DNA of 64,000 nucleotides from Fictibacillus macauensis ZFHKF-1. Its GTDB lineage: Bacteria > Bacillota > Bacilli > Bacillales > Fictibacillaceae. Position numbers and translations under genes: made by a program. The stretch is taken from the NCBI RefSeq assembly GCF_000269865.1, contig NZ_AKKV01000020.1, forward strand, positions 1 through 64,000, written 5' to 3'. Of the stretch, positions 1-64,000 are shown piece after piece; the stretch's first letter is position 1, and every line of letters starts with the position of its first letter. The notes under the pieces are model-generated. The model was not told the DNA's origin. It ran no database searches and was given only the letters and a program-made list of their open reading frames with translations.

Positions 1-1227
1 ACGAATGCACTCCGTAGAGTGGAAAGAAATAAAGGGAGCCATGGTGTAGATGGAATGAACGTACAAAACCTACGACATCATCTCATGGAACACTGGCCTA
101 CTTTACAAACGGAATTGATGAAGGGTGCCTATTTTCCCCAACCTGTGCGTCGAGTCGAAATCCCGAAACCGAACGGCGGGATCAGGAAGTTAGGGATCCC
201 AACAGCGAAAGACCGTTTCATTCAACAGGCTATTGCACACGTACTTAACGAGGAATTCGATGCCTCGTTTTCTTCACAAAGTTATGGATTTAGACCGAAT
301 AAACGGGGTCATGATGCCGTTCGACAAGCCCAACACTATGTCCAAGAAGGATACAGATGGGTCGTGGACATTGATTTGGAGAAATTCTTCGACAAAGTGA
401 ACCACGACCGACTCATGAGAACGCTAAGCAAACGAGTAAAAGACGCGAGAGTCCTTCAATTAATACGAAGGTACTTACAAGCAGGTGTCATGGAGGAAGG
501 GCTTGTCAGCCCAAACACAGAAGGTACTCCACAAGGAGGTCCTCTCAGCCCTCTGTTATCCAACATCGTCCTCGATGAACTGGACAAAGAACTGGAGAAA
601 AGAGGTTTACGGTTTGTCCGTTACGCGGATGATTGTAACATTTATGTGCGCTCCAAGAGAGCCGGGGAACGAATCATGAAAAGCATGACAACGTTTATTG
701 AAAACAAACTCAAACTAAAAGTGAATCAAGAGAAAAGTGCAGTAGACCGCCCATGGAAACGTAAGTTTCTAGGTTTTTCATTCACGAACCATCAAGGGAA
801 ACCAAAAATCCGAATCGCTACATCAAGTATTCAGCGCTTCAAGCAGAGAATACGAGAAATAACGTCGAGGAAATGGTCAATCAGTATGACGGACCGGTTA
901 GCGAAGCTAAATCGTTTCCTGGTGGGTTGGCTAGGGTACTATCAACTAGCCGATACGCCCTCTGTTCTAGACAAACTAGATGGGTGGATTCGAAGAAGAT
1001 TACGGATGATTCGATGGAAAGAGTGGAAGAAAATTAAAACCAAACATAGAAACCTAACGAAGTTAGGGATTAAATCTAACCAAGCATGGGAGTGGGCAAA
1101 CTCAAGATTGGGCTACTGGCGTATAGCTAACAGCCCCATTCTGGGTAGAACGCTTGATAACCACTATTGGGGTAATCAAGGTCTTAAAAGTTTGCTTGCA
1201 AGATATCGAACGGTACGTTTGACTTGA
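1..1227 (+). CDS. ltrA: Group II intron reverse transcriptase/maturase (5' truncated by window)
   Basis: Multidomain reverse transcriptase that also acts as RNA maturase for its host intron. The frame is open from base 1 (TNALRRVERNKGSHGVDG...), and family members continue upstream, so the GTG at 19 is probably not the real start. Visible landmarks are the GVDG entry motif of the RT-0 region, IPKPNGG..RKLGIP, the fingers motif YGFRPN, DIDLEKFFDKVNHD (first catalytic Asp), GTPQGGPLSPLLSN, and the catalytic RYADD box, followed by RKFLGFSF and a maturase X/thumb region. It ends without a recognisable HNH endonuclease domain, consistent with class C. The frame is intact to its stop, so this end of the protein is not broken. 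Confidence 0.9.
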   Translation, partial: TNALRRVERNKGSHGVDGMNVQNLRHHLMEHWPTLQTELMKGAYFPQPVRRVEIPKPNGGIRKLGIPTAKDRFIQQAIAHVLNEEFDASFSSQSYGFRPNKRGHDAVRQAQHYVQEGYRWVVDIDLEKFFDKVNHDRLMRTLSKRVKDARVLQLIRRYLQAGVMEEGLVSPNTEGTPQGGPLSPLLSNIVLDELDKELEKRGLRFVRYADDCNIYVRSKRAGERIMKSMTTFIENKLKLKVNQEKSAVDRPWKRKFLGFSFTNHQGKPKIRIATSSIQRFKQRIREITSRKWSISMTDRLAKLNRFLVGWLGYYQLADTPSVLDKLDGWIRRRLRMIRWKEWKKIKTKHRNLTKLGIKSNQAWEWANSRLGYWRIANSPILGRTLDNHYWGNQGLKSLLARYRTVRLT

Positions 1228-1302
1228 TTGAAACCGCCGTATACCGAACGGTACGTACGGTGGTGTGAGAGGTCGGGGGTTAATTACCCCCTCCTACTCG
1301 AT
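1228..1302 (+). ncRNA. Group II intron domains V-VI
   Basis: Directly after the maturase stop comes an RNA-like segment. It starts with complementary CCGCC and GGTGG arms flanking a GTAC-rich hairpin (domain V, about 1234-1265). A GGGGG-TTAATT-CCCCC-type stem (domain VI) follows, with an unpaired A near 1296. This order is the normal 3' end of bacterial group II introns and sets the likely intron/exon junction at about 1302/1303. Folding was done by eye only. Confidence 0.8.
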
Positions 1303-1340
1303 TTTATTAACTGGGAATTGTTGGTTTGTTAAAAGTGAAA

Positions 1341-1370
1341 GAATGAGACAACTTTACCAAATGCATACTA
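1341..1370 (+). promoter_or_regulatory. Sigma-G-type promoter for the spoVA operon
   Basis: GAATG at 1341-1345 matches the sigma-G -35 pattern (GHATR), and CATACTA at 1364-1370 matches the -10 pattern. They are separated by 18 nt. Transcription would start at about 1377, just before spoVAA, as expected for the forespore-expressed spoVA operon. The intron ends only about 38 bp upstream, so the promoter is intact. Confidence 0.75.
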
Positions 1371-1398
1371 AGTGTAAATGACTGTTGGAGGTGAGCGT

Positions 1399-2034
1399 AT
1401 GGAACGATCGTCTGTTTACATAAGGATGAGGCAAAAAGTTCGGGTCGTTCTTCACCAAGGGGTACGTTTAGAAGAAATTGCACAACTAGCAGGACCCGCT
1501 AAAACAGTAAAAGCACTACAAAAGGCGGTCATTCATGTCGTAAAACCTGAAGATAAGCATCTGATCGTCATTGATATTATGACGGTCGTAAAACGGATTC
1601 AAGATATACTGCCCGGTTGTGAGGTACAAACAATTGGGCCGGCACAATCCATTTTAGAAATTATGTATGAGCCCAAAAAGTTAAACACACTATTTTTTAT
1701 TCTCGTATGGCTGCTGTTATTTATAGGTGCTGCTGTAGCCATTATGAATTTTCATGAAGACGTGAGCATGCAAGTCGTTCATCAAAAAATTTATCAGCTC
1801 ATTACAGGAGAATTTCGGCAACAACCGCTGATGCTGCAAATTCCATATTCCATTGGACTTGGTCTTGGCATGGTTTTGTTTTTTAACCACGTGTTTAAAA
1901 AGCGGTTAAATGAAGAGCCAAGCCCACTAGAGGTTGAGATGTTTAAGTATCAGCAAGATCTCGATCAGTATGTCATCATTCATGAAAATAAAGAAAGTGA
2001 GCAAAAGCAAAAGCAAAAGGTGAGCGATGATTAA
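1399..2034 (+). CDS. spoVAA: Stage V sporulation protein AA
   Basis: First gene of the spoVA operon, whose products form the inner-membrane channel that imports dipicolinic acid into the forespore and releases it at germination. The 211-aa product has an N-terminal soluble domain (about residues 1-95), two hydrophobic segments near 97-117 and 146-163, and a charged tail, as in SpoVAA. I chose the ATG at 1399 because GGAGGTGA at 1387-1394 precedes it. The in-frame ATG at 1378 coincides with the predicted transcription start and would leave no leader. The end overlaps spoVAB by 8 bp. Confidence 0.92.
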   Translation: MERSSVYIRMRQKVRVVLHQGVRLEEIAQLAGPAKTVKALQKAVIHVVKPEDKHLIVIDIMTVVKRIQDILPGCEVQTIGPAQSILEIMYEPKKLNTLFFILVWLLLFIGAAVAIMNFHEDVSMQVVHQKIYQLITGEFRQQPLMLQIPYSIGLGLGMVLFFNHVFKKRLNEEPSPLEVEMFKYQQDLDQYVIIHENKESEQKQKQKVSDD

Positions 2035-2446
2035 TGTACTGCTGCTCATTTTTGTAGGCTTTGCGGGAGGAATAGCAGTCGGCTCTGGCTTTGTCGCTTT
2101 TCTAACCGTTCTTGGCATTGTACCGCGCGTCATGCAGCTTTCAAAAACGTATCGCTTTATTCGCTCTTATGAGTGGAGTGTCATTTTAGGAGCGGTGCTT
2201 GGCGGATGGGTGAATTTACGCAGCACGACTTTTCAGTTGTCTCCTTATTTAACGATCGTCATTGGACTATTCTCGGGTGTTTTTATTGGCATGTTAGCAG
2301 CAGCATTGACTGAAGTACTGAACGTTTTGCCGATTTTAGCAAAACGAATTGGGTTCCGAGATAAGCTACTTGTTATTTTGATGGCCATTGTCCTTGGTAA
2401 AGTGGCAGGTTCCTTATTTCATTGGATCATTTACGTCAAGCTATAA
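2027..2446 (+). CDS. spoVAB: Stage V sporulation protein AB
   Basis: A 139-aa, almost wholly hydrophobic protein with about four membrane segments. Length, hydropathy and operon position match SpoVAB, a component of the dipicolinate (SpoVA) channel whose individual role is not well defined. Translation starts inside the last codons of spoVAA (8-bp overlap), which suggests translational coupling. A 20-bp gap separates it from spoVAC. Confidence 0.92.
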   Translation: MINVLLLIFVGFAGGIAVGSGFVAFLTVLGIVPRVMQLSKTYRFIRSYEWSVILGAVLGGWVNLRSTTFQLSPYLTIVIGLFSGVFIGMLAAALTEVLNVLPILAKRIGFRDKLLVILMAIVLGKVAGSLFHWIIYVKL

Positions 2447-2466
2447 AAGAAAGGATGAGATGAATT

Positions 2467-2922
2467 GTGGCAACGAAAGAACAGCAACAGGCGTATGCAG
2501 AGAAAATAAAACCACTGCAGCCGAAGCCACCTTATTTTATTAATTGTTTAAAAGCTTTTGTGGTAGGTGGCTTTATATGTGTCATTGGAGAAGCGCTGCA
2601 AAAGTTTTATATGACCTATTTCAACTTTACGACCGAAAACGTAGGAAATCCAACTTCGGCGACGTTAATTTTAATTGCCGCGTTATTAACGGGAATCGGT
2701 GTTTATGATAAAATTGGCCAGTTTGCTGGTGCAGGTTCTGCTGTTCCGGTGACAGGGTTTGCAAATGCCGTAACGAGTGCTGCGCTTGAACATCGAAGTG
2801 AGGGCATTGTGCTTGGGGTGGCAACCAACTTATTTAAAATTGCTGGTGCGGTCATTGTGTTTGGAGCCGTAGCTGCCTATGTATTTGGAATGATTCGTTA
2901 TGCATTTAAAATCTTATTGTAA
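2467..2922 (+). CDS. spoVAC: Stage V sporulation protein AC
   Basis: A 151-aa integral membrane protein of the SpoVAC/SpoVAEb family. SpoVAC has been proposed as a mechanosensitive channel element for dipicolinate release. Family landmarks are LQPKPPYFINCLKAFVVGG near the N-terminus, an ICVIGEALQ stretch and GAGSAVPVTGFANAVTSAA in the middle. Translation starts with GTG behind AAAGGATGAG. The shared GAGA.VP.T.F signature shows its relationship to spoVAEb three genes on. Confidence 0.94.
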   Translation: MATKEQQQAYAEKIKPLQPKPPYFINCLKAFVVGGFICVIGEALQKFYMTYFNFTTENVGNPTSATLILIAALLTGIGVYDKIGQFAGAGSAVPVTGFANAVTSAALEHRSEGIVLGVATNLFKIAGAVIVFGAVAAYVFGMIRYAFKILL

Positions 2923-2936
2923 AAGGATCGATGGAT

Positions 2937-3956
2937 ATGAAGTTACTAGGCAGACAAACGTGGCAATTTGCACAAGATGTGTTTGTGAATGCTGCGGGCA
3001 CAGCCGTTGGTCCGATGGAAAGTGAAGGACCGTTAGGCGCATTATTTGATAAGCGCTATAGTGAGCTACATTGCAATGAAAAAAATTGGGAGCTTGCTGA
3101 GCGTCGCTTAATGGAAGATGCAATTGGTAGTTGCTTAATGAAAGCAAAGCTAAAAAATGAAGATATTAACTTTTTTCTGGCTGGCGACTTATTAAATCAA
3201 GTGGTTACCGCTAATTATGTGGCTCGACAAAATCAAATTCCTTTTCTAGGCGTATTTGGAGCCTGTTCCACATCAATGGAATCGCTAGCAATCGGCGCTG
3301 CCCTTGTGGATGGTGGGTACGCACATCGTGTGATTGCAGCCTGTAGCAGTCACAATGCGACAGCGGAGCGTCAATTTCGCTACCCGACGGAATATGGAGG
3401 TCAAAAGCCGGATAGTGCGACGTTTACTGTAACAGGTGCGGGAGCTGCTTTAGTCAGTCATCAACCTTCTAGCGTTCGAGTGGGGGCGGCTACAATTGGC
3501 AAAGTAATTGATCTTGGCATTAAAAATCCATTTGATATGGGTTCAGCAATGGCTCCGGCTGCCGCTGATACGATTGCTACGCATTTACAAGCGACGCAAA
3601 CAACACCCGCTGATTATGATTTAATCGTAACCGGTGACTTATCAGGTGTTGGTTCACCGATTGTTAAAATGTTGTTGCACGAACAAGGCATTGATATTTC
3701 AAAAAATCATCGAGATTGTGGTCTTATGATCTATCGTCCCGATCAAGAAGTGTTTGCCGGTGGAAGTGGGTGTGGTTGTTCGGCCGTTGTTACGTACGGT
3801 CATCTGTTAAAGGAACTCATAGAAGGACGATTGTCACGCATTCTTGTTGCAGCCACAGGTGCTTTACTCAACCCAACGATGATGCAGCAAAAAGAATCGA
3901 TTCCAACGATTGCTCATGCGGTTACGTTAGAACGCGTAAAAGGAGTGAGTACTTAA
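2937..3956 (+). CDS. spoVAD: Stage V sporulation protein AD (dipicolinate-binding)
   Basis: Soluble thiolase-fold protein on the outer face of the spore inner membrane that binds dipicolinic acid directly. Conserved stretches include MKLLGRQTW at the start, [17 protein letters not shown]-like LAGDLLNQ, the nucleophile-elbow-like [29 protein letters not shown], and [15 protein letters not shown] prefer ATG 2937 to ATG 2931. Family members begin MKL.G.QTW, and AAAAGGA at 2921-2927 then sits 9 nt upstream instead of 3. The stop overlaps the spoVAEb start (TAATG). Confidence 0.94.
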
Positions 3957-4306
3957 TGGATTATGTATGGGCATTTGTCGTTGGTGGTGGCATCTGCGTC
4001 ATTGGGCAACTCTTAATGGATGTATTCAAACGAACGCCTGCCCACGTTACTACGAGCTTTGTCGTTCTTGGTGCTTTATTTGATGCGTTTGGTTTGTACG
4101 ATCAACTCATTGAATTTGCTGGGGCGGGGGCGACAGTTCCCATTACGAGCTTTGGGCATAGCTTGTTGCACGGAGCCATGGCTTCCGCCGAAGACCATGG
4201 GTTTATCGGTATTGCAATGGGTATTTTTGAACTTACATCATCCGGCATTTCATCGGCAATCTTATTCGGCTTTATTATTGCGCTTGTATTTAAACCAAAG
4301 GGGTGA
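3956..4306 (+). CDS. spoVAEb: Stage V sporulation protein AEb
   Basis: A 116-aa membrane protein starting [18 protein letters not shown], a paralogue of SpoVAC with the same [15 protein letters not shown] signature. It is a core SpoVA channel component. The reading frame is open far upstream into spoVAD, but the real start is the ATG overlapping the spoVAD stop, with AGGAG at 3941-3945. That start gives the normal family length. Confidence 0.93.
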
Positions 4307-4312
4307 CCTACG

Positions 4313-4906
4313 ATGAAAAAGCGTGTCATTCTAGTAACGGATGGTGATTTATATGCAAAGAAAGCCGTTGAACATGTTGCTCGAAAAATTGGTGGACGCT
4401 GTATTTCGCAATCATGGGGTAATCCAACCGCCATTAGTGGCAAGGCGTTAGCGTCCTTAATCATGCAAACACCGCATGATCCTGTGCTCGTTATGTTCGA
4501 TGATTGTGGCTTTCGCGGCGAAGGCCCTGGAGAAAAGGCGATGCGCGACGTGTGTAGCCATCCTAACATAGATGTCATTGGAGCGATTGCGGTCGCCTCT
4601 AAAACAAAATGTTGTGAATGGACAAAAGTACACTTTAGTATTGATCGTTATGGCGTATTAACAGAAGTCGGAATTGATAAAAGCGGCCTGCCTGACTTAG
4701 AAGTGGGCCGCATCAATGGTGATACGGTGTATGTCCTAGATGAGCTGAATGTACCAGTTGTTATTGGTATTGGGGATATCGGGAAGATGTCAGGATTTGA
4801 TGCGATTGAAAAAGGAGCGCCTATAACGACACGCGCTGTGCAGCTTATTTTAGAAAGGAGTGGGTATCATGCAAAACTCGAAGGAACGACAAAAAACGAG
4901 TATTAG
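4313..4906 (+). CDS. spoVAEa: Stage V sporulation protein AEa
   Basis: A 197-aa soluble protein beginning MKKRVILVTDGDLYAKKAVE, the hallmark of SpoVAEa. It is the non-membrane partner in spoVA operons of Bacillus, and its biochemical role in dipicolinate movement is unknown. It sits 6 bp after spoVAEb, and its last 38 bp overlap the spoVAF start, so the operon is tightly coupled. Confidence 0.9.
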   Translation: MKKRVILVTDGDLYAKKAVEHVARKIGGRCISQSWGNPTAISGKALASLIMQTPHDPVLVMFDDCGFRGEGPGEKAMRDVCSHPNIDVIGAIAVASKTKCCEWTKVHFSIDRYGVLTEVGIDKSGLPDLEVGRINGDTVYVLDELNVPVVIGIGDIGKMSGFDAIEKGAPITTRAVQLILERSGYHAKLEGTTKNEY

Positions 4907-6347
4907 CACAAACATAAAAGAAGTAGAAGAACAATTAAAGCATCGCATTGGCATTGGCGAAAGCTTTGATGTGGGCGTGCGCAAATTGAGTGTGCTCAAG
5001 AAAGAAATCCAAATTTATTATTGCTCTGGGTTATGTGATACGCTATTCATTATTGAAATTATGCGCGAATTAATGGACATGGATCACGGTCATCGCGCGC
5101 CTTCTAATGTGAAAGAAATTGTGCATAATCATTTATCTCATCAGCAAGTAGATGTGACAGATAATTTAGAAATTGCGATTGATCGGATGTTATCTGGTTT
5201 AATTGCCGTCTTTGTCGAAGGAGAAGCAGAAGCCTTTATCGTTGACGTGCGGAGCTACCCAGGACGCAATCCAGAAGAGCCTGATATTGAAAAAGTTGTT
5301 CGAGGCTCTCGTGATGGTTATACCGAAAACATCATTATGAATACGGCTCTAACACGCCGCCGAATTCGTGATGAGCGCCTGCGTCATGAAATCATGCAAG
5401 TCGGAAAACGATCAAAAACCGATGTGTGTATTACGTACATTAAAGACATTGCCGATCCAGGGCTTGTTGAATTAATTAAAAAAGAGTTACAAGCCATTGA
5501 TATTGACGGTATTCCAATGGCAGATAAAACGATTGAGGAATTTATCGTTAAGCAAGGCTGGAATCCCTTTCCGCTCGTTCGGTATACAGAAAGACCTGAT
5601 GTAGCGGCACAACACATTATGGAAGGGCATGTATTAATTATTACGGATACGAGTCCGTCCGTAATCATTACGCCAACAACGTATTTTCACCACGTGCAGC
5701 ATGCCGAAGAATATCGGCAAACGCCGGTTGTCGGTGCGTTTATTCGCTGGGTCCGATTTGCGGGGATTATCGCATCCTTACTACTCGTGCCACTTTGGTA
5801 TTTATATGCGACACAAAAAGGACTATTGCCGCATGATATTCAGTTTATCGGTCCTCATAAAACAACGCATATTCCGCTGTTTCTTCAAATTATCTTTGCC
5901 GAAATTGGAATTGAAATTTTGCGGGTTGCCGCTATTCATACCCCCAGTCCGCTGTCGACCGCGATGGGCTTAATCGCTGCTGTATTAATTGGGCAAATTG
6001 CGATTGATGTTGGCCTATTTGTGCCAGAAGTAATCCTATACGTATCGGTGGCAGCGATTGGTGGTTTTTCTACCCCAAGTTATGAATTAAGCGTCGCCAA
6101 TAAATTATTGCGGCTACTCGTGCTCGTCCTTACCGCCATTTTTCATGTGCCGGGCTTTGTATTTGGTGCAACGGCGATTTTATTATATTTATGTTTTATG
6201 CAAAACCTTAATACACCTTACTTATGGCCGTTTATGCCATTTAACGGGAAAGCTTTTATGCAAATCATGGTACGGCTTGCTGTTCCTTTATCAAGCGCAC
6301 GACCAAGCATTGTGCATCCGCAAGATGCCAATAAACAAAGTAAATAA
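4869..6347 (+). CDS. spoVAF: Stage V sporulation protein AF (GerA-family membrane protein)
   Basis: A 492-aa relative of germinant-receptor A subunits. It has a large hydrophilic N-terminal domain (about 1-290) followed by several membrane segments around 290-450. SpoVAF acts with FigP-type partners to amplify the germination response, according to the known family. I chose ATG 4869 because AAAGGAG at 4854-4860 lies 8 nt upstream. The upstream GTG at 4860 overlaps that site. It is the last gene of the spoVA operon. Confidence 0.92.
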   Translation: MQNSKERQKTSISTNIKEVEEQLKHRIGIGESFDVGVRKLSVLKKEIQIYYCSGLCDTLFIIEIMRELMDMDHGHRAPSNVKEIVHNHLSHQQVDVTDNLEIAIDRMLSGLIAVFVEGEAEAFIVDVRSYPGRNPEEPDIEKVVRGSRDGYTENIIMNTALTRRRIRDERLRHEIMQVGKRSKTDVCITYIKDIADPGLVELIKKELQAIDIDGIPMADKTIEEFIVKQGWNPFPLVRYTERPDVAAQHIMEGHVLIITDTSPSVIITPTTYFHHVQHAEEYRQTPVVGAFIRWVRFAGIIASLLLVPLWYLYATQKGLLPHDIQFIGPHKTTHIPLFLQIIFAEIGIEILRVAAIHTPSPLSTAMGLIAAVLIGQIAIDVGLFVPEVILYVSVAAIGGFSTPSYELSVANKLLRLLVLVLTAIFHVPGFVFGATAILLYLCFMQNLNTPYLWPFMPFNGKAFMQIMVRLAVPLSSARPSIVHPQDANKQSK

Positions 6348-6352
6348 AAACC

Positions 6353-6381
6353 TTGCACACGGTCAGCACTTATGATAGAGT
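6353..6381 (+). promoter_or_regulatory. Possible sigma-A promoter upstream of the lysine riboswitch
   Basis: TTGCAC at 6353-6358 and TAGAGT at 6376-6381 are 17 nt apart and lie about 20 nt before the riboswitch aptamer. The -10 element is poor, so this is a tentative call. It rests mainly on where a promoter should be. Confidence 0.35.
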
Positions 6382-6400
6382 CAAACATAACAATTTTATA

Positions 6401-6600
6401 TGCCTCATTTAACGATGGGGTAGAGGCGCAAAAAGGAAAAGTACGTTTCATGGAGTGAGTAGGCACGATGATAGAAACGGAAAGGCCGATTTGCCGAAGT
6501 GTGAACAAATACCTATTATTTGCTCATGCTGGGTCGTTGTTGAATAAATAACGGACTGTCACTGCTTTAAGCAGTGGAGCACTATTCCGGCAAATGGGGG
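6401..6600 (+). promoter_or_regulatory. Lysine riboswitch (L-box)
   Basis: The aptamer shows the conserved L-box blocks in order: GGGGTAGAGGCGC (6417-6429), AAAAGTA, GGAAAGGCCGATTTGCCGAAG (around 6480-6499), TGCTGGGTCGT, GGACTGTCACTG and GTGGAGCACTATTCC. Helix P1 can form between CCTCATTT at 6403-6410 and AAATGGGG at 6592-6599, with one G-U pair. A strong terminator follows at 6615. Lysine binding is expected to favour termination and so shut off lysA, which makes lysine from diaminopimelate. Confidence 0.93.
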
Positions 6601-6614
6601 TACGGATGTAAGCT

Positions 6615-6655
6615 AAGACAGCTATGTACCTATACATAGCTGTCTTTTGTTTTTC
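6615..6655 (+). terminator. Riboswitch-controlled terminator before lysA
   Basis: A perfect 14-bp stem (6615-6628 with 6633-6646, loop CCTA) is followed by a T-rich run to 6655. It lies between the lysine aptamer and lysA, where the expression platform belongs. Confidence 0.92.
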
Positions 6656-6709
6656 CACCGGAAGTAAAAAGAGAACCTCTAAGAGTACACAGAAAAAGGA
6701 GAGGGTATC

Positions 6710-8029
6710 ATGTTTTTACACGGTACGAGTAACATTAATGAACAAAATCATTTAACAATTGGGGGTGTGGATACGATCTCATTAGCCCGAACATATGGCA
6801 CCCCGCTTTATATTTATGATGTGGCTCTAATTCGCAAACGCGCACGCGCATTTAAAGAGGCATTTCGTCAACATGGCGTGACCGCTCAAGTAGCCTATGC
6901 GAGCAAAGCTTTTTCCTGTTTGGCACAAGTGCAAGTGATGAAAGAAGAAGAGATGAGCTTAGATGTTGTATCAGGTGGCGAGCTTTATACGGCTCTGGCG
7001 GCAGGGTTTCCACCTGAACGCATTCACTTCCATGGCAATAATAAAAGCAAAGAAGAAATAGCGTATGCGCTCCGAGAAAATGTGGGCTGCTTTGTCGTTG
7101 ATAATGATTATGAACTGCAACTTCTTAATGTGATGGCCGCCCAACAACAAAAAAAGCCGAACATATTATTGCGCATGACGCCAGGTGTGGAAGCGCACAC
7201 GCACGATTACATTTTAACGGGGCAAGAAGATTCTAAGTTCGGTTTTGATTTACAAAATGGGCAAGCTGAAACCGCGCTCGTAACTGCGCTTACGATGCAG
7301 CACCTAACCGTATTAGGCATTCACGTTCATATCGGTTCACAAATTTTCGAATGTGATGGCTTTGTTGTCACCATTCAAAAGCTATACGAGGCAATGGCGA
7401 CCTGGCAGCAACGGTATGAATTTATACCAACCGTTTTAAATTTAGGTGGAGGATTTGGGATTCGCTATACGGAGGAAGATGAGCCTCTTGAGCCTGAAGT
7501 GTATATTTCCGCTATGATGGACGAAGTAAAGCGCTGCTGTGCGCACTATGAGCTGCCCCTTCCTGAAGTGTGGATCGAGCCAGGACGTGCCATTGTTGGT
7601 GATGCAGGCACGACCATTTATGCGATCGGTTCTCAAAAAGCCATTCCTGGCGTGCGTCATTATGTAGCAGTAGATGGAGGAATGAGCGATAACATTCGGC
7701 CAGCTCTTTATTCGGCACAGTATGAAGCGATGATTGCTAACCGAGCTACCGAACAAGGAACAGAAAAGGTTGCGATTGCAGGGAAGTGTTGTGAGTCTGG
7801 TGACATGCTTATTTGGGATTTGCCGTTACCAGCCGTAACAGATGAAGACTTTTTAGCCGTCTTTTGTACCGGAGCGTATGGCTATGCAATGGCTAATAAT
7901 TACAATCGTTTGCCAAGACCGGCCGTTGTTTTTGTAGAGAATGGACACGAACAACTTGTCATTCGTCGAGAGCGCTATGAAGATGTCATGGCGCTTGATG
8001 TGCCATTGCAACAAGGAGCGCCCGTGTGA
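6710..8029 (+). CDS. lysA: Diaminopimelate decarboxylase
   Basis: PLP enzyme that decarboxylates meso-diaminopimelate to L-lysine, the last step of lysine synthesis. At 439 aa it is full length. Landmarks are AYASKAFSC with the PLP lysine at about K66, HVHIGSQ, the glycine-rich LGGGFGIRY, the inter-subunit CCESGD motif, and GAYGYAMANNYN near the C-terminus. AAAAGGAGAGGG precedes the ATG. It is transcribed from its own riboswitch-controlled leader and ends in a terminator. Confidence 0.97.
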   Translation: MFLHGTSNINEQNHLTIGGVDTISLARTYGTPLYIYDVALIRKRARAFKEAFRQHGVTAQVAYASKAFSCLAQVQVMKEEEMSLDVVSGGELYTALAAGFPPERIHFHGNNKSKEEIAYALRENVGCFVVDNDYELQLLNVMAAQQQKKPNILLRMTPGVEAHTHDYILTGQEDSKFGFDLQNGQAETALVTALTMQHLTVLGIHVHIGSQIFECDGFVVTIQKLYEAMATWQQRYEFIPTVLNLGGGFGIRYTEEDEPLEPEVYISAMMDEVKRCCAHYELPLPEVWIEPGRAIVGDAGTTIYAIGSQKAIPGVRHYVAVDGGMSDNIRPALYSAQYEAMIANRATEQGTEKVAIAGKCCESGDMLIWDLPLPAVTDEDFLAVFCTGAYGYAMANNYNRLPRPAVVFVENGHEQLVIRRERYEDVMALDVPLQQGAPV

Positions 8030-8049
8030 ACCTGTTAACCATCATTCTA

Positions 8050-8087
8050 AAACGCACGTAAGCAATGCGCGTGCGTTTGTATTTTTT
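8050..8087 (+). terminator. Terminator of lysA
   Basis: AAACGCACG at 8050-8058 pairs with CGTGCGTTT at 8070-8078, followed by GTATTTTTT. It lies 20 bp after the lysA stop. Confidence 0.85.
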
Positions 8088-8146
8088 CTTTTGAAAGAAA
8101 TGTGGTACTATAAGAGGGAAACGTTAATAAAGGAGAGATTACTCAA

Positions 8147-8584
8147 ATGACAACAAAAAAAGGTTACATACATTTAACAAATGGCGAAAAAATGGAGTTT
8201 GAATTGTATCCAGCAGAAGCACCGGGAACAGTAGCAAACTTCGAAAAATTGGCGAACGAAGGTTTTTATGATGGTTTAACGTTCCACCGCGTTATTCCTG
8301 GCTTCGTTTCTCAAGGCGGTTGCCCAATCGGGAACGGTACAGGCGGAAGCGGCACGACGATTAAATGTGAAACAGCTGGTAATCCACATACGCATGTTGC
8401 AGGTTCATTATCAATGGCACATGCAGGAAAAGATACAGGGTCAAGCCAATTTTTCATCGTGCATGAGCCACAACCACATTTAAATGGTGTTCATACAGTA
8501 TTTGGTAAAGTAACAAGCGGTCTTGAGCACGCGCTTAACATGCGTCAAGGTCAAGGCATGGAAAAAATTCGCGTAGAAGGTTAA
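8147..8584 (+). CDS. ppiB: Peptidyl-prolyl cis-trans isomerase (cyclophilin)
   Basis: Cytoplasmic cyclophilin that speeds proline isomerisation during protein folding. The 145-aa single domain shows [13 protein letters not shown] with the catalytic Arg, [27 protein letters not shown] and HTVFGKV. AAAGGAGAG precedes the ATG. It is monocistronic, with a strong hairpin after the stop, and has the same location after lysA and before scpA as in B. subtilis. Confidence 0.96.
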
Positions 8585-8587
8585 AGG

Positions 8588-8630
8588 AAAAGCGGTTCGG
8601 ACGAGCATCGTCCGGACCGCTTTTTTTTTA
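8588..8630. terminator. Terminator between ppiB and ypuF (bidirectional)
   Basis: An AAAAGCGGTTCGGACGA arm pairs with TCGTCCGGACCGCTTTT across a GCA loop, with one G-T pair. A run of nine T on the forward strand and A-rich sequence on the other side let it serve both convergent genes. Confidence 0.92.
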
Positions 8631-9125
8631 GTCAAGCGTGCGTGCTTGTTGGCGAATCTTTTGTTGTAACAGACGTTCTTGAATGACGTCACTACGATCG
8701 CGAAGTGAATGCTTATGAATGAGGCTGTCATCGTTTAGATTGCTAGGTTGTAGGCTGCTTTCATAATGCGTGCGTAAAATTTGATCTTCTAATGGTAAGT
8801 CAAAGTCAATAAAGAGTTGATCTTCGTTGTACGTGGACACTCTTTTTTTAAGTAGTGAAAGAAGACGAGGGCGATCAATGCCGAGTGATTGTAAGGATGA
8901 TTGATGCTGTTCTAGCTTTTTTAGGGCGCTAGTTAACATGCGTCGTGCTCCTTTATGGTTGCCGCGTCGTTCATGGTATAGTCCGACAGCAAGCTGAATG
9001 AGTCCAACCCAAAGGTCGTTCTCCATGCCCTCGCTTTTCCAATGTTCTTCTAATACTTCATGACATTCAAAATAATCACGACTAGCAAAATGGGTTAAAT
9101 AATCAAGATAAGCTTGCGGATACAT
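8628..9125 (-). CDS. ypuF: DUF309 domain protein (YpuF-like)
   Basis: A 165-aa protein of unknown function. Its N-terminal half has the DUF309 signature: YFECHEVLEEHWKSEG followed by GLIQLAVGLYHERRGN, a helical fold rich in conserved His/Glu. The C-terminal third is variable and polar. On the reverse strand AGAAGGAGG sits 6 nt before ATG 9125 and only 3 nt before ATG 9128, so the second is preferred. It is divergent from scpA, as in relatives. Confidence 0.87.
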   Translation of the reverse strand: MYPQAYLDYLTHFASRDYFECHEVLEEHWKSEGMENDLWVGLIQLAVGLYHERRGNHKGARRMLTSALKKLEQHQSSLQSLGIDRPRLLSLLKKRVSTYNEDQLFIDFDLPLEDQILRTHYESSLQPSNLNDDSLIHKHSLRDRSDVIQERLLQQKIRQQARTLD

Positions 9126-9146
9126 CATGCGCCTCCTTCTCGTTAA

Positions 9147-9178
9147 TTGTAAAGCAATCCGGAAATTTATGATATAAT
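9147..9178 (+). promoter_or_regulatory. Sigma-A promoter (extended -10) for scpAB
   Basis: A perfect TATAAT at 9173-9178 is preceded by TGA, forming an extended -10 TGnTATAAT. A TTGTAA at 9147-9152 is 20 nt away, too far for a normal -35, so the extended -10 probably does most of the work. It lies 41 bp before scpA. Confidence 0.65.
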
Positions 9179-9218
9179 TTTTAGGACAGTAGAATTTAAA
9201 AAATAAAGGACACAATCG

Positions 9219-9968
9219 ATGATGAAATATAATGTGAAAGTGGATGCTTTTGAAGGACCGCTCGATTTATTGCTTCACTTAATCACTTCCTATGAAATTG
9301 ATATTTATGACATTCCGGTCGCACCAATTACTGAGCAGTATATGAATTATATACATACAATGCAAGAGTTAGAGCTTGATGTGGCAAGTGAGTATTTAGT
9401 AATGGCTGCTACGCTTTTGGCCATTAAAAGCAAAATGCTTTTACCAAAACAAGAGTTAGAGATGATGGATGAGTTAGAGAATCTAGAAGATGAGGGCGAT
9501 CCGCGTGAAGAACTTGTTCGCCGTTTAATTGAATATCGTAAATTTAAGCAGGCGGCGCTTGATTTAAAAGAAAAAGAACGTGAGCGCAGTCAAGTATTTA
9601 CCAGAGAGCCTGCTGATTTAACGGCATTTGAACGGGAAGCGGAAGAAACAAATCCCGTAGCCGATGTTACCATTTATGATATGCTAGCGGCAATGCAAAA
9701 GATTTTTGCGCAGAAAAAAATTCGCCAACCTCAACAAGCTACCGTGAAGCGGCAGAGTATCCCGATTGAAGATCGCATGAAAGAAATCATGAAGGAGCTT
9801 GCTTTTGGAACGGTCAAGCGCTTTTCGGATTTTTTCCGTAGTGAAGAGCGCGAACAACTAGTTGTTACATTTTTAGCTGTCTTAGAGCTCATGAAAACAC
9901 AAGATATTCTATGTGAGCAAACGAGTAATTTTAGTGAAATTTTTATCTCGGCGTCAAAGGGGACTTAA
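9219..9968 (+). CDS. scpA: Segregation and condensation protein A (kleisin)
   Basis: Kleisin subunit of the SMC-ScpA-ScpB condensin that organises and segregates the chromosome. The 249-aa product has the N-terminal SMC-neck-binding domain ([48 protein letters not shown]), an acidic linker near 85-95, and a C-terminal winged helix that binds the SMC head. AAAGGA precedes ATG 9219. A second ATG follows immediately. It is 2 bp from scpB. Confidence 0.96.
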
Positions 9969-9970
9969 CA

Positions 9971-10555
9971 GTGAAAGAGCAAGCGGAACAAAAAGCGATT
10001 ATGGAAGGTTTATTGTTTGTAACAGGAGAAGAAGGTATTGATGAAAAACAATTAGCCGACGTATTGCAAATCGACAAAGAAACGGTGCGCCAGGTTATGA
10101 AGGAACTGCGCGCTGATTATAGCAAGAGCTCCCGAGGGATGGAGATTATTGAAATCGCAGGTACGTATCAGTTTGTTACAAAGGCAGAGCATGCGCTGTA
10201 TTATGAACGGCTCGTTTCAGCACCAGCACATACGGGCTTGTCCCAAGCAGCGCTTGAAACGCTAGCGATTATTGCCTATAAACAGCCGATCACCCGCAGT
10301 GAAATTGAAGAAGTACGTGGTGTTAAAACAGAAAAGCCCCTCCAAACATTAGCATCAAAAGGATTGATTGTAGAAAAAGGGCGAGCTGAAGGTACTGGGC
10401 GTCCCATTCTTTATGGAACGACAAAATCATTTCTTGAGCATTTCGGACTCACCTCGATTGATGAGCTACCCCCGCTTCCAGAAGGCATTGAAGAACAAGC
10501 GATGGAAGAAGAAGCGGATTTGTTTTTTGCCAAGTTTCAAGAAACCTATGAATAA
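9971..10555 (+). CDS. scpB: Segregation and condensation protein B
   Basis: Winged-helix dimer that bridges ScpA in the SMC condensin. It is 194 aa with tandem winged helices. The family stretch TGLSQAALETLAIIAYKQPITRSEIEEVRGV lies near residues 95-125, followed by GRAEGTGRPILYGTT. It begins with GTG behind AAAGGGGA and is cotranscribed with scpA. A terminator shared with the opposing gene follows. Confidence 0.96.
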   Translation: MKEQAEQKAIMEGLLFVTGEEGIDEKQLADVLQIDKETVRQVMKELRADYSKSSRGMEIIEIAGTYQFVTKAEHALYYERLVSAPAHTGLSQAALETLAIIAYKQPITRSEIEEVRGVKTEKPLQTLASKGLIVEKGRAEGTGRPILYGTTKSFLEHFGLTSIDELPPLPEGIEEQAMEEEADLFFAKFQETYE

Positions 10556-10560
10556 TAGCG

Positions 10561-10602
10561 AAAAAGAGCCAACTTTTTTTAAAAAAGGGTGGCTCTTTTT
10601 TT
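10561..10602. terminator. Bidirectional terminator after scpB
   Basis: AAAAAGAGCCA at 10561-10571 pairs with TGGCTCTTTTT at 10590-10600. Flanking A and T runs allow use by scpB and by the convergent reverse-strand gene ending at 10608. Confidence 0.88.
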
Positions 10603-10607
10603 ACGCT

Positions 10608-11084
10608 TTATTTAATCGATTGTTCGCGCCAGTCTAAACTAAAGTTCACCATACCGGTATCACCTTTGTAAATGGGCGTTACACTAATAACTTGATTCAT
10701 TCCGGGACCGACAATTAACGGGAAATTTGGGTTTCCTTCTAATGTCGTATAAGGTGGGATCGCCTGCTCTAAATGAGACAATCCAGATGCTTTAATGTTA
10801 GTGCCATAATAAATATCGCCAATGACAGGAAGACGAGCATCAGGTGTATTGGTTGTAATTAAATTACGCGTATAGGGACTTTTGTATAGTTTGCCATATA
10901 ACGGTGTGTCGATATAAAAATAAACGTTGATTCCAGCATTCGAAAGATTGGCAACGCGCGTGCGCGTGATGACGAGGTTCACGTTTGAGTCGATTGGATT
11001 TTGGAAAGAAAAAACAGCGTTTTCCTCACAAGAAAAAGGAATGGGAACGCCTCTTCCACCAAAATACCCACGTAAAGTTTGCAT
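10608..11084 (-). CDS. Uncharacterised beta-rich protein, paralogue 1
   Basis: A 158-aa protein of unknown function, clearly related to the neighbour at 11211-11729. Both share PIPFSC.ENA near the N-terminus, NP.DSN.LV, RVANLS..GI, IYYG.NI, a PPY(T/S)T turn and a closing DW(R/Q)E. It has no signal peptide, membrane segment or Cys cluster. The general pattern (G-F/Y-G, ENA, NP, N.S) resembles small DUF6143-type proteins of Bacillus, but I cannot confirm this. AAAGGAG lies 6 nt before the ATG. A hairpin separates it from its paralogue, so it probably has its own promoter. Confidence 0.72.
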   Translation of the reverse strand: MQTLRGYFGGRGVPIPFSCEENAVFSFQNPIDSNVNLVITRTRVANLSNAGINVYFYIDTPLYGKLYKSPYTRNLITTNTPDARLPVIGDIYYGTNIKASGLSHLEQAIPPYTTLEGNPNFPLIVGPGMNQVISVTPIYKGDTGMVNFSLDWREQSIK

Positions 11085-11187
11085 AGGGAGCTCCTTTTGT
11101 AAGTAGTAATCGTTAAAACAGGCTCCTATTACACTATGATACGGTTGTACTTTGGTGAAGGATTACTAGAAAAATGGATTGTTGATA

Positions 11188-11223
11188 TGAAAAAACAGAA
11201 CATGTTGGCTTCATGTTCTGTTT
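11188..11223 (-). terminator. Reverse-strand terminator between the paralogues
   Basis: AAACAGAACATG (11193-11204) pairs with CATGTTCTGTTT (11212-11223). On the reverse strand it is followed by TTTTTT. It overlaps the stop codon of the gene ending at 11211. Confidence 0.82.
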
Positions 11224-11729
11224 GTATGAAAGGCATCGGTTGTTAAGACGGGTTCTTCTTGCCAATCGTAAGAGGCATTCACACACCCTGTTCCGTTAGT
11301 TTCAATCGGAGTAATGGTCGCAATATGATTTGTACCTGGTGGGAAGACTGCTTTTCCTAAGGGAACGGTGTCCCATGTTGAATACGGCGGAACGGCGATT
11401 GTAATAACGGGAACACCTTCTTTAATTTCAATGTTGTTTCCGTAATAAATGCCTGTACTGGTTAATCGGTTTGGCGTTTCCAATGGTCCAATTACATAAT
11501 CACTACGAAATAGACGACCGCTAGGCGTACCGAGTAACGTAATAATAATTTGGATGCCTGTACTTGATAGATTAGCCACACGAATGCGACGAAGGGTTAC
11601 GAGGGTATTAGAATTTTTGGGATTACGCAAAATAAAAGCGGCATTTTCTGAACAAGAAAAAGGAATAGGGTATGCCATGCCGCGGTATGCCCCATTAATT
11701 CCAGCTGTTGGTTCTTGCTTAATGTCCAC
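11211..11729 (-). CDS. Uncharacterised beta-rich protein, paralogue 2
   Basis: A 172-aa homologue of the 10608-11084 product, with an N-terminal extension (MDIKQEPTAGINGAY) and a short C-terminal extension. The shared blocks are YPIPFSCSENAAF, NPKNSN, IRVANLSSTGI, GIYYGNNIE and VPPYSTW. It starts with GTG behind AAAGGAGAGG. No catalytic motif is visible. The pair looks like a tandem duplication. Placement among sporulation genes makes a spore role conceivable, but no motif supports it. Confidence 0.72.
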   Translation of the reverse strand: MDIKQEPTAGINGAYRGMAYPIPFSCSENAAFILRNPKNSNTLVTLRRIRVANLSSTGIQIIITLLGTPSGRLFRSDYVIGPLETPNRLTSTGIYYGNNIEIKEGVPVITIAVPPYSTWDTVPLGKAVFPPGTNHIATITPIETNGTGCVNASYDWQEEPVLTTDAFHTNRT

Positions 11730-11844
11730 TCAATCCTCTCCTTTCGTTCTCAACCTATGAACGTAAGGTAGTCGTTATAACCTCCGTGGGTAATTTTTGC
11801 TTTTCCGGGGAACACTATCACCACAAAAAAGGAGTGTGCGTAAT

Positions 11845-12933
11845 GTGGCTACGATCGTATCTGTGCAAAGTGTAAATTTACCGTATAAAGTAACGCAAGA
11901 AGAAGTTATGACATTTGCCAAACACCAATTTTCCTCTCATTTTAAAGATATTGATCGCCTGCTTCCTGTCTTTGAAAATGGGGGCATTCAAACGCGTTAT
12001 TTAGTTTCTCCACTAGAATGGTTTACCGAAGTGCGTTCATTTCAAGAAAAGAATGATTGCTATATTCAAAATGCTGTTAAATTTGGCTGTGAAGCAATGG
12101 ATCGCTGTTTAGCTTCATCGCCTTTTTTGCAACGTGCTGTTTCGTATGATGAAATTGATGCCTTGTTTTTTATTTCAAGTACGGGTATATCAGCTCCAAG
12201 CATTGAAGCACGCTGGATGAATGAACGTTCCTTTTCTCCTCATACGAAACGCATTCCCATTTGGGGGCTTGGCTGTGCAGGTGGTGCGTCTGGGCTCAGC
12301 CGTGCATACGATTATTGCAAAGCATTTCCTCGGGCAAATGTGCTCGTTGTAGCGGTTGAGTTTTGTAGTCTAACGTTTCAACAAGAGGATGGGAGTAAAA
12401 GTAACTTTATCGGTACTTCGTTATTTGGCGATGGCGTAGCATGTGTCTTATTGTGTGGAGATGCTTCTGCGCTGTTAAAAGAGCGGACGAGCAAAAGTGT
12501 TCCAGTCATTAAAGACGTTCAAACAACACTCATGCCCCACTCAGAGGATGTCATGGGCTGGGACGTAAAAAATGAGGGACTGTATGTTGTTTTTTCACGC
12601 GACATTCCAACCATTGTAAGTCAGTGGCTCCAACCGACAGTAGCGGAATTTTTAGAAAAGCGCACCATACGATTTTCGGAGATTGACCATTGGATTGCCC
12701 ATCCTGGTGGTCAAAAAGTGCTTACGGCTTATGAAGCGGCACTCGGGCTTACTTCCACACAGTTGCAAAGTGCCCAAGATGTGTTACGAACGAACGGTAA
12801 TATGTCATCGGCAACGATTCTGTATGTCCTTCAGCGCGTCGTAAATCAAGCACAAAAGCAAGGTGACAAGGGCATTATGATGGCATTAGGTCCAGGTTTT
12901 TCTGCTGAATTAGTGTTGGTAGAATGGGCATGA
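11845..12933 (+). CDS. bpsA: Type III polyketide synthase (alkylpyrone synthase)
   Basis: Chalcone-synthase-like homodimeric enzyme that extends long acyl-CoA starters with malonyl-CoA to form alkylpyrones. The 362-aa product has the active-site Cys in IWGLGCAGGASGLSRA, family features SSTGISAPSIEARWM and GTSLFGDGVA, the catalytic His in HWIAHPGGQKVL, and the Asn in RTNGNMSSAT. The best start is GTG 11845, 10 nt after GGAG. The frame is open further upstream but lacks a ribosome site. It forms a two-gene unit with the methyltransferase, as bcsA-ypbQ do in B. subtilis. Confidence 0.93.
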   Translation: MATIVSVQSVNLPYKVTQEEVMTFAKHQFSSHFKDIDRLLPVFENGGIQTRYLVSPLEWFTEVRSFQEKNDCYIQNAVKFGCEAMDRCLASSPFLQRAVSYDEIDALFFISSTGISAPSIEARWMNERSFSPHTKRIPIWGLGCAGGASGLSRAYDYCKAFPRANVLVVAVEFCSLTFQQEDGSKSNFIGTSLFGDGVACVLLCGDASALLKERTSKSVPVIKDVQTTLMPHSEDVMGWDVKNEGLYVVFSRDIPTIVSQWLQPTVAEFLEKRTIRFSEIDHWIAHPGGQKVLTAYEAALGLTSTQLQSAQDVLRTNGNMSSATILYVLQRVVNQAQKQGDKGIMMALGPGFSAELVLVEWA

Positions 12934-12948
12934 AAAGGAGAGAAAACG

Positions 12949-13503
12949 ATGTTTGTTCTAATTTTTAGCATCATCCTGGCTGAGCGCCTGATTGAGCTTC
13001 TCGTTGCCAAACGCAATGAAAAAAAGATGCTGCGTTCAGGTGGCTATGAAGTAGGTAGGGGTCACTATCGCTATATGGTCTTGCTTCATAGTTGTTTTTT
13101 AGGATCGTTGATTCTTGAAGTGGTCGGCTATGGTGCCAAACCTCCTCAATGGACATGGGTGTTGCTAGGACTCTTTTTCACATTGCAAGCAGGTCGCATT
13201 TGGTGCATTTCTTCCCTAGGTGTCTATTGGAATACGAAAATTATGATTCTGCCAGGTGCTCATGTGATCGAAAAAGGGCCGTATCGCTGGTTGCGGCATC
13301 CGAACTATGTGATTGTTTCTCTTGAAATTGTCTGTATTCCGCTCATTTTTGGGGCGTATGTTACTGCCCTTGTTTTTTCAGTGTTAAATATGATCATTCT
13401 TTTTATTCGTATCCCAATGGAAGAGAAAGCTTTGCAGCAAGCAACTGATTATACCGTGTGCTTTCAGGAAAAGAAACGATTTGTTCCAAAAGTGAAAACA
13501 TAA
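12949..13503 (+). CDS. bpsB: Isoprenylcysteine-carboxyl-methyltransferase-family protein (alkylpyrone methyltransferase)
   Basis: A 184-aa membrane protein with about four or five hydrophobic segments. The ICMT signature sits near the C-terminus: GPYRWLRHPNY, then a conserved Glu-rich MEEKAL segment. In B. subtilis the homologue (YpbQ/BpsB) methylates the alkylpyrones made by the adjacent type III synthase. The 15-bp spacing here supports the same pathway. AAAAGGAGAG precedes the ATG. Confidence 0.88.
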   Translation: MFVLIFSIILAERLIELLVAKRNEKKMLRSGGYEVGRGHYRYMVLLHSCFLGSLILEVVGYGAKPPQWTWVLLGLFFTLQAGRIWCISSLGVYWNTKIMILPGAHVIEKGPYRWLRHPNYVIVSLEIVCIPLIFGAYVTALVFSVLNMIILFIRIPMEEKALQQATDYTVCFQEKKRFVPKVKT

Positions 13504-13507
13504 CTAA

Positions 13508-13535
13508 TCATAACCGTTCCGAACATGCATAGACT
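13508..13535 (+). promoter_or_regulatory. Possible sigma-E promoter for dacB-spmAB
   Basis: TCATAAC at 13508-13514 and CATAGACT at 13528-13535 resemble the mother-cell sigma-E -35 and -10 elements, with a 13-nt spacer. dacB is sigma-E dependent in B. subtilis. The -35 match is partial. Confidence 0.45.
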
Positions 13536-13564
13536 TGTACAAACGAGTAAGGGACGGATGCGAT

Positions 13565-14743
13565 ATGCAAAAGCGTATGAAATGGATAGTGCCACTTCTT
13601 CTTGTCTTTTTATATTGGTCGGTTGGACCAGCAACCGTATGGGCGGGGGCGCCTGCTGGATCGGCACGAGCCGCAATCGTTATGGAAGAAGCGAGCGGCC
13701 GTGTGTTATATGGAAGAAGCGAACATGCTTCGATGAGAATTGCAAGCATCACCAAAATTATGACAGCCATCCTAGCAATTGAATCGAATAAGTTAGGAAA
13801 GAGTGTGAAAATTAGTTCTAAAGCCGCTGGTGTGGAAGGCTCCTCACTATATTTACGCGCTGACGAGCGCTTGCCGTTACGAGATCTTGTGTATGGCTTA
13901 ATGTTGCGTTCTGGCAATGATGCCGCAGTGGCAATTGCTGAATATGTAGGAGGAAGTCTTGAAGGCTTTACGCACATGATGAATGAAAAAGCGCGTGAAA
14001 TTGGCATGAAGCATACGCAATTCCAAAATCCGCACGGTTTAGATGATACAGACGGGCATTATTCTTCTGCCTATGATATGGCGCTGCTTACGCGCTATGC
14101 CATGCAAAATTCGGAGTTTCGGACCATTTCGGGTACGAAAGTGTATCGTTCTTCTCAAGAAAGTGAAAAGTGGGATCGTGTTTGGAACAATAAAAATAAA
14201 ATGTTAAAAATGTATCCGTACGCAACAGGTGGAAAAACAGGGTATACGAAGCTGGCGAAGCGAACACTTGTATCAACTGCGCGCAAGGATGGAATGTCGC
14301 TCATTGCTGTTACTATCAATGATCCAAATGATTGGGACGATCATATGGCGATGTTTAACTGGGGATTTGCTAACTTTCATGTGAAGACGCTTGCCGAAAA
14401 AGGATTCGTTGCAAACGTCACAGAGGAAGCGTATCGCGATCATTTGAGAACGAATCGTACGTTTTCTTATCCGCTTTTAAAAGAGGAAGAAAGTTCTGTG
14501 CGTACAGAAGTGGTGGTGCCGAACGCTTCAAAAGAGTCGATTTCCAAAGCCGATGCGCATACGCCTATTGGCACATTAAAGATTTTTGTAGCGGATGTGG
14601 TCGTAGGTACGTTGCCGCTTTATTATGAAAAAAATAAGCCGCATAAGCTGAAAAAAGAAACAAGCTTTTGGCAAAGTGTAAAAGATACCGCCGTTTCTTT
14701 CTTTTTATTACGTCCATTTGACGCTGGTGATCGTCATGGTTAA
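13565..14743 (+). CDS. dacB: D-alanyl-D-alanine carboxypeptidase DacB (PBP5*)
   Basis: Sporulation-specific carboxypeptidase that trims cortex peptidoglycan stem peptides and so sets cortex cross-linking. The 392-aa product has an N-terminal signal peptide ([18 protein letters not shown], probable cleavage after AWA-like VWAGA), then the three penicillin-binding motifs: S61-I-T-K64, S116-G-N118 and KTG in GGKTGYTK. A C-terminal beta domain follows. ATG 13565 fits AAGGGACGG upstream. The stop overlaps spmA by 8 bp. Confidence 0.94.
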   Translation: MQKRMKWIVPLLLVFLYWSVGPATVWAGAPAGSARAAIVMEEASGRVLYGRSEHASMRIASITKIMTAILAIESNKLGKSVKISSKAAGVEGSSLYLRADERLPLRDLVYGLMLRSGNDAAVAIAEYVGGSLEGFTHMMNEKAREIGMKHTQFQNPHGLDDTDGHYSSAYDMALLTRYAMQNSEFRTISGTKVYRSSQESEKWDRVWNNKNKMLKMYPYATGGKTGYTKLAKRTLVSTARKDGMSLIAVTINDPNDWDDHMAMFNWGFANFHVKTLAEKGFVANVTEEAYRDHLRTNRTFSYPLLKEEESSVRTEVVVPNASKESISKADAHTPIGTLKIFVADVVVGTLPLYYEKNKPHKLKKETSFWQSVKDTAVSFFLLRPFDAGDRHG

Positions 14744-15329
14744 TTACATTTGGATGGGGATGCTCGTCATCGGTTTTATTACTGCTATGCTCAATGGACG
14801 AATGGATGAAGTGAATGCATCGCTTTTTAAAAGTACACAAGAAGCGGTAACTTTATCACTTGGACTCGTGAGCGTACTTGTATTTTGGTTAGGATTAATG
14901 AAAATTGCCGAAAAGGGCGGACTGTTAGAAAAGCTTGCTGCGTTATTTCGGCCGCTCGTCAAGCGCCTGTTTCCTGATGTTCCAAACAATCACCCTGCGC
15001 TCGGTTATATTTTATCAAATATGGTCGCTAATTTATTTGGTCTCGGTAATGCAGCAACACCTATGGGCATTAAGGCGATGGAGCAATTAAAACAATTAAA
15101 TGGTGGTAAAAATGAGGCATCGCGCTCAATGATTACCTTGCTTGCCATTAATACGTCAAGCATTACGTTAATTCCAACGACCATTATTGCCATTCGAATG
15201 AATTATGGATCAGCCACACCGACAGATATTGTAGGAACAACATTATTGGCAACGGCGATCTCTACCGTCTTTGCGCTCAGCATTGACCGCTACTTTTATT
15301 ATCGCTCAAAACGAAGGGAGAGGCGATAA
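14736..15329 (+). CDS. spmA: Spore maturation protein A
   Basis: A 197-aa membrane protein needed with SpmB for full spore core dehydration. It is nucleoside-transporter-like (gate domain) and starts MVNYIWMGMLVIGF, the family start. Conserved features are FWLGLMKIAEKGGL, NNHPALGYILSNMVANLFGLGNAATP and a tail YFYYRSKRR. The start codon lies inside dacB, so translation is probably coupled. SpmB follows after 1 bp. Confidence 0.94.
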   Translation: MVNYIWMGMLVIGFITAMLNGRMDEVNASLFKSTQEAVTLSLGLVSVLVFWLGLMKIAEKGGLLEKLAALFRPLVKRLFPDVPNNHPALGYILSNMVANLFGLGNAATPMGIKAMEQLKQLNGGKNEASRSMITLLAINTSSITLIPTTIIAIRMNYGSATPTDIVGTTLLATAISTVFALSIDRYFYYRSKRRERR

Positions 15330-15330
15330 T

Positions 15331-15861
15331 GTGACCATCATGAACACGTTTTCCGTTTGGTTTATTCCATTACTAATTGGCGGAATCCTAGTCTATGGTA
15401 CTGTGAAAAAAGTCCCGACCTATGAATCGTTTGTAGAAGGAGGAAAAGAGGGGTTTTCGCTCGCTGTTTCCATGATTCCTTACTTAGTAGGTATGCTTGT
15501 CGCTATTTCTGTGTTTCGGGCTTCGGGCGCAATGGATGCGATCATTAGTGTGGGTAAACCGGTCTTTGAATGGTTTCACATTCCTGCCGAGGTCGTTCCC
15601 CTTGGCTTAATGCGAACCATTTCTGGGAGTGGTGCCTTAGGCATGACGTCTGATCTTATTGCATCTTATGGACCGGATTCCTTTATTGGTCGACTTGCTT
15701 CTACCATTCAAGGTAGTACAGATACGACGTTTTACGTGTTAACGGTTTACTTCGGAGCTGTTGGTATTCGAAAAATGGGCTATGCCCTAAAAGTAGGACT
15801 GTTAGCAGACCTTGTTGGCTTTTTAGCTTCCATTTTTGCGGTAACTGTGTTTTTTTCCTAA
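15331..15861 (+). CDS. spmB: Spore maturation protein B
   Basis: A 176-aa membrane partner of SpmA with the same gate-domain fold: FVEGGKEGFSLAVSMIPYLVG, FRASGAMDAI, LGLMRTISGSGALGMTSD and QGSTDTTFYVLTVYFGAVG. The best start is GTG 15331, 8 nt after GGGAGAGG. ATG 15340 is too far from the site. It is the last gene of the dacB-spmA-spmB unit and the left border of the accessory block. Confidence 0.93.
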   Translation: MTIMNTFSVWFIPLLIGGILVYGTVKKVPTYESFVEGGKEGFSLAVSMIPYLVGMLVAISVFRASGAMDAIISVGKPVFEWFHIPAEVVPLGLMRTISGSGALGMTSDLIASYGPDSFIGRLASTIQGSTDTTFYVLTVYFGAVGIRKMGYALKVGLLADLVGFLASIFAVTVFFS

Positions 15862-15880
15862 GAAAAGAGAGGAAGATGTT

Positions 15881-15904
15881 AGGGCGCTAATGCGTCTTTT
15901 TTTT
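15881..15904 (+). terminator. Weak terminator after spmB
   Basis: AGGGCGC (15881-15887) pairs with GCGTCTT (15892-15898) across TAAT, using two G-T pairs, followed by eight T. The rest of the 356-bp gap before the lasso genes is AT-rich and holds the regulatory elements listed next. Confidence 0.6.
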
Positions 15905-16042
15905 ATACGAAATAAGAGAAATGTATATGAGCCCTCATGTTAGAAAAAATGTAGATGAGCGAAAAGGTGCGTCATGCAAGAGAAAATGACCATTATAATT
16001 AAATAATAAAAATATTAATCTTGAAAATTTTTAAGAATGAGG

Positions 16043-16071
16043 TTGACAACAGATTCCTTAGGTGGTAATTT
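16043..16071 (+). promoter_or_regulatory. Candidate promoter of the lasso cluster
   Basis: TTGACA at 16043-16048 is a perfect -35. The -10 position 17 nt later holds TAATTT (16066-16071), a weak match. The next elements downstream are a 16-bp palindrome and two related inverted repeats. A weak -10 overlapped by a palindrome is typical of a regulated promoter. Confidence 0.5.
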
Positions 16072-16085
16072 TAAGTTAACTTAAA
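16070..16085. promoter_or_regulatory. 16-bp perfect palindrome, possible operator
   Basis: TTTAAGTTAACTTAAA is self-complementary over all 16 bases. It overlaps the end of the proposed -10 and the likely start point, a typical repressor position. AT-rich palindromes also arise by chance in such regions, so function is inferred. Confidence 0.45.
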
Positions 16086-16086
16086 T

Positions 16087-16194
16087 GTTCTTTAAAACGA
16101 ACGGACATAAAAATTGCAGAAGCTACGAATATAGATTTTTAATTTTGAGGTTAGTAGCCATCTTTTTTTTACATAATGGTTCTTAATAGAGAAC
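16087..16194. repeat. Two copies of a 16-bp imperfect inverted repeat (GTTCTT-N6-GAAC)
   Basis: GTTCTTTAAAACGAAC (16087-16102) and GTTCTTAATAGAGAAC (16179-16194) share 12 of 16 bases, and each has GTTC/GAAC half-sites. Both lie between the proposed promoter and the cyclase start codon, the second only 23 bp before it. They may be binding sites for one dimeric regulator. No regulator gene lies in the cluster. Confidence 0.4.
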
Positions 16195-16217
16195 AAACGA
16201 AAGAGTGTTGGAGAGAC

Positions 16218-18158
16218 ATGAGTGCAATCGCTGGAATGCTTCGATTAGATGGAGCGCCCATTCATATAGAATACGGACAACGCCTAATGAAATCGTTGCA
16301 ACGGTATCCGGCGGATCACGTGCAAAGCAAACAAAGTGAAAATTGGTTTTTCGGCTGTCATTTACAATGGTTAACAGAAGAAGCGGTTGGAGAAGAGCTG
16401 CCCTACTGGGAGCGTGAGCGAAATGTCGTCATTACGGCAGATGCAATTATTGATAATCGCGATGAATTGTTCGCTTCACTACAAGTGCCTATTCAAGAAC
16501 AACGACACATGACAGATAGTCAGTTAATTCTTTCTGCGTATAAAAAGTGGGGAGAGGACTGCCCGAACTATTTAGTCGGCGACTTTGCTTTCATGATCTG
16601 GGATGAACGAGAGCAACAATTATTTGGCGCCCGCGACTTTTCAGGTGCACGTACGCTGTATTATTCGGTCACGAATGCGTGGTTTGCCTTTTGTACGGTC
16701 ATCAAGCCGCTTATTGAAAGTGAGCTTGTTCCTTCCAAATTGCACGAGCCGTGGCTTGCTGAATTTCTTGGGAATCCGTGGAAATTTGATGCGGTAGATG
16801 GACGTTCGACTCCCTATTCCGATGTCTTTCAACTGCCGCCTTCTCATAGTATCGTTGTGAAGAACGGCAACGTAAAGCTTCGTCAATATTGTGTTATAGA
16901 AAAAGAAGCGTTGCGTTTATCTTCTGATGAAGCATATGAAGAAGCCTTTCTTGATGTCTTTCAAAAAGCCGTTACATCACGTATGCGGACACGAAAAAAA
17001 GTGGGCGCGCATTTAAGTGGTGGCTTGGATTCAGGATCGGTCGCCTCATTGGCAGCGCATGAATTGCGTAAAGAAAATAAAGTGCTTCATACATATAGCT
17101 ATGTTCCGGTGGATGATTTTCAAGATTGGACACACGTTAGCCGTGTAGCTGATGAACGACCTTTCATTCAATCAACCGTTGCTCATGCTGGTAATATTGA
17201 TGATCGCTATTGCTCGTACCCAGAAAGAAATCCGTACAATGATATCGATGATTGGCTTGACGTCATGGAAATGCCGTTTAAGTTTTTTGAAAATGGCTTT
17301 TGGCTAAAAGGGATCTATGAGCAAGCAGCAGCAGAAGGCATAGGGGTTTTATTAAACGGACAGCGTGGCAATTGGACCGTTTCATGGGGACCGCTGCTAG
17401 ATTACTATGGAAGCTTAGTGCGCAACTTTCGCTTTTTAACGCTAAATAAAGAATTAAACGCACATAGTAACCTCGTTGGTGCACCCAAAAAGAAAATTTT
17501 CAAGCGTGTTCGCTCGAAGGTGTTTCCGAAATTAAATAGCTTTATGCACCCGAATGCGGTGCAATCACTTCCGCAGCTAATCGCACCACATTTTGCAGAA
17601 GAGATGAACGTCCTTGAGAAACTAACAGCGCACGATGTAGATCCTACTGGGACAATCATTCGCACGCCTTATGAAGTGAGAAAACATCAATTTGAAAAGC
17701 TGTTTTATTGGAATACAACTGGGACGTATGGAGCGAAGTTATCGCTGCGATACGGTTTAGTTGATCGGGATCCGACGAATGATTTACGAGTAGTGAAATT
17801 TTGTTATTCTGTGCCGGAAGATCAATTCGTAAAAGATGGATACAATCGTGCGCTCATACGTCGAGCGATGAAGGGATATTTGCCGGATGACATTCGCTTA
17901 AATATGACAAAGCGGGGCGTTCAAGGAACGGATGGCATTCATCGGATGGTAAAAGCGGGTGACTGGCAAGCTTTTATTCAGGAAGCAAGAATGCTGCTTG
18001 AAGATCCGGCAACAAAAGCATTTTTTGATTATGAAACAGTCAAAGGTGCGCTAGAGACGATAAGTGAAGGACCAAAGGGTGAATATATTTTCAATTTTGA
18101 TTTTCCTTTAGTTATGCGCTTTATCATCGTACATCGTTTCTTGAAAAAAATGGCTTGA
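16218..18158 (+). CDS. Lasso peptide macrolactam synthetase (asparagine-synthetase-like cyclase, C protein)
   Basis: ATP-dependent enzyme that adenylates an Asp/Glu side chain of the precursor core and closes the macrolactam onto the N-terminal amine while the tail is threaded. The 646-aa product has an inactive glutaminase-like N-terminal half starting MSAIAGMLRLDG (no Cys at position 2, so no glutamine hydrolysis) and an AsnB-type synthetase half with the pyrophosphate loop S267-GGLD-S272. ATG 16218 is preferred over the upstream GTG (16176) because GGAGAG precedes it and the start matches the family. The precursor gene follows after 14 bp. Ordinary asparagine synthetase is excluded by the missing Cys and the neighbours. 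Confidence 0.93.
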   Translation: MSAIAGMLRLDGAPIHIEYGQRLMKSLQRYPADHVQSKQSENWFFGCHLQWLTEEAVGEELPYWERERNVVITADAIIDNRDELFASLQVPIQEQRHMTDSQLILSAYKKWGEDCPNYLVGDFAFMIWDEREQQLFGARDFSGARTLYYSVTNAWFAFCTVIKPLIESELVPSKLHEPWLAEFLGNPWKFDAVDGRSTPYSDVFQLPPSHSIVVKNGNVKLRQYCVIEKEALRLSSDEAYEEAFLDVFQKAVTSRMRTRKKVGAHLSGGLDSGSVASLAAHELRKENKVLHTYSYVPVDDFQDWTHVSRVADERPFIQSTVAHAGNIDDRYCSYPERNPYNDIDDWLDVMEMPFKFFENGFWLKGIYEQAAAEGIGVLLNGQRGNWTVSWGPLLDYYGSLVRNFRFLTLNKELNAHSNLVGAPKKKIFKRVRSKVFPKLNSFMHPNAVQSLPQLIAPHFAEEMNVLEKLTAHDVDPTGTIIRTPYEVRKHQFEKLFYWNTTGTYGAKLSLRYGLVDRDPTNDLRVVKFCYSVPEDQFVKDGYNRALIRRAMKGYLPDDIRLNMTKRGVQGTDGIHRMVKAGDWQAFIQEARMLLEDPATKAFFDYETVKGALETISEGPKGEYIFNFDFPLVMRFIIVHRFLKKMA

Positions 18159-18172
18159 AAGGGGGTGACAGT

Positions 18173-18298
18173 ATGAAAAAAGAGTGGAACACACCAGTAT
18201 TAGAAGTACTTGATGTAAACATGACAATGGCTGGACCTGGTCTCAGAATCGCTGACGCAGTGCAACCGGATGAAGACGAAACGGTACACTACAGCTAA
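18173..18298 (+). CDS. Lasso peptide precursor (paeninodin-like)
   Basis: This 41-codon gene lies just after the cyclase, with a strong AAGGGGGTGACAGT ribosome site. The leader (residues 1-19) begins MKKEWNTPVLEVLDVN and ends Thr-Met, giving the conserved Thr at -2. The 22-residue core begins A1-G-P-G and has Asp at core position 9, so an Ala1-Asp9 ring is expected. The acidic tail ends His-Tyr-Ser. Leader, AGPG start, D9 and the Ser C-terminus match paeninodin of Paenibacillus. In that family the terminal Ser is phosphorylated by the clustered kinase. Ring residues 5-8 (L-R-I-A) and parts of the tail differ from paeninodin as I remember it. Confidence 0.95.
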   Translation: MKKEWNTPVLEVLDVNMTMAGPGLRIADAVQPDEDETVHYS

Positions 18299-18313
18299 GA
18301 ACATGTTGGATGG

Positions 18314-18352
18314 AAAAAGCCCTTATACTGTTATAGTATGAGGGCTTTTTTA
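18314..18352 (+). terminator. Terminator/attenuator between precursor and kinase
   Basis: A 16-bp stem with one G-T pair (18314-18329 with 18335-18350, loop GTTAT) ends in a T run. It lies inside the cluster, so partial read-through would give much more precursor mRNA than mRNA for the modifying enzymes. Confidence 0.88.
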
Positions 18353-18383
18353 CAAAAACCTTAAACAATTCGGAGTGACGAAG

Positions 18384-19301
18384 GTGACAAAGAGTTATTA
18401 TGCATTTGGTTTAACGATAGAAAGTGATCTAGAACTGCAAGAACTACAGAAATTGTCTGATGCTACTGAAGTGGATGTAAACGTTACGTTTACAGATTTA
18501 CAAAGTGCTTGGGACAAGATTGAAGGACAACCGGGCAAGTTTGCGGTAAAAGGACAAACAGTGATGTTTAATGTACCTGATACGGCGATTTTTCGCATTG
18601 AAAAGGGAGAAAGAATTGAGATTTCCCCTGTGCAACAGTATATGGAAGATAAAATGCGGTTATATGTGTTAGGCACGTGTATGGGCGTAATTCTCATGCA
18701 ACGGCAAACGTTATCGCTACACGGAAGTGCCATAGCAATTGATGGAAAAGCGTATGTTTTTGTTGGACATTCAGGTGCTGGTAAATCAACGCTAGCGAGT
18801 GCTTTTATTTCGAAAGGTTATCCCTTGCTAAGTGATGACATCGTTCCAATTACGATGTATCACGGGCAGGTGCCGTATGTACTTCCTTCTTATCCACAAC
18901 AAAAATTGTGGAAAGAAAGCTTAACACAACTTGGCATGGAAGCTTCGTATGACCCGTTATTTGAGAGAGAAAATAAATTTGCAGTACCGTTAGGACATGC
19001 TTTTTATAATGAACCACTTCCGCTAGGCGGCATTATTGAGTTGTTTCAAATGGATGATGAGGGCGTTGTGATGGAGGACGTTTCAAAGCTTGAAAAACTA
19101 CAAATGATCTATCGCCATACGTTTCGTCAGTCATTGTTAGGAAAAATGGATCTTATTCAATGGCATTTATCAACGGCAACTGCGTTAACCCATAATCTTG
19201 ATTGTTATCGAATCTATCGAACGAAAGGCCGGTTTACAGCATACGAAATGGTTTCGGTACTTGTAGAGACACTAGTAAAAAAAGAGGAAGTGACATTATG
19301 A
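18384..19301 (+). CDS. HPr-kinase-like lasso peptide serine kinase
   Basis: Predicted to phosphorylate the C-terminal Ser of the lasso precursor or peptide, as shown for homologues in the paeninodin and pseudomycoidin clusters. The 305-aa product has an HPr kinase-type P-loop (G128-HSGAG-K134-ST) and the paired aspartates in LLSDDIVPI (D151, D152) that distinguish this family from ordinary kinases. It lacks the HPr kinase/phosphorylase N-terminal domain. GTG 18384 is preferred: GGAG at 18372-18375 is 8 nt upstream, whereas GTG 18375 overlaps that site. The stop overlaps the next start (ATGA). Confidence 0.92.
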   Translation: MTKSYYAFGLTIESDLELQELQKLSDATEVDVNVTFTDLQSAWDKIEGQPGKFAVKGQTVMFNVPDTAIFRIEKGERIEISPVQQYMEDKMRLYVLGTCMGVILMQRQTLSLHGSAIAIDGKAYVFVGHSGAGKSTLASAFISKGYPLLSDDIVPITMYHGQVPYVLPSYPQQKLWKESLTQLGMEASYDPLFERENKFAVPLGHAFYNEPLPLGGIIELFQMDDEGVVMEDVSKLEKLQMIYRHTFRQSLLGKMDLIQWHLSTATALTHNLDCYRIYRTKGRFTAYEMVSVLVETLVKKEEVTL

Positions 19302-19576
19302 CACTAGCAATAGATGTAAAAGTGATGCAAGAAGCAGGCTATGCAGTAAGTGACATGGCAGGCGAAAAAGTATTGTTAAGCATTGAAAAAGGCAAGTATT
19401 ATAATTTAGGAGAAACGGGCGGTCTTCTTTGGGAATTAATGAGTGAACCGAAAAGTATTGAACAAATCATTACAGAAGTCATGGAAGAATATGCGGTAGA
19501 GCGTTCTGTATGTGAGCAAGAAGTTCTTGCTTTCATTACTAACTTGCAAAATGAAAACTTAATCCGTGTGTTATAA
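19298..19576 (+). CDS. PqqD-like leader recognition protein (B1)
   Basis: A 92-aa winged-helix RiPP recognition element that binds the precursor leader and presents it to the peptidase and cyclase. PqqD-family features are visible in VLLSIEKGKYYNLGETGGLLWELM and the C-terminal helix FITNLQNENLI. In Bacillota lasso clusters the leader-processing function is split between this protein and a separate protease, as here. It starts within the kinase stop codon, so the two are coupled. Confidence 0.93.
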   Translation: MTLAIDVKVMQEAGYAVSDMAGEKVLLSIEKGKYYNLGETGGLLWELMSEPKSIEQIITEVMEEYAVERSVCEQEVLAFITNLQNENLIRVL

Positions 19577-19593
19577 CGCAGGAGATTATGGCT

Positions 19594-20031
19594 ATGAGAA
19601 AGAAAGTAGCAGCATTAAATAAAAGGCATGTGTGGATTTTAGTTGAAACGTTATTTTATGTTGGGTGGTCGCGCTTGTTATTACTCCGTCCTTTTGCAAA
19701 AGTAGCACCATCACTTGGTACACAATCACGTGAAACGATGCTCGGTCAGCCTACTGCAACGATTATTCCAACACTTGAAACGATTGCCTCAAGCCTTCAT
19801 ATCGTTAATAGATGGGCACCGTGGAATACGAAGTGTCTCGTTCGAGCAATCGCTGGTACAAAAATGTTAAAACGAAGAGGAATTGAAAGTACCCTATATT
19901 TAGGGACTGCGAAAGATGAGGATGGTCAGCTTATTGCGCATGCTTGGTTACGCAGTGGAAACTTTATTCTTACCGGTGGCGACGAGATGAAGAAATTTAC
20001 GGTCGTCTCCAAATTTGCAAACGAAAGATAG
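19594..20031 (+). CDS. Transglutaminase-like leader peptidase (B2)
   Basis: Cysteine protease that removes the precursor leader before cyclisation. The 145-aa product shows the family's active site: Cys81 in WNTKCLVRAIAGTKML, His116 in LIAHAWLRSG, and a downstream acidic residue in the GGDEMKKF stretch. The N-terminal region is hydrophobic and helical, as usual. GGAG at 19581-19584 lies 9 nt before ATG 19594 and 3 nt before ATG 19588, so the former is used. Confidence 0.92.
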   Translation: MRKKVAALNKRHVWILVETLFYVGWSRLLLLRPFAKVAPSLGTQSRETMLGQPTATIIPTLETIASSLHIVNRWAPWNTKCLVRAIAGTKMLKRRGIESTLYLGTAKDEDGQLIAHAWLRSGNFILTGGDEMKKFTVVSKFANER

Positions 20032-20041
20032 AGGAGAAGTT

Positions 20042-21202
20042 ATGATTCAAATCGAAAGGCTCGATGTTTCACAAGTGCCAAAAGAAGTGTTCAGTATAAC
20101 ACAAGTACTTGATGATCGTTGTCAGGTTGGAGAGGTGCTTCATTCAATTGAAGATTGGAAGCTGTGGTTAACGATGACGCTTCATCATCGTTTATTTCCG
20201 GTCGTATATAGTCAACTTCGAGCGATTCAATTCAAAGGGATTCCAGACGAAATACAGGCCACATTAAATAAGCATTATCAAAAAAATGTATTTCGTATGC
20301 TTGCTTTAAGTGCAGAAATGAGTCGTATACAGGCGCTTTTTGACGAGCACAACATTCGTGTGCTTTCGTTAAAGGGGCCTGTTTTAGGAATAGATTTATA
20401 TGGCGATATGTCACTGCGCTCCTCATCAGATTTAGATGTTATGGTTTCACTGCGAGATTTAGTCAAGGTGGAACATTTATTGGAAGAACAAGGCTATGTA
20501 AAAGATGAATATATCCAATCCGTCTTGAATGATTGGAAGTGGCGACACCATCATTTTACGTATTTACATCCTGACCGCCAAGTGAAGGTAGAGGTGCATT
20601 GGCGATTAAACCCAGGTCCAGGGAAGGAACCGACTTTTGAAGCGTTATGGCAGCGCAAACGAACGTTATCCAACTCATCTGGAGAATTACATGTATTGAG
20701 TCGTGAAGATTTATTTTTATTTCTTATTACGCACGGAGCAAGACACGGCTGGTCACGCCTTCGTTGGTTACACGATATCGATCGTCTCGTTAGACAAGGG
20801 TTTCAATGGGATGAGGCGACGGCTTTATTAAAAAAGTACAGTTTTGAAGATTTGGCAGGACAAGCGTTATTATTATGTGAAAAAATATTCAACACGCCAC
20901 TTCCTTCACCATTAAAACAGCTCTGTCAGAGCAAGCGTGCTTTTTTTCTTGCACAAGCAACGGTGTTTTACTTAGAACGACGTGTGAATTTACATCAAGA
21001 GCCCGTTCCGGAAGACATTGCTTCCTATCATAAAGTATATTTGCGACAAATAATGAATCGAGAACAACGGTTGTTGTACGTAGTAAGCGTCGTTCACCCA
21101 TTTTATACGGATGTAGAAACGTTACCTCTTCCAAAACAGCTGCATTTCTTGTATTTTCCGTTGCGCCCGTTCTTATTTTTGTGGAGAAAAGTGATCTCCT
21201 AG
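20042..21202 (+). CDS. Nucleotidyltransferase-family tailoring enzyme of the lasso cluster
   Basis: A 386-aa protein of the NTP_transf_5-type family. The nucleotidyltransferase signature GIDLYGDMSLRSSSDLDVMV carries the metal-binding D130-x-D132, followed by a helical C-terminal region (HHHFTYLHPDRQVKVEVHWRL, RHGWSRLRWLHDIDRL). Homologues occur in paeninodin/pseudomycoidin clusters, where the protein is linked to attachment of further groups (hexose) to the phosphorylated C-terminus. The donor here is unknown. GAGGAGAAG precedes ATG 20042, 10 bp after the peptidase gene. Confidence 0.85.
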   Translation: MIQIERLDVSQVPKEVFSITQVLDDRCQVGEVLHSIEDWKLWLTMTLHHRLFPVVYSQLRAIQFKGIPDEIQATLNKHYQKNVFRMLALSAEMSRIQALFDEHNIRVLSLKGPVLGIDLYGDMSLRSSSDLDVMVSLRDLVKVEHLLEEQGYVKDEYIQSVLNDWKWRHHHFTYLHPDRQVKVEVHWRLNPGPGKEPTFEALWQRKRTLSNSSGELHVLSREDLFLFLITHGARHGWSRLRWLHDIDRLVRQGFQWDEATALLKKYSFEDLAGQALLLCEKIFNTPLPSPLKQLCQSKRAFFLAQATVFYLERRVNLHQEPVPEDIASYHKVYLRQIMNREQRLLYVVSVVHPFYTDVETLPLPKQLHFLYFPLRPFLFLWRKVIS

Positions 21203-21215
21203 GAGAGATGAAATC

Positions 21216-23006
21216 ATGAAAGAAATCATGCATTATATGAAGGGTTTATATCAATTTAGTGGTAAGGTATGGTATTTAAATTTATTTGGAATGATTGTTG
21301 TTAGTTTTCTTGAAGGTATTGGTTTATTTTTGTTGATTCCGATCTTATCAATCAGTGGTATTATTGATAACCCTACGTACCGTTTCGTTTCGTTAGATGG
21401 TTTTACGATGTTAAAGCGTCTATCGCCGACTGTTATTTTAGTCATTGCGCTTTGTGTGTTTATTTTCGTAGCTGTTATGCAAGGTGTGTTACAGAGAACG
21501 TTAAACGTATTCACGGTAAAATTTCAGCATCGATACATACAAAAATTACGAACGTCTTTATATGATTTGCTTCTTCATGCAAGCTGGCGTTTTTTCATTA
21601 GTAAACGAAAATCAGACTTAACAAATGCGCTCACGGTTGAATTAGCGAGGGTGAACGCTGGGGTTGGTCTAGTCATGCAATTATTAACAGCAGTTATCTT
21701 TACGCTAATTCAAATTGTATTAGCGTTTGTGATTGCACCAACGATTACAGTATTCGTCTTATGTTCAGGTGCGGTTCTTGCTGTATTTTCTCGCAAATTT
21801 ATAAAAAAATCGAAGGCGCTTGGTGCAAGATCCTCACGGATTGCTCAAGATTACTTAGCGGGAATAACGGATCAATTAAGTGGTATGAAAGATATAAAAG
21901 TGAATCATTTGGAAAAAGATCGTCTTCGCTGGCTTCGTGAAATAAATGAGCGAATGGTTGAAGAACAAGTGGAGTATACAAAAATAAGATCAAATTCGCA
22001 GTTTTTTTATACTGTATCTTCAACGGTGTTCATTGCTCTTTTTATCTTTTTATCACTCCAATTGTTTCACGGGCAAACGACACAGTTATTGCTTGTTGTT
22101 GTTATTTTCTCCCGACTGTGGCCCCGTTTTACAGGAATTCAATCTAATATTCAGCAGCTTGCATCCTATGCGCCTGCCTTTCAATTCATTCGTCAGCTTG
22201 AATTAGAGTGTGAAGAGGCCAGTGAGAAACAAGATAGTCAAGAAAACAAGCGATTGGCAATTGAAGAAGGTATTACGTGTAGCGATGTATCTTTTCGCTA
22301 TCTGTCCGAAAAGGAAACATATGCTTTGCGACATATTAATGTTACGATTCCTGCGAATCAAATGACAGCGATTGTAGGTCCTTCTGGTGCAGGAAAAAGT
22401 ACGCTTATTGATTTGTTCACGGGCTTGCATCGACCGGAAAGTGGCCACGTACTTGTGGATGGTCGTGACCTAGAAAGTGGTATTTTGTATGATTTACGGC
22501 ACTCCGTTAGCTATGTTCCCCAAGATCCATTTTTATTTAATGAAAGCATCCGCGATAATTTGAAAATTGTAAAGCAAGACGCGACGGAAGAAGAGTTGTG
22601 GGAAGCGCTTGAAATTGCAGAATGTGCATCTTTTGTTGCGAACTCTCCAGACGGACTTGATACGATGATTGGTGATCGAGGGATGAAGTTATCAGGAGGA
22701 GAGAGACAGCGGCTCGTGTTGGCACGTGCTATTCTGAAAAAGCCATCCTTGCTTATTTTGGATGAAGCAACTAGTGCACTGGATTCTAATAACGAGGCGA
22801 AAATTCAAGAGGCTATTGAAAGAATGAAAGGCTCAATGACCATTGTTGTCATTGCCCATCGTTTATCGACGATTACGCATGCAGATCAAGTTATTGTTGT
22901 GGAACGAGGTTGCATTGTACAAAACGGAAAGTATGCACAATTAGCCCAGGATGAAACAGGAATGTTTCATGAACTATTGCAAAAGCAAGTATCTACTCCA
23001 AAGTAA
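21216..23006 (+). CDS. Lasso peptide ABC exporter (D protein)
   Basis: A 596-aa ABC half-transporter with an N-terminal six-helix membrane domain (about 1-310) and a C-terminal ATPase. It has Walker A G388-PSGAG-K394-ST, the signature LSGGERQRLVLARA, Walker B LLILDEATSALD and the switch His in VIAHRLSTI. There is no C39 peptidase domain, consistent with separate leader removal. It is the last gene of the lasso unit and should export the mature peptide and give self-protection. GGAGAG precedes the ATG. Confidence 0.92.
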   Translation: MKEIMHYMKGLYQFSGKVWYLNLFGMIVVSFLEGIGLFLLIPILSISGIIDNPTYRFVSLDGFTMLKRLSPTVILVIALCVFIFVAVMQGVLQRTLNVFTVKFQHRYIQKLRTSLYDLLLHASWRFFISKRKSDLTNALTVELARVNAGVGLVMQLLTAVIFTLIQIVLAFVIAPTITVFVLCSGAVLAVFSRKFIKKSKALGARSSRIAQDYLAGITDQLSGMKDIKVNHLEKDRLRWLREINERMVEEQVEYTKIRSNSQFFYTVSSTVFIALFIFLSLQLFHGQTTQLLLVVVIFSRLWPRFTGIQSNIQQLASYAPAFQFIRQLELECEEASEKQDSQENKRLAIEEGITCSDVSFRYLSEKETYALRHINVTIPANQMTAIVGPSGAGKSTLIDLFTGLHRPESGHVLVDGRDLESGILYDLRHSVSYVPQDPFLFNESIRDNLKIVKQDATEEELWEALEIAECASFVANSPDGLDTMIGDRGMKLSGGERQRLVLARAILKKPSLLILDEATSALDSNNEAKIQEAIERMKGSMTIVVIAHRLSTITHADQVIVVERGCIVQNGKYAQLAQDETGMFHELLQKQVSTPK

Positions 23007-23071
23007 TCTAATAAGTTTCGACGTATTATGAATATTTGTGAGGGTTAATGATAAAAAAACTTAAAGCTTTA

Positions 23072-23100
23072 TTGACTTGTTCATTATAAAGAACTAGAAT
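23072..23100 (+). promoter_or_regulatory. Sigma-A promoter of the exopolysaccharide operon
   Basis: TTGACT (23072-23077), a 17-nt spacer and TAGAAT (23095-23100) form a good housekeeping promoter about 100 bp before the Wzz-like gene. The polysaccharide genes therefore need not depend on lasso transcription, although no clear terminator separates the two units. Confidence 0.72.
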
Positions 23101-23197
23101 AAGGTAGAAATGTGTCATAAGTACCTGTTTTTTAATGGTTGTTGTTCTTTATATTGAATATAACGTGCAAAACCAAAAATCAAGCGAGGTGGTAATA

Positions 23198-23833
23198 ATG
23201 CCGGAAACAGGTAAAGAGATTAATGTAAGAGAATGGTTTAATGTATTGAAACGGCGTTACGTAATCATTGTCTCCGTCCTAGCGTTATTTTTACTAGGGA
23301 CGTTTTTGTATTCGAAGTTTACGATGTCTCCGTTGTATCAATCATCAGCACGCATTATTATTGGCGCTGATCCTGAAAGAATGAAGACGCTACAAGTTAT
23401 TATTCGTGATCCAGCGGTAATGACCAAAGTGGTTAAAAAAGCGGGTCTAAAAACGACACCAGAGGCATTGGCTGGTCAAATCGTCGTTCAAAGCATTAAT
23501 GAATCACAAGTTGTAAGTATTACAGCAACGGATGCTAATGCAGAACGAGCTGCGAAAATTGCAAACACAACAGCGAAAGTATTTAAAAAACAAGTGCCAA
23601 ACCTATACAAGTTTAAGGACGTACGTTTATTATCAAGTGCAAAAGTAAATTTCGCACCGATCAATGATAATTTTAAACGCAATATGTATTTTGGGTTATT
23701 TGGGGGACTAGCAGTCGGAATTCTAATAGGACTCTTTTTTGAATCACTAGATGGAACGGTGCGTTCGAAAAAAGAAATTGAGGATCTTGGAATTCCTGTA
23801 TTAGGGAAAGTTGCGAAGTTTAAGCAGAAATAG
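23198..23833 (+). CDS. epsA: Wzz-type chain-length determinant / tyrosine kinase modulator (EpsA-like)
   Basis: A 211-aa membrane protein with Wzz topology: a short cytoplasmic start, a membrane helix near 22-42 (YVIIVSVLALFLLGTFLY), an external domain, and a second helix near 168-188 (MYFGLFGGLAVGILIGLFFE) followed by a charged tail. Such proteins set polymer length and normally activate the partner BY-kinase. The start at 23198 has GAGGTGG upstream. The frame is open to 23135 but lacks a site there. The next gene is the kinase relative, as in epsAB. Confidence 0.87.
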   Translation: MPETGKEINVREWFNVLKRRYVIIVSVLALFLLGTFLYSKFTMSPLYQSSARIIIGADPERMKTLQVIIRDPAVMTKVVKKAGLKTTPEALAGQIVVQSINESQVVSITATDANAERAAKIANTTAKVFKKQVPNLYKFKDVRLLSSAKVNFAPINDNFKRNMYFGLFGGLAVGILIGLFFESLDGTVRSKKEIEDLGIPVLGKVAKFKQK

Positions 23834-23859
23834 ATTAAAAGATTCAAGGAGTGAGAGAA

Positions 23860-24510
23860 TTGCTTTCTAATAAAAATAAAAACGGCACGAGCAGTCAAAA
23901 AGAACTTCTTGCATTGTCTCAACCAGACTCAGATCTTTTTGAACAATATCGTGCCATTCGAACAAGTATTCATTTTTTAAAAGATGTAGGCGATCAAGTC
24001 TTTTTAATTACATCCCCTGGCGATCAAGAAGGAACGTCAGGAACTGCAGCTAACTTAGCTGTATCAATTGCACGCCAAAACGAACGTGTATTGCTTATTG
24101 ATGCAAACCTACGACATTCCTCATTGCACACATTATTTAATCTTGATAATAAAAAAGGAATGTCAGAAGTATTAAGAAAAAATGTTTCCCTCGCTGACGT
24201 TATTCAAAAGACTATGGTAGAAAACCTTCATATTGTAACGAGTGGAGCTTCAGCTGGAAACCCTGTAGAACTATTAGGATCTGAACATATGCAAGCGTTT
24301 ATGGCAGATGTGCGTAAGGCATATGATGTCATTTTAGTAGATACACCTTCACCTGTTAAAGTTGCTGATGCAAAAATGATTGCTCAACATAGTGACGGTG
24401 CCATTCTTGTTATTAGTAACGGAGCGACAACGCGTGAAAGTATTGTTGAGACAAAACAAATACTAGAAATGGCTGACACGACGATTGTTGGAGCCATTAT
24501 TAGCCAATAA
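23860..24510 (+). CDS. BY-kinase (CpsD/EpsB)-like protein with degenerate Walker A
   Basis: A 216-aa CpsD/CapB-type P-loop protein placed as EpsB. The fold is clear (FEQYRAIRTSIHFL, AANLAVSIARQNERVLLIDA, the DVILVDTPSP Walker B), but nucleotide-binding residues are altered. The usual GEGKST is replaced so that the lysine position is T59 (QEG-T59-SGT), and the A' motif DADLR reads D81-A-N83-L-R. The C-terminal tyrosine cluster is absent: the protein ends GAIISQ. It is therefore unlikely to be an active tyrosine kinase. It starts at TTG 23860, 8 nt after AAGGAG. Confidence 0.85.
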   Translation: MLSNKNKNGTSSQKELLALSQPDSDLFEQYRAIRTSIHFLKDVGDQVFLITSPGDQEGTSGTAANLAVSIARQNERVLLIDANLRHSSLHTLFNLDNKKGMSEVLRKNVSLADVIQKTMVENLHIVTSGASAGNPVELLGSEHMQAFMADVRKAYDVILVDTPSPVKVADAKMIAQHSDGAILVISNGATTRESIVETKQILEMADTTIVGAIISQ

Positions 24511-24554
24511 TTTTTTTAGAATAATGTTCTTTATTAAGTACGAACGTGTAAAAA

Positions 24555-24664
24555 AGGGATGTCTCCTTCCTTTTATCAATGGAGGCACTCGGCTATGCTG
24601 TGGGCGAAGAAGGCCTTAGACGTTTGTCGTCGAGAGTATGGTGTGAGGTTGGGTTAGATGCCCT
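24555..24664 (+). ncRNA. EAR / epsC antitermination RNA element (candidate)
   Basis: The 296-bp gap between the epsB-like and epsC-like genes holds a structured G-rich segment exactly where the EAR (Rfam epsC motif) lies in B. subtilis. A closing helix can form between AGGG(A)TGTCT at 24555-24564 and AGATGCCCT at 24656-24664 with the A bulged. Inside are GGAGGCACTCGGC, GTGGGCGAAGAAGG and GTCGTCGAGAG blocks that look like RNA rather than coding sequence. A terminator follows at once. EAR promotes read-through of terminators in long polysaccharide operons. The call rests on position and hand folding. Confidence 0.72.
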
Positions 24665-24670
24665 ATAATT

Positions 24671-24710
24671 AGCATCTTCGGGACAGAGATCCTGAAGGTG
24701 CTTGCTTTTT
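24671..24710 (+). terminator. Internal terminator of the polysaccharide operon
   Basis: AGCATCTTC (24671-24679) pairs with GAAGGTGCT (24694-24702), followed by TGCTTTTT. It lies just after the EAR-like element and before the epsC-like gene, so it is a natural target for EAR-dependent read-through. Confidence 0.72.
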
Positions 24711-24806
24711 CTTAAGAGGCTTTAAGTATGAGCTTTTCATAGGAAGAGCTCATAGTTAAAGTCTTTTGAGTGCTCATAAGAAGCACGGAAAGGAGTGAGA
24801 AGAGCG

Positions 24807-26633
24807 TTGACGTATCGACAAAGGCTTTCTTTGTTTTTAATTGTTGATTCTTTCATTGTGTTAACAGCGATTTATTTCAGTCGTTTTCTTGTAGACGCTG
24901 ATATTCATGTGATTACAATGCCGATTGTCATCAGTTCAATCACAATTGTTGTTAGTCATCATATTTTTTCTATTATTTTTAAGTTGTATAAAAAAGCGTG
25001 GGAATATGCGAGTGTTGGCGAATTAGTCGTAATCTTAAAATCGGTAACACTGTCTATAATTGGAGCGGCCGTTGTTCAGCAGGTTGTCTTACGTGATATT
25101 CATTTTCGCTTATTAGTCGTAACGTGGCTGATTCACATTTTAGCGATTGGTGGTTCTCGTTTTTGTTGGCGTGTATACCGTGATACATATATTGTTAAAA
25201 AAACAGACAAAACAAAGACGATTATTATTGGTGCTGGAGCAGCAGGTACGATGGTTGCGCGACAATTGTTAAGAAATAAAGGAGCAGATATGCTTCCAGT
25301 TGCTTTTATCGATGATGATAAACGAAAGCAAGGACTTGATATATTAGGAATTCCAGTTGCTGGTGGTGTTAATGCGATTGAACAAGTGACAAGCATTTAC
25401 GGAGCTGCTCATATTATTATCGCTATTCCTTCGTTAAAACGAAAAGAACTGAATGTCGTTTTTAATGAATGTGCAAAAACAAAAGCAAAAACACAAATTA
25501 TCCCCAAGCTTGAAGATTTAATGAGCGGGAAAGTGTCTGTTAATCAATTTCGTGATATTAAGGTAGAAGATTTACTCGGTCGAAAGCCCGTCCATTTAGA
25601 TATGGAAGGTATTTCGGAATATGTGAGCGGAAAAGTAGTGCTTGTAACAGGAGCGGGCGGATCGATTGGTTCGGAAATTTGTCGCCAAATCACCCTATTT
25701 AATCCGCGTAAACTCGTATTACTCGGTCATGGAGAAAACAGTATTTATAGCATTGAAATGGAATTGAAAGAAAAAATCCAATCACAAGCCATCGAAATTG
25801 TTACAGAAATTGCAGATCTTCAAGATCAACAAAAGATGCTTGATGTCGTTGGTAAGCATCAACCAGATGTTATTTATCATGCAGCCGCACATAAACACGT
25901 GCCGTTAATGGAAAGAAATCCAGAGGAAGCTGTAAAAAATAATGTCATTGGGACACGAAACATCGCCGAAGCTGCAAGTTGGCATCGCGTAAAAACGTTT
26001 GTCATGATTTCGTCGGATAAGGCTGTAAACCCAACGAGCGTGATGGGCGCAACGAAACGGCTCGCTGAAATGATTGTTCAGAATATGGATAGTAAGAGTG
26101 AAACAAGATTCGTAGCCGTACGATTTGGTAATGTACTAGGCAGCCGTGGCAGTGTGATACCACTGTTTAAAAAACAGATTGAAAAAGGTGGACCGGTGAC
26201 GGTTACACATCCCGAAATGGTTCGCTACTTTATGACAATTCCTGAGGCATCTCGTCTCGTTGTTCAAGCAGGTGCCCTCGCTCAAGGCGGCGAAATTTTC
26301 GTTCTTGATATGGGTGAGCCGGTTAAAATTACGGATTTAGCACAAAATGTGATTAAACTATCAGGGAATTCTGTTGAAGACATTGGCATCGAGTATACAG
26401 GCATTCGACCGGGCGAAAAGCTGTTTGAGGAACTATTGAAAAATGATGAAGTGCATGAGGAACAAATTTATCCGAAAATTTATGTAGGAAAGAAAAGCGC
26501 ATCCCTTTACCTACAAGATATAGAGCAACTAATAGAAAACTTACCGAGTATATCGAAAGAAGAACTGAGAATGAAACTATTACACTATACAAATCCTTCT
26601 TCAGTTCCTCAATCGGATTTTGCTACTGTTTAA
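24807..26633 (+). CDS. epsC: Membrane UDP-sugar 4,6-dehydratase (EpsC-like)
   Basis: Converts UDP-GlcNAc to the 4-keto-6-deoxy sugar, the first step toward bacillosamine. The 608-aa product has four N-terminal membrane helices (about 1-110), a first Rossmann domain ([17 protein letters not shown]), and a second extended short-chain dehydrogenase domain ([17 protein letters not shown]) with the catalytic segment [17 protein letters not shown] typical of long dehydratases. TTG 24807 is chosen. The in-frame GTG at 24795 overlaps the AAAGGAG site. The 11-nt spacing is slightly long, so the start is less certain than the function. Confidence 0.92.
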
Positions 26634-26650
26634 GCATAGGGGTGTATGTT

Positions 26651-27538
26651 ATGAAAGTAAAAAAAGCGATTATACCAGCAGCAGGGTTAGGGACTCGGTT
26701 TTTACCTGCGACAAAAGCGATGCCTAAGGAAATGCTTCCAATCGTAGATAAACCGACCATTCAATATATTGTGGAAGAAGCTGTGGCATCTGGCATCGAA
26801 GACATTATTATTGTTACTGGTAAAGGAAAACGAGCAATAGAGGATCACTTCGATCATTCTTTTGAATTAGAGCAAAATTTATATGAAAAAGAGAAATGGG
26901 AGTTACTAAAAGAAGTACAAAAGTCAGCATCAGTAGATATTCATTATATACGCCAAAAAGAGCCTAGAGGACTTGGTCATGCCATTTGGTGTGCACGTAA
27001 ATTTATCGGTGATGAGCCTTTTGCTGTTTTATTAGGAGATGACGTTGTTGAGGCGGAAGTTCCTTGTTTGAGACAAATGATCGAGCAATTCGAGACAACG
27101 CAAGCTTCTGTTCTTGGCGTTCAGTGCGTCCCTGAAAATGACGTCTCACGATATGGTATTGTAGGCGGATTACCGATTGGTGATCAACTATATAAAGTGA
27201 ATGAACTCATAGAAAAGCCAGCTAGAGAACATGCTCCATCTACGTTAGCAATTATGGGACGCTACATTTTAACACCGCCGATTTTTGATATTTTATATGA
27301 ACAAGCGCCAGGGGCAGGTGGGGAAATACAATTAACAGATGCCATCGCTACATTACGTCAGGCAGAAGCTGTTTATGCATATGAATTTGAGGGTGTTCGT
27401 TACGATGTCGGTGAAAAATTAGGCTTTATTAAGACGACCATTGAGTTTGCGCTAAAGCGCCCTGAGTTAAAGGCAGAATTAGTACCTTATATGACTATGC
27501 TTTTGAAACAACATAAAGGATTGGAAAGAAGTCAATGA
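26651..27538 (+). CDS. gtaB: UTP--glucose-1-phosphate uridylyltransferase
   Basis: Makes UDP-glucose from glucose-1-phosphate and UTP for polysaccharide synthesis. The 295-aa product has the activated-sugar loop [22 protein letters not shown], then [25 protein letters not shown] and [15 protein letters not shown] 26651 is used (AGGGGTG upstream). The frame opens at GTG 26642. It overlaps the next gene by 4 bp (ATGA). Being inside the operon, it is probably a dedicated copy; with galE at the far end it can also supply UDP-galactose. Confidence 0.93.
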
Positions 27539-28680
27539 CAAAGAAAGTACTTTTTTGTGCAACGGTAGACGTGCACATTCGTAAATTTCACATACCGTTC
27601 ATGAAGTGGTTACAAAATAATGGTTGGGAAGTCCATACAGCAACAGGAGAGGCTGGTGATTTTTCATTTGATGGTCAGCACCATCAAATATCGATCACTC
27701 GATCTCCTTTTACATTTGCTAATGTTCGGGCCTATTATGAACTGAAGAATTTAGTTGAAACCTATGACTTTGATGTCATTGATTGCCATACTCCAATGGG
27801 GGGAGTTATCGCGCGTTTTGCAGCGCGTCATTCCCGTACGAACGTTCTTTATACAGCGCACGGTTTTCACTTTTATAAAGGAGCTTCCCTTGTCAATTGG
27901 GTTGTATATTATCCAATTGAAAAATACCTTTCTAGGTATACTGATTATTTAATCACCATAAATAAAGAAGATTATACGCGTGCTAAAGAGAATCATTTTC
28001 GAGCTGAAACAATTGGTTACATTCATGGGGTCGGTGTTGACACCGAACAATTTCAGCCGATAGTGAGCTCTCGAAAAGTAGATAAAAAAAGGAAATTAGG
28101 CTATGGTGATCATGATTTTTTAATGTTTTATGCGGCAGAATTTAATAGTAACAAAAGTCAAGCGACACTTGTTAAAGTAATCTCTCAATTACAGACGAAA
28201 TTACCTCATCTAAAATTACTTTTAGCAGGAGAGGGACCAAAGCTGCAGGAATGTAAAGAACTTGCACAATCGCTTGGAGTAGGTCATATGATTGATTTTT
28301 TAGGCTATCAAACTAACATTCAGCAATACTTACAAATTAGCGACCTAGCGTTAGCATCGAGCTTACGAGAGGGTTTGCCGGTTAATGTGATGGAAGCAAT
28401 GGCATGTGGATTGCCAGTAATAGCGAATGATAATCGTGGTCATCGTGATTTAATTATACCTGGTGAAACTGGTTGGTTAGTACCGAACAATGATCCTTCT
28501 CACTATGCCCACTATATTGAGCAACTCGTACAAGATACAGTGCTTCATAGAAAACTTGGTAACAAAGGAAGACAACGAATGATTGACACCTTCTCATTGC
28601 AAAATGTACTTATTGAAAAACAAGAGATTTATCAATCATTGAAGGAAGAGAAGAGGAGTAAATCATGGGTGGTCCAATAA
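27535..28680 (+). CDS. epsD: Glycosyltransferase, GT4 family (EpsD-like)
   Basis: A 381-aa GT-B fold enzyme. Its N-terminal donor-independent domain shows [19 protein letters not shown] and the [12 protein letters not shown] stretch typical of EpsD/WcfG-type transferases. The C-terminal domain has LLLAGEGPK and the GT4 donor motif [20 protein letters not shown]. In B. subtilis EpsD acts early in repeat-unit assembly. Sugar specificity cannot be read from sequence. Its start overlaps the gtaB stop. Confidence 0.88.
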
Positions 28681-29774
28681 GAATTCTTCATGTAGTCGTT
28701 AATATGAATAGGGGCGGCGCAGAAACGATGATTATGAATTTATATCGAAATGTCGATCGCTCTCTCGTACAATTTGATTTTTTGACGAGCCGACCAGGTA
28801 TGTTTGATGCGGAAATTCAACAACTTGGAGGTCGAATACATCGCATTCCTTACATTTCGGATGTGGGCCACTTTCAATACAAAAAGGCATTAGATTTATT
28901 TTTTAAAAAGCATCATTATTATAAAGTCGTACATTCACACATGGATAAGATGACCGGTTTTGTACTTAGTGCTGCAAAAAAACATAATATTGCGCATCGT
29001 ATTGCGCATAGCCACAATACACAGAGTGAAGGGAATGCCTTAGCTAAAGCGTATAAGTGGTGGGCAGGGACGCATATTAAAGGAAGCGCAACCACACTAC
29101 TGGCTTGCTCGGAGCTTGCTGCTCAGTGGTTATTTAAAAGACAACAACCTCAAGCGACCATTTTAAAAAATGGCATTGATAGCAAGAAATTTTCATTTTC
29201 AGCAATAAGGCGCCAAGCTATTCGTACTGAATTGCAAATTCATGAATCGGCATTCGTAATCGGTCATGTGGGGCGTTTTGCTCACCAAAAAAATCACTCC
29301 TTTTTACTGGATATTTTTGCTGATTATACAAAAAAACATGAAAATGCCTATTTGTTGTTGGCAGGTGATGGGCCGTTACGAGAGGATCTAAAAAAGAAAG
29401 CGCAAGAGTTAAATATTATTTCACATGTGAAATTTTTAGGAATACGAAGTGATATTGAAAATTTAGTGCAAGCATTTGATGTGTTTGCATTTCCATCGCT
29501 TCACGAAGGTTTACCTGTAACTTTAGTTGAAGCGCAAGGAGCAGCTCTTCCTTGTCTCATTTCGGATACGATTACAAAAGAAGTGGATTTAGGATTAGGC
29601 CTTGTTACGCAACTACCAATTCATCACACAGACGTGTGGGTAGAGCAATTGGAAGTTATTTCAGAACAAACACAACGTCGCATACCGGGCCAAGCCTTGT
29701 TGCGTAATACAGGCTATGATGTAACTGAAACAGCTCAGTGGGCAGAACAAATGTATTTAGCATTAAGGGGGTAA
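28665..29774 (+). CDS. epsF: Glycosyltransferase, GT4 family (EpsF-like), copy 1
   Basis: A 369-aa GT-B enzyme starting with the EpsF-type N-terminus [20 protein letters not shown], followed by HSHNTQ, VGHVGRFAHQKNHSFLLD and LLAGDGPLREDLKKKA. The donor site FPSLHEGLPVTLVEAQGA is normal. It overlaps epsD by 16 bp. A related gene at 31781 shares the same opening motif, so the operon carries two EpsF-like enzymes. Confidence 0.88.
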   Translation: MGGPIRILHVVVNMNRGGAETMIMNLYRNVDRSLVQFDFLTSRPGMFDAEIQQLGGRIHRIPYISDVGHFQYKKALDLFFKKHHYYKVVHSHMDKMTGFVLSAAKKHNIAHRIAHSHNTQSEGNALAKAYKWWAGTHIKGSATTLLACSELAAQWLFKRQQPQATILKNGIDSKKFSFSAIRRQAIRTELQIHESAFVIGHVGRFAHQKNHSFLLDIFADYTKKHENAYLLLAGDGPLREDLKKKAQELNIISHVKFLGIRSDIENLVQAFDVFAFPSLHEGLPVTLVEAQGAALPCLISDTITKEVDLGLGLVTQLPIHHTDVWVEQLEVISEQTQRRIPGQALLRNTGYDVTETAQWAEQMYLALRG

Positions 29775-29778
29775 CACC

Positions 29779-30666
29779 ATGAAAACGTTAACGGTGTTTA
29801 CACCATCGTATAATCGCGCGTATTGTCTTCATCACTGCTACGAAAGCTTGAAACGCCAAAGCAGTCAAGATTTTACGTGGTTAATTATTGATGATGGTTC
29901 TACTGATACAACGAAACAGCTCGTTGCTTCATGGATGAATGAAAAGGTAATCGATATTAAATATATGTGGCAAGAAAACCAGGGCATGCATGGGGCACAT
30001 AATACGGCTTATGCACACATTGAGACAGAATTAAATGTTTGCATTGATTCGGATGATTTTATGCCGGACGATGCTGTCGAAAAAATTGTACGTTTTTGGA
30101 AACAACATGGAAACGAGAAGGTTTGTGGGTTAGTTGGTTTAGATGCTTTCACAGACGGGCGGATCATCGGTTCAGAACTGCCAAAACAGCAGCAAACGTC
30201 AACGCTTTTTGACTTATATCATCGTCATGGAGTAAGCGGTGATAAGAAACTCGTGTATCGAACAGAGCTAACAAAAAAGTATCCTTACCCTTTATTTGAA
30301 GAAGAGCGCTATGTCGGTCTAGCGTATAAATATTTTATGCTTGATCAGTCGTACGAATTGCTTCTCTTAAATGAAGTATTATGCGTAGTAGAGTATCTTC
30401 CTGATGGCTCGTCAAATAACATGCTGTCACAATATAAGAAGAATCCAAAAGGATTTGCTTTTTACCGAAAAGCATTGATGACATTGCCACAAGCAGGTGT
30501 TTCTTTTAAGTTTCGCCAAGCCATTCATTATGTATCTAGTAGCTTATTAAGTAAAAATCGTCACTTTTTAAAAGAATCACCAGCTAAAGGATTAACGGTG
30601 CTTGCATGGCCATTTGGATTTCTGTTAACACGGTATATAAAACGTAAGACAAGCTTACAGGCATAG
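29779..30666 (+). CDS. Glycosyltransferase, GT2 family
   Basis: A 295-aa GT-A fold inverting transferase: TVFTPSYNRAYCLHHCYESL at the N-terminus, WLIIDDGSTDTT, the QENQGMHGAHN acceptor loop and the DSDD metal motif (CIDSDDFMPDDA). It is the only GT2 of the cluster and resembles the EpsE/EpsH class in general. It lies 4 bp after the EpsF-like gene. The C-terminus has a weak hydrophobic/basic segment (GLTVLAWPFGFLLTRYIKRK) that may attach it to the membrane. Confidence 0.87.
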   Translation: MKTLTVFTPSYNRAYCLHHCYESLKRQSSQDFTWLIIDDGSTDTTKQLVASWMNEKVIDIKYMWQENQGMHGAHNTAYAHIETELNVCIDSDDFMPDDAVEKIVRFWKQHGNEKVCGLVGLDAFTDGRIIGSELPKQQQTSTLFDLYHRHGVSGDKKLVYRTELTKKYPYPLFEEERYVGLAYKYFMLDQSYELLLLNEVLCVVEYLPDGSSNNMLSQYKKNPKGFAFYRKALMTLPQAGVSFKFRQAIHYVSSSLLSKNRHFLKESPAKGLTVLAWPFGFLLTRYIKRKTSLQA

Positions 30667-30696
30667 GATATTTTATGATTGAGAGGAATTAAATAG

Positions 30697-31767
30697 ATGA
30701 ATGTACTTTGGATGAACCTTGCGTTTGTGTTTACGTTAGCGCTGTCGGCAAGGTACTTCGCTAGAGAACCTTTGTCACAAACAGCAAGTGTAACGTGGAG
30801 TCGGCCGAATAAATTTTTAGCGTTGCTTGCAACTTTCTCATTAGTGCTAGTTGCAGGGTTACGTTCCAATATTGGCGATACATTTTTTTATAAACATATT
30901 TATGAAACGAACAATTTTACATGGGACTATATTTTTAGTCAAAAAGATATTGGATTTGGCATTTATCAACGGATTTTAAAATCTTTTTCTGATGATCCGC
31001 AGTTATTAATTTTTGTGACTGCTTTAGTGACAAATGCGCTCATTGTCGTCGTTCTATACCGTTATTCAAAAATGTTTGAACTAAGCTTATTTGTTTACAT
31101 TACGGGTGGGATGTTTCTCATTTCCATGAATGGTATGCGTCAATGTTTAGCGGCGGCTATTATTTTTTTAGGAACAAGATTTCTCATTGATGGCAAATTT
31201 ATTAAATATGCACTTGTCATTATCATTGCTTCGTATTTTCATGAAAGTGCGCTGATCTTGTTGCCGATTTATTTTCTAGTGCGTACGAAACCGTGGTCAA
31301 AGGCAACGTTTGTTCTGCTAGGCTTTTCCGTATTAATTGTTATTGCGTTCGATCAGTTTTCTGCCGTGTTGTTTTCTAGTATTCAAGATACTCAATACGG
31401 TCATTATCAAACGTTTCAAGAGGGCGGTGCAAGTAAAATTCGAATTGCCGTCAATGGAATTCCATTACTCATTGCCTATTTAGGCCGGCATCGCTTAAAA
31501 GAAGTTTTCCCTAAAAGTGATTATTTCGTGAATATGTCCATTGTCGGCTTTGTGTTTATGGTAATTTCGTCTAAAAACTGGATATTCGCCAGATTTTCAA
31601 TTTACTTTAACCTGTATCAGATTGTGTTAATTTCTTGGATTATCGTTTTATTTCGAAAAAAAGATCAGAAGCTCTTTTATTACGGAATTCTCATTTGTTA
31701 TCTCGTATATTATTATTTTGAAAGTGTGATAAGCTTGAATATTGTATATTTAAGTGACTATTTTTAA
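30697..31767 (+). CDS. epsG: Exopolysaccharide polymerase (EpsG-like)
   Basis: A 356-aa multi-pass membrane protein of the EpsG family (Wzy-like), which joins exported repeat units. About ten hydrophobic segments are visible. Family features are GLRSNIGDTFFYKHIY near residues 51-66, the GFGIYQRILK segment, GGMFLISMNGMRQCLAAAI in the middle, and the SYFHESALILLPIY His-Glu motif. The ATG at 30697 follows AGAGGAATTAAATAG. With a flippase further on, this indicates Wzx/Wzy-type assembly. Confidence 0.9.
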   Translation: MNVLWMNLAFVFTLALSARYFAREPLSQTASVTWSRPNKFLALLATFSLVLVAGLRSNIGDTFFYKHIYETNNFTWDYIFSQKDIGFGIYQRILKSFSDDPQLLIFVTALVTNALIVVVLYRYSKMFELSLFVYITGGMFLISMNGMRQCLAAAIIFLGTRFLIDGKFIKYALVIIIASYFHESALILLPIYFLVRTKPWSKATFVLLGFSVLIVIAFDQFSAVLFSSIQDTQYGHYQTFQEGGASKIRIAVNGIPLLIAYLGRHRLKEVFPKSDYFVNMSIVGFVFMVISSKNWIFARFSIYFNLYQIVLISWIIVLFRKKDQKLFYYGILICYLVYYYFESVISLNIVYLSDYF

Positions 31768-31780
31768 GGCAGTGAAACCA

Positions 31781-32917
31781 ATGAATGAATGGAAGCAACC
31801 GAAGCGCGTTTTACATGTAGTTAGTCAAATGGATCGTGGGGGCGCTGAAACTTTATTAATGAACGTTTATCGTACGATTAACCGTTCTCATATCCAATTT
31901 GATTTTGTAACACATGGTGAGGGTAGTGGAGATTTTGATGCGGAAATTAAGGCACTTGGTGGCAACATTTACCCCATGAAAAGCTTAGGTAGTGTGGGGC
32001 CGGTGACCTATGTAAAAAATCTGAAGGCACTTATGAAAACGAACGCGTATAGTGCTGTTCACGCCCATACAGATTATCAAAGTGGATTTCCGCTAGCGGC
32101 CGCTCGACTTGCAAATATTCCACGCCGTATTAGTCACTCTCATAGTACGAGTTGGCCTAATGGTGATGGGTTAAAACAACGGGTGATTTTGCAGGGGTTA
32201 CGAACCTTGATTTCGTGGGGAGCTACACAAAACTGTAGTTGTAGTTCAGAAGCAGGTGCTTTTTTGTTTCCGAATAAAGCAGTTACAATCTTAAATAATG
32301 GACTGGATGTTGTAACCACACGTGTTGATCGAGAAGCTGCAAAGGAAGCCCTATATACCGAGCTTGCGCTACCAACACACACACGGCTGATTGGTCATGT
32401 GGGCCGTTTTTCAGCCTCAAAAAATCAACGTTTCCTTCTCCCTATTCTAAAAATACTGATCCACCAAGACCCGAATGTGATGTGTGTGTTTGTCGGAGAT
32501 GGTCCCTTACGCGAAGAAATTGAAGAAGAGGCCAGACAAGCTGGCTTGAGTGACCATGTGCGTTTCTTAGGTGTAAGAGAAGATATAGCAACCATTATGA
32601 AGGCGCTAGATGTATTTCTATTTCCCTCGCTTTTTGAAGGCTTTGGGATTGTAGCTATTGAAGCACAGCGGGCAGGGACGCCATGTGTCCTTGCAGATAC
32701 AGTACCACAGTCGACCGATATGGGTATTGGATTAACTCAATATGAAAGTTTGCAAGCACCGGTTACAACGTGGGTTGAGCATATTCGCTCTGCAATGCGT
32801 AAGCACCGCCCGACGGAATGTACGGTTGTCGATGCAATTACAGATCGCGGATTTAATATTCAAGAAAATGTACAAGAATGGGTAAAGTTGTACGGAATAA
32901 GTGAGGCAAAGAAATGA
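31781..32917 (+). CDS. Glycosyltransferase, GT4 family (EpsF-like), copy 2
   Basis: A 378-aa GT-B enzyme paralogous to the 28665 gene: RVLHVVSQMDRGGAETLLMN, SHSHST, IGHVGRFSASKNQRFLLPIL, VGDGPLREEIEEEA and donor motif FPSLFEGFGIVAIEAQRAG. ATG 31781 is taken as start, 11 nt after a weak AAGG. An upstream in-frame GTG (31754) overlaps epsG. The stop overlaps the next start. Duplicate EpsF-type enzymes suggest two similar linkages in the repeat unit. Confidence 0.86.
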   Translation: MNEWKQPKRVLHVVSQMDRGGAETLLMNVYRTINRSHIQFDFVTHGEGSGDFDAEIKALGGNIYPMKSLGSVGPVTYVKNLKALMKTNAYSAVHAHTDYQSGFPLAAARLANIPRRISHSHSTSWPNGDGLKQRVILQGLRTLISWGATQNCSCSSEAGAFLFPNKAVTILNNGLDVVTTRVDREAAKEALYTELALPTHTRLIGHVGRFSASKNQRFLLPILKILIHQDPNVMCVFVGDGPLREEIEEEARQAGLSDHVRFLGVREDIATIMKALDVFLFPSLFEGFGIVAIEAQRAGTPCVLADTVPQSTDMGIGLTQYESLQAPVTTWVEHIRSAMRKHRPTECTVVDAITDRGFNIQENVQEWVKLYGISEAKK

Positions 32918-34104
32918 AACAGCAACTTTTAATTGCATCCTTTGATTTAGCGATTGGTGGGGTAGAGCGAAGTTTAATAGGCTTATTAAATAGCATTGAT
33001 TACACTCGTTATGATGTGGACGTTATGTTGTTTAAGCATGAAGGCGAATTTATGTCCTTATTTCCAGAAGGGCCGACCTTGCTTCCTGAAAGAAAAGAAT
33101 ATGCAACCTTCAGACAATCAGTTAAAGAAATAGCGGCAACCAAGCAAGCAGGAATTGCCGCCGCACGGCTGGCTGCAAAATATGCTGGAGAACTGCATGG
33201 TAAATGGGTGAAAAGTTCAGAACCTGGTTATTCTATTATTCAGTTTGGCTGGGAATGGACCCTTCCCTTGCTTCCGTCACTTGAAAAAGAGTATGATGCA
33301 GCGATTAGTTTCCTATGGCCACATCATTTTGTTGCTCATAAAGTAAAGGCTAAGAAAAAAATCGGTTGGATTCATACGGACTATAGCAATATTACACTTT
33401 TAACAAAAAAAGAAGAAAAAATGTGGAAACATATGGATGCCATTGCTGCTGTATCCGAGAGCTGTGAGACATCCTTTCTTCAAAAGTTTCCGAATTTACA
33501 AAACAAAATGAACGTGATTGAAAATATACTCTCGCCCACTTTTATAAGAGAACAAGCAGATGAGATAGTACCTGCTTTTTCAAAATCTGCGACAACGCTA
33601 GTAACCGTTGGGCGTTTTTCCTATGCTAAGGGAATTGACGAAGCCATACGTGCCTGCCGAATTTTAGTGGATCAAGGACATAACATACATTGGCATGTCG
33701 TGGGGTATGGTCCCCAAGAGCAAGAATTACAGTCATTAATTTCAGAATTACGACTTGAAAATCACTTCTTTTTAGCGGGAAAAAAAAGCAATCCCTATCC
33801 TTATATAAAAGGGTGCGATCTGTATGTACAGCCATCGCGTTATGAAGGTAAAGCAGTGACCGTACGTGAAGCACAAATATTACATAAACCGGTCGTCATT
33901 ACGAACTTTCCTACCGCGGCTAGTCAATTGGAACATAATGTGGATGGCTTTATTACGGAAATGGGACCAGAAGGAATAGCAAAGGGCATTTCCACGTTGC
34001 TACACGATCAAAAAAGAGTGAGGCAATTCATTGAGACGACAAAACAACGAAACTACGGAAATAGTAATGAAGTAGAGAAGTTATATGAACTGATCTCTTC
34101 TTAA
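32914..34104 (+). CDS. Glycosyltransferase, GT4 family, paralogue 1 of 4
   Basis: A 396-aa GT-B enzyme whose N-terminus (LIASFDLAIGGVERSLIGLLNSIDYTRYDVD) recurs in three later genes of the operon. Shared landmarks are KVKAKKKIGWIHTDY, the VTVGRFSYAKGID linker and the acceptor/donor block NPYPYIKGCDLYVQPSRYEGKAVTVREAQ. The sugar is unknown. A 151-bp gap follows before the EpsL-like gene, containing only AT-rich sequence and a poor 33-codon frame. Confidence 0.85.
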   Translation: MKQQLLIASFDLAIGGVERSLIGLLNSIDYTRYDVDVMLFKHEGEFMSLFPEGPTLLPERKEYATFRQSVKEIAATKQAGIAAARLAAKYAGELHGKWVKSSEPGYSIIQFGWEWTLPLLPSLEKEYDAAISFLWPHHFVAHKVKAKKKIGWIHTDYSNITLLTKKEEKMWKHMDAIAAVSESCETSFLQKFPNLQNKMNVIENILSPTFIREQADEIVPAFSKSATTLVTVGRFSYAKGIDEAIRACRILVDQGHNIHWHVVGYGPQEQELQSLISELRLENHFFLAGKKSNPYPYIKGCDLYVQPSRYEGKAVTVREAQILHKPVVITNFPTAASQLEHNVDGFITEMGPEGIAKGISTLLHDQKRVRQFIETTKQRNYGNSNEVEKLYELISS

Positions 34105-34255
34105 CTGGACGTGGAAAGCGAAATGAACATAATAAATTACAGAAATGTCCCAAAAGATCATAAGAGTCTTAAAAACTGTTCATCATTGTCTCAAAGTGAT
34201 TTAAAAAAGTATTTCAATTCCTAAAAAGGTATTGAAAAGAAAGGAGAGCCTACTA

Positions 34256-34873
34256 TTGAAACGTATGTTTGATTTTATTATTGCGCTTTGTTTTATTACG
34301 TTATTTTCAGGTGTTTTCCTTCTTATGACGATCTTAATTCGAACCAAGTTAGGCACACCTGTTCTATTCAAACAAGAAAGACCTGGACTGGCTGGTAAAC
34401 CATTCTATATTTATAAATTTCGAACGATGACTGATCAGCGAGATGCTAATGGACAACTGCTTGCGGATCATGAACGCCTCACTAAATTTGGGCAGTGGGT
34501 ACGCAAATGGAGTCTAGACGAGCTACCGCAGCTTTTTAATATTTTAAAAGGTGAATTAAGTCTTGTTGGACCGCGCCCTTTATTAATGGATTATTTACCT
34601 TTATACAATGAAGAGCAGGCTAAACGACATTTGGTGAAACCTGGTATTACAGGTTGGGCACAAGTGAATGGAAGAAATGCAATTACATGGGAAGAAAAAT
34701 TCGCTTATGATGTATGGTATGTTAGGCATCAATCACTCCGGCTTGATTTAAAAATTTTATGGCTAACTGCTCGTAAAATCATGAAACCAGAAGGTATTAG
34801 CCATGCGAATCATGTTACGATGGAACCGTTTAAAGGCAATGAACCATTAACAAAGGACCGGTCGCTTTTATGA
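34256..34873 (+). CDS. epsL: Initiating sugar phosphotransferase (EpsL-like)
   Basis: A 205-aa polyisoprenyl-phosphate hexose-1-phosphate transferase that starts repeat-unit synthesis by placing the first sugar-1-phosphate (probably diacetylbacillosamine) on undecaprenyl phosphate. One N-terminal hydrophobic hairpin ([20 protein letters not shown]) precedes the catalytic core [38 protein letters not shown] and [14 protein letters not shown]. Translation begins at TTG 34256, 10 nt after AAAGGAG. No other good start exists. The stop overlaps epsM (ATGA). Confidence 0.92.
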
Positions 34874-35496
34874 AAATTATACTCATTGGAAAAGGCGGTC
34901 ATAGTAAAGTCATAAAAGATATGATTGACTTACAACCGTCTTTGGAAATTGTAGGCTATTTAGATCAAAAATATCCGACTGCATCATGGCAGGATGGGGT
35001 CTTTTACGGTCCTATGACCGCAGCTAGCTCTTTTACAGAAGATGTGAAATTCGTAATTGCGGTTGGTGACAATCAGATCCGAAAACGGATTTATATAGAT
35101 TTAAAGATGAAAGAAAATCGCTTTGCAACGATTATACATCCAACCGCTATTATAAGTCCTTCAGCCAAAATTGGTTACGGAACGGTCATCATGGCGAGCG
35201 TTGTTATTCAAGCTGATGCCATCATTGGTGCTCATACGATCATCAATACAGCAGCCGTCATTGAACATGACAATGTGATTGCTAATTATGCCCATATTTC
35301 TCCGCAAGCAACCCTAACAGGTACGGTTTCTATTGAAGAGGGTGTTCACATTGGCGCGGGGGCGATTGTTATTCCCGGTATACATATTGGTGCTTGGAGC
35401 ATTATTGGAGCAGGAGCCACCGTTATTCATAATCTTCCTTCTTTATGTACAGCGGTAGGTGTTCCAGCGAGATTACTAGATAACATGGAGGAATAG
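34870..35496 (+). CDS. epsM: UDP-4-amino-sugar acetyltransferase (EpsM/PglD-like)
   Basis: A 208-aa acetyl-CoA-dependent N-acetyltransferase that should convert the UDP-4-amino-trideoxy sugar to UDP-diacetylbacillosamine. It has a small N-terminal Rossmann-like domain ([15 protein letters not shown]) and a left-handed beta-helix of hexapeptide repeats (IHPTAIISPSAKIGYGTVIM to GAGAIVIPGIHIG). A conserved catalytic His lies in VIEHDNVIANYAHISP. It sits between epsL and epsN, as in B. subtilis. Confidence 0.92.
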   Translation: MKIILIGKGGHSKVIKDMIDLQPSLEIVGYLDQKYPTASWQDGVFYGPMTAASSFTEDVKFVIAVGDNQIRKRIYIDLKMKENRFATIIHPTAIISPSAKIGYGTVIMASVVIQADAIIGAHTIINTAAVIEHDNVIANYAHISPQATLTGTVSIEEGVHIGAGAIVIPGIHIGAWSIIGAGATVIHNLPSLCTAVGVPARLLDNMEE

Positions 35497-35499
35497 CGC

Positions 35500-36660
35500 A
35501 TGAACTCAGCGACGAAAGAACGTATTTTTTTATCTCCGCCCCATATGAGCGGAAAAGAACAACAGTATATTAATGAAGCTTTTGAATCAAATTGGATAGC
35601 TCCACTCGGTCCAAATGTTGATGCGTTTGAACAAGAAATGGCTTCTTATATAGGAAGTAAAGGAGCTAGTGCTGTAAGTTCTGGCACAGCTGCTATTCAT
35701 TTAGCCTTACGCTTACTCGGTGTAACCGCGGGCGATATCGTATTTTGTTCAAGCTTAACGTTTGTGGCAAGTGCAAATCCCATTTTGTATGAAGGAGCAA
35801 CACCGGTATTTATTGATTCTGAACCAGAAACATGGAATATGTCTCCTGATGCTTTGCAACGCGCATTTGCAGAAGCTAAACAACAAATGAAATTACCAAA
35901 GGCCGTTATTATTGTTCATTTGTACGGTCAAAGTGCAAAAATGGATGAATTAGTAGCCATTTGTAACTTTTATAACGTTCCTGTCATTGAAGATGCAGCA
36001 GAGTCATTGGGATCGACCTATAAAGGAAAGAAAAGTGGAACCATGGGTGACTTTGGTGTTTATTCATTTAACGGTAATAAGATTATTACCACATCTGGCG
36101 GAGGAATGCTTGTTTCCAATAACCTTGAGGCGCTAGAGCAAGCAAAATTTTTAGCTACACAAGCACGAGATGTGGCACCTTACTATCAGCATAGTACGAT
36201 GGGCCATAATTATCGAATGAGTAATCTACTAGCGGGTGTCGGACGAGCCCAATTAGCAGTATTAGAGCAACGGGTAATGAAAAGACGAGAAATCTTCCAA
36301 ACGTATAAAGAAGCTTTTGCAGAACAGACATTGATAACATTTATGCCTGAACTTCCTAATACTAGTAGCAATCGGTGGTTAACCACTGCAACGCTAAAAA
36401 GTGAAGAAAACGTTATCGAGATGATTGCTAGCTTAGAGAGCAAAAATATTGAAGCGAGACGCGTCTGGAAACCACTACATTTACAACCATTGTTTGCTTC
36501 ATGTGAATTTTATGCGCATGATTCTTCGTGCAGTGTAAGCGAACAGCTCTTTAAAACAGGAATTTGTTTACCATCTGGTTCTAGTTTGAGTGAATGTGAA
36601 CAGTCGTATGTGATTGCTAGTATGGAAGAAGTTTTTTTACAGAACGTTGTTGTAAAGTAA
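35500..36660 (+). CDS. epsN: PLP aminotransferase for bacillosamine synthesis (EpsN/PglE-like)
   Basis: A 386-aa DegT/DnrJ/EryC1-family enzyme that transfers an amino group to the 4-keto sugar made by EpsC. Visible features are SGTAAIHLALRLLGV (PLP phosphate binding), EDAAESLGSTY with the PLP-binding Asp, and SFNGNKIITTSGGGML with the catalytic Lys. The substrate-family signature SNWIAPLGPNVDAFE lies near residue 30. GGAGGAATAGCGC precedes ATG 35500. Together with EpsC and EpsM it completes the UDP-bacillosamine pathway. Confidence 0.93.
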   Translation: MNSATKERIFLSPPHMSGKEQQYINEAFESNWIAPLGPNVDAFEQEMASYIGSKGASAVSSGTAAIHLALRLLGVTAGDIVFCSSLTFVASANPILYEGATPVFIDSEPETWNMSPDALQRAFAEAKQQMKLPKAVIIVHLYGQSAKMDELVAICNFYNVPVIEDAAESLGSTYKGKKSGTMGDFGVYSFNGNKIITTSGGGMLVSNNLEALEQAKFLATQARDVAPYYQHSTMGHNYRMSNLLAGVGRAQLAVLEQRVMKRREIFQTYKEAFAEQTLITFMPELPNTSSNRWLTTATLKSEENVIEMIASLESKNIEARRVWKPLHLQPLFASCEFYAHDSSCSVSEQLFKTGICLPSGSSLSECEQSYVIASMEEVFLQNVVVK

Positions 36661-36716
36661 ATAGATAAAATGACCATCTCAGAAGAAAAATTGCATAGAT
36701 AGGATGAAGAGTAATC

Positions 36717-37907
36717 ATGAAACCACAATTATTATTTGTTATTGATTCTCTAGAAATTGCCGGTGCAGAAAAAAGCTTAGTATCACTACTCTCATTACTA
36801 GATTACACAAAATATGATGTTGATCTTATGCTTTTTGCACATGGTACGCCTCTGGAATCAATGGTTCCTGATTCCGTTACAATCCTGCCGGAGCTGCCTT
36901 ATATGACTTTTGCGAAGCTATCGTTAAAAGAGGCAGTGAAACAAGGAATAACACAGGGTAAGTTAAACCATTTAATGGCTCGTTTAAAATACTCCATTTC
37001 TATACGTAAACAAGCATATACAAGTTCTGAGCAGGCTCGTCTTTTCTGGAGTAGTGCGGCATCTTCCATAGAAGAAAACCCTAAAATGTATGATGTGGCC
37101 ATAAGTTATGCACAAGGGATTCCAACATTTTATGTGGCAGATAAAGTGAAAGCTAAGAAAAAGCTAGCTTGGGTGAATGCTAGTTATTATTTAAAAGATG
37201 TAGATCAGCGTTTTCAGGAACCTTATTATGAAACCTTTCAAAATATTGTATGTGTATCAGACTCAGCACAAGCGATTTTTCATGAAACGTTTCCAATGTT
37301 TCATGAAAAAACGACCGTCATTTACGATATAAATAATCCGGAATTAATACAAAGAATGTCTGAGGTCGGTCAAGGCTATGAGGATCATTTTACAGGAATT
37401 CGTTTGCTTACAATCGGCCGATTGACGGAAAGTAAAGGATATGATATCGCCTTAGACGTTGCAAAGCGATTGAAAGATCAAGGAGTAAACTTTCGATGGT
37501 ATGCCTTAGGAAAAGGACCATTACAAGCTGAACTTGAGGCGAAAATACAAGCTTATCAATTAGAGAATCATTTCATTTTACTTGGTGTTGACGTCAATCC
37601 ATATGGATTTATAAAAGAAGCTGATATTTATGTTCAAACCTCTCGTTCAGAAGGATTTGGTCTCGCCATTGCAGAGGCGCGAATGCTAAATGTACCGGTC
37701 GTGACGACGGAATTTGATGCGGTGTTTAATCAAATGGTTCACGAAAAAAATGGTCTTGTCGTTTCTATGCATGCAGACGGTGTTTTCGATGGAATCATGC
37801 GATTGCTGGATGATCACTTGCTTCGCCAACATATAATAGCCTACCTACAAGGCGAGAAAAAAGGGAATATAGAAGAACTATCGAAAGTGTATCAATTAAT
37901 TAAATGA
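36717..37907 (+). CDS. Glycosyltransferase, GT4 family, paralogue 2 of 4
   Basis: A 396-aa GT-B enzyme with the shared N-terminus (LLFVIDSLEIAGAEKSLVSLLSLLDYTKYDVD), VKAKKKLAWVNASYY, LTIGRLTESKGYDIAL and donor block NPYGFIKEADIYVQTSRSEGFGLAIAEARM. It is close to the enzyme at 32914 and to the two that follow. It sits 56 bp after epsN with AGGATGAAGAGTAATC upstream. Specificity is unknown. Confidence 0.85.
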   Translation: MKPQLLFVIDSLEIAGAEKSLVSLLSLLDYTKYDVDLMLFAHGTPLESMVPDSVTILPELPYMTFAKLSLKEAVKQGITQGKLNHLMARLKYSISIRKQAYTSSEQARLFWSSAASSIEENPKMYDVAISYAQGIPTFYVADKVKAKKKLAWVNASYYLKDVDQRFQEPYYETFQNIVCVSDSAQAIFHETFPMFHEKTTVIYDINNPELIQRMSEVGQGYEDHFTGIRLLTIGRLTESKGYDIALDVAKRLKDQGVNFRWYALGKGPLQAELEAKIQAYQLENHFILLGVDVNPYGFIKEADIYVQTSRSEGFGLAIAEARMLNVPVVTTEFDAVFNQMVHEKNGLVVSMHADGVFDGIMRLLDDHLLRQHIIAYLQGEKKGNIEELSKVYQLIK

Positions 37908-37914
37908 GGTCATC

Positions 37915-39111
37915 ATGAAGAAAAAAAAGATAGTATTTATGGCGATTACAATGAACATTGGTGGAACAGAAAAAGCATTGCTTTCGTTATTAGAAGCAAT
38001 CCCTCAAGACTCGTATGATATTACATTACTTCTATTAGAGAAAAAGGGCGGTTTTTTAGCTGATTTACCTGCTCATGTTACAGTGAAAACCGTTGATCAT
38101 TATGAAGAAATAGCTGCAGCCCTGCATGAGGCTCCAATCACGAATATGAAAAATGAATGGAGACAACGGCAATACAAACAAGCATGTATTACAGCGATGT
38201 ATGCGCTAATAAGTAAGTGGAGAAAAGAACGGAGTTTATTTTATAAGCATTTATTGCGACGCCATCCAAAGGAACAAGAAGAATATGATTTAGCTGTAGC
38301 GTATGCTGGTCCGATGGAATTGATCACCTACTATATTGCTAACCACGTTAAAGCCAAGGTCAAGGTTCAGTGGATTCATTTTGACATTTCTAAAATCGGA
38401 TTCAACCCCTCTTTTGCGAAAAGATGGTATCCGTTCTTTCAAAAAATATTTATCGTTTCACAAGAAGGGAAAGCCAAATTAAATCGAGTATTGCCGCAAG
38501 TGAAGGAACGTACCGATGTTTTTACAAATATGATCTCTAAAGCGGCTCTCTTAAAAGCAAGTGAGGAGGAGTCTGTGTTTGTCGATCATTTTCAAGGGAT
38601 CACACTTGTAACAGTGGGGCGCTTAAGCTTAGAAAAAGGACAAGATATGGCGATCTCTGTAACCGCAAAACTACGAAAAGAAGGCTATCCGATTCGCTGG
38701 TACTGTATAGGAGAAGGCAATGCACGAGCAACCTACGAGCAACTGATTCGTGAAGCTAAATTGGAAGAATCATTTCACCTAGTAGGGGCAACGACGAATC
38801 CTTACCCTTATATGAAAGCTTGTGACGTGTATGTACAACCTTCGCGACATGAAGGTTATTGCATTACACTCTCAGAGGCAAAATGTTTTCACGTGCCGAT
38901 CGTCACAACAGATTTTACGGGAGCAAGCGAACAAATTAGGCATGAACAGACAGGAATCATTGTGCCACCTACAGAAGAGGGACTTTACGAAGGGTTGAAA
39001 AAACTTTTAGATCATCCTGAACGCTGGGCTAGCTTTCGTAACGAATTAATGAACGAAGCTGAAAATAAAGCAGAGTCACAAACTGTGCATCAATTATTGA
39101 ATCTCATGTAA
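37915..39111 (+). CDS. Glycosyltransferase, GT4 family, paralogue 3 of 4
   Basis: A 398-aa GT-B enzyme: IVFMAITMNIGGTEKALLSLLEAI, VKAKVKVQWIHFDIS, LVTVGRLSLEKGQDMAISV and NPYPYMKACDVYVQPSRHEGYCITLSEAKC. It is most similar to the next gene, sharing the RHEGYC donor motif and the W(Y)C.GEG.AR.(T/L)YEQ block. It lies 7 bp after the preceding transferase gene. Confidence 0.85.
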   Translation: MKKKKIVFMAITMNIGGTEKALLSLLEAIPQDSYDITLLLLEKKGGFLADLPAHVTVKTVDHYEEIAAALHEAPITNMKNEWRQRQYKQACITAMYALISKWRKERSLFYKHLLRRHPKEQEEYDLAVAYAGPMELITYYIANHVKAKVKVQWIHFDISKIGFNPSFAKRWYPFFQKIFIVSQEGKAKLNRVLPQVKERTDVFTNMISKAALLKASEEESVFVDHFQGITLVTVGRLSLEKGQDMAISVTAKLRKEGYPIRWYCIGEGNARATYEQLIREAKLEESFHLVGATTNPYPYMKACDVYVQPSRHEGYCITLSEAKCFHVPIVTTDFTGASEQIRHEQTGIIVPPTEEGLYEGLKKLLDHPERWASFRNELMNEAENKAESQTVHQLLNLM

Positions 39112-39162
39112 GCGGTGAAACAGTCGTTCTTAAAGGTCAGGAAAAAAGAAAGGTGTGCGTCG

Positions 39163-40308
39163 GTGAAACGAGTCGTTTTTATGATTTCAAGTATGAGAAT
39201 AGGCGGCGTTGAAAAGTCTTTGCTTTCTTTACTGTCGACGCTATCGCCACAAGATTATGACGTAACCATTATGATGCTAGAAAAACAAGGTGAATTGCTA
39301 GGTGAGTTGCCTTCTTGGGTGAAAGTAGTAGAAACTGACTGGTATTCAACAATAAAACCAGTAATTACAGATCCACCGCAAGTATCATTGAAACGGTATT
39401 TGAAAAAAGGGAAGATCGTTGCTGCCATTGAATTTGTAGCTACGTATTTATGGTCCAAGTATAAGAATGATCGCTATGCATTTTATAAACAGGTCATGAA
39501 AAAAGTACCATACGTTAAAGACTCGTATGATATCGCCATTTCTTACCAAGGGCCCACTGATCTATTAGACTTCTATGTTGGTCATCGTATGAAGGCACAA
39601 CATAAGATTGCTTGGGTTCATTTCGATGTTCAAAAGCATGCAATTAATGAGCAATTATATGAAAAGCTGTATCAACAGTTTCAACGAATTTATATTGTTT
39701 CAAAGGAAGCTAAGATGCAACTAGAACAAAAAGTACCGAGTACAGTTGGGAAAACAGAAGTGAAGTTAAACCATATTGCAAAAGATGAAATTATACGACA
39801 AGCACAAGAAGTGATTACGTTTGATTATGAGTTCGAGGGCTTTAAAATTGTTACAGTTGGTCGGTTGTCATATGAAAAAGGACAAGATTTGGGCATTTCG
39901 GTATTAAAACGACTGAAAACAGCTGGCTATAAGGTGCGTTGGTATTGTGTAGGGGAAGGCGATGCGCGTGCGTTGTACGAACAACAAATTAAGGAGCATT
40001 CTTTGGAAGACGACTTTATTTTAGTAGGCGCTAAAAAAAATCCCTATCCTTACATAGCACAAAGTGATTTGTACGTTCAAACTTCTCGTCATGAAGGCTA
40101 CTGCTTAACGTTAGCAGAGGCTCGCTGTTTGCATAAAACAATTGTTACGACCGATTTTAGTGGAGCAAGAGAGCAATTAGAACATGAACCTTACGCTACA
40201 ATTCTACCATTTGATGAGACAGCAATGTATGAGGAGATAAAAGCAATTCTTACAGATCAGCAAGTGGATATGAAACACTTAAATAATAAAAGAGGAACGC
40301 ATGTATGA
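39163..40308 (+). CDS. Glycosyltransferase, GT4 family, paralogue 4 of 4
   Basis: A 381-aa GT-B enzyme: MKRVVFMISSMRIGGVEKSL at the start, MKAQHKIAWVHFDVQK, IVTVGRLSYEKGQDLGISV and NPYPYIAQSDLYVQTSRHEGYCLTLAEARC. GTG 39163 is preferred because AAAGGTG lies 8 nt upstream and the resulting N-terminus aligns with the paralogues. The frame opens earlier at GTG 39115, which has no good site. The stop overlaps the flippase start. Confidence 0.84.
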   Translation: MKRVVFMISSMRIGGVEKSLLSLLSTLSPQDYDVTIMMLEKQGELLGELPSWVKVVETDWYSTIKPVITDPPQVSLKRYLKKGKIVAAIEFVATYLWSKYKNDRYAFYKQVMKKVPYVKDSYDIAISYQGPTDLLDFYVGHRMKAQHKIAWVHFDVQKHAINEQLYEKLYQQFQRIYIVSKEAKMQLEQKVPSTVGKTEVKLNHIAKDEIIRQAQEVITFDYEFEGFKIVTVGRLSYEKGQDLGISVLKRLKTAGYKVRWYCVGEGDARALYEQQIKEHSLEDDFILVGAKKNPYPYIAQSDLYVQTSRHEGYCLTLAEARCLHKTIVTTDFSGAREQLEHEPYATILPFDETAMYEEIKAILTDQQVDMKHLNNKRGTHV

Positions 40309-41852
40309 GAACAAATCTCTCTTTACGAAATATTGGTGTTAGTCTATTATCACAAATCGTTTTAGTCGTACTAGGCTTTGTTTCACGAAAAGTATTTTTA
40401 GACAGTTTAGGCATTGAATATTTAGGAATCAACGGTTTATTAACGAATGTACTTTCGGTAATGGCTTTAGTGGAAAGTGGAATCGGGATTAGCATTGTCT
40501 ATAATTTATACAAACCACTAGCGGAACAAAACGAACCTAAGATTATTGCCCTCGTTCAATTGTATAAGAAAGCATACAGCGGTTTAGCGGCAATTGTTCT
40601 AATTATTAGTGCAGCTTTATATCCATTTCTCGGTTATATTATGAAAGGCTCCGATTCTATCGCTTTTCTGTGGATTATTTATTCTTTGTTTGTAGCAAAA
40701 AACATCGTGTCTTATTTAAATGCACATAAGTGGTCACTGATCAACGCAGATCAACGAGGGTATGTTCTCGCACTGGCCAACTTATTATTTCAAGTAATTA
40801 CTAATGTTAGTAAGATTGTTGTTTTAGTGCTTACAAAAAACTTTATACTATATTTAGCAATTGAGTTTGTGCTTTATGTTCTTCAAAACATGTATAACGG
40901 CCGTATTGTAAACAAGCGCTATCCGTATATAAAAACAAAAAAGAAATACAAAGTGGATCACGAAACAAAAGAAAATTTAAAAACAAATGTAAAAGCGATG
41001 TTTTTACATAATATTGGCGGTTTTCTTGTGTTTGGTACAACCAATATTTTAATTTCCATTTTTATTAATGTAGCAACAGTTGGTTTGTATTCAAACTATA
41101 CGATGATTATTCAACAATTAGAAGCTTTATTGTTACCTGTTCTCGGAGGAATTAGTAATAGTGTCGGCAATTTAATTGCAACCGAATCAGTCGAGAAAAA
41201 TTATGCTATATTTAAAGTTTCATATTTTGTAAACTTTTGGATTTACTCGATAGCGGTTGTTTTTTTATACAACGTGTTAGAACCCTTTATCAATTGGTGG
41301 TTAGGACGGGGATTACTTCTCGCTAATATTACATTTATCCTTGTTTTAGTCAACTTCTACCTTACAGGTCTACGCAACTCTATATCAACGTTTAAAAACA
41401 AAGCGGGGTTGTTTGCTCAAGATCGTTATGCACCTATTATTGAAGGTGTTATTAACTTAGGAAGTGCTTTAATCTTTGTTCATTATTTAGGATTGGCTGG
41501 TATTTTTTTAGGAACGCTCCTTAGTAATCTAGCAACAGTATTTTTTACACAGCCGATTATCGTATACAAACATTTATTTAAGAAGCCTGTCATTTCTTAC
41601 TATTATCGATATGGTTTGTATACGGCATTAACGGTATTGTGTTGTTATGGTGTTCATCTGTCGGGATTATGGCTAGGCGAGGGTTCGACATTTATGATGA
41701 TTATGTACAAGGCGATTCTTAGTTTGCTATTACCGAACGCATTGTATGTCGCGCTCTTTTATCGAAGCGCTGATTTTACAATGATTAAAACGATTGCTCT
41801 TTCCAAAATAAAAGGAACGCGTCGTTTTATGAAAAACAAGCAAGCAGTATAA
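40305..41852 (+). CDS. Oligosaccharide flippase (Wzx/MurJ-type superfamily, EpsK-like role)
   Basis: A 515-aa integral membrane protein with 12-14 predicted helices that should flip lipid-linked repeat units outward. The N-terminus (NIGVSLLSQIVLVVLGFVSRKVFLDSLGIEYLGINGLL) is the usual start of polysaccharide-export flippases. Other conserved segments are VESGIGISIVYNLYKPLAE and FVNFWIYSIAVVFLYNVLEPFINWWLG. It overlaps the preceding gene by 4 bp. With EpsG it defines a Wzx/Wzy pathway. Confidence 0.88.
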   Translation: MRTNLSLRNIGVSLLSQIVLVVLGFVSRKVFLDSLGIEYLGINGLLTNVLSVMALVESGIGISIVYNLYKPLAEQNEPKIIALVQLYKKAYSGLAAIVLIISAALYPFLGYIMKGSDSIAFLWIIYSLFVAKNIVSYLNAHKWSLINADQRGYVLALANLLFQVITNVSKIVVLVLTKNFILYLAIEFVLYVLQNMYNGRIVNKRYPYIKTKKKYKVDHETKENLKTNVKAMFLHNIGGFLVFGTTNILISIFINVATVGLYSNYTMIIQQLEALLLPVLGGISNSVGNLIATESVEKNYAIFKVSYFVNFWIYSIAVVFLYNVLEPFINWWLGRGLLLANITFILVLVNFYLTGLRNSISTFKNKAGLFAQDRYAPIIEGVINLGSALIFVHYLGLAGIFLGTLLSNLATVFFTQPIIVYKHLFKKPVISYYYRYGLYTALTVLCCYGVHLSGLWLGEGSTFMMIMYKAILSLLLPNALYVALFYRSADFTMIKTIALSKIKGTRRFMKNKQAV

Positions 41853-41875
41853 ACGTCTTTGAAAAGAGGTGCAAA

Positions 41876-42946
41876 ATGGAATTAACAAAAAAAGAAGTTG
41901 CCATGTTAAAAGGTGCGGCTATACTCGGCATGCTTAGTCTCCATTTATTTTGTCGAAAAGAAGTGAGTGGTCTTTACGATGTATTTCCAACGATTCATCA
42001 TGTGCCTCTCGTCTATTATTTAGGATTATTTGGTGATGTGTGCGTACCTATTTTCTGTTTTGCAAGTGGTTATGGTTTATATGCTAGCTATCAATCGAAT
42101 GAAAAGAAATTGCAAGGAAAACCGATGTTTCAACGTATATTAAAGTTGCTTATTAACTTTTGGGTAATCTTATTGCTGTTTATTGTGCTAGGTTATGTTA
42201 TGAACAATCCAACGCTTACAGAAGGCGGCTTTAAAGCGTTTCTCCTAAATGCGTCCTTATTATCAAATAGTTACAATGGCGCATGGTGGTTTTTACAAAC
42301 ATACGTTTTACTCGTACTGACAGCCTCTTTCTTATTTCGCTGGGTGCAACGAACCTCACCTCGAACCGTTATAAGTGTTCTATTGTTAGTGTATATCGTT
42401 AGCTATATACAACGAATTAAACAAGTGGTTATTTTAGATAATGAATGGGTTTGGATTGTTACAAATGCCATTGTTCTTTATGGAACGTCATTGTTACCAT
42501 TTTTAGTTGGTGCACTTTTTTATAAAGAAAAGTACTATTCTCGGTTCGTAAGCTGGGCTATGAAGCTACCCTTTAAAAATGCACTTGCGGGGTGTGCCAT
42601 CGTAGGCTTAATTGTCCTTCATGCGTTTATTGAATCGTTATTTATTGCACCGTTTATTGCCATTGTTTTTATTTGTTGCTTCAGTTTTATAAAAAAGCCA
42701 GCCTTTATTCAACGAGCCTTCCACTATTTAGGTGATCATTCAACGAATATATGGCTTGTGCATATGTTTTTATACGGATCTTTTTTTACAGAACTCGTTT
42801 TTGCACCAAAATATCCAGTTCTTATTTTAGCTTGGTTAGTGTTGTTAAGCCTAGCATGTTCATATGCAGTGAAATGGATTGTTACACCCATTCAACGATT
42901 TGTAACGCAACAGAAACAGTCTGTAACGAAAGCTGTTCAACAATAA
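41876..42946 (+). CDS. Membrane acyltransferase (acyltransferase 3 family)
   Basis: A 356-aa multi-pass protein with about ten helices, of the family that O-acetylates surface polysaccharides. The N-terminal MLKGAAILGMLSLHLFCRK carries the conserved His after the first helix, and FWVILLLFIVLGYV and GAWWFLQTYVLLVL follow. It is likely to add O-acetyl groups to the exported polymer; an acyl group other than acetyl is possible. It is the last gene of the operon, before a strong terminator. Confidence 0.83.
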   Translation: MELTKKEVAMLKGAAILGMLSLHLFCRKEVSGLYDVFPTIHHVPLVYYLGLFGDVCVPIFCFASGYGLYASYQSNEKKLQGKPMFQRILKLLINFWVILLLFIVLGYVMNNPTLTEGGFKAFLLNASLLSNSYNGAWWFLQTYVLLVLTASFLFRWVQRTSPRTVISVLLLVYIVSYIQRIKQVVILDNEWVWIVTNAIVLYGTSLLPFLVGALFYKEKYYSRFVSWAMKLPFKNALAGCAIVGLIVLHAFIESLFIAPFIAIVFICCFSFIKKPAFIQRAFHYLGDHSTNIWLVHMFLYGSFFTELVFAPKYPVLILAWLVLLSLACSYAVKWIVTPIQRFVTQQKQSVTKAVQQ

Positions 42947-42948
42947 AA

Positions 42949-42982
42949 CAAAAGCTCATGAATTCATGAGCTTTTGTTTTTT
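42949..42982. terminator. Bidirectional terminator ending the polysaccharide operon
   Basis: CAAAAGCTCATGAA (42949-42962) pairs with TTCATGAGCTTTTG (42963-42976), then TTTTTTTT. A-rich sequence on the left lets it also terminate the convergent reverse-strand gene, whose stop is at 42983. Confidence 0.92.
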
Positions 42983-45094
42983 TTATGGTAGTAACACTTG
43001 ATCAACGATATTGTTCATTTTTACATGTTGTGAGGCAAGTTTGCTAACCGTTTTGTTTAGAATATTGTCTTTAAAAATCAATGGAGTTGTTGGTGAAATT
43101 AAAGTAGCAAGAATAGCAGTAATCGGTAGATTGCTCGTGAAAGTATTGTTTGTAATAACGACTTGAGTTGCTGAAAACTGGGCCCATAAATCGAGAATTG
43201 GCGTTGTGCCATTTGTTAGTGTGTAAATAAATTCATTGTTTGTAATCTCCATTCTCCCACCAATCACTTGACTAGTTAGTGCTTTACTGGCGGTATTACT
43301 GACAAATAAACAATGAGCTAGTCGTAATAAGGCAATTGGAGCATCTAAATAAAATAAATCATAACCACTCCATTGAAAGAAACAATTGTTGAATATTAGA
43401 CGGGAAGCAGGATTGGTACCATAGGTTAACGTACCACAATTAACGAAGCGACAGCCGTTATACGTTCCAGCCGGTAAGCCGGTAAGCCGTCCTTCACGAT
43501 GTTTAATATTAATAAAAGACACATTAGTAAGCTGCCAATCATGGGCAGCTGGAGGAGCAGCTGTAAAGGCTTCAATACCGTTTCCTTCGAATGTACAATC
43601 TGCAATTATTTGCGGTTCAATGCTAAAAATAAGAGGCGATCCTAGATTTGGAGTTACATTGGAAAATTCTGCATCAAAAAGAAAGGTACTGCTTGTTAGT
43701 TGAGAAGAATAGGCTTTTGTTTTATTAAAATTAATCGGTGAATTATAAAAACGACAGTGGTTAATAGAAGCAGGTTTCGTATCCATTAATTGCACACGAC
43801 AGTTATCTAGATGATTAGTGGAAAACTGACATTCACCTGATAGCAGGGTACTTGTATTAATGAAGTAATTGTTCGTAACACAGGCTTGATCCACTTCACT
43901 ATTGATGGTAAACACTCCACCTACAAAGCGGTTATTCGTTAAAGAGAGGTGACGTCCAGCAACAGCGACAAAACTATAATTGTTGTTATACACGTTATTT
44001 TGATCAATATAAATAAATTGGTTGATATCATAACCATCTTCTACGTCAATGGCAGCTTCTGGTGCAGTACCTGAAATATGATGGATATGACAATTTCGTA
44101 CAGTAAAGTATCTGGCTCCGCATATGGAAACACCTTGACGCCGACAATGATGAATGTGACATAACTCAACGGAACAATGCGAAGAAAATTCGGGAGTTCG
44201 AATCGTAAGCGTATTTCCCGAAGGCGAAGGAAGAGTTGCTTGATGAAGAACTACACGAGCGAAGCTTGCCCCTGTTGGAAGGGTAACGGTATCAAAAAAG
44301 TGTACGTTTGTCACGGCACTAAGAAATGAGGCATTACTAGTATAGAAAATAACATCGTACATATCCGTTGTTATTTCTGAACCTACACCACCATAACTGT
44401 CGCCAAACAAACCAAAAAAACCGACAGCAATCATATCAGGAACGATGGGAATGGCTTCTTTTGTACGAATACGCCCCATGTTAGCTTCAAGCGTTCCATT
44501 TGAAACATTTACTGACCCAGGTTCTACATTTTTTATGAATGTTTGAATCGTATCGTTAATACCACCATAAGAAGTGAGCGCAATAATAGCGTCTCCGGTT
44601 GTGTTACAAATTTCTAGATGATCGATTTCAATCATTTGTAGTTTGTTTTTTAATTCAATACCCATACCAAACTCATGTGTGCCACCACTTCCATAATTAT
44701 GAGTATACCGATCGCCTTCTAATTTACCATTCGTAATACGAACATTGATTTGATTAGCTTTTAGAGAAATGATGGCATAACTCGGCAAGCTGTTATCACG
44801 AATGCGTAGCGTTGCGCCACCTAAATTGAAGGTCATAAAGCTTTGCGGTATGAGTGGATTGGTTTCATCAATTAGATACGTTCCTTTAGGCAAAACAAGT
44901 TCTGTATAATTTTGTTTTGATGCCCATAAGAAAGCGGCGTTTATGCCTTTGGAAGTATTAACAGCATCACTTCCATCATTTTTAACATTCCAACGTTTTA
45001 ATTCTAATAGATAACTACTCATAAAGAGACTAGCTCTTTGGAAATCATTATTGTTATTGTCATCATAGATGACACCCCTATCTATTTCTAACAT
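42983..45094 (-). CDS. Right-handed beta-helix (pectate-lyase-fold) protein
   Basis: A 703-aa protein with no signal peptide. Residues about 35-75 (WNVKNDGSDAVNTSKGINAAFLWA, then LVLPKGTYLID) match the start of pectate-lyase-3/phage-tailspike folds. The remainder shows many N-N-x-F/I-type repeats (TNNRFVGG, TNNYFINT, DNCRVQL, TNNEFIYT, TNNTFTSN) as in stacked beta-helix rungs. It resembles the phage-derived YobO type. It could cleave or bind the local polysaccharide, or be a spore or envelope surface protein. ATG 45094 has no clear ribosome site. ATG 45022 is an alternative that would remove an Asn-rich start. Confidence 0.72.
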   Translation of the reverse strand: MLEIDRGVIYDDNNNNDFQRASLFMSSYLLELKRWNVKNDGSDAVNTSKGINAAFLWASKQNYTELVLPKGTYLIDETNPLIPQSFMTFNLGGATLRIRDNSLPSYAIISLKANQINVRITNGKLEGDRYTHNYGSGGTHEFGMGIELKNKLQMIEIDHLEICNTTGDAIIALTSYGGINDTIQTFIKNVEPGSVNVSNGTLEANMGRIRTKEAIPIVPDMIAVGFFGLFGDSYGGVGSEITTDMYDVIFYTSNASFLSAVTNVHFFDTVTLPTGASFARVVLHQATLPSPSGNTLTIRTPEFSSHCSVELCHIHHCRRQGVSICGARYFTVRNCHIHHISGTAPEAAIDVEDGYDINQFIYIDQNNVYNNNYSFVAVAGRHLSLTNNRFVGGVFTINSEVDQACVTNNYFINTSTLLSGECQFSTNHLDNCRVQLMDTKPASINHCRFYNSPINFNKTKAYSSQLTSSTFLFDAEFSNVTPNLGSPLIFSIEPQIIADCTFEGNGIEAFTAAPPAAHDWQLTNVSFINIKHREGRLTGLPAGTYNGCRFVNCGTLTYGTNPASRLIFNNCFFQWSGYDLFYLDAPIALLRLAHCLFVSNTASKALTSQVIGGRMEITNNEFIYTLTNGTTPILDLWAQFSATQVVITNNTFTSNLPITAILATLISPTTPLIFKDNILNKTVSKLASQHVKMNNIVDQVLLP

Positions 45095-45351
45095 TTATTG
45101 CATTTAAAAGAAGGAAACGGTAAAATTTGAATGAACGTATACGCGCTTCCTTCTAAATCTAGTATATGTAAAAAATAAGATAATAGAGAGGGCGAAATAA
45201 GCCTTTTTATTGACTGTGTGTACTCTCAATACATGAGGAAGTTATCATGTGTTTAACGGAAAAAATCGGTCTAGTTTACTAAGGTATCATTTTCAATCTA
45301 ATAGATGTACTACATAAAGGATCATTGTAAAAAGTAAAGGAGATATAAAAA
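45095..45351. other. Divergent intergenic region before galE
   Basis: 257 bp between two divergent genes, very AT-rich. TTGACT at about 45211 resembles a -35, but no good -10 follows at 16-18 nt. I see no other repeat, RNA gene or coding frame. Promoters for both flanking genes must lie here but cannot be placed with confidence. Confidence 0.4.
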
Positions 45352-46398
45352 ATGAACATACTCGTAACAGGTGGAGCAGGCTATATTGGTTCGCATACAT
45401 GTGTGGAGCTACTGCAGGCAGGATATTCGGTCATTGTACTTGATAATTTAAGCAACAGTAAATATGAGGCGATTGCTCGGGTAGAGAAAATTACGGGGCA
45501 ATCGCTTACGTTTTATGAAGGTGATTTATTGGATGAGGCGTTGCTGCAAAGCATTTTTAGTGAGCAGAGTATTGATGCAGTTATTCATTTTGCGGGATCA
45601 AAGGCAGTTGGGGAGTCTGTGGAGAAGCCGCTTGCTTATTATCAAAACAATGTGGCAAGTACGGTACTGCTTTGCCAAGTGATGGCGAGGTTTAATGTCT
45701 TTAAGCTCGTGTTTAGCTCGTCAGCAACCGTTTATGGTCATCAAGAGGTAATGCCTATTACCGAAGAGGCGTCTTTACAAGCGACGAATCCGTATGGACG
45801 TACGAAACTCATGATTGAAGAGATTTTTCGAGATGTAGGGAATGCAGAGAAACGTTGGAGCGTTGCATTGCTACGTTATTTTAATCCGGTTGGTGCTCAT
45901 GAAAGTGGCATGATCGGGGAAGATCCAAATGGCATTCCTAATAACCTTGTGCCGTACATTTCACAAGTGGCAATTGGTAAACTTCAGCAACTAAAAGTAT
46001 TTGGTGGGGATTATGCTACAAAAGATGGTACTGGTGTGCGTGATTATATTCACGTGACAGATTTAGCACGTGGCCATTTAAAGGCGCTTTCTTATATCCG
46101 TGATCATGAGGGTGTCGAAGCATTTAATCTTGGTGCAGGTGTCGGTTATAGTGTGCTTGAAATGGTCCAAGCGTTCGAACGGGCTGCCGATACGTCGCTT
46201 GCTTACGAGATTGTGCCTCGTCGCGCAGGTGATATTGAAGTGTGCTATGCTGATGTGCAAAAAGCAAAGCAACATCTCGACTGGCAAGCGGTGCATACAT
46301 TAGATGACATGTGTCGCGATACGTGGAAATGGCAGTCGCAAAATCCAAATGGTTATGAAGAAAAGCCAAAACAAAATAAGGCGTTTCAAACACAGTAA
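45352..46398 (+). CDS. galE: UDP-glucose 4-epimerase
   Basis: Interconverts UDP-glucose and UDP-galactose (possibly also the N-acetyl forms) for polysaccharide synthesis. The 348-aa short-chain dehydrogenase-type fold has NAD-binding GGAGYIGSHT, the FAGSKAVGESVEKPL loop, SSSATVYG and the catalytic Tyr/Lys in NPYGRTKLM, plus GVRDYIHVTDLARGH. GGAGAT precedes the ATG. It is separated from the main operon by the beta-helix gene and has its own terminator. It functionally complements the operon's UTP-glucose uridylyltransferase. Confidence 0.95.
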   Translation: MNILVTGGAGYIGSHTCVELLQAGYSVIVLDNLSNSKYEAIARVEKITGQSLTFYEGDLLDEALLQSIFSEQSIDAVIHFAGSKAVGESVEKPLAYYQNNVASTVLLCQVMARFNVFKLVFSSSATVYGHQEVMPITEEASLQATNPYGRTKLMIEEIFRDVGNAEKRWSVALLRYFNPVGAHESGMIGEDPNGIPNNLVPYISQVAIGKLQQLKVFGGDYATKDGTGVRDYIHVTDLARGHLKALSYIRDHEGVEAFNLGAGVGYSVLEMVQAFERAADTSLAYEIVPRRAGDIEVCYADVQKAKQHLDWQAVHTLDDMCRDTWKWQSQNPNGYEEKPKQNKAFQTQ

Positions 46399-46403
46399 TC
46401 AAG

Positions 46404-46442
46404 ACGCGTGTCCACTTTAAAAAGAGGGGACACGCGTTTTTT
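46404..46442 (+). terminator. Terminator of galE
   Basis: ACGCGTGTCC (46404-46413) pairs with GGACACGCGT (46428-46437), then a T run. It marks the right end of the accessory block. Confidence 0.9.
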
Positions 46443-46495
46443 GCTGATTTCTTACGTTCCATAGGACATTTCAGCTAAAGATATCCCAAAACACC

Positions 46496-46524
46496 TTGTG
46501 AATTGAAAGCCGACAGAGTATCAT
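46496..46524 (+). promoter_or_regulatory. Sigma-A promoter for rluB
   Basis: TTGTGA (46496-46501), a 17-nt spacer and TATCAT (46519-46524), 19 bp before the rluB start. Confidence 0.6.
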
Positions 46525-46542
46525 GTTACATGAGGTGAAGTC

Positions 46543-47292
46543 ATGGAACGATTACAAAAAGTGATAGCCCAAAGCGGCATCACTTCTCGGCGTAAAGCAG
46601 AGGAGTTAATTCAGCAAGGACAAGTGAAGGTCAACGGAACTGTTGTCACTGAACTAGGAACGAAAGTAGGCGGCAGAGATCGCATTGAAGTCAATGGCGT
46701 GCAAATTGAGCGCGAACAGCCCGTATACTTCTTATTGTACAAGCCAAGCGGTGTCATTACCGCTGTATCAGATGATAAAGGAAGAAAAGTAGTAACCGAT
46801 TACTTTACAGACCTTATAGAACAACGGGTTTTTCCTGTTGGACGATTAGATTATGATACATCTGGTGTACTGATTATGACGAATGATGGAATGTTTGCCA
46901 ATGAACTGATGCACCCAAAATATAAAGTCGATAAAACGTACATTGCCAAAGTAAAAGGTATTCCAACGCGAGAAGCGTTAAAGAAACTTGAACATGGGAT
47001 TGTACTTGAAGATGGAAAAACAGCACCAGCACGTGTGAAGTTTATTTCAGGCGATCGTAAAAAACAAACAGCGATTATTGAGCTTATTATTCATGAAGGA
47101 CGCAATCGTCAAGTCCGTCGCATGTTCGAAGCAATCGGTCACCCTGTGATGAAACTTAAGCGTGAGCGTTATTCATTCCTAGATGTAAAAGGATTGAATC
47201 CTGGCGAATTTCGCGAGCTCACACCTCATGAAGTGAAACAGTTACGTGTAAAAGCTGTCACACAACCGTCAAAAAATAGGGGACATAGATAA
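46543..47292 (+). CDS. rluB: 23S rRNA pseudouridine synthase B
   Basis: Isomerises a uridine to pseudouridine in the peptidyl-transferase region of 23S rRNA. The 249-aa product has an N-terminal S4 RNA-binding domain (MERLQKVIAQSGITSRRKAEELI) and the RsuA/RluB catalytic domain with Asp103 in VGRLDYDTSGVLIMTNDG, plus GRNRQVRRMFEAIGHPV. GAGGTGAAG precedes the ATG. It directly precedes resA, as in B. subtilis; here it is separated from spmB by the inserted block. Confidence 0.94.
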   Translation: MERLQKVIAQSGITSRRKAEELIQQGQVKVNGTVVTELGTKVGGRDRIEVNGVQIEREQPVYFLLYKPSGVITAVSDDKGRKVVTDYFTDLIEQRVFPVGRLDYDTSGVLIMTNDGMFANELMHPKYKVDKTYIAKVKGIPTREALKKLEHGIVLEDGKTAPARVKFISGDRKKQTAIIELIIHEGRNRQVRRMFEAIGHPVMKLKRERYSFLDVKGLNPGEFRELTPHEVKQLRVKAVTQPSKNRGHR

Positions 47293-47346
47293 AACAGGAA
47301 ACGGTATAGTAGAATTGGAAGGATACGGAATGGAGGGACGTAGCTT

Positions 47347-47880
47347 TTGAAAAAGAAACAAAAAAGATTGGTGCTCCGTTCTGTTCTTCTTCTTGTCATT
47401 GCGCTAGCGGTCGGTTATACGCTCTATAATACCGTATTTAAAGATACGAGCGGAAATGTACAAGTAGGAGATCAAGCGCCAAATTTTGAGCTGACAACAT
47501 TGAACGGCGAAAAAGTGAAGCTCTCAGACTTTAAAGGCAAAAAAGGCGTGTTTTTAAATTTCTGGGGAACGTGGTGTGATCCATGTAAGCGGGAGATGCC
47601 CTACATGGAAGAGCTTTATAAACAATATCGTGACAAAGGAATTGAAATTCTTGCCGTGGATGTAGGTGAGGCGTCTATTTCTGTTTCTGATTTTAAAAAG
47701 CGCTTACATTTATCATTTCCTATTTTAATGGACGATTCCAAAGATGTGACACGCTTATATGGCATTGGTCCAATTCCGACGACCTTGCTAATTAATGCAG
47801 ACGGAAAAATTATCGAAAAAACAAGTGACTCATTATCCAAGGAAAAAATAGAAGAGTATATGAAACGCATCAAGCCGTAA
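47347..47880 (+). CDS. resA: Thiol-disulfide oxidoreductase ResA
   Basis: Membrane-anchored extracytoplasmic thioredoxin-like protein that reduces the haem-binding Cys pair of apocytochrome c. The 177-aa product has an N-terminal anchor (LRSVLLLVIALAVGYTLY) and the active site C77-DPC80 in FWGTWCDPCKREMPYM. The cis-Pro GIGPIPTTLLI region is intact. It starts with TTG behind GGAGGGACG. It is the first gene of resABC, 15 bp before resB. Confidence 0.95.
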   Translation: MKKKQKRLVLRSVLLLVIALAVGYTLYNTVFKDTSGNVQVGDQAPNFELTTLNGEKVKLSDFKGKKGVFLNFWGTWCDPCKREMPYMEELYKQYRDKGIEILAVDVGEASISVSDFKKRLHLSFPILMDDSKDVTRLYGIGPIPTTLLINADGKIIEKTSDSLSKEKIEEYMKRIKP

Positions 47881-47895
47881 CGGGGGTTTTAAAAA

Positions 47896-49494
47896 TTGGA
47901 GAAGATTACGTGCGAATGTGGCCATGTGAATCCGTTCGGAACTGAAATTTGTGAAGCATGTGGGAAACCTTTGCAAAATGTAGATTCAACAAAACTCATC
48001 AATATGCGCTATGAAGGCGGCGCTGTTCGTTCGCAAACGTATAAAAAACATAGTATTGATAAAATTTGGAATTTCTTTTCATCCGTTAAAGTGGGCATAT
48101 GGATTATCGTTCTCATCCTGGTTGCTGCAGCGATTGGAACGATCTTTCCCCAACAAATGTACATACCGCCAACAGCGGACCCATCTACCTATTATGAAGA
48201 AGAATATGGAACGTTAGGAAAAATCTTTTATCTCTTAGGCTTTGAGAATTTGTATGGCTCATGGTGGTTTATGCTGTTGCTGGCTGCTCTCGGAATTTCC
48301 TTAGTCATCGTTTCCATTGACCGCGGATTTCCACTTTATCGAGCCTTAAAGCATCAACGTGTAACGCGTCATAATAGCTTTATGAATCGGCAGCGCTTGT
48401 ATATTGAAGTCACACAACCACTTGCACTTGAGCAGCTCAAGACAAGCTTAAAGAAACGAAGATATAAAGTAAAAGAAGAAAACGGCAATTGGCTAGCTGA
48501 GAAAAATCGCTTCTCTCGCTGGGGACCTTATGTCAATCATACAGGTCTTATTCTCTTTTTAATTGGAGCGATGCTGCGCTTTTTTCCAGACATGTATTTA
48601 GATCAGCCTCTTTGGATCAAAGAGGGAGAAACGCTTGCCATACCTGGAACGAAAACAGAAGATGGCCAGTACTACTTAAAAAACAATCGTTTTATTATGG
48701 ATACGTATAAAGAAAACGATCCGAAGTTTGCCGAAGCCTTAAAAAAATCGAGTGCAGATATTCCTAGTAATTATCAAAGCAATGTGACGCTTTATAAGAC
48801 AAAGAAAGACTTTTTACCAGGAGCTAAACCAGAGCTTACGAAAGTGAAAGATTACAAGCTTCGCGTAAATGATCCGCTCGAATTTGATTCGTTCTCACTC
48901 TATCAAGTCGATTTTAAGCCAAGTCAATTAGATGCGTTCTCTTTTAAACTAAAACGGAAAAAAACCGATGAAACAATTGGGGAATTTACCGTTAATCTAG
49001 CAAATCCAAAAGCAACGTATCACTTGAAAAAAGGCTATGACATTACACTGAAAAACTATTATAAAAATGTAAAGGTCGAAAATAATAAAGAACTCGGTTC
49101 CAAAGATAATAATCCTGAAAATCCACTTATGTTATTGAAAATTATCGCACCAGACGTTCCTAAAGGCGAACGAGCCGTGCTCGGTATTCAAAAGAATTTT
49201 GAGCTTGGTCAAAATAAATATCGAATTTCTTTGTCTGGTGTAAAAATGAAAAACGTATCTGGGTTAACAGTGAAAAAAGATCGAACGTTACCGATCATTG
49301 TCATTGGAGGTCTTATCTTTATGATCGGGGTCGTACAAGGTTTGTATTGGAACCATCGTCGCGTTTGGTTAAAAAAAGAAGGCGATCGCTGGTTGATTGC
49401 GGCACATACGAACAAAAATTGGTTCGGGATGAAACGTGAGCTTCAAGGGATTTCCGAAGAAACGGGTATGCCTGTTCTTCAGGATCAATCGTAA
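47896..49494 (+). CDS. resB: Cytochrome c biogenesis protein ResB
   Basis: A 532-aa component of the System II haem handling complex (with ResC). It has four expected membrane segments (near 60-80, 112-132, 210-230 and the C-terminal ITPII-like LPIIVIGGLIFMIGVVQG) and a large external domain between the last two. The N-terminus carries a small zinc-ribbon-like C-E-C-G-H...C-E-A-C-G-K motif (CECGHVNPFGTEICEACGK). It starts with TTG. A 77-bp gap leads to resC. Confidence 0.93.
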   Translation: MEKITCECGHVNPFGTEICEACGKPLQNVDSTKLINMRYEGGAVRSQTYKKHSIDKIWNFFSSVKVGIWIIVLILVAAAIGTIFPQQMYIPPTADPSTYYEEEYGTLGKIFYLLGFENLYGSWWFMLLLAALGISLVIVSIDRGFPLYRALKHQRVTRHNSFMNRQRLYIEVTQPLALEQLKTSLKKRRYKVKEENGNWLAEKNRFSRWGPYVNHTGLILFLIGAMLRFFPDMYLDQPLWIKEGETLAIPGTKTEDGQYYLKNNRFIMDTYKENDPKFAEALKKSSADIPSNYQSNVTLYKTKKDFLPGAKPELTKVKDYKLRVNDPLEFDSFSLYQVDFKPSQLDAFSFKLKRKKTDETIGEFTVNLANPKATYHLKKGYDITLKNYYKNVKVENNKELGSKDNNPENPLMLLKIIAPDVPKGERAVLGIQKNFELGQNKYRISLSGVKMKNVSGLTVKKDRTLPIIVIGGLIFMIGVVQGLYWNHRRVWLKKEGDRWLIAAHTNKNWFGMKRELQGISEETGMPVLQDQS

Positions 49495-49571
49495 TCCATC
49501 TACTCTAAAGAAGGAGAGGTGAATAGGCTGCAGAGCACGAAGAACGTTTCTTGCGACTGCAGCAATTCATT

Positions 49572-50759
49572 ATGGCACAACTAAGTAGTACGTTACTTTA
49601 TATCGCCTTTATTATCTATTTAATCGCCACGCTCGTTTTCGCACTCTCTTTATCGGATAAAAAAAATAAACAGGCCGCATATACGAAGCGTTGGGGCAGA
49701 ATTGGCTATGGTCTCTCCATCATCGGTTTTATAACGCAGCTCGGTTATTTTATAACCCGTTGGGTGGCAAGTGGGCATGCCCCGGTTAGTAATCTCTTTG
49801 AATTTGTAACATTCTTTGGCATGATGATGGTGTTTGCGTTTATTGTGTTATATGGCATTTACCGTGCCAATGCACTAGGCGTATTTGCGATGCCGATTGC
49901 CCTTTTAATTATTGCCTATGGCAGCATGTTTCCACGTGATATTGCACCGCTTATTCCGGCTTTAAAAAGCGACTGGTTAAAGATCCATGTGACGACGGCT
50001 GCACTTGGAGAAGGGATTCTCTCCATCTCGTTTATCGCTGGTTTTATTTACTTAATTCGGGTCGTTGATCAACAGCTATCATCGAAAAAAACGAAGTTAA
50101 TAGAATCGATTATCTACTTATTATTATGCGTACTTGGCTTTATCATCATTAGTGCTGGCTCAGCTGCTTTTCACTATGAAACAACGTTTTCATGGAAAGG
50201 GACGAAAGGCGAAAAGCTTGAAAATGTGTATACAATGCCTGCGCTTATTGGTCCTCATAACGGTGAGCAGCTGGATGATCACTTTGGACCGCTAGTTGAT
50301 GCACCCTCATGGATTAATGGGAAAAATGCACCGAAAAAGCTTAATACATTTGTCTGGTCCTTGCTCGCTGGCGGCGTACTATACGGTCTCATCCGTCTCA
50401 TTTTACGAAAGCGAATTGCTGCGGCCATCCGTCCAAGGCTTATGAATTTAAATCCTGACTTTATAGATGAAATTAGTTATCGCTCCGTTGCTATTGGTTT
50501 TCCAGTCTTTACGCTTGGTGCCCTCGTCTTTGCTATGATTTGGGCACAAGCAGCCTGGACCCGTTACTGGGGATGGGATCCAAAGGAAGTATGGGCCCTG
50601 ATTACCTTTTTATTTTATGCAGCCTATTTACATTTTCGCTTGTCGCGCGGTTGGCATGGTGAAAAATCAGCTTGGCTATGTGTGATTGGCTTCGTAATTA
50701 TTATGTTTAACTTAGTAGCCGTTAATTTAGTCGTAGCTGGTTTACATTCCTACGCATAA
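49572..50759 (+). CDS. resC: Cytochrome c biogenesis protein ResC (haem channel)
   Basis: A 395-aa multi-pass protein of the CcsA/CcmC family that presents haem to apocytochrome c. The tryptophan-rich WWD-type motif is [20 protein letters not shown] near residue 335, with conserved His in [11 protein letters not shown] and [10 protein letters not shown] place the start at ATG 49572 ([10 protein letters not shown]), where the family begins, but no good ribosome site is adjacent. The GGAGAGGTGAATAGG at 49513-49527 is over 40 nt upstream, and TTG 49551 is an in-frame alternative. Confidence 0.9.
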
Positions 50760-50766
50760 GTAAAAT

Positions 50767-50809
50767 AAACCCTTCACGACCTTGTCAAAAAGACAGCGTG
50801 AAGGGTTTT
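50767..50809 (+). terminator. Terminator of resABC
   Basis: AAACCCTTCAC (50767-50777) pairs with GTGAAGGGTTT (50798-50808). The T run is short, so some read-through into resDE is possible. Confidence 0.75.
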
Positions 50810-50836
50810 GTACTAGATACCGTGTTCATGTATGAT
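50808..50836 (+). promoter_or_regulatory. Sigma-A promoter for resDE
   Basis: TTGTAC (50808-50813), 17 nt, TATGAT (50831-50836), immediately after the resC hairpin. The predicted start at about 50843 lies after the GTG/ATG codons near 50832 and supports ATG 50874 as the resD start. Confidence 0.62.
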
Positions 50837-50873
50837 AGAAGAAGAGCGTCAAAAGGAAATGGAGGAACATCTC

Positions 50874-51593
50874 ATGGATAAAGAAGCAAAAATTCTCGTT
50901 GTCGACGATGAGGAACGCATTCGCAAACTATTAAAGATGTATTTAGAGAAAGAAAATTATGAAGTAGATGAAGCAGAAAATGGCGAGGAAGCGCTTGATC
51001 GCTCGTTAACCTTAACGTATGATTTGATTTTACTCGATGTGATGATGCCTGGTATGGATGGGATGGAAGTGTGTGAAAAGCTTCGCCAGCGCAAGGCAAC
51101 GCCTGTTATTATGCTAACAGCCAAGGGTGAAGAAATGAATCGTATTCAAGGGTTTGAAGTAGGTGTAGACGATTATATTGTGAAGCCTTTTAGCCCACGT
51201 GAAGTCGTGTTGCGCGTAAAAGCCTTGCTGCGCCGATCATCCGTTACGAAGTTTTTAGAAACAGAATCTGTGGCGAAAAACATTATTGTTTTTCCTCACT
51301 TAACCATTGATCACGATGCCCATCGCGTATTAGCAGGTGGAAAAGAAGTAAACTTAACGCCAAAAGAATATGAATTGCTCTATTATCTTGCTAAGACGCC
51401 AGACAAAGTATATGCGCGTGAGCAATTATTAAAAGATGTGTGGAACTATGAGTTTTTTGGCGATTTACGAACGGTCGATACGCATGTAAAGCGGCTGCGT
51501 GAAAAGCTTAATAAAGTGTCTGCTGAGGCCGCTGCTATGATTGCAACGGTTTGGGGAGTCGGTTATAAGTTTGAGGCTTCTGAAGAAGAATGA
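50874..51593 (+). CDS. resD: Response regulator ResD
   Basis: OmpR/PhoB-type regulator that activates aerobic and anaerobic respiration genes, including resABC in relatives. The 239-aa product has a receiver domain with D10/D11-type acidic pocket (VVDDEERIRKLL), phospho-acceptor D55 in LILLDVMMPGMDG and Lys in YIVKPFSPRE, then a winged-helix DNA-binding domain (LTPKEYELLYYLAKTPDKVY, RTVDTHVKRLREKLNK). GGAGG precedes ATG 50874, the family start. It overlaps resE by 4 bp. Confidence 0.95.
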   Translation: MDKEAKILVVDDEERIRKLLKMYLEKENYEVDEAENGEEALDRSLTLTYDLILLDVMMPGMDGMEVCEKLRQRKATPVIMLTAKGEEMNRIQGFEVGVDDYIVKPFSPREVVLRVKALLRRSSVTKFLETESVAKNIIVFPHLTIDHDAHRVLAGGKEVNLTPKEYELLYYLAKTPDKVYAREQLLKDVWNYEFFGDLRTVDTHVKRLREKLNKVSAEAAAMIATVWGVGYKFEASEEE

Positions 51594-53377
51594 TTTGGCG
51601 AAGTGTAGTCGGAAAGCTTTGGTTAACGATTATTTTGCTCGTGTCTGTCGTTTTATTTACGCTTACGATTCTACTAACGCAATTCGTCGGAAAGTATTAC
51701 GATGAACAGGCTGAAGATCGCTTAACGAAGCTCGCACAGAAAATGACGGAGCTCGTTGAACATTATGAAAGTCGCGAAGAAGCGATTCGCATCTCTTCGG
51801 AACTTGTTGATGCTTACTCATTAAATGCCATGGTGATTATGGATAAAAAAGAGTATTATGCGCCTTCTCCGAAAAAAGGAGGAGGTCCGGATATACCGGT
51901 TAGCGTATTTTTTCAAAATAAGACGCTAGCAAACGTTTATAAAAAAGGGCAAAAAGGCGTTGAAGAAGGCGATTTCCCTGTTACAATGAACGGCAAAGAA
52001 ATTCACCATCGGCTATTAATTGTCGGTTTGCCTTTTCACATGGAAAATGGCAAAAAAGGTGCGGTTTACATTTATCAATCTCTTGAAAACATTGCTGAAA
52101 ACACGAATTATACGAAGCGATTGATCTTTTTATCAGCGGGCATCGCCATTATTTTAACGACTATTTTTGCGTTTTTTCTGTCGTCACGGATTACCGCTCC
52201 GCTGCGAAAAATGCGAGAAGCAGCAGCTCATATGGCGCGTGGTGAATTTGATATGAAAGTGCCGATGCTTACGCATGATGAAATTGGCGAGTTAGCGATG
52301 GCATTTAACCGAATGGGACGACAGTTAAAAAACAATATTAATGCCCTAAACCAAGAAAAAGAACAGCTTTCCGGCATTTTAAGCTCGATGGCAGATGGCG
52401 TCATTACGTTTGATCGACGTATGAAAATGCTCGTCTCTAATCCGCCTGCGCAAGCTTTTTTACACGCTTATCGCGAAGGTATGGGCTTTAAAGAAGACGC
52501 TCTACCTGAAGCATTGCAAGAGCTGTTTCAAGATGTGGTCATGCATGAAAACAATCAGTTCATTGAAATGAACTTTCAAGGGCGAACGTGGGTGATTGTG
52601 ATGACCCCACTGTACAATCAATCGTACGTCCGCGGTGCAGTAGCTGTTCTTCGCGATATGACCGAAGAACGTAAAGCGGATAAATTGCGCAAAGACTTTA
52701 TCGCCAACGTTTCTCATGAGCTGCGCACGCCCATTGCCATGCTACAAGGATATAGTGAAGCCATTGTTGATGATGTAGCAGGTTCGCGTGAAGAAGAAAA
52801 AGAAATTGTTAAAATCATTCACGATGAGTCGCTGCGCATGGGTCGTCTCGTTAGTGAGTTGCTAGATTTAGCACGACTTGAAGCAGGTCAAATGAAACTA
52901 CACCCGGTAACGGTGCATCTTCCGTCATATTTTGAGCGTGTTGTGCGGAAATTTAACGGTTTAGCAAAAGAACGAAACATTGAGGTTACGTTGCAGATGA
53001 ATGGCATCCATGATTCAGAAGCATCCTTCGATCCTGATCGCATGGAGCAAGTGCTTACGAATTTAATTGATAATGCCATACGCCATACGTCTGAAGGGGG
53101 AACAGTAACCATCTCCGTGCAACGAAAAGAAGCGACGTTATCTATTCAAGTGGCCGATAATGGCTCTGGCATTGCCGAAGAAGATTTACCGTTTGTTTTT
53201 GAGCGTTTTTATAAAGCAGATAAAGCACGAACACGAGGAAAAAAAGGTGGAACGGGTCTTGGCTTGGCCATTGCAAAAAACATTGTTGATAACCATCATG
53301 GGAAAATTTCGGTGCAAAGCAAATGGGGAGAGGGGACAACATTCTCAATTTCTTTGCCATTCGCTGTAGAACAATAG
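51590..53377 (+). CDS. resE: Sensor histidine kinase ResE
   Basis: Membrane sensor for redox/oxygen and nitric oxide status that phosphorylates ResD. The 595-aa product has a first membrane helix (about 10-30), an external domain of about 150 aa, a second helix (about 180-200), HAMP (SRITAPLRKMREAAAHMARG), a PAS-like domain, the phospho-acceptor His376 in VSHELRTPIAML, and an ATPase domain with N (DNAIRHTSEGG), G1 (VADNGSGIAEEDLPFVFERFYKAD) and G2 (GGTGLGLAIAK) boxes. It starts within the resD stop. Confidence 0.95.
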   Translation: MIWRSVVGKLWLTIILLVSVVLFTLTILLTQFVGKYYDEQAEDRLTKLAQKMTELVEHYESREEAIRISSELVDAYSLNAMVIMDKKEYYAPSPKKGGGPDIPVSVFFQNKTLANVYKKGQKGVEEGDFPVTMNGKEIHHRLLIVGLPFHMENGKKGAVYIYQSLENIAENTNYTKRLIFLSAGIAIILTTIFAFFLSSRITAPLRKMREAAAHMARGEFDMKVPMLTHDEIGELAMAFNRMGRQLKNNINALNQEKEQLSGILSSMADGVITFDRRMKMLVSNPPAQAFLHAYREGMGFKEDALPEALQELFQDVVMHENNQFIEMNFQGRTWVIVMTPLYNQSYVRGAVAVLRDMTEERKADKLRKDFIANVSHELRTPIAMLQGYSEAIVDDVAGSREEEKEIVKIIHDESLRMGRLVSELLDLARLEAGQMKLHPVTVHLPSYFERVVRKFNGLAKERNIEVTLQMNGIHDSEASFDPDRMEQVLTNLIDNAIRHTSEGGTVTISVQRKEATLSIQVADNGSGIAEEDLPFVFERFYKADKARTRGKKGGTGLGLAIAKNIVDNHHGKISVQSKWGEGTTFSISLPFAVEQ

Positions 53378-53416
53378 AAGATGTTCCCGATTTTTCTTGT
53401 TTCTCATGAAACGAGC

Positions 53417-53448
53417 AAAAGAACAAGGTTTTTTCTTGTTCTTTTTTT
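53417..53448 (+). terminator. Terminator of resDE
   Basis: AAAAGAACAAG (53417-53427) pairs with CTTGTTCTTTT (53435-53445), followed by more T. Confidence 0.88.
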
Positions 53449-53499
53449 CGTTAGGTCACATACAGTAATACGGTGATTTTTTCTTTTTAGGAGGCGCCA

Positions 53500-53673
53500 A
53501 TGCTTGATTATTGTAGACGTTTTCTCGTGGTGATTGCGATCACTGCCTGTTTGTTTATTCTTTTTATCGGAGGCACAGTTGGCAAAGCCCGCGATGGGCG
53601 AGGCGAGGGAAAGAACTTGAAGCAATCGTTATTTCATGGTACAAAAGGGGATAAGGATTTTTATGAAAAGTAA
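53500..53673 (+). CDS. Small single-pass membrane protein (57 aa)
   Basis: A short gene with a strong AGGAGGCGCCA ribosome site 4 nt before its ATG. The product has a basic start (MLDYCRRF), one long hydrophobic helix (residues about 9-27, VVIAITACLFILFIGGTV) and a charged Gly/Lys-rich tail (KARDGRGEGKNLKQ). I do not recognise the family. It lies between resE and the PHP phosphatase gene, 14 bp before the latter, and is probably cotranscribed with it. Confidence 0.7.
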   Translation: MLDYCRRFLVVIAITACLFILFIGGTVGKARDGRGEGKNLKQSLFHGTKGDKDFYEK

Positions 53674-53687
53674 AAGGAGGCTTCCTT

Positions 53688-54497
53688 ATGCCGACAGATT
53701 ACCATAATCATTTAGAAAAGGGGACATTAACCCTTGACTATTTAGAACAATTTACAAAGCAGGCAGCGCAAAAAAACATTAAGCACTTTGGCATTTCCGA
53801 GCACGCGTATCATTTTTATCAAACGAAAGACATCGTATCGAAGCCATGGATGGAAGAGCGTCGCTATTATGATATGGACGATTATGTAGCCTTGTTCCAA
53901 CAAGCGCATCAAAAAGGCATGGATGTAAAAATGTCGATTGAAATGGACTATACGCCAGGCAAGCATCAAGAAATGGCGGATTTTATTTCGCGCTATCCGT
54001 TTGATTATGTGATTGGCTCCGTTCATTGGAATGGCGATTTTGGCATTGATCTTGCCGAATATCGCAAAGAGTGGGATCGTCGCGATCTTCATGAAATTTA
54101 TACAACGTATTATGATCAAGTGGTTACGCTTGCGCAATCAAACTTATTTGACATTATGGGTCATATCGATCTTGTGAAAATTTTCAACTACATACCGAAA
54201 GATGAGGCATTTTTGCTAGAACAATATGAACGAGCAACAGATGCTCTTAGTCAATCGAAAACGTGTGTGGAAATTTCAACAGCTGGTTTAAGAAAGCCGG
54301 TTGGCCGTATGTATCCTGAGCCTGTTCTTCTTGAAATGTGTTATAAAAAAGGCATTCCTATTGTTTTTTCATCTGACGCACATGAACCAGCGCATGTTGG
54401 GTTTGCCTATGATCAAGCCATTGCTTTAGCAAAAGAAGTTGGCTATTCCACGGTCATGACGTTTGAGCAAGGCAACCGCAAAGAAATCTACTTTTAA
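53688..54497 (+). CDS. PHP-family phosphatase (histidinol-phosphatase HisJ-like)
   Basis: A 269-aa metal-dependent PHP-fold hydrolase. Motifs are DYHNHLEKGT near the N-terminus, FGISEHAY, GSVHWNGDFGIDLAE, DIMGHIDLVK and SSDAHEPAHVG, together giving the usual metal-binding His/Asp/Glu set of histidinol phosphate phosphatase in Bacillus. No his genes are nearby, so a different phosphomonoester substrate is possible. AAAAGGAGGC precedes the ATG. Confidence 0.85.
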   Translation: MPTDYHNHLEKGTLTLDYLEQFTKQAAQKNIKHFGISEHAYHFYQTKDIVSKPWMEERRYYDMDDYVALFQQAHQKGMDVKMSIEMDYTPGKHQEMADFISRYPFDYVIGSVHWNGDFGIDLAEYRKEWDRRDLHEIYTTYYDQVVTLAQSNLFDIMGHIDLVKIFNYIPKDEAFLLEQYERATDALSQSKTCVEISTAGLRKPVGRMYPEPVLLEMCYKKGIPIVFSSDAHEPAHVGFAYDQAIALAKEVGYSTVMTFEQGNRKEIYF

Positions 54498-54595
54498 ACA
54501 TTGCTTAACGCGTTGTAATCGGTCGTACCTATAAAAAGGAGTATACATCATAGTAACCTGTAGCAGATTTCTTTTAACGCTTGATCAGTAAGTCA

Positions 54596-54640
54596 AAAAA
54601 GGATGGCAAAACACAGCGATGTGTTTTGCCATCCTTTTTG
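54596..54640. terminator. 20-bp perfect bidirectional terminator
   Basis: 54596-54615 pairs perfectly with 54620-54639 across a GCGA loop, with A and T runs at the ends of the stem itself. It lies between the convergent PHP gene and serA and can stop transcription both ways. Confidence 0.93.
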
Positions 54641-54652
54641 CAGTGTCGTACG

Positions 54653-56218
54653 TTATAGTGCAAGAGATTTTGCTGATACGACGTCTTTTAACTGCCTAAT
54701 TTTCATTTCAGTTTCTTTTGTTAGTTCATGATCAAAGGTTAGGAGCATAATTGCTTCGCCACCCGCTTTTTTACGACCGACTTGCATGGAAGCGATATTA
54801 ATGTCTAAATCGCCAAGCAGTTTACCAACATTGCCGATTACCCCTGGTTTATCAACATGCTCAATGTAAATCATGGCTCCCTCAGGCATAAAGTCGGTAA
54901 CATAGCCATTCATATTTACAATCCTTGGACCATAGCCCGGGATATACGTAGATTGCAAGCTAAAGGAATCATGTTCTCCAATGACTTCTACTTGTAAGCA
55001 ATTTTCATAGCCGTACGTTTCAGAACGCGACGTTTCACTAATGGTAAACCCTTGTTCTTTTGCGATCAATGGCGCATTAATATCATTCACATAACGATCG
55101 ACGCGTTGCATGAGAAATCCAGATAATAAACCGCGCGTGACAAGCCCTGTATCATGATCAGTGATCGTCCCTGAGAATGACAAGCGAATTTCTTTCACAC
55201 CTGACGTAAAGACTTGACTTAAAATCTGACCAGAAAGCTTTGCAAGCTCATGAAACGGCATAATTTTTTGTAATTCCTCACCAGGTACTGACGGAAGATT
55301 GATGGCATTTTTAACGGTTTTGCCGTTGAAAAAGCCGTGAATTTCTTGCGCCACGCCAACAGCTACATTTAATTGAGCTTCTGTTGTAGAAGCAGCAATA
55401 TGTGGAGTCGCTACAACGTTCGGCAAATGTACGAGCTTATTATTTGTAGCCGGCTCTTCAATAAATACATCAAGCGCACAGCCAGCAGCATGACCGCTTT
55501 TTAGGCAATCATACAGCGCCTCTTCATCATAAATGCCGCCTCGCGCACAATTAATGAAATAAACCCCTTTTTTCGTTTTCGCTAAGTTTTCTTTAGAAAG
55601 TAAGTTTTTTGTTTCTTTTGTTAACGGTGTATGCACCGTAATAATATCGCTTGTTGTTAACAATGCGTCAAGCGACACGGATTGAACGTGTAACGATTTG
55701 GCACGTTCTTCTGTTAAAAAGGGATCAAAGACGATAACGTCCGTTTGAAAGGCCTTCAATCGTTTTGCAAGCTCGGTACCAATGCGTCCTAATCCAATGA
55801 TTCCGACAACCTTACCTAATAGCTCGGAACCTTTAAAGGAAGAGCGATTCCATTTTCCTTCTAGGATGGAATGATTTGCTTGTGGTATACGACGCAATAA
55901 TGACATCATCATAGCGAATGTATGCTCGGCTGTCGAAATTGTATTTCCATCTGGCGCGTTAATAACAAGCACGCCGCGTTTTGATGCCGCGTCAATATCG
56001 ATATTGTCTGTCCCTACCCCAGCACGTGCGACAATTTTTAAAGAGGGAAATTGTGCTAGCAACTCCGCCGTCACTTGTGTTGCACTTCGGACGATCAGGG
56101 CATCGATCGTTGTCGGTGCTTCATCAACGGATCCGTAAATGACTGACACATTGGAGTCATTCTCTAACACCGTAAGGCCTTCTTTTGCGATCGAATCTGT
56201 TGCTAAAACTTGAAACAT
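54653..56218 (-). CDS. serA: D-3-phosphoglycerate dehydrogenase
   Basis: First enzyme of serine synthesis, oxidising 3-phosphoglycerate with NAD. The 521-aa long form has a catalytic domain (VARAGVGTDNID), NAD motif GIIGLGRIGTELAKR, catalytic Arg in NCARGGIYDEEAL and His in TPHIAASTTEAQ, then an intervening domain and a C-terminal ACT domain (YIEHVDKPGVIGNVGKLLGD), the usual site of serine feedback. AGGAGTGAAC precedes the ATG. Confidence 0.97.
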   Translation of the reverse strand: MFQVLATDSIAKEGLTVLENDSNVSVIYGSVDEAPTTIDALIVRSATQVTAELLAQFPSLKIVARAGVGTDNIDIDAASKRGVLVINAPDGNTISTAEHTFAMMMSLLRRIPQANHSILEGKWNRSSFKGSELLGKVVGIIGLGRIGTELAKRLKAFQTDVIVFDPFLTEERAKSLHVQSVSLDALLTTSDIITVHTPLTKETKNLLSKENLAKTKKGVYFINCARGGIYDEEALYDCLKSGHAAGCALDVFIEEPATNNKLVHLPNVVATPHIAASTTEAQLNVAVGVAQEIHGFFNGKTVKNAINLPSVPGEELQKIMPFHELAKLSGQILSQVFTSGVKEIRLSFSGTITDHDTGLVTRGLLSGFLMQRVDRYVNDINAPLIAKEQGFTISETSRSETYGYENCLQVEVIGEHDSFSLQSTYIPGYGPRIVNMNGYVTDFMPEGAMIYIEHVDKPGVIGNVGKLLGDLDINIASMQVGRKKAGGEAIMLLTFDHELTKETEMKIRQLKDVVSAKSLAL

Positions 56219-56256
56219 GTTTTGTTCACTCCTAATTCATTGATAGATATTATGAT

Positions 56257-56285
56257 AATTTACCATAGTAAAGCGTAGAGTTCAA
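56257..56285 (-). promoter_or_regulatory. Candidate sigma-A promoter for serA
   Basis: On the reverse strand, TTGAAC (56285-56280), a 17-nt spacer and TAAATT (56262-56257), about 40 bp before the start codon. The -10 match is moderate. Confidence 0.5.
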
Positions 56286-56421
56286 AGAGATCTTTTTGTA
56301 CGATGAGGCTAGAACGGGCTGCCTAGCCTTCAAAAAGTCAGGCAGAGCAATGATGAAGGCGCTTCCTATAAAATTTAATTGACAATGGTTATCATTTGAT
56401 TTTTAATGAAATGGAGATATA

Positions 56422-56452
56422 GAAAAAACCCCTCTACATGTGAGAAGGGTTT
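56422..56452 (-). terminator. Terminator of fer
   Basis: On the reverse strand an AAACCCTTCT arm pairs with AGAGGGGTTT (one G-T pair), followed by TTTTTT. It lies 9 bp after the ferredoxin stop. Confidence 0.82.
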
Positions 56453-56460
56453 CTAAAGAA

Positions 56461-56724
<264 letters not shown>

Positions 56725-56735
56725 TCATAGTAAGA

Positions 56736-56765
56736 ATGATACAATCGAACACGTATACATTTCAA
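56736..56765 (-). promoter_or_regulatory. Sigma-A promoter for fer
   Basis: On the reverse strand, TTGAAA (56765-56760), an 18-nt spacer and TATCAT (56741-56736), about 27 bp before the start codon. Confidence 0.6.
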
Positions 56766-56911
56766 TTTCGTTAATCTTTGTAACTAATGCGTGCTATTCA
56801 TATTGTAAGTGAATGTGAGCCCTCTTTTCAATAGAAAAATCCCGTTATGTGCAGTTTTCTTACCGGAAACGTTTACAAATAGAAGGGAATGAGAGAAAGA
56901 GAGGAGAAATA

Positions 56912-57958
56912 ATGCAACAATTTCTAATTCTTTTTGCGATTGGAAAGCTAAATGGGGAACGAAGCTTATCCGGTGTGCTTCATTTATTAAATGGCAAAAA
57001 AACATCGCAGACGTTAACCGATGGCACGTTATTCCATGCCTCTTTTTTATTTTCAGCGCTTCCGGCACTGGACCGAGCCACGTTAGAAACAGAAGTGAAA
57101 CAGCTTCAAGCAAATGGTTGGGTGCGCTCGCTCTCGGCAGAAACCTATTGTATGACTTCACTCGGGACGCAAGCCCTTCAGACATGGCAAAAGAAGCATC
57201 CGTATCTTCTAACGATCAACAGTTTAAAGTATCGCAAAGCAGAGACGCTTTTTTTTAATGTAGTATCGCTTTACGTACAGTCCTTAGCGCACGTACTTCA
57301 CAACGACACCCGTTTTTTACCAATTTGTAACGATTTTCATGTACAGCGTATTGTGAAGCGCTGCATGCCAAAGCGTTCTGAGCGCCAAGCAAGTGCAGAT
57401 CAGCACTATCAAGAATGGCTAACTCTCCTCAATCAACTAGACGAGAAAAGCGCCACGCTGTTTGTGCTGCGAATGTCGCATCGTACCCGAACAGGGCTAA
57501 CGATTGAGCAACTAGCAGATCAGATAGCGCTATCAAAAGAAGAAGTGTCCTTGCGGTTTCGAGCGGTTCTTCATCATTTTTTACAAGAAGCGCTTCAACA
57601 ACCAACGCTCTATCCGATGCTTCATACGTTGGCTGCGGCAAGTATAGGGGTAGAGAGCGTACCGTTAACGCAGTCAGCTACTAAAACGTATGAATTGCTG
57701 CAGCAGGGAATGACGCCGCAAGAAATCCTTCGTCGGCGCAACATTAAAAGGAGCACGTTAGAAGATCACCTAGTAGAAGCGGCTATTCATGTGCCTACGT
57801 TTTCTATTGATGCCTTTGTTTCTAAAGACGAGCAACAAGCGATCCAAACAGCCTTTACGACGTTAAAAACGAAAAAGTTAAAAACATTAAAAGAGGCACT
57901 GCAAGATGTATCCTACTTTAAAATCCGACTGGTTCTTGGGAAAAAAGGAAGTGAATAA
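56912..57958 (+). CDS. ypbB: Helix-turn-helix protein YpbB (RecS partner)
   Basis: A 348-aa protein of the YpbB family with a C-terminal helix-turn-helix domain (YELLQQGMTPQEILRRRNIKRSTLEDHLVEAAI), otherwise helical with no catalytic motif. It is always found just before the RecQ-type helicase gene and is presumed to work with it. Its molecular role is unknown. GAGGAGAAATA precedes ATG 56912. The frame is open further upstream without a site. One base separates its stop from the recS ATG. Confidence 0.88.
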   Translation: MQQFLILFAIGKLNGERSLSGVLHLLNGKKTSQTLTDGTLFHASFLFSALPALDRATLETEVKQLQANGWVRSLSAETYCMTSLGTQALQTWQKKHPYLLTINSLKYRKAETLFFNVVSLYVQSLAHVLHNDTRFLPICNDFHVQRIVKRCMPKRSERQASADQHYQEWLTLLNQLDEKSATLFVLRMSHRTRTGLTIEQLADQIALSKEEVSLRFRAVLHHFLQEALQQPTLYPMLHTLAAASIGVESVPLTQSATKTYELLQQGMTPQEILRRRNIKRSTLEDHLVEAAIHVPTFSIDAFVSKDEQQAIQTAFTTLKTKKLKTLKEALQDVSYFKIRLVLGKKGSE

Positions 57959-57959
57959 G

Positions 57960-59507
57960 ATGCATTTAACAGAAATTCTCCATAAACGCTTCGGCTTTCC
58001 AACATTTCGCGACGGACAACGACCGGTCATTGAAGCGGTATTGCAAGGAAAAGATGTACTCGCGCTTATGCCAACCGGCAGTGGAAAATCATTATGTTAT
58101 CAATTGCCGGGCTATGTTTGGAACACGCCTGTCTTAATTGTCTCGCCGCTGCTTTCGCTCATGGATGATCAAGTGCAGCAGTTAAAGGCTGCTGGTGAAA
58201 AACGGGCAGTCGCTTTAAATAGCTTTTTATCGATGGAGGAACGACGCCACGTTTTAGCGAATCTGTCATCGTACCGCTTTATCTTTATATCTCCCGAATT
58301 GTTGCAAAATGCCTATGTGGTACAGCAGTTAAAACGATGCACCATATCGCTATTTGTTGTTGACGAGGCTCATTGTATTTCACAATGGGGTCATGAATTT
58401 CGCACGAGCTATTTACGGTTAGGAAGTGTTAGAGAGAAAATAGGCCGCCCACCGTGTCTTGCATTGACAGCAACGGCAACGAACATCGTACAAGAAGATA
58501 TTGTGCAGCAATTGCATTTGCAAGATTATGAAGCTCATCTTGCGTCTGTTGATCGTCCTAATATTAAATTGGTCACCGAAACGTTTGCTACCGAGGCAGA
58601 TAAGCTGACGCGCTTGCAATCATTACTAAAAGAACTACCTGGACAAGGCATTATTTATGCCGCTACACGACAATGGGCGGAACGTTTAGCTCAAGCATTA
58701 AGAGAAGACGGCCACGAGCGTGTAGCCGCTTATCATGGCGGCATGGAGGCCACTGATCGACAGCTTATTCAAAAACAGTTTTTGCGAAATGAATTAGACT
58801 GCATCTGTAGTACAAATGCTTTTGGAATGGGCATTAATAAAGGAGATATTACGTGGGTTATTCATTTCCAGCTTCCGTCTGATATGGAGTCTTACGTTCA
58901 AGAAGTAGGACGGGCTGGCAGAAACGGGGCACAAAGTGTGGCTATTTTGTTGTATAGTCCAACAGATGAAGAGCTACCGTCTCGCCTCATTCAACAAGAA
59001 TTTCCTACCGAACAGCAGCTTCAGCAAGTCACGCGTATGGAAGGCTTGAATCGTGAGAGCGCATCCTCTCGTCTTTTTGCGTTAGGGATGGGAGAATCAG
59101 CTCTTAATTTTACGCTCTATCAACTTGAGAGTGAAGGGTATTTTAATTCACTTCCCAATCAAGAGCTACCTAAAGCCATTGAGAAAATTATAGAGCGGAT
59201 GGAGTACCGAAAAGCTCTAAAGCGAAAAATGTTACAGAACATGATACAATGGACGCAAGGCTCTTTTTGTAAAAGGGAGTATATTATCACATATTTTGAT
59301 GAGGACTTTCAAAAAGTAGGTCGACCTCCTTATTGTTGCAGTTATTGCTGTGGACATGATGTTCATTTTCTAGAACAACAAAAGAGAGAATTGCGACCTC
59401 CACTGCAAACATCATGGCGAAGTGAGCTTCGTTTCATTTTTAACCAGGAAAGTGATGATTCACATGAGCAAGAAAAACCAAGCGGCATTGATTCAACAAT
59501 TAAGTGA
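57960..59507 (+). CDS. recS: RecQ-family ATP-dependent DNA helicase RecS
   Basis: A 515-aa superfamily 2 helicase, the shorter RecQ form of Bacillus. Motifs are FRDGQRPVIEAVLQGKDVLALMPTGSGKS (0/I), VVDEAHCISQWGHEFR (II and the RecQ aromatic loop), LTATATN (III), IIYAATRQ (IV), STNAFGMGINKGD (V) and QEVGRAGRNG (VI). A short C-terminal region has a Cys cluster (CKREYI and CCSYCCGHD) that may bind zinc. There is no HRDC domain. AAAGGAAGTGA precedes ATG 57960. The last 50 bp overlap the next gene. Confidence 0.94.
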   Translation: MHLTEILHKRFGFPTFRDGQRPVIEAVLQGKDVLALMPTGSGKSLCYQLPGYVWNTPVLIVSPLLSLMDDQVQQLKAAGEKRAVALNSFLSMEERRHVLANLSSYRFIFISPELLQNAYVVQQLKRCTISLFVVDEAHCISQWGHEFRTSYLRLGSVREKIGRPPCLALTATATNIVQEDIVQQLHLQDYEAHLASVDRPNIKLVTETFATEADKLTRLQSLLKELPGQGIIYAATRQWAERLAQALREDGHERVAAYHGGMEATDRQLIQKQFLRNELDCICSTNAFGMGINKGDITWVIHFQLPSDMESYVQEVGRAGRNGAQSVAILLYSPTDEELPSRLIQQEFPTEQQLQQVTRMEGLNRESASSRLFALGMGESALNFTLYQLESEGYFNSLPNQELPKAIEKIIERMEYRKALKRKMLQNMIQWTQGSFCKREYIITYFDEDFQKVGRPPYCCSYCCGHDVHFLEQQKRELRPPLQTSWRSELRFIFNQESDDSHEQEKPSGIDSTIK

Positions 59508-60069
59508 TACCGAATTATATCTTAATATCTATTTATCACAACTATTATTTTTAGTCGCCGGAAGTATACTGATGTTCTTCACTTCTTTTCCATGGTCACA
59601 CGTAACGTGGAATACGAAAGCAGAATTATATGGTTTGGGACTAGCGATTGGTACCGTTCTATTCAATTTGCTTCTTTACAAATGGCTGCCTCTTTCATAT
59701 GTAGATGATGGGGGTATTAATGAACGGATTTTTTCATCATTATCACTACCAAACATTGCGTTGCTGACGCTTGTCATCGCCATTTGTGAGGAATGGCTAT
59801 TTCGAGGCGCCTTACAAAACCTGCTTGGTTTACATATAACGAGTATTTGTTTTGCGTTGCTACATATTCGCTATCTGAAAAAACCAGTCCTATTTAGTGT
59901 AGCGGTTCTATTAAGCTACCTTCTAGGCTATTTATATGAAAGTACAGATAATTTAGTAGCGCCCATGAGCGCTCACTTTCTCATTGATTTTTTACTCGGA
60001 GCGCTTCTAGCAAAACGAGGATCTTCACGCGCCATCAAGGAAATGGTTACAAGATCTAAAAGGGAGTAA
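59455..60069 (+). CDS. ypbD: CPBP-family intramembrane protease (YpbD-like)
   Basis: A 204-aa membrane protein with about five to six helices and the CPBP/Abi motifs: EEWLFRG (EExxxR) near residue 115, a His in FALLHIRYLKK, and AHFLIDFLLG near the C-terminus. It is a putative prenyl-protease-like peptidase with unknown substrate. ATG 59455 (AGGAA 5 nt upstream) and ATG 59464 are both possible starts. It overlaps the recS end by about 50 bp, so it is cotranscribed with it. Confidence 0.86.
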   Translation: MIHMSKKNQAALIQQLSDTELYLNIYLSQLLFLVAGSILMFFTSFPWSHVTWNTKAELYGLGLAIGTVLFNLLLYKWLPLSYVDDGGINERIFSSLSLPNIALLTLVIAICEEWLFRGALQNLLGLHITSICFALLHIRYLKKPVLFSVAVLLSYLLGYLYESTDNLVAPMSAHFLIDFLLGALLAKRGSSRAIKEMVTRSKRE

Positions 60070-60202
60070 CACGTTACCAAACTATAAATCTTTATAGGTA
60101 AGAGGGGAGGAACGTTGTCAACATGTTTGCCGCTTTAGGCATGGATCCAGCGAGATAAGCCTACTAGCAACTGCACGCATCGTTTAGGCAACGGAGGACG
60201 CA

Positions 60203-60451
60203 GTGAGTAACGATCAGTCTCTTCCATCACGGAAAGAGTATCACAGTCGAAAAAAACGCTCAGCAAACAAAAGCAACCAAGAAGCTACAGAAGGCGCTCC
60301 TAAAAAACGAAAAGCCTCCTTGAGCCAATGGTTGCTTGGTTTATTCTTATTACTGATTATCGCTGCCTTCACCTTGAAGTTATGGTTACCACAGCTAACA
60401 AAACCGCTTCCAGAGGATGGGGATAGTCACTCTGTTCATATTGAGTCATAA
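60203..60451 (+). CDS. Small membrane protein at the ypbE position, lacking a LysM domain
   Basis: An 82-aa protein starting with GTG behind GGAGGACGCA. Residues 1-40 are hydrophilic, Lys/Arg/Ser-rich (SRKKRSANKSNQ), then one membrane helix (SQWLLGLFLLLIIAAFTLKLW) and a short external tail. In B. subtilis this place is held by YpbE, which has the same topology but continues into a long linker and a C-terminal LysM. Here the gene stops before any LysM, and a terminator follows. It is either a short form or an unrelated protein. Confidence 0.72.
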   Translation: MSNDQSLPSRKEYHSRKKRSANKSNQEATEGAPKKRKASLSQWLLGLFLLLIIAAFTLKLWLPQLTKPLPEDGDSHSVHIES

Positions 60452-60457
60452 GAATGT

Positions 60458-60497
60458 AAAAAAACTGCCGGCCCTAAATTGCTGGCAGTTTTTTTAC
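60458..60497 (+). terminator. Terminator of the ypbB-recS-ypbD-60203 unit
   Basis: AAAAAAACTGCCGGC pairs with GCTGGCAGTTTTTTT (one G-T pair) across CCTAAATT. Confidence 0.9.
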
Positions 60498-60573
60498 GAT
60501 TGTTTTCTGAAATACAAGCAATCGGAATGAATTGTTTCATCACTGCATAGCTTTTTAGCAGGAGGGAGCACAC

Positions 60574-61026
60574 ATGAATGCCATCAACTACTGGAAGGTC
60601 GAGCCTTACATTTCGGATCTTTGTAAAGTTGTTTTAACAACACTCATTGAGAAAAAAGAAAAGAAGGATCATGCGGATAAACAAATGAAATGGTGGGGAG
60701 TGTATAGCTCACTAATGGGCGCGTTAGCGTTTATTTACGTGTTTGGTTTTAAATGGAATGAGGCAGAGGGTGTTCGGACAGCTGTAATGTCCATTGCGAG
60801 CGATCGTTTAATATGGTTTATGGCTCTCTACTTTGTTCTGGCAAGCCTTCAGTGGAAACGATTGAACAAACAACATGAAAAAGCATGTGAAGAATTTGAG
60901 AATTTGCGCAAAGAAATGATTGATCGCGGTGAAGAGTTGTGGCCGCAACCGGATCGGCAGAATTATAAACATCAAGTGCTAACGTACATGAGTGAGGCAC
61001 ATAACATTAATTTATATTACAAATAG
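60574..61026 (+). CDS. ypbF: YpbF-like protein (DUF2663)
   Basis: A 150-aa protein with two central membrane helices (WWGVYSSLMGALAFIYVFGF and LIWFMALYFVLASLQW) flanked by charged helices, ending in a WPQPDRQNYKHQ...NINLYYK tail. Topology and order after recS match YpbF of unknown function. GGAGGGAGC precedes the ATG. It converges with the small reverse-strand gene ending 3 bp away. Confidence 0.85.
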   Translation: MNAINYWKVEPYISDLCKVVLTTLIEKKEKKDHADKQMKWWGVYSSLMGALAFIYVFGFKWNEAEGVRTAVMSIASDRLIWFMALYFVLASLQWKRLNKQHEKACEEFENLRKEMIDRGEELWPQPDRQNYKHQVLTYMSEAHNINLYYK

Positions 61027-61028
61027 CA

Positions 61029-61247
61029 CTAGTGAACGCAAGGACAACCGAAGAAAAAGTAATCATCAAGCGCATGTTTTTCAGAATTGATGACAATATA
61101 GCGATCATCTCGTGCCTGGATTCGGCCAAATGCAATCGTTTGGTGAGCTTGGGGACAGTACACTTCTACAGGTAGCCCCAATTTTTCGTTGTAGGCAAAA
61201 TCTTGATCCATCACGAGTGATTTTGTTTTCATTTTCATTAAAGTCAT
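61029..61247 (-). CDS. Small hypothetical protein (72 aa)
   Basis: A 72-aa protein with Cys residues in VYCPQAHQT and a closing GCPCVH. The middle (VEVYCPQAHQTIAFGRIQARDDRYIVIN) is beta-rich, and the CP/CPC pairs could bind a metal. I do not recognise a family. On the reverse strand AGAAAGGAAG lies about 11 nt before the ATG. ATGs at codons 4 and 6 are alternative starts. It is convergent with ypbF. Confidence 0.6.
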   Translation of the reverse strand: MTLMKMKTKSLVMDQDFAYNEKLGLPVEVYCPQAHQTIAFGRIQARDDRYIVINSEKHALDDYFFFGCPCVH

Positions 61248-61395
61248 AGGAAACCGCTTCCTTTCTTTAACAATTCAAAATCAGTTCATACATGTAATGA
61301 TAAGGCATCTTTTACACATTTACAATAAATTTTTTAAATATTCTTATAACTTTAAAGTTACGATAGCACATGAAATAAGGAGCGTGAAGCAAGGT

Positions 61396-62028
61396 ATGTT
61401 CGTTAAAAGTCATATGATTCCACTGCGCAAAACCCATGCGATTTCGGCGCATGAAAAGGCTGCTGTAGCCTTGCAACTGATGGAACGGTATGACCTTGAT
61501 GCCATTCCTGTAATTCAGGATGAATGTTTCAAAGGAATGATCACCCGTCATTCATTGTATGAGGCATACTACAAAAGTGATCTTACGCGCGCTATTTTTT
61601 TAGAAAAAACGAAAGCACTTGAGATCGCAGCGTTTAAAAATCAGTGGATTCATGAAGATGAAGTGTTCGAACGAACGTTATTAATGGTCAAGGATACGCC
61701 AATTGTTGCGGTTGCAGATAAACATCAAAAATTATTAGGCATCGTTACGCGCTATGATGTTCTCGAACAATTTCAAAGCGCCTTTGGGATGAAAAAGCGA
61801 GGCGTTCGCATTTCATTTGCTTCTCAAGAATCAGAGGGTAGAATTGCCCGCCTCTCTGAAATAACGAAACAATTTCATGAAAATATTATTTCATTAACAA
61901 CCTTTGATGAAAGCGATCAGCTTGTAAGGCGGATGGTTATGAAGGTAGAAAAGACACCAAGATTTGATCGTTTTATTGAAAAATTAAAGCAGTCTGGCTT
62001 TCGAATTATTAGCATTCATGAAGAGTAA
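61396..62028 (+). CDS. CBS-domain protein with C-terminal ACT-like domain (AcuB-type)
   Basis: A 210-aa soluble protein with two CBS repeats (KAAVALQLMERYDLDAIPVIQDECFKGMITRHSLYE and a second ending VAVADKHQKLLGIVTRYDVLEQF) and a C-terminal ACT-like region (RIARLSEITKQFHENIISLTTF, KVEKTPRFDRFIEKLKQSGFRI). The layout matches AcuB-type proteins; an adenosine-nucleotide ligand is likely but not specified. ATG 61396 is chosen. AAGGAG lies 13 nt upstream, and an in-frame GTG (61384) sits too close to it. Confidence 0.8.
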   Translation: MFVKSHMIPLRKTHAISAHEKAAVALQLMERYDLDAIPVIQDECFKGMITRHSLYEAYYKSDLTRAIFLEKTKALEIAAFKNQWIHEDEVFERTLLMVKDTPIVAVADKHQKLLGIVTRYDVLEQFQSAFGMKKRGVRISFASQESEGRIARLSEITKQFHENIISLTTFDESDQLVRRMVMKVEKTPRFDRFIEKLKQSGFRIISIHEE

Positions 62029-62064
62029 AGGGCAAGCCCTAGAGGTTAGGGCTGTCCTTTTTCT
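62029..62064 (+). terminator. Terminator of the CBS-ACT gene
   Basis: A GGGCAAGCCCTA arm pairs imperfectly with TTAGGGCTGTCC, followed by TTTTT. Confidence 0.78.
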
Positions 62065-62137
62065 AAAAAATCAGTTAAAATAACGTTTAACATGAAATAC
62101 CTCCTCCATAGGTCTACCGTTTCGAAAAGTACCATAA

Positions 62138-62166
62138 TTTACAGATTCTAGCCTCTGGGCTATACT
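62138..62166 (+). promoter_or_regulatory. Sigma-A promoter for the MerR/B12 regulator
   Basis: TTTACA (62138-62143), 17 nt, TATACT (62161-62166), 35 bp before the start codon. As CarH-type regulators often repress their own gene, the operator may overlap this region. Confidence 0.65.
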
Positions 62167-62201
62167 TAAAGAGAACAATCAGCTATTGGAGGATATAGGA
62201 A

Positions 62202-63122
62202 ATGGCTTTACAACAAGGAAAATACAATATTAAAGCCGTGTCAAAAATGCTAGGCATTCAAGCGGGAACGTTACGAGCTTGGGAACGAAGATACGCCATC
62301 ATTGAACCGAAACGAAATGAGGCAGGACACCGGCTTTACACAGATGAACATATCTATATCATCAAATGGCTTATGAACAAAGTGGAGCAAGGGTTTACCA
62401 TTAGTCAAGCTGTCGATTTGTTAGAACATAAAGAGCATAGCTTTAAAGAAGAAGTAACGACGGATTCCAAACAACATCAAGATTATGCTAAACAATTAGC
62501 GGACGAGCTCTTACGGGCGTTGTTAGCATTTGACGAAAATCAAGCAAAGGAAGTACTTGACCGCGCTTTTAGTTTGTTTTCCATTGAGAAAGTAGCGATT
62601 GATGTCCTCGGTTCGTTGCTCGTACAAATCGGTCATCTATGGGAACGACGCGAGATTACCGTTGCTCATGAACATTACGCAAGCTCGTTCTTAAAAGCAA
62701 AAATCGGAAACGTCATGTACCATTTACCGGTTGATCGTTATTTACCTAAAGTAATAGCTGTCTGTGGCTTGCAAGAAACGCATGAACTTGGGCTGCTTAT
62801 TTTTACTTTATTTCTTCGTCAGCGAGGCTTTCCCGTTATATATCTTGGAGAAGGCATCCCGCCAGAAGATCTTCCTATTGTAGTAGAGGAGGTAGAGGCG
62901 AAATGGGTATTCGTATCATGCACGATGGGCGAGTACGCGCTCCAAACGACACAATGGTTAGCACAAACGAAGGCACACTATCCAGCGCTTCAAATTGGGG
63001 TTGGTGGTCCTGGAATTGAATATTTATCCAATGATATAAAAAATAAATTTAAAGACATGATAATAGGGAATACAAAATCTGAGTGGGAAGATTGGATTCA
63101 CCAATCGTTGAAAGAAAACTAA
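62202..63122 (+). CDS. MerR-family regulator with cobalamin-binding domain (CarH/LitR-like)
   Basis: A 306-aa regulator with an N-terminal MerR DNA-binding domain (YNIKAVSKMLGIQAGTLRAWERRY, HRLYTDEHI) and a C-terminal cobalamin module. The four-helix cap carries the W-x9-E-H motif (from LWERREITVAHEH) used by CarH to sense adenosylcobalamin and light. The Rossmann domain has E-x-H-x-x-G (ETHELG) with the lower-axial His. GGAGGATATAGG precedes the ATG. It is probably a vitamin B12-dependent, perhaps light-responsive, repressor. Targets are not visible nearby. Confidence 0.88.
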   Translation: MALQQGKYNIKAVSKMLGIQAGTLRAWERRYAIIEPKRNEAGHRLYTDEHIYIIKWLMNKVEQGFTISQAVDLLEHKEHSFKEEVTTDSKQHQDYAKQLADELLRALLAFDENQAKEVLDRAFSLFSIEKVAIDVLGSLLVQIGHLWERREITVAHEHYASSFLKAKIGNVMYHLPVDRYLPKVIAVCGLQETHELGLLIFTLFLRQRGFPVIYLGEGIPPEDLPIVVEEVEAKWVFVSCTMGEYALQTTQWLAQTKAHYPALQIGVGGPGIEYLSNDIKNKFKDMIIGNTKSEWEDWIHQSLKEN

Positions 63123-63211
63123 CGACCGCTTCTTAACTCATTATCACCAACTTTCTTAAGAGTCATATAGTGTAGTAAGAGAAGCGGAATCGATCGTAAG
63201 GGGGACTAGAA

Positions 63212-63802
63212 ATGCGGGTAGAGCGATTAACTTATAATAAAATCAAAATCTTCCTAACGTTTGATGACTTAAAAGAACGCGGCATATCCAAGGATGAAAT
63301 ATGGCAGGATATTCCTAAAGTTCATCAGCTATTCCGGGACATGATGACAGAAGCAGACGATGAAGTCGGCTTTAAAGCAGATGGTCCCATTGCCGTCGAA
63401 GTTTTTGCTTTACCGGCCCAAGGAATGGTGGTCATTGTGACAAAAGGACACAACGAATATGAATTAGAAGACGATTATGATGAAGATTATATCGAAATGC
63501 AAGTAACGATGGATGAGAGTGACGAAATTTTCTATGAATTTTCATCGTTTGAAGATGTAATTTCTTTAGCGAAACGTCTACAGCCACTAGCGATTGCTGG
63601 CGGAATTCTCTATTCGTTTGAAAATCGTTTTTATTTAAAGTTTGATGAACAAGACTTTCATCACCTCGAACTAGATACATTGATCGCTTTGCTTGCTGAA
63701 TTCGGTAGTTCTTCCACCATAACAAGTTATCGCGTAATGGAGTATGGAAAAGAACTGATGAATGCGGATGCTATCTCGATGGTTAATAAACATTTTAACT
63801 AA
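63212..63802 (+). CDS. mecB: ClpC adaptor protein MecB (YpbH)
   Basis: A 196-aa adaptor of the MecA family that delivers substrates to ClpCP. The N-terminal substrate-binding domain is MRVERLTYNKIKIFLTFDDLKERGI; an acidic linker (NEYELEDDYDEDYIE) follows; the C-terminal ClpC-binding domain shows LYEF-type FYEFSSFEDVI and RVMEYGKELM. Position and sequence fit YpbH (MecB) better than MecA. GTAAGGGGGAC precedes the ATG. Confidence 0.92.
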   Translation: MRVERLTYNKIKIFLTFDDLKERGISKDEIWQDIPKVHQLFRDMMTEADDEVGFKADGPIAVEVFALPAQGMVVIVTKGHNEYELEDDYDEDYIEMQVTMDESDEIFYEFSSFEDVISLAKRLQPLAIAGGILYSFENRFYLKFDEQDFHHLELDTLIALLAEFGSSSTITSYRVMEYGKELMNADAISMVNKHFN

Positions 63803-63830
63803 ACTCTCAGTGATGCTGGGAGTTTTTTTA
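63802..63830 (+). terminator. Terminator of mecB
   Basis: AACTCTCAG (63802-63810) pairs with CTGGGAGTT (63816-63824) with one G-T pair, then a T run. Confidence 0.85.
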
Positions 63831-63864
63831 TGTCGCGTAGAACAAAGAGATTTAAAGTTGAGCG

Positions 63865-63893
63865 TTACACAGCCCGTTAATACATGGTATGAT
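63865..63893 (+). promoter_or_regulatory. Sigma-A promoter for the ligase gene at the window end
   Basis: TTACAC (63865-63870), 17 nt, TATGAT (63888-63893), about 68 bp before the start codon. Confidence 0.6.
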
Positions 63894-63961
63894 AGATAAG
63901 ATTTCCTTAGAGAAGAGAAGCACAAAAAGGGAATATTTTCATGTAGGAGTGGAGTAAAAAA

Positions 63962-64000
63962 ATGAAAATTGCAGTATTGTATGGTGGGGTATCCGCTGAG
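63962..64000 (+). CDS. ddl: D-alanine--D-alanine ligase, first 13 codons only
   Basis: The window ends 13 codons into a gene starting MKIAVLYGGVSAE, the characteristic N-terminus of D-Ala-D-Ala ligase, which joins two D-alanines for peptidoglycan precursors. AGGAGTGGAG precedes the ATG. The rest lies outside, so the call relies on this short but distinctive start and on the promoter upstream. Confidence 0.7.
   Translation, partial: MKIAVLYGGVSAE

Follow-up and report, generated by a model that had tools for sequence, protein, structure and literature searches.

Seven genes in the order C-A-K-B1-B2-N-D occupy positions 16218-23006 of the 64,000-nucleotide stretch of Fictibacillus macauensis DNA that we analysed (the window), all on the forward strand and with intact frames (Table 1). 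Gene order, coordinates and the family matches of all seven products agree with the original prediction of a complete, intact paeninodin-type cluster. As in paeninodin-type systems, a cyclase stands with separate B1 and B2 genes; this cyclase carries Asn_synthase and GATase_7 domains in a profile search and scores below the NCBIfam cut-off for lasso cyclases (NF033535, 377 bits against 525). K matches HPr-kinase models weakly (PF07475, 31.6 bits, under the cut-off of 33.3), and the nearest solved chain to B1 is 9x90_B, a 'Lasso peptide biosynthesis PqqD family chaperone' (E 1.1e-25). The motif SGGLDS of C (residues 267-272) and residues H113, K134, D151 and D152 of K are each retained in at least 97% of 80 aligned sequences, and C83 and H118 of B2 in at least 97% of 69, our own sequence included in each case; D130 and D132 of N are likewise retained in an alignment of relatives. 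Judged by these positions, the catalytic residues of K, B2, C and N are likely to be preserved. The locus is very probably an intact paeninodin-type lasso peptide operon, itself probably working, which heads an island shared with an exopolysaccharide operon.

Table 1. Positions of the lasso peptide genes and of the features beside them.
Feature	Description	Positions	Strand	Match or source
C	lasso macrolactam cyclase (asparagine-synthetase-like), 646 aa	16218..18158	+	PF00733, PF13537
A	precursor, 41 aa	18173..18298	+	NF033524, 69 bits (cut-off 27)
A-K hairpin	terminator-like hairpin of 18 pairs with T run, in the A-K gap	18313..18351	+	RNA fold
K	HPr-kinase-like kinase, predicted target C-terminal Ser, 305 aa	18384..19301	+	PF07475
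B1	predicted leader-binding RRE (PqqD-like), 92 aa	19298..19576	+	NF033536, 119.8 bits (cut-off 80)
B2	leader peptidase (transglutaminase-like), 147 aa	19588..20031	+	NF033537, 103.8 bits (cut-off 33)
N	NTP_transf_5 nucleotidyltransferase-fold enzyme, 386 aa	20042..21202	+	PF14907, 206.6 bits (cut-off 31.2)
D	ABC exporter, 596 aa	21216..23006	+	PF00664, PF00005
Exopolysaccharide operon, first genes	wzz-like, tyrosine-kinase-like, UDP-sugar 4,6-dehydratase-like	23198..26633	+	PF02706, TIGR01007, PF02719
epsC leader RNA	inside exopolysaccharide operon	24554..24664	+	RF01735, 101.7 bits (gathering 42)

Translation of A gives a leader of 19 residues, MKKEWNTPVLEVLDVNMTM, with Thr at -2, followed by a core of 22 residues, AGPGLRIADAVQPDEDETVHYS, with Asp9 and a terminal Ser. 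Together with the match to the PadeA family (NF033524), this bears out the 41-residue precursor that had been proposed. The leader motif [W/Y]xxPxL and Thr-2 are present as W5, P8, L10 and T18. Among 140 further family precursors, the spacing from the leader Trp to Thr-2 is 13 without exception and the last residue is Ser in 137; these features are therefore not due to chance. Two further proposals gained support as predictions: an Ala1-Asp9 ring and phosphorylation of the C-terminal Ser. All 97 distinct related cores also end in Ser, and all carry Asp9, which was required in selecting them.

These comparisons draw on an order survey (397 genomes of a larger group, 140 places, two of them under the family cut-off) and a named-genome survey (the best 80 of 88), which share some genomes. 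Our census of 97 cores includes 37 precursors kept from the order survey, 103 of the 140 having been left out (cores lacking xGPGxxxxD or containing two Cys), and 18 Paenibacillus loci with YxxP leaders.

What the operon might make can be outlined from its genes. B1 would bind the WxxPxL leader, K would phosphorylate Ser22 at the end of the precursor, and B2 would cleave after Thr-2/Met-1; C would then link the Ala1 amine to the Asp9 side chain, trapping the tail in a nine-residue ring, N may place a hexose on the phosphate, and D would export the product. H113, K134, D151 and D152 presumably form the HKDD motif of K, an HPr-like kinase with a C-terminal Ser to act on. A review (PMC9266682) describes this motif, phosphorylation of the C-terminal Ser, and the addition of hexoses to the phospho-Ser by PsmN, the nucleotidyltransferase of the pseudomycoidin cluster; as an alternative, the same source lets a host glycosyltransferase add the hexose after nucleotidylation by PsmN. 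The presence of N (PF14907, 206.6 bits) would fit a place in the pseudomycoidin-like glycosylated subgroup. The structure model of N has a mean pLDDT of 91.4 and gave only partial matches in a fold search, to LnuA, ANT(2'') and, more weakly, FKRP; sequence searches gave no solved structure at E up to 1. Computed monoisotopic masses are 2321.092 for the lasso, 2401.059 with phosphate, 2563.112 with phosphate and one hexose, and 2725.164 with two hexoses. The masses proposed originally thus covered the phosphate (+80 Da) but left out the hexoses suggested by N. A study of Paenibacillus alginolyticus found no mass for the product of the native lasso cluster, and deletion of the N gene of its sister cluster for a linear polyphosphorylated peptide (LPP) caused no detectable change in a heterologous host (PMC13381572).

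The exopolysaccharide context was absent from the original account. A 30.7-kb insertion separates spmB from rluB; the lasso operon makes up its first part and the exopolysaccharide operon the remainder. The spmB-rluB distance is 30,682 bases here vs about 100-120 in three genomes with an empty site, one of the same genus (G285) and two of the same family (G084 and G326). We regard the genes at 23198..26633 as a linked neighbour outside the core lasso cluster, and part of the relatives have the same neighbours. Because the rest of the island is an exopolysaccharide operon, the probable site of action of the peptide is the cell surface or the matrix. Being a single island whose empty site is seen in three relatives, the locus also offers a compact test case, in which the roles of paeninodin and of the N enzyme can be tested directly.

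How far the neighbourhood reflects function is less certain. It could be accidental, the product of a shared insertion hot spot or of common descent, a reading that we consider possible though distinctly the less probable one. Both parts share a single island at spmB-rluB, as such an accident would have it, and 75 of the 87 order-survey regions holding C, K and B2 have no wzz and wze within the stretch read (≤ 20 kb), counts that are not corrected for kinship. With both genes present in only 12 of these 87 regions, the link to exopolysaccharide genes is far from universal; the neighbourhood occurs in only 23 of the 106 regions of the wider order survey. Against an accident, wzz and wze accompany 34 related loci among the best 80 of 88 in two arrangements that both recur (23 loci have them downstream and on the same strand, 11 upstream and on the opposite one), and stand-alone precursors stand before wzz in other genomes. 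In the host's family, wzz follows the precursor at 5.0-5.3 kb in all five genomes with the cluster, and the gene order before wzz-wze-pglF is the same in the four others; the Priestia flexa cluster has no wzz beside it within the stretch read. A common insertion site for the relatives was dropped as an explanation: the dacF, spmA, spmB, rluB and resB proteins of the window had no match in 106 relative regions (≤ 20 kb each), and the spmB-rluB site is therefore seen in this genome only. The gene neighbourhood itself is already in print (PMC13381572).

A functional link could take a more specific form, which we think improbable: the lasso peptide as a ribosomally made glycan acceptor, ending as a knotted peptide joined to polysaccharide. 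K would set one or more phosphates on Ser22, and N, whose predicted fold in part resembles nucleotidyltransferases and, to a lesser degree, the ribitol-phosphate transferase FKRP, would move hexose-1-phosphate from a sugar nucleotide onto the Ser22 phosphate. The resulting peptide-phosphate-phosphate-hexose, with a mass of about 2643.08, would have the kind of linkage borne by undecaprenyl carriers, and the neighbouring exopolysaccharide operon could then supply glycosyltransferases that lengthen the glycan. If true, this would explain why mass spectrometry missed the products of one native host.

LPP clusters (PMC13381572) share with the lasso operon the types of kinase, RRE, NTP-transferase and exporter as well as a polysaccharide neighbourhood, but differ in lacking a cyclase and in having a SipW-like peptidase and a YxxP...HQ leader. 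An LPP partner cluster in this genome seems unlikely: the genome has one PF14907 match, that in the window, and no second B2-type gene was found in it. A second, weak PqqD match (27.9 bits) lies on contig 25.

A terminator-like hairpin separates A from K; the fold of 18290-18372 has -26.3 kcal/mol (z -5.3), and the hairpin may allow A to be produced in excess. Strong as it is here, it does not qualify as a conserved A-K terminator: a similar one occurs in 4 relatives among the best 80 of 88 (vs 20 of 2000 random stretches) and is therefore no family feature. The list from our site scan over 15800-25000 does not contain this hairpin. A silent cluster without any product in its host is very unlikely, although the same scan gave 25 sites, no more than shuffled sequences (mean 23.0), with no promoter-like site standing out upstream, and the native product was not found in one relative; all frames are intact, catalytic-type residues are kept, and in that Paenibacillus relative the lasso genes rise in stationary phase together with those for exopolysaccharide (PMC13381572).

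It remains to place the peptide among known ones. Paeninodin (Paenibacillus dendritiformis, pade cluster) shares the AGPG....D ring, the C-terminal Ser, a kinase and 15 identical residues, but has TSTP at ring positions 5-8, a 23-residue core and, as printed in PMC11594732, a YxxP leader vs WxxP here. Pseudomycoidin (Bacillus pseudomycoides, psm cluster) likewise has kinase and nucleotidyltransferase genes; its core, AGPGKRLVDQVFEDEDEQGALHHS, has AGPG, Arg6, Asp9, the terminal Ser and a charged and hydrophobic ring in common with ours, but is 24 residues long, with 13 identical residues in an alignment (the psm proteins were not part of this comparison).

The idea that L-R-I-A at ring positions 5-8 sets this lasso peptide apart as notably new and alters its binding is the least credible of all: residues 1-9 and the whole core had no identical counterpart among the 97 cores, but these show 62 different versions of positions 5-8, seven of the cores are one residue away from LRIA, and the characterised pseudomycoidin already has K-R-L-V. 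L-R-I-A does differ from the T-S-T-P of paeninodin, as proposed; what fails is that this is a notable departure. Position 5 is L, I, V, M or F in 68 of the 97 cores, position 6 K or R in 50, position 7 hydrophobic or aromatic in 52 and position 8 Ala in 15, so that ring novelty does not stand up against this variable part of the family together with KRLV. The claim of a novel core stood insofar as the sequences searched held no identical one, and gave way insofar as the ring type is common in the family. Four other precursors from 34 genomes of the host's family had neither the core nor the ring, plasmids yielded no identical core but a single record (59% identity over 78% of the query), and a text search of the papers covered gave no occurrence of AGPGLRIAD. 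The exact peptide looks unrecorded in the sequences and literature searched, yet an ordinary variation of a known family, one more natural ring variant in a large group. Among its close relatives are the clusters found in Priestia flexa, in Fictibacillus and in other Bacillales, which differ at ring residues 5-8 and have precursors up to 83% identical (80% in Priestia flexa, 78% in Fictibacillus fluitans and 71% in F. arsenicus, among the best 80 of 88).

All seven genes of the cluster, namely the cyclase (C), precursor (A), kinase (K), RRE (B1), leader peptidase (B2), NTP_transf_5 enzyme (N) and ABC exporter (D), have intact frames on the forward strand, and their Pfam and NCBIfam names are those expected in a paeninodin-type lasso peptide cluster. 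The original prediction of a complete cluster was thereby confirmed, and its paeninodin-type family is established. NCBIfam kinase models scored K still further under cut-off than PF07475 did. We aligned the window genes with related genes from the named-genome loci (best 80 of 88); residues likely to matter for function were at least 97% conserved: H113, K134, D151 and D152 of K and SGGLDS at 267-272 of C (80 sequences each), D130 and D132 of N (58 sequences), and C83 and H118 of B2 (69 sequences), own sequences included. A weak second PqqD-like match (27.9 bits) lies outside the window in the same genome (G000:C25:130643-130807).

Features of the window
Feature	Position	Strand	Observation
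Group II intron match	1232-1302		directly after open frame running off window start (feature 1-1302)
Lysine riboswitch	6413-6592		ahead of 439-aa open frame at 6710
Lasso and exopolysaccharide island	15862-46542		30.7 kb
C	16218-18158	+	intact frame; NCBIfam cyclase model 377 bits, under cut-off 525
A	18173-18298	+	intact; curated PadeA family 69 bits, cut-off 27
Hairpin between A and K	18313-18351		strong, terminator-like; rare in relatives
K	18384-19301	+	intact; PF07475 31.6 bits, under cut-off 33.3
B1	19298-19576	+	intact; above its curated cut-off
B2	19588-20031	+	intact; above its curated cut-off
N	20042-21202	+	intact; PF14907 206.6 bits
D	21216-23006	+	intact frame
epsC RNA	24554-24664		RF01735
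Stem	24671-24702		13 pairs, terminator-like; directly 3' of epsC RNA
rluB-, resB-like genes	from 46543		3' of glycosyltransferase genes

The precursor reads MKKEWNTPVLEVLDVNMTM-AGPGLRIADAVQPDEDETVHYS (leader-core). Across the order, 89 of the 397 genomes surveyed gave a match to the PadeA model, the window's own among them; in the other 88 genomes the spacing from leader Trp to Thr -2 was 13 in all 140 PadeA places, and 137 of these ended in Ser. This constancy makes an Ala1-Asp9 ring a sound prediction, and only a prediction. Ring residues 5-8 (L-R-I-A) had been held to be a notable departure, a claim that did not survive a census of cores that fit xGPGxxxxD and lack a pair of Cys. The order survey contributed 37 rows (36 distinct; 103 of 140 dropped) and the named genomes 73 distinct cores (best 80 of 88 loci), for a pooled total of 97 distinct cores. 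Residues 5-8 took 62 different forms. Of the 97 cores, 68 carry L, I, V, M or F at position 5, 50 have K or R at position 6, and 52 a hydrophobic or aromatic residue at position 7; position 8 is filled by Pro in 74 cores and by Ala in 15. Seven cores lie one residue from LRIA, e.g. AGPGLRIVD, AGPGKRIAD, AGPGERIAD and AGPGLTIAD. Paeninodin (AGPGTSTPDAFQPDPDEDVHYDS) is less typical of the family than the window core, as Thr occupies position 5 in one of the 97; the ring of pseudomycoidin (AGPGKRLVDQVFEDEDEQGALHHS; both from a review table, PMC12427821) shows that positive and hydrophobic ring side chains already occur, as here, in a characterised product. Judged from these sequences, the ring is ordinary for its family. 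The exact core appears unrecorded in the sources searched: neither it nor its residues 1-9 recurred among the 97 related cores, and a text search of a limited literature collection found no paper with AGPGLRIAD.

The main interest of the cluster lies in its exopolysaccharide link and the N enzyme. PadeK is reported to phosphorylate the precursor's C-terminal Ser; for pseudomycoidin, PsmK reportedly phosphorylates and PsmN puts one or two hexoses on the phosphorylated Ser, the alternative being sugar from a host glycosyltransferase following nucleotidylation (review, PMC9266682). Because K and N are both present, hexosylated phospho-lasso products are expected: calculated masses would be 2321.092 for the lasso, 2401.059 with phosphate, and 2563.112 and 2725.164 with phosphate plus one and two hexoses. 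A structure of N predicted with 29 relatives (mean pLDDT 91.4, pTM 0.90) shows, as a model, a nucleotidyltransferase fold. Among the solved structures listed as fold matches, the closest was the antibiotic adenylyltransferase LnuA (E 5.2e-4); only LnuA, a Thermotoga nucleotidyltransferase and ANT(2'') reached E 0.001, and every match was partial (TM-score normalised by N ≤ 0.35). FKRP chains made up 13 of the 50 matches listed (best E 1.7e-3), one bearing a title that names a complex with CDP-ribitol and sugar acceptor; FKRP transfers ribitol phosphate from CDP-ribitol. The model suggests that N may attack a sugar nucleotide, as opposed to acting as a classical glycosyltransferase.

Upstream of the cluster lie genes that we take to be dacF-, spmA- and spmB-like. 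Downstream follow, in order, wzz-like and tyrosine-kinase-like genes, an epsC RNA, a gene resembling UDP-sugar dehydratases, numerous glycosyltransferase genes and then rluB and resB, our labels for pseudouridine synthase (PF00849) and ResB family matches. The spmB-rluB gap is ∼100-120 bases in one same-genus and two same-family genomes, where the site is empty, vs 30,682 bases in the window; thus, the lasso and exopolysaccharide genes lie in one insertion. GC content differs little (40.9% and 38.3% for lasso and exopolysaccharide genes, 41-44% in the flanks). RNAs of the epsC type act by antitermination; the scan that gave the stem beside the one here found 7 terminator-like sites in total, not above the chance level of 6.8.

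Five of 34 family genomes carry a PadeA gene, and in all five one wzz lies 5.0-5.3 kb past it, with just 0-4 wzz matches per genome. In raw counts, shared descent included, wzz and wze accompanied 34 of the named loci (best 80 of 88), wzz being downstream on the same strand in 23 (median 5219 bases) and, in the remaining 11, whose records all bear the title Paenibacillus, upstream on the opposite one; they were less frequent in the order survey, where they occurred in 12 of the 87 regions that hold C, K and B2, and among the 19 others in 11 (23 of 106). A 2026 paper, which calls the role of paeninodin unknown, reports that paeninodins often adjoin capsular polysaccharide loci and, in one strain, were up-regulated jointly with an exopolysaccharide gene (PMC13381572). 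The link is therefore already known, and the window locus is a clear example. That the lasso peptide might serve as a ribosomally made glycan acceptor, a reading drawn from the N fold matches and this neighbourhood, we regard as quite improbable.

Nine related genomes (L088, L094, L098, L099, L112, L113, L119, L132, L139) carry stand-alone precursors that join a paeninodin leader to a core starting with Lys and often rich in Pro (KGW.., KFF.., KFH..). These precede wzz-wze-pglF, with no cyclase match in the 15-20 kb read; in 9/9 a C, K, B2, N and D region lies 22-33 kb beyond, so the exopolysaccharide locus is bracketed by both. Lys-initial cores account for 23 of 140 precursors, all with terminal Ser and 20 without an acid at 7-9; from sequence, they are perhaps linear phosphopeptides made in trans. 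A text check of PMC13381572 for common terms for stand-alone or second precursors found none of them.

YxxP replaces the leader WxxP in 18 named loci (best 80 of 88), all titled Paenibacillus (L151, L155, L159, L160, L166, L168-L171, L174, L181, L186, L189, L192, L195, L204, L205, L209), 14 of which have xxIAD rings. Together with the YxxP of paeninodin's own leader as printed in PMC11594732, these sequences qualify the near-invariance of Trp that PMC13381572 ascribes to paeninodin-like leaders. Finally, two cyclase-precursor pairs stand ahead of a single K-B2-N-D set in 21 of 106 order-survey regions (L048, L055-L058, L060, L064, L065, L072, L073, L079, L083, L085, L090-L093, L095, L096, L104, L108), and in each, one of the two cores has Cys, mostly as NGPGNxN..C.
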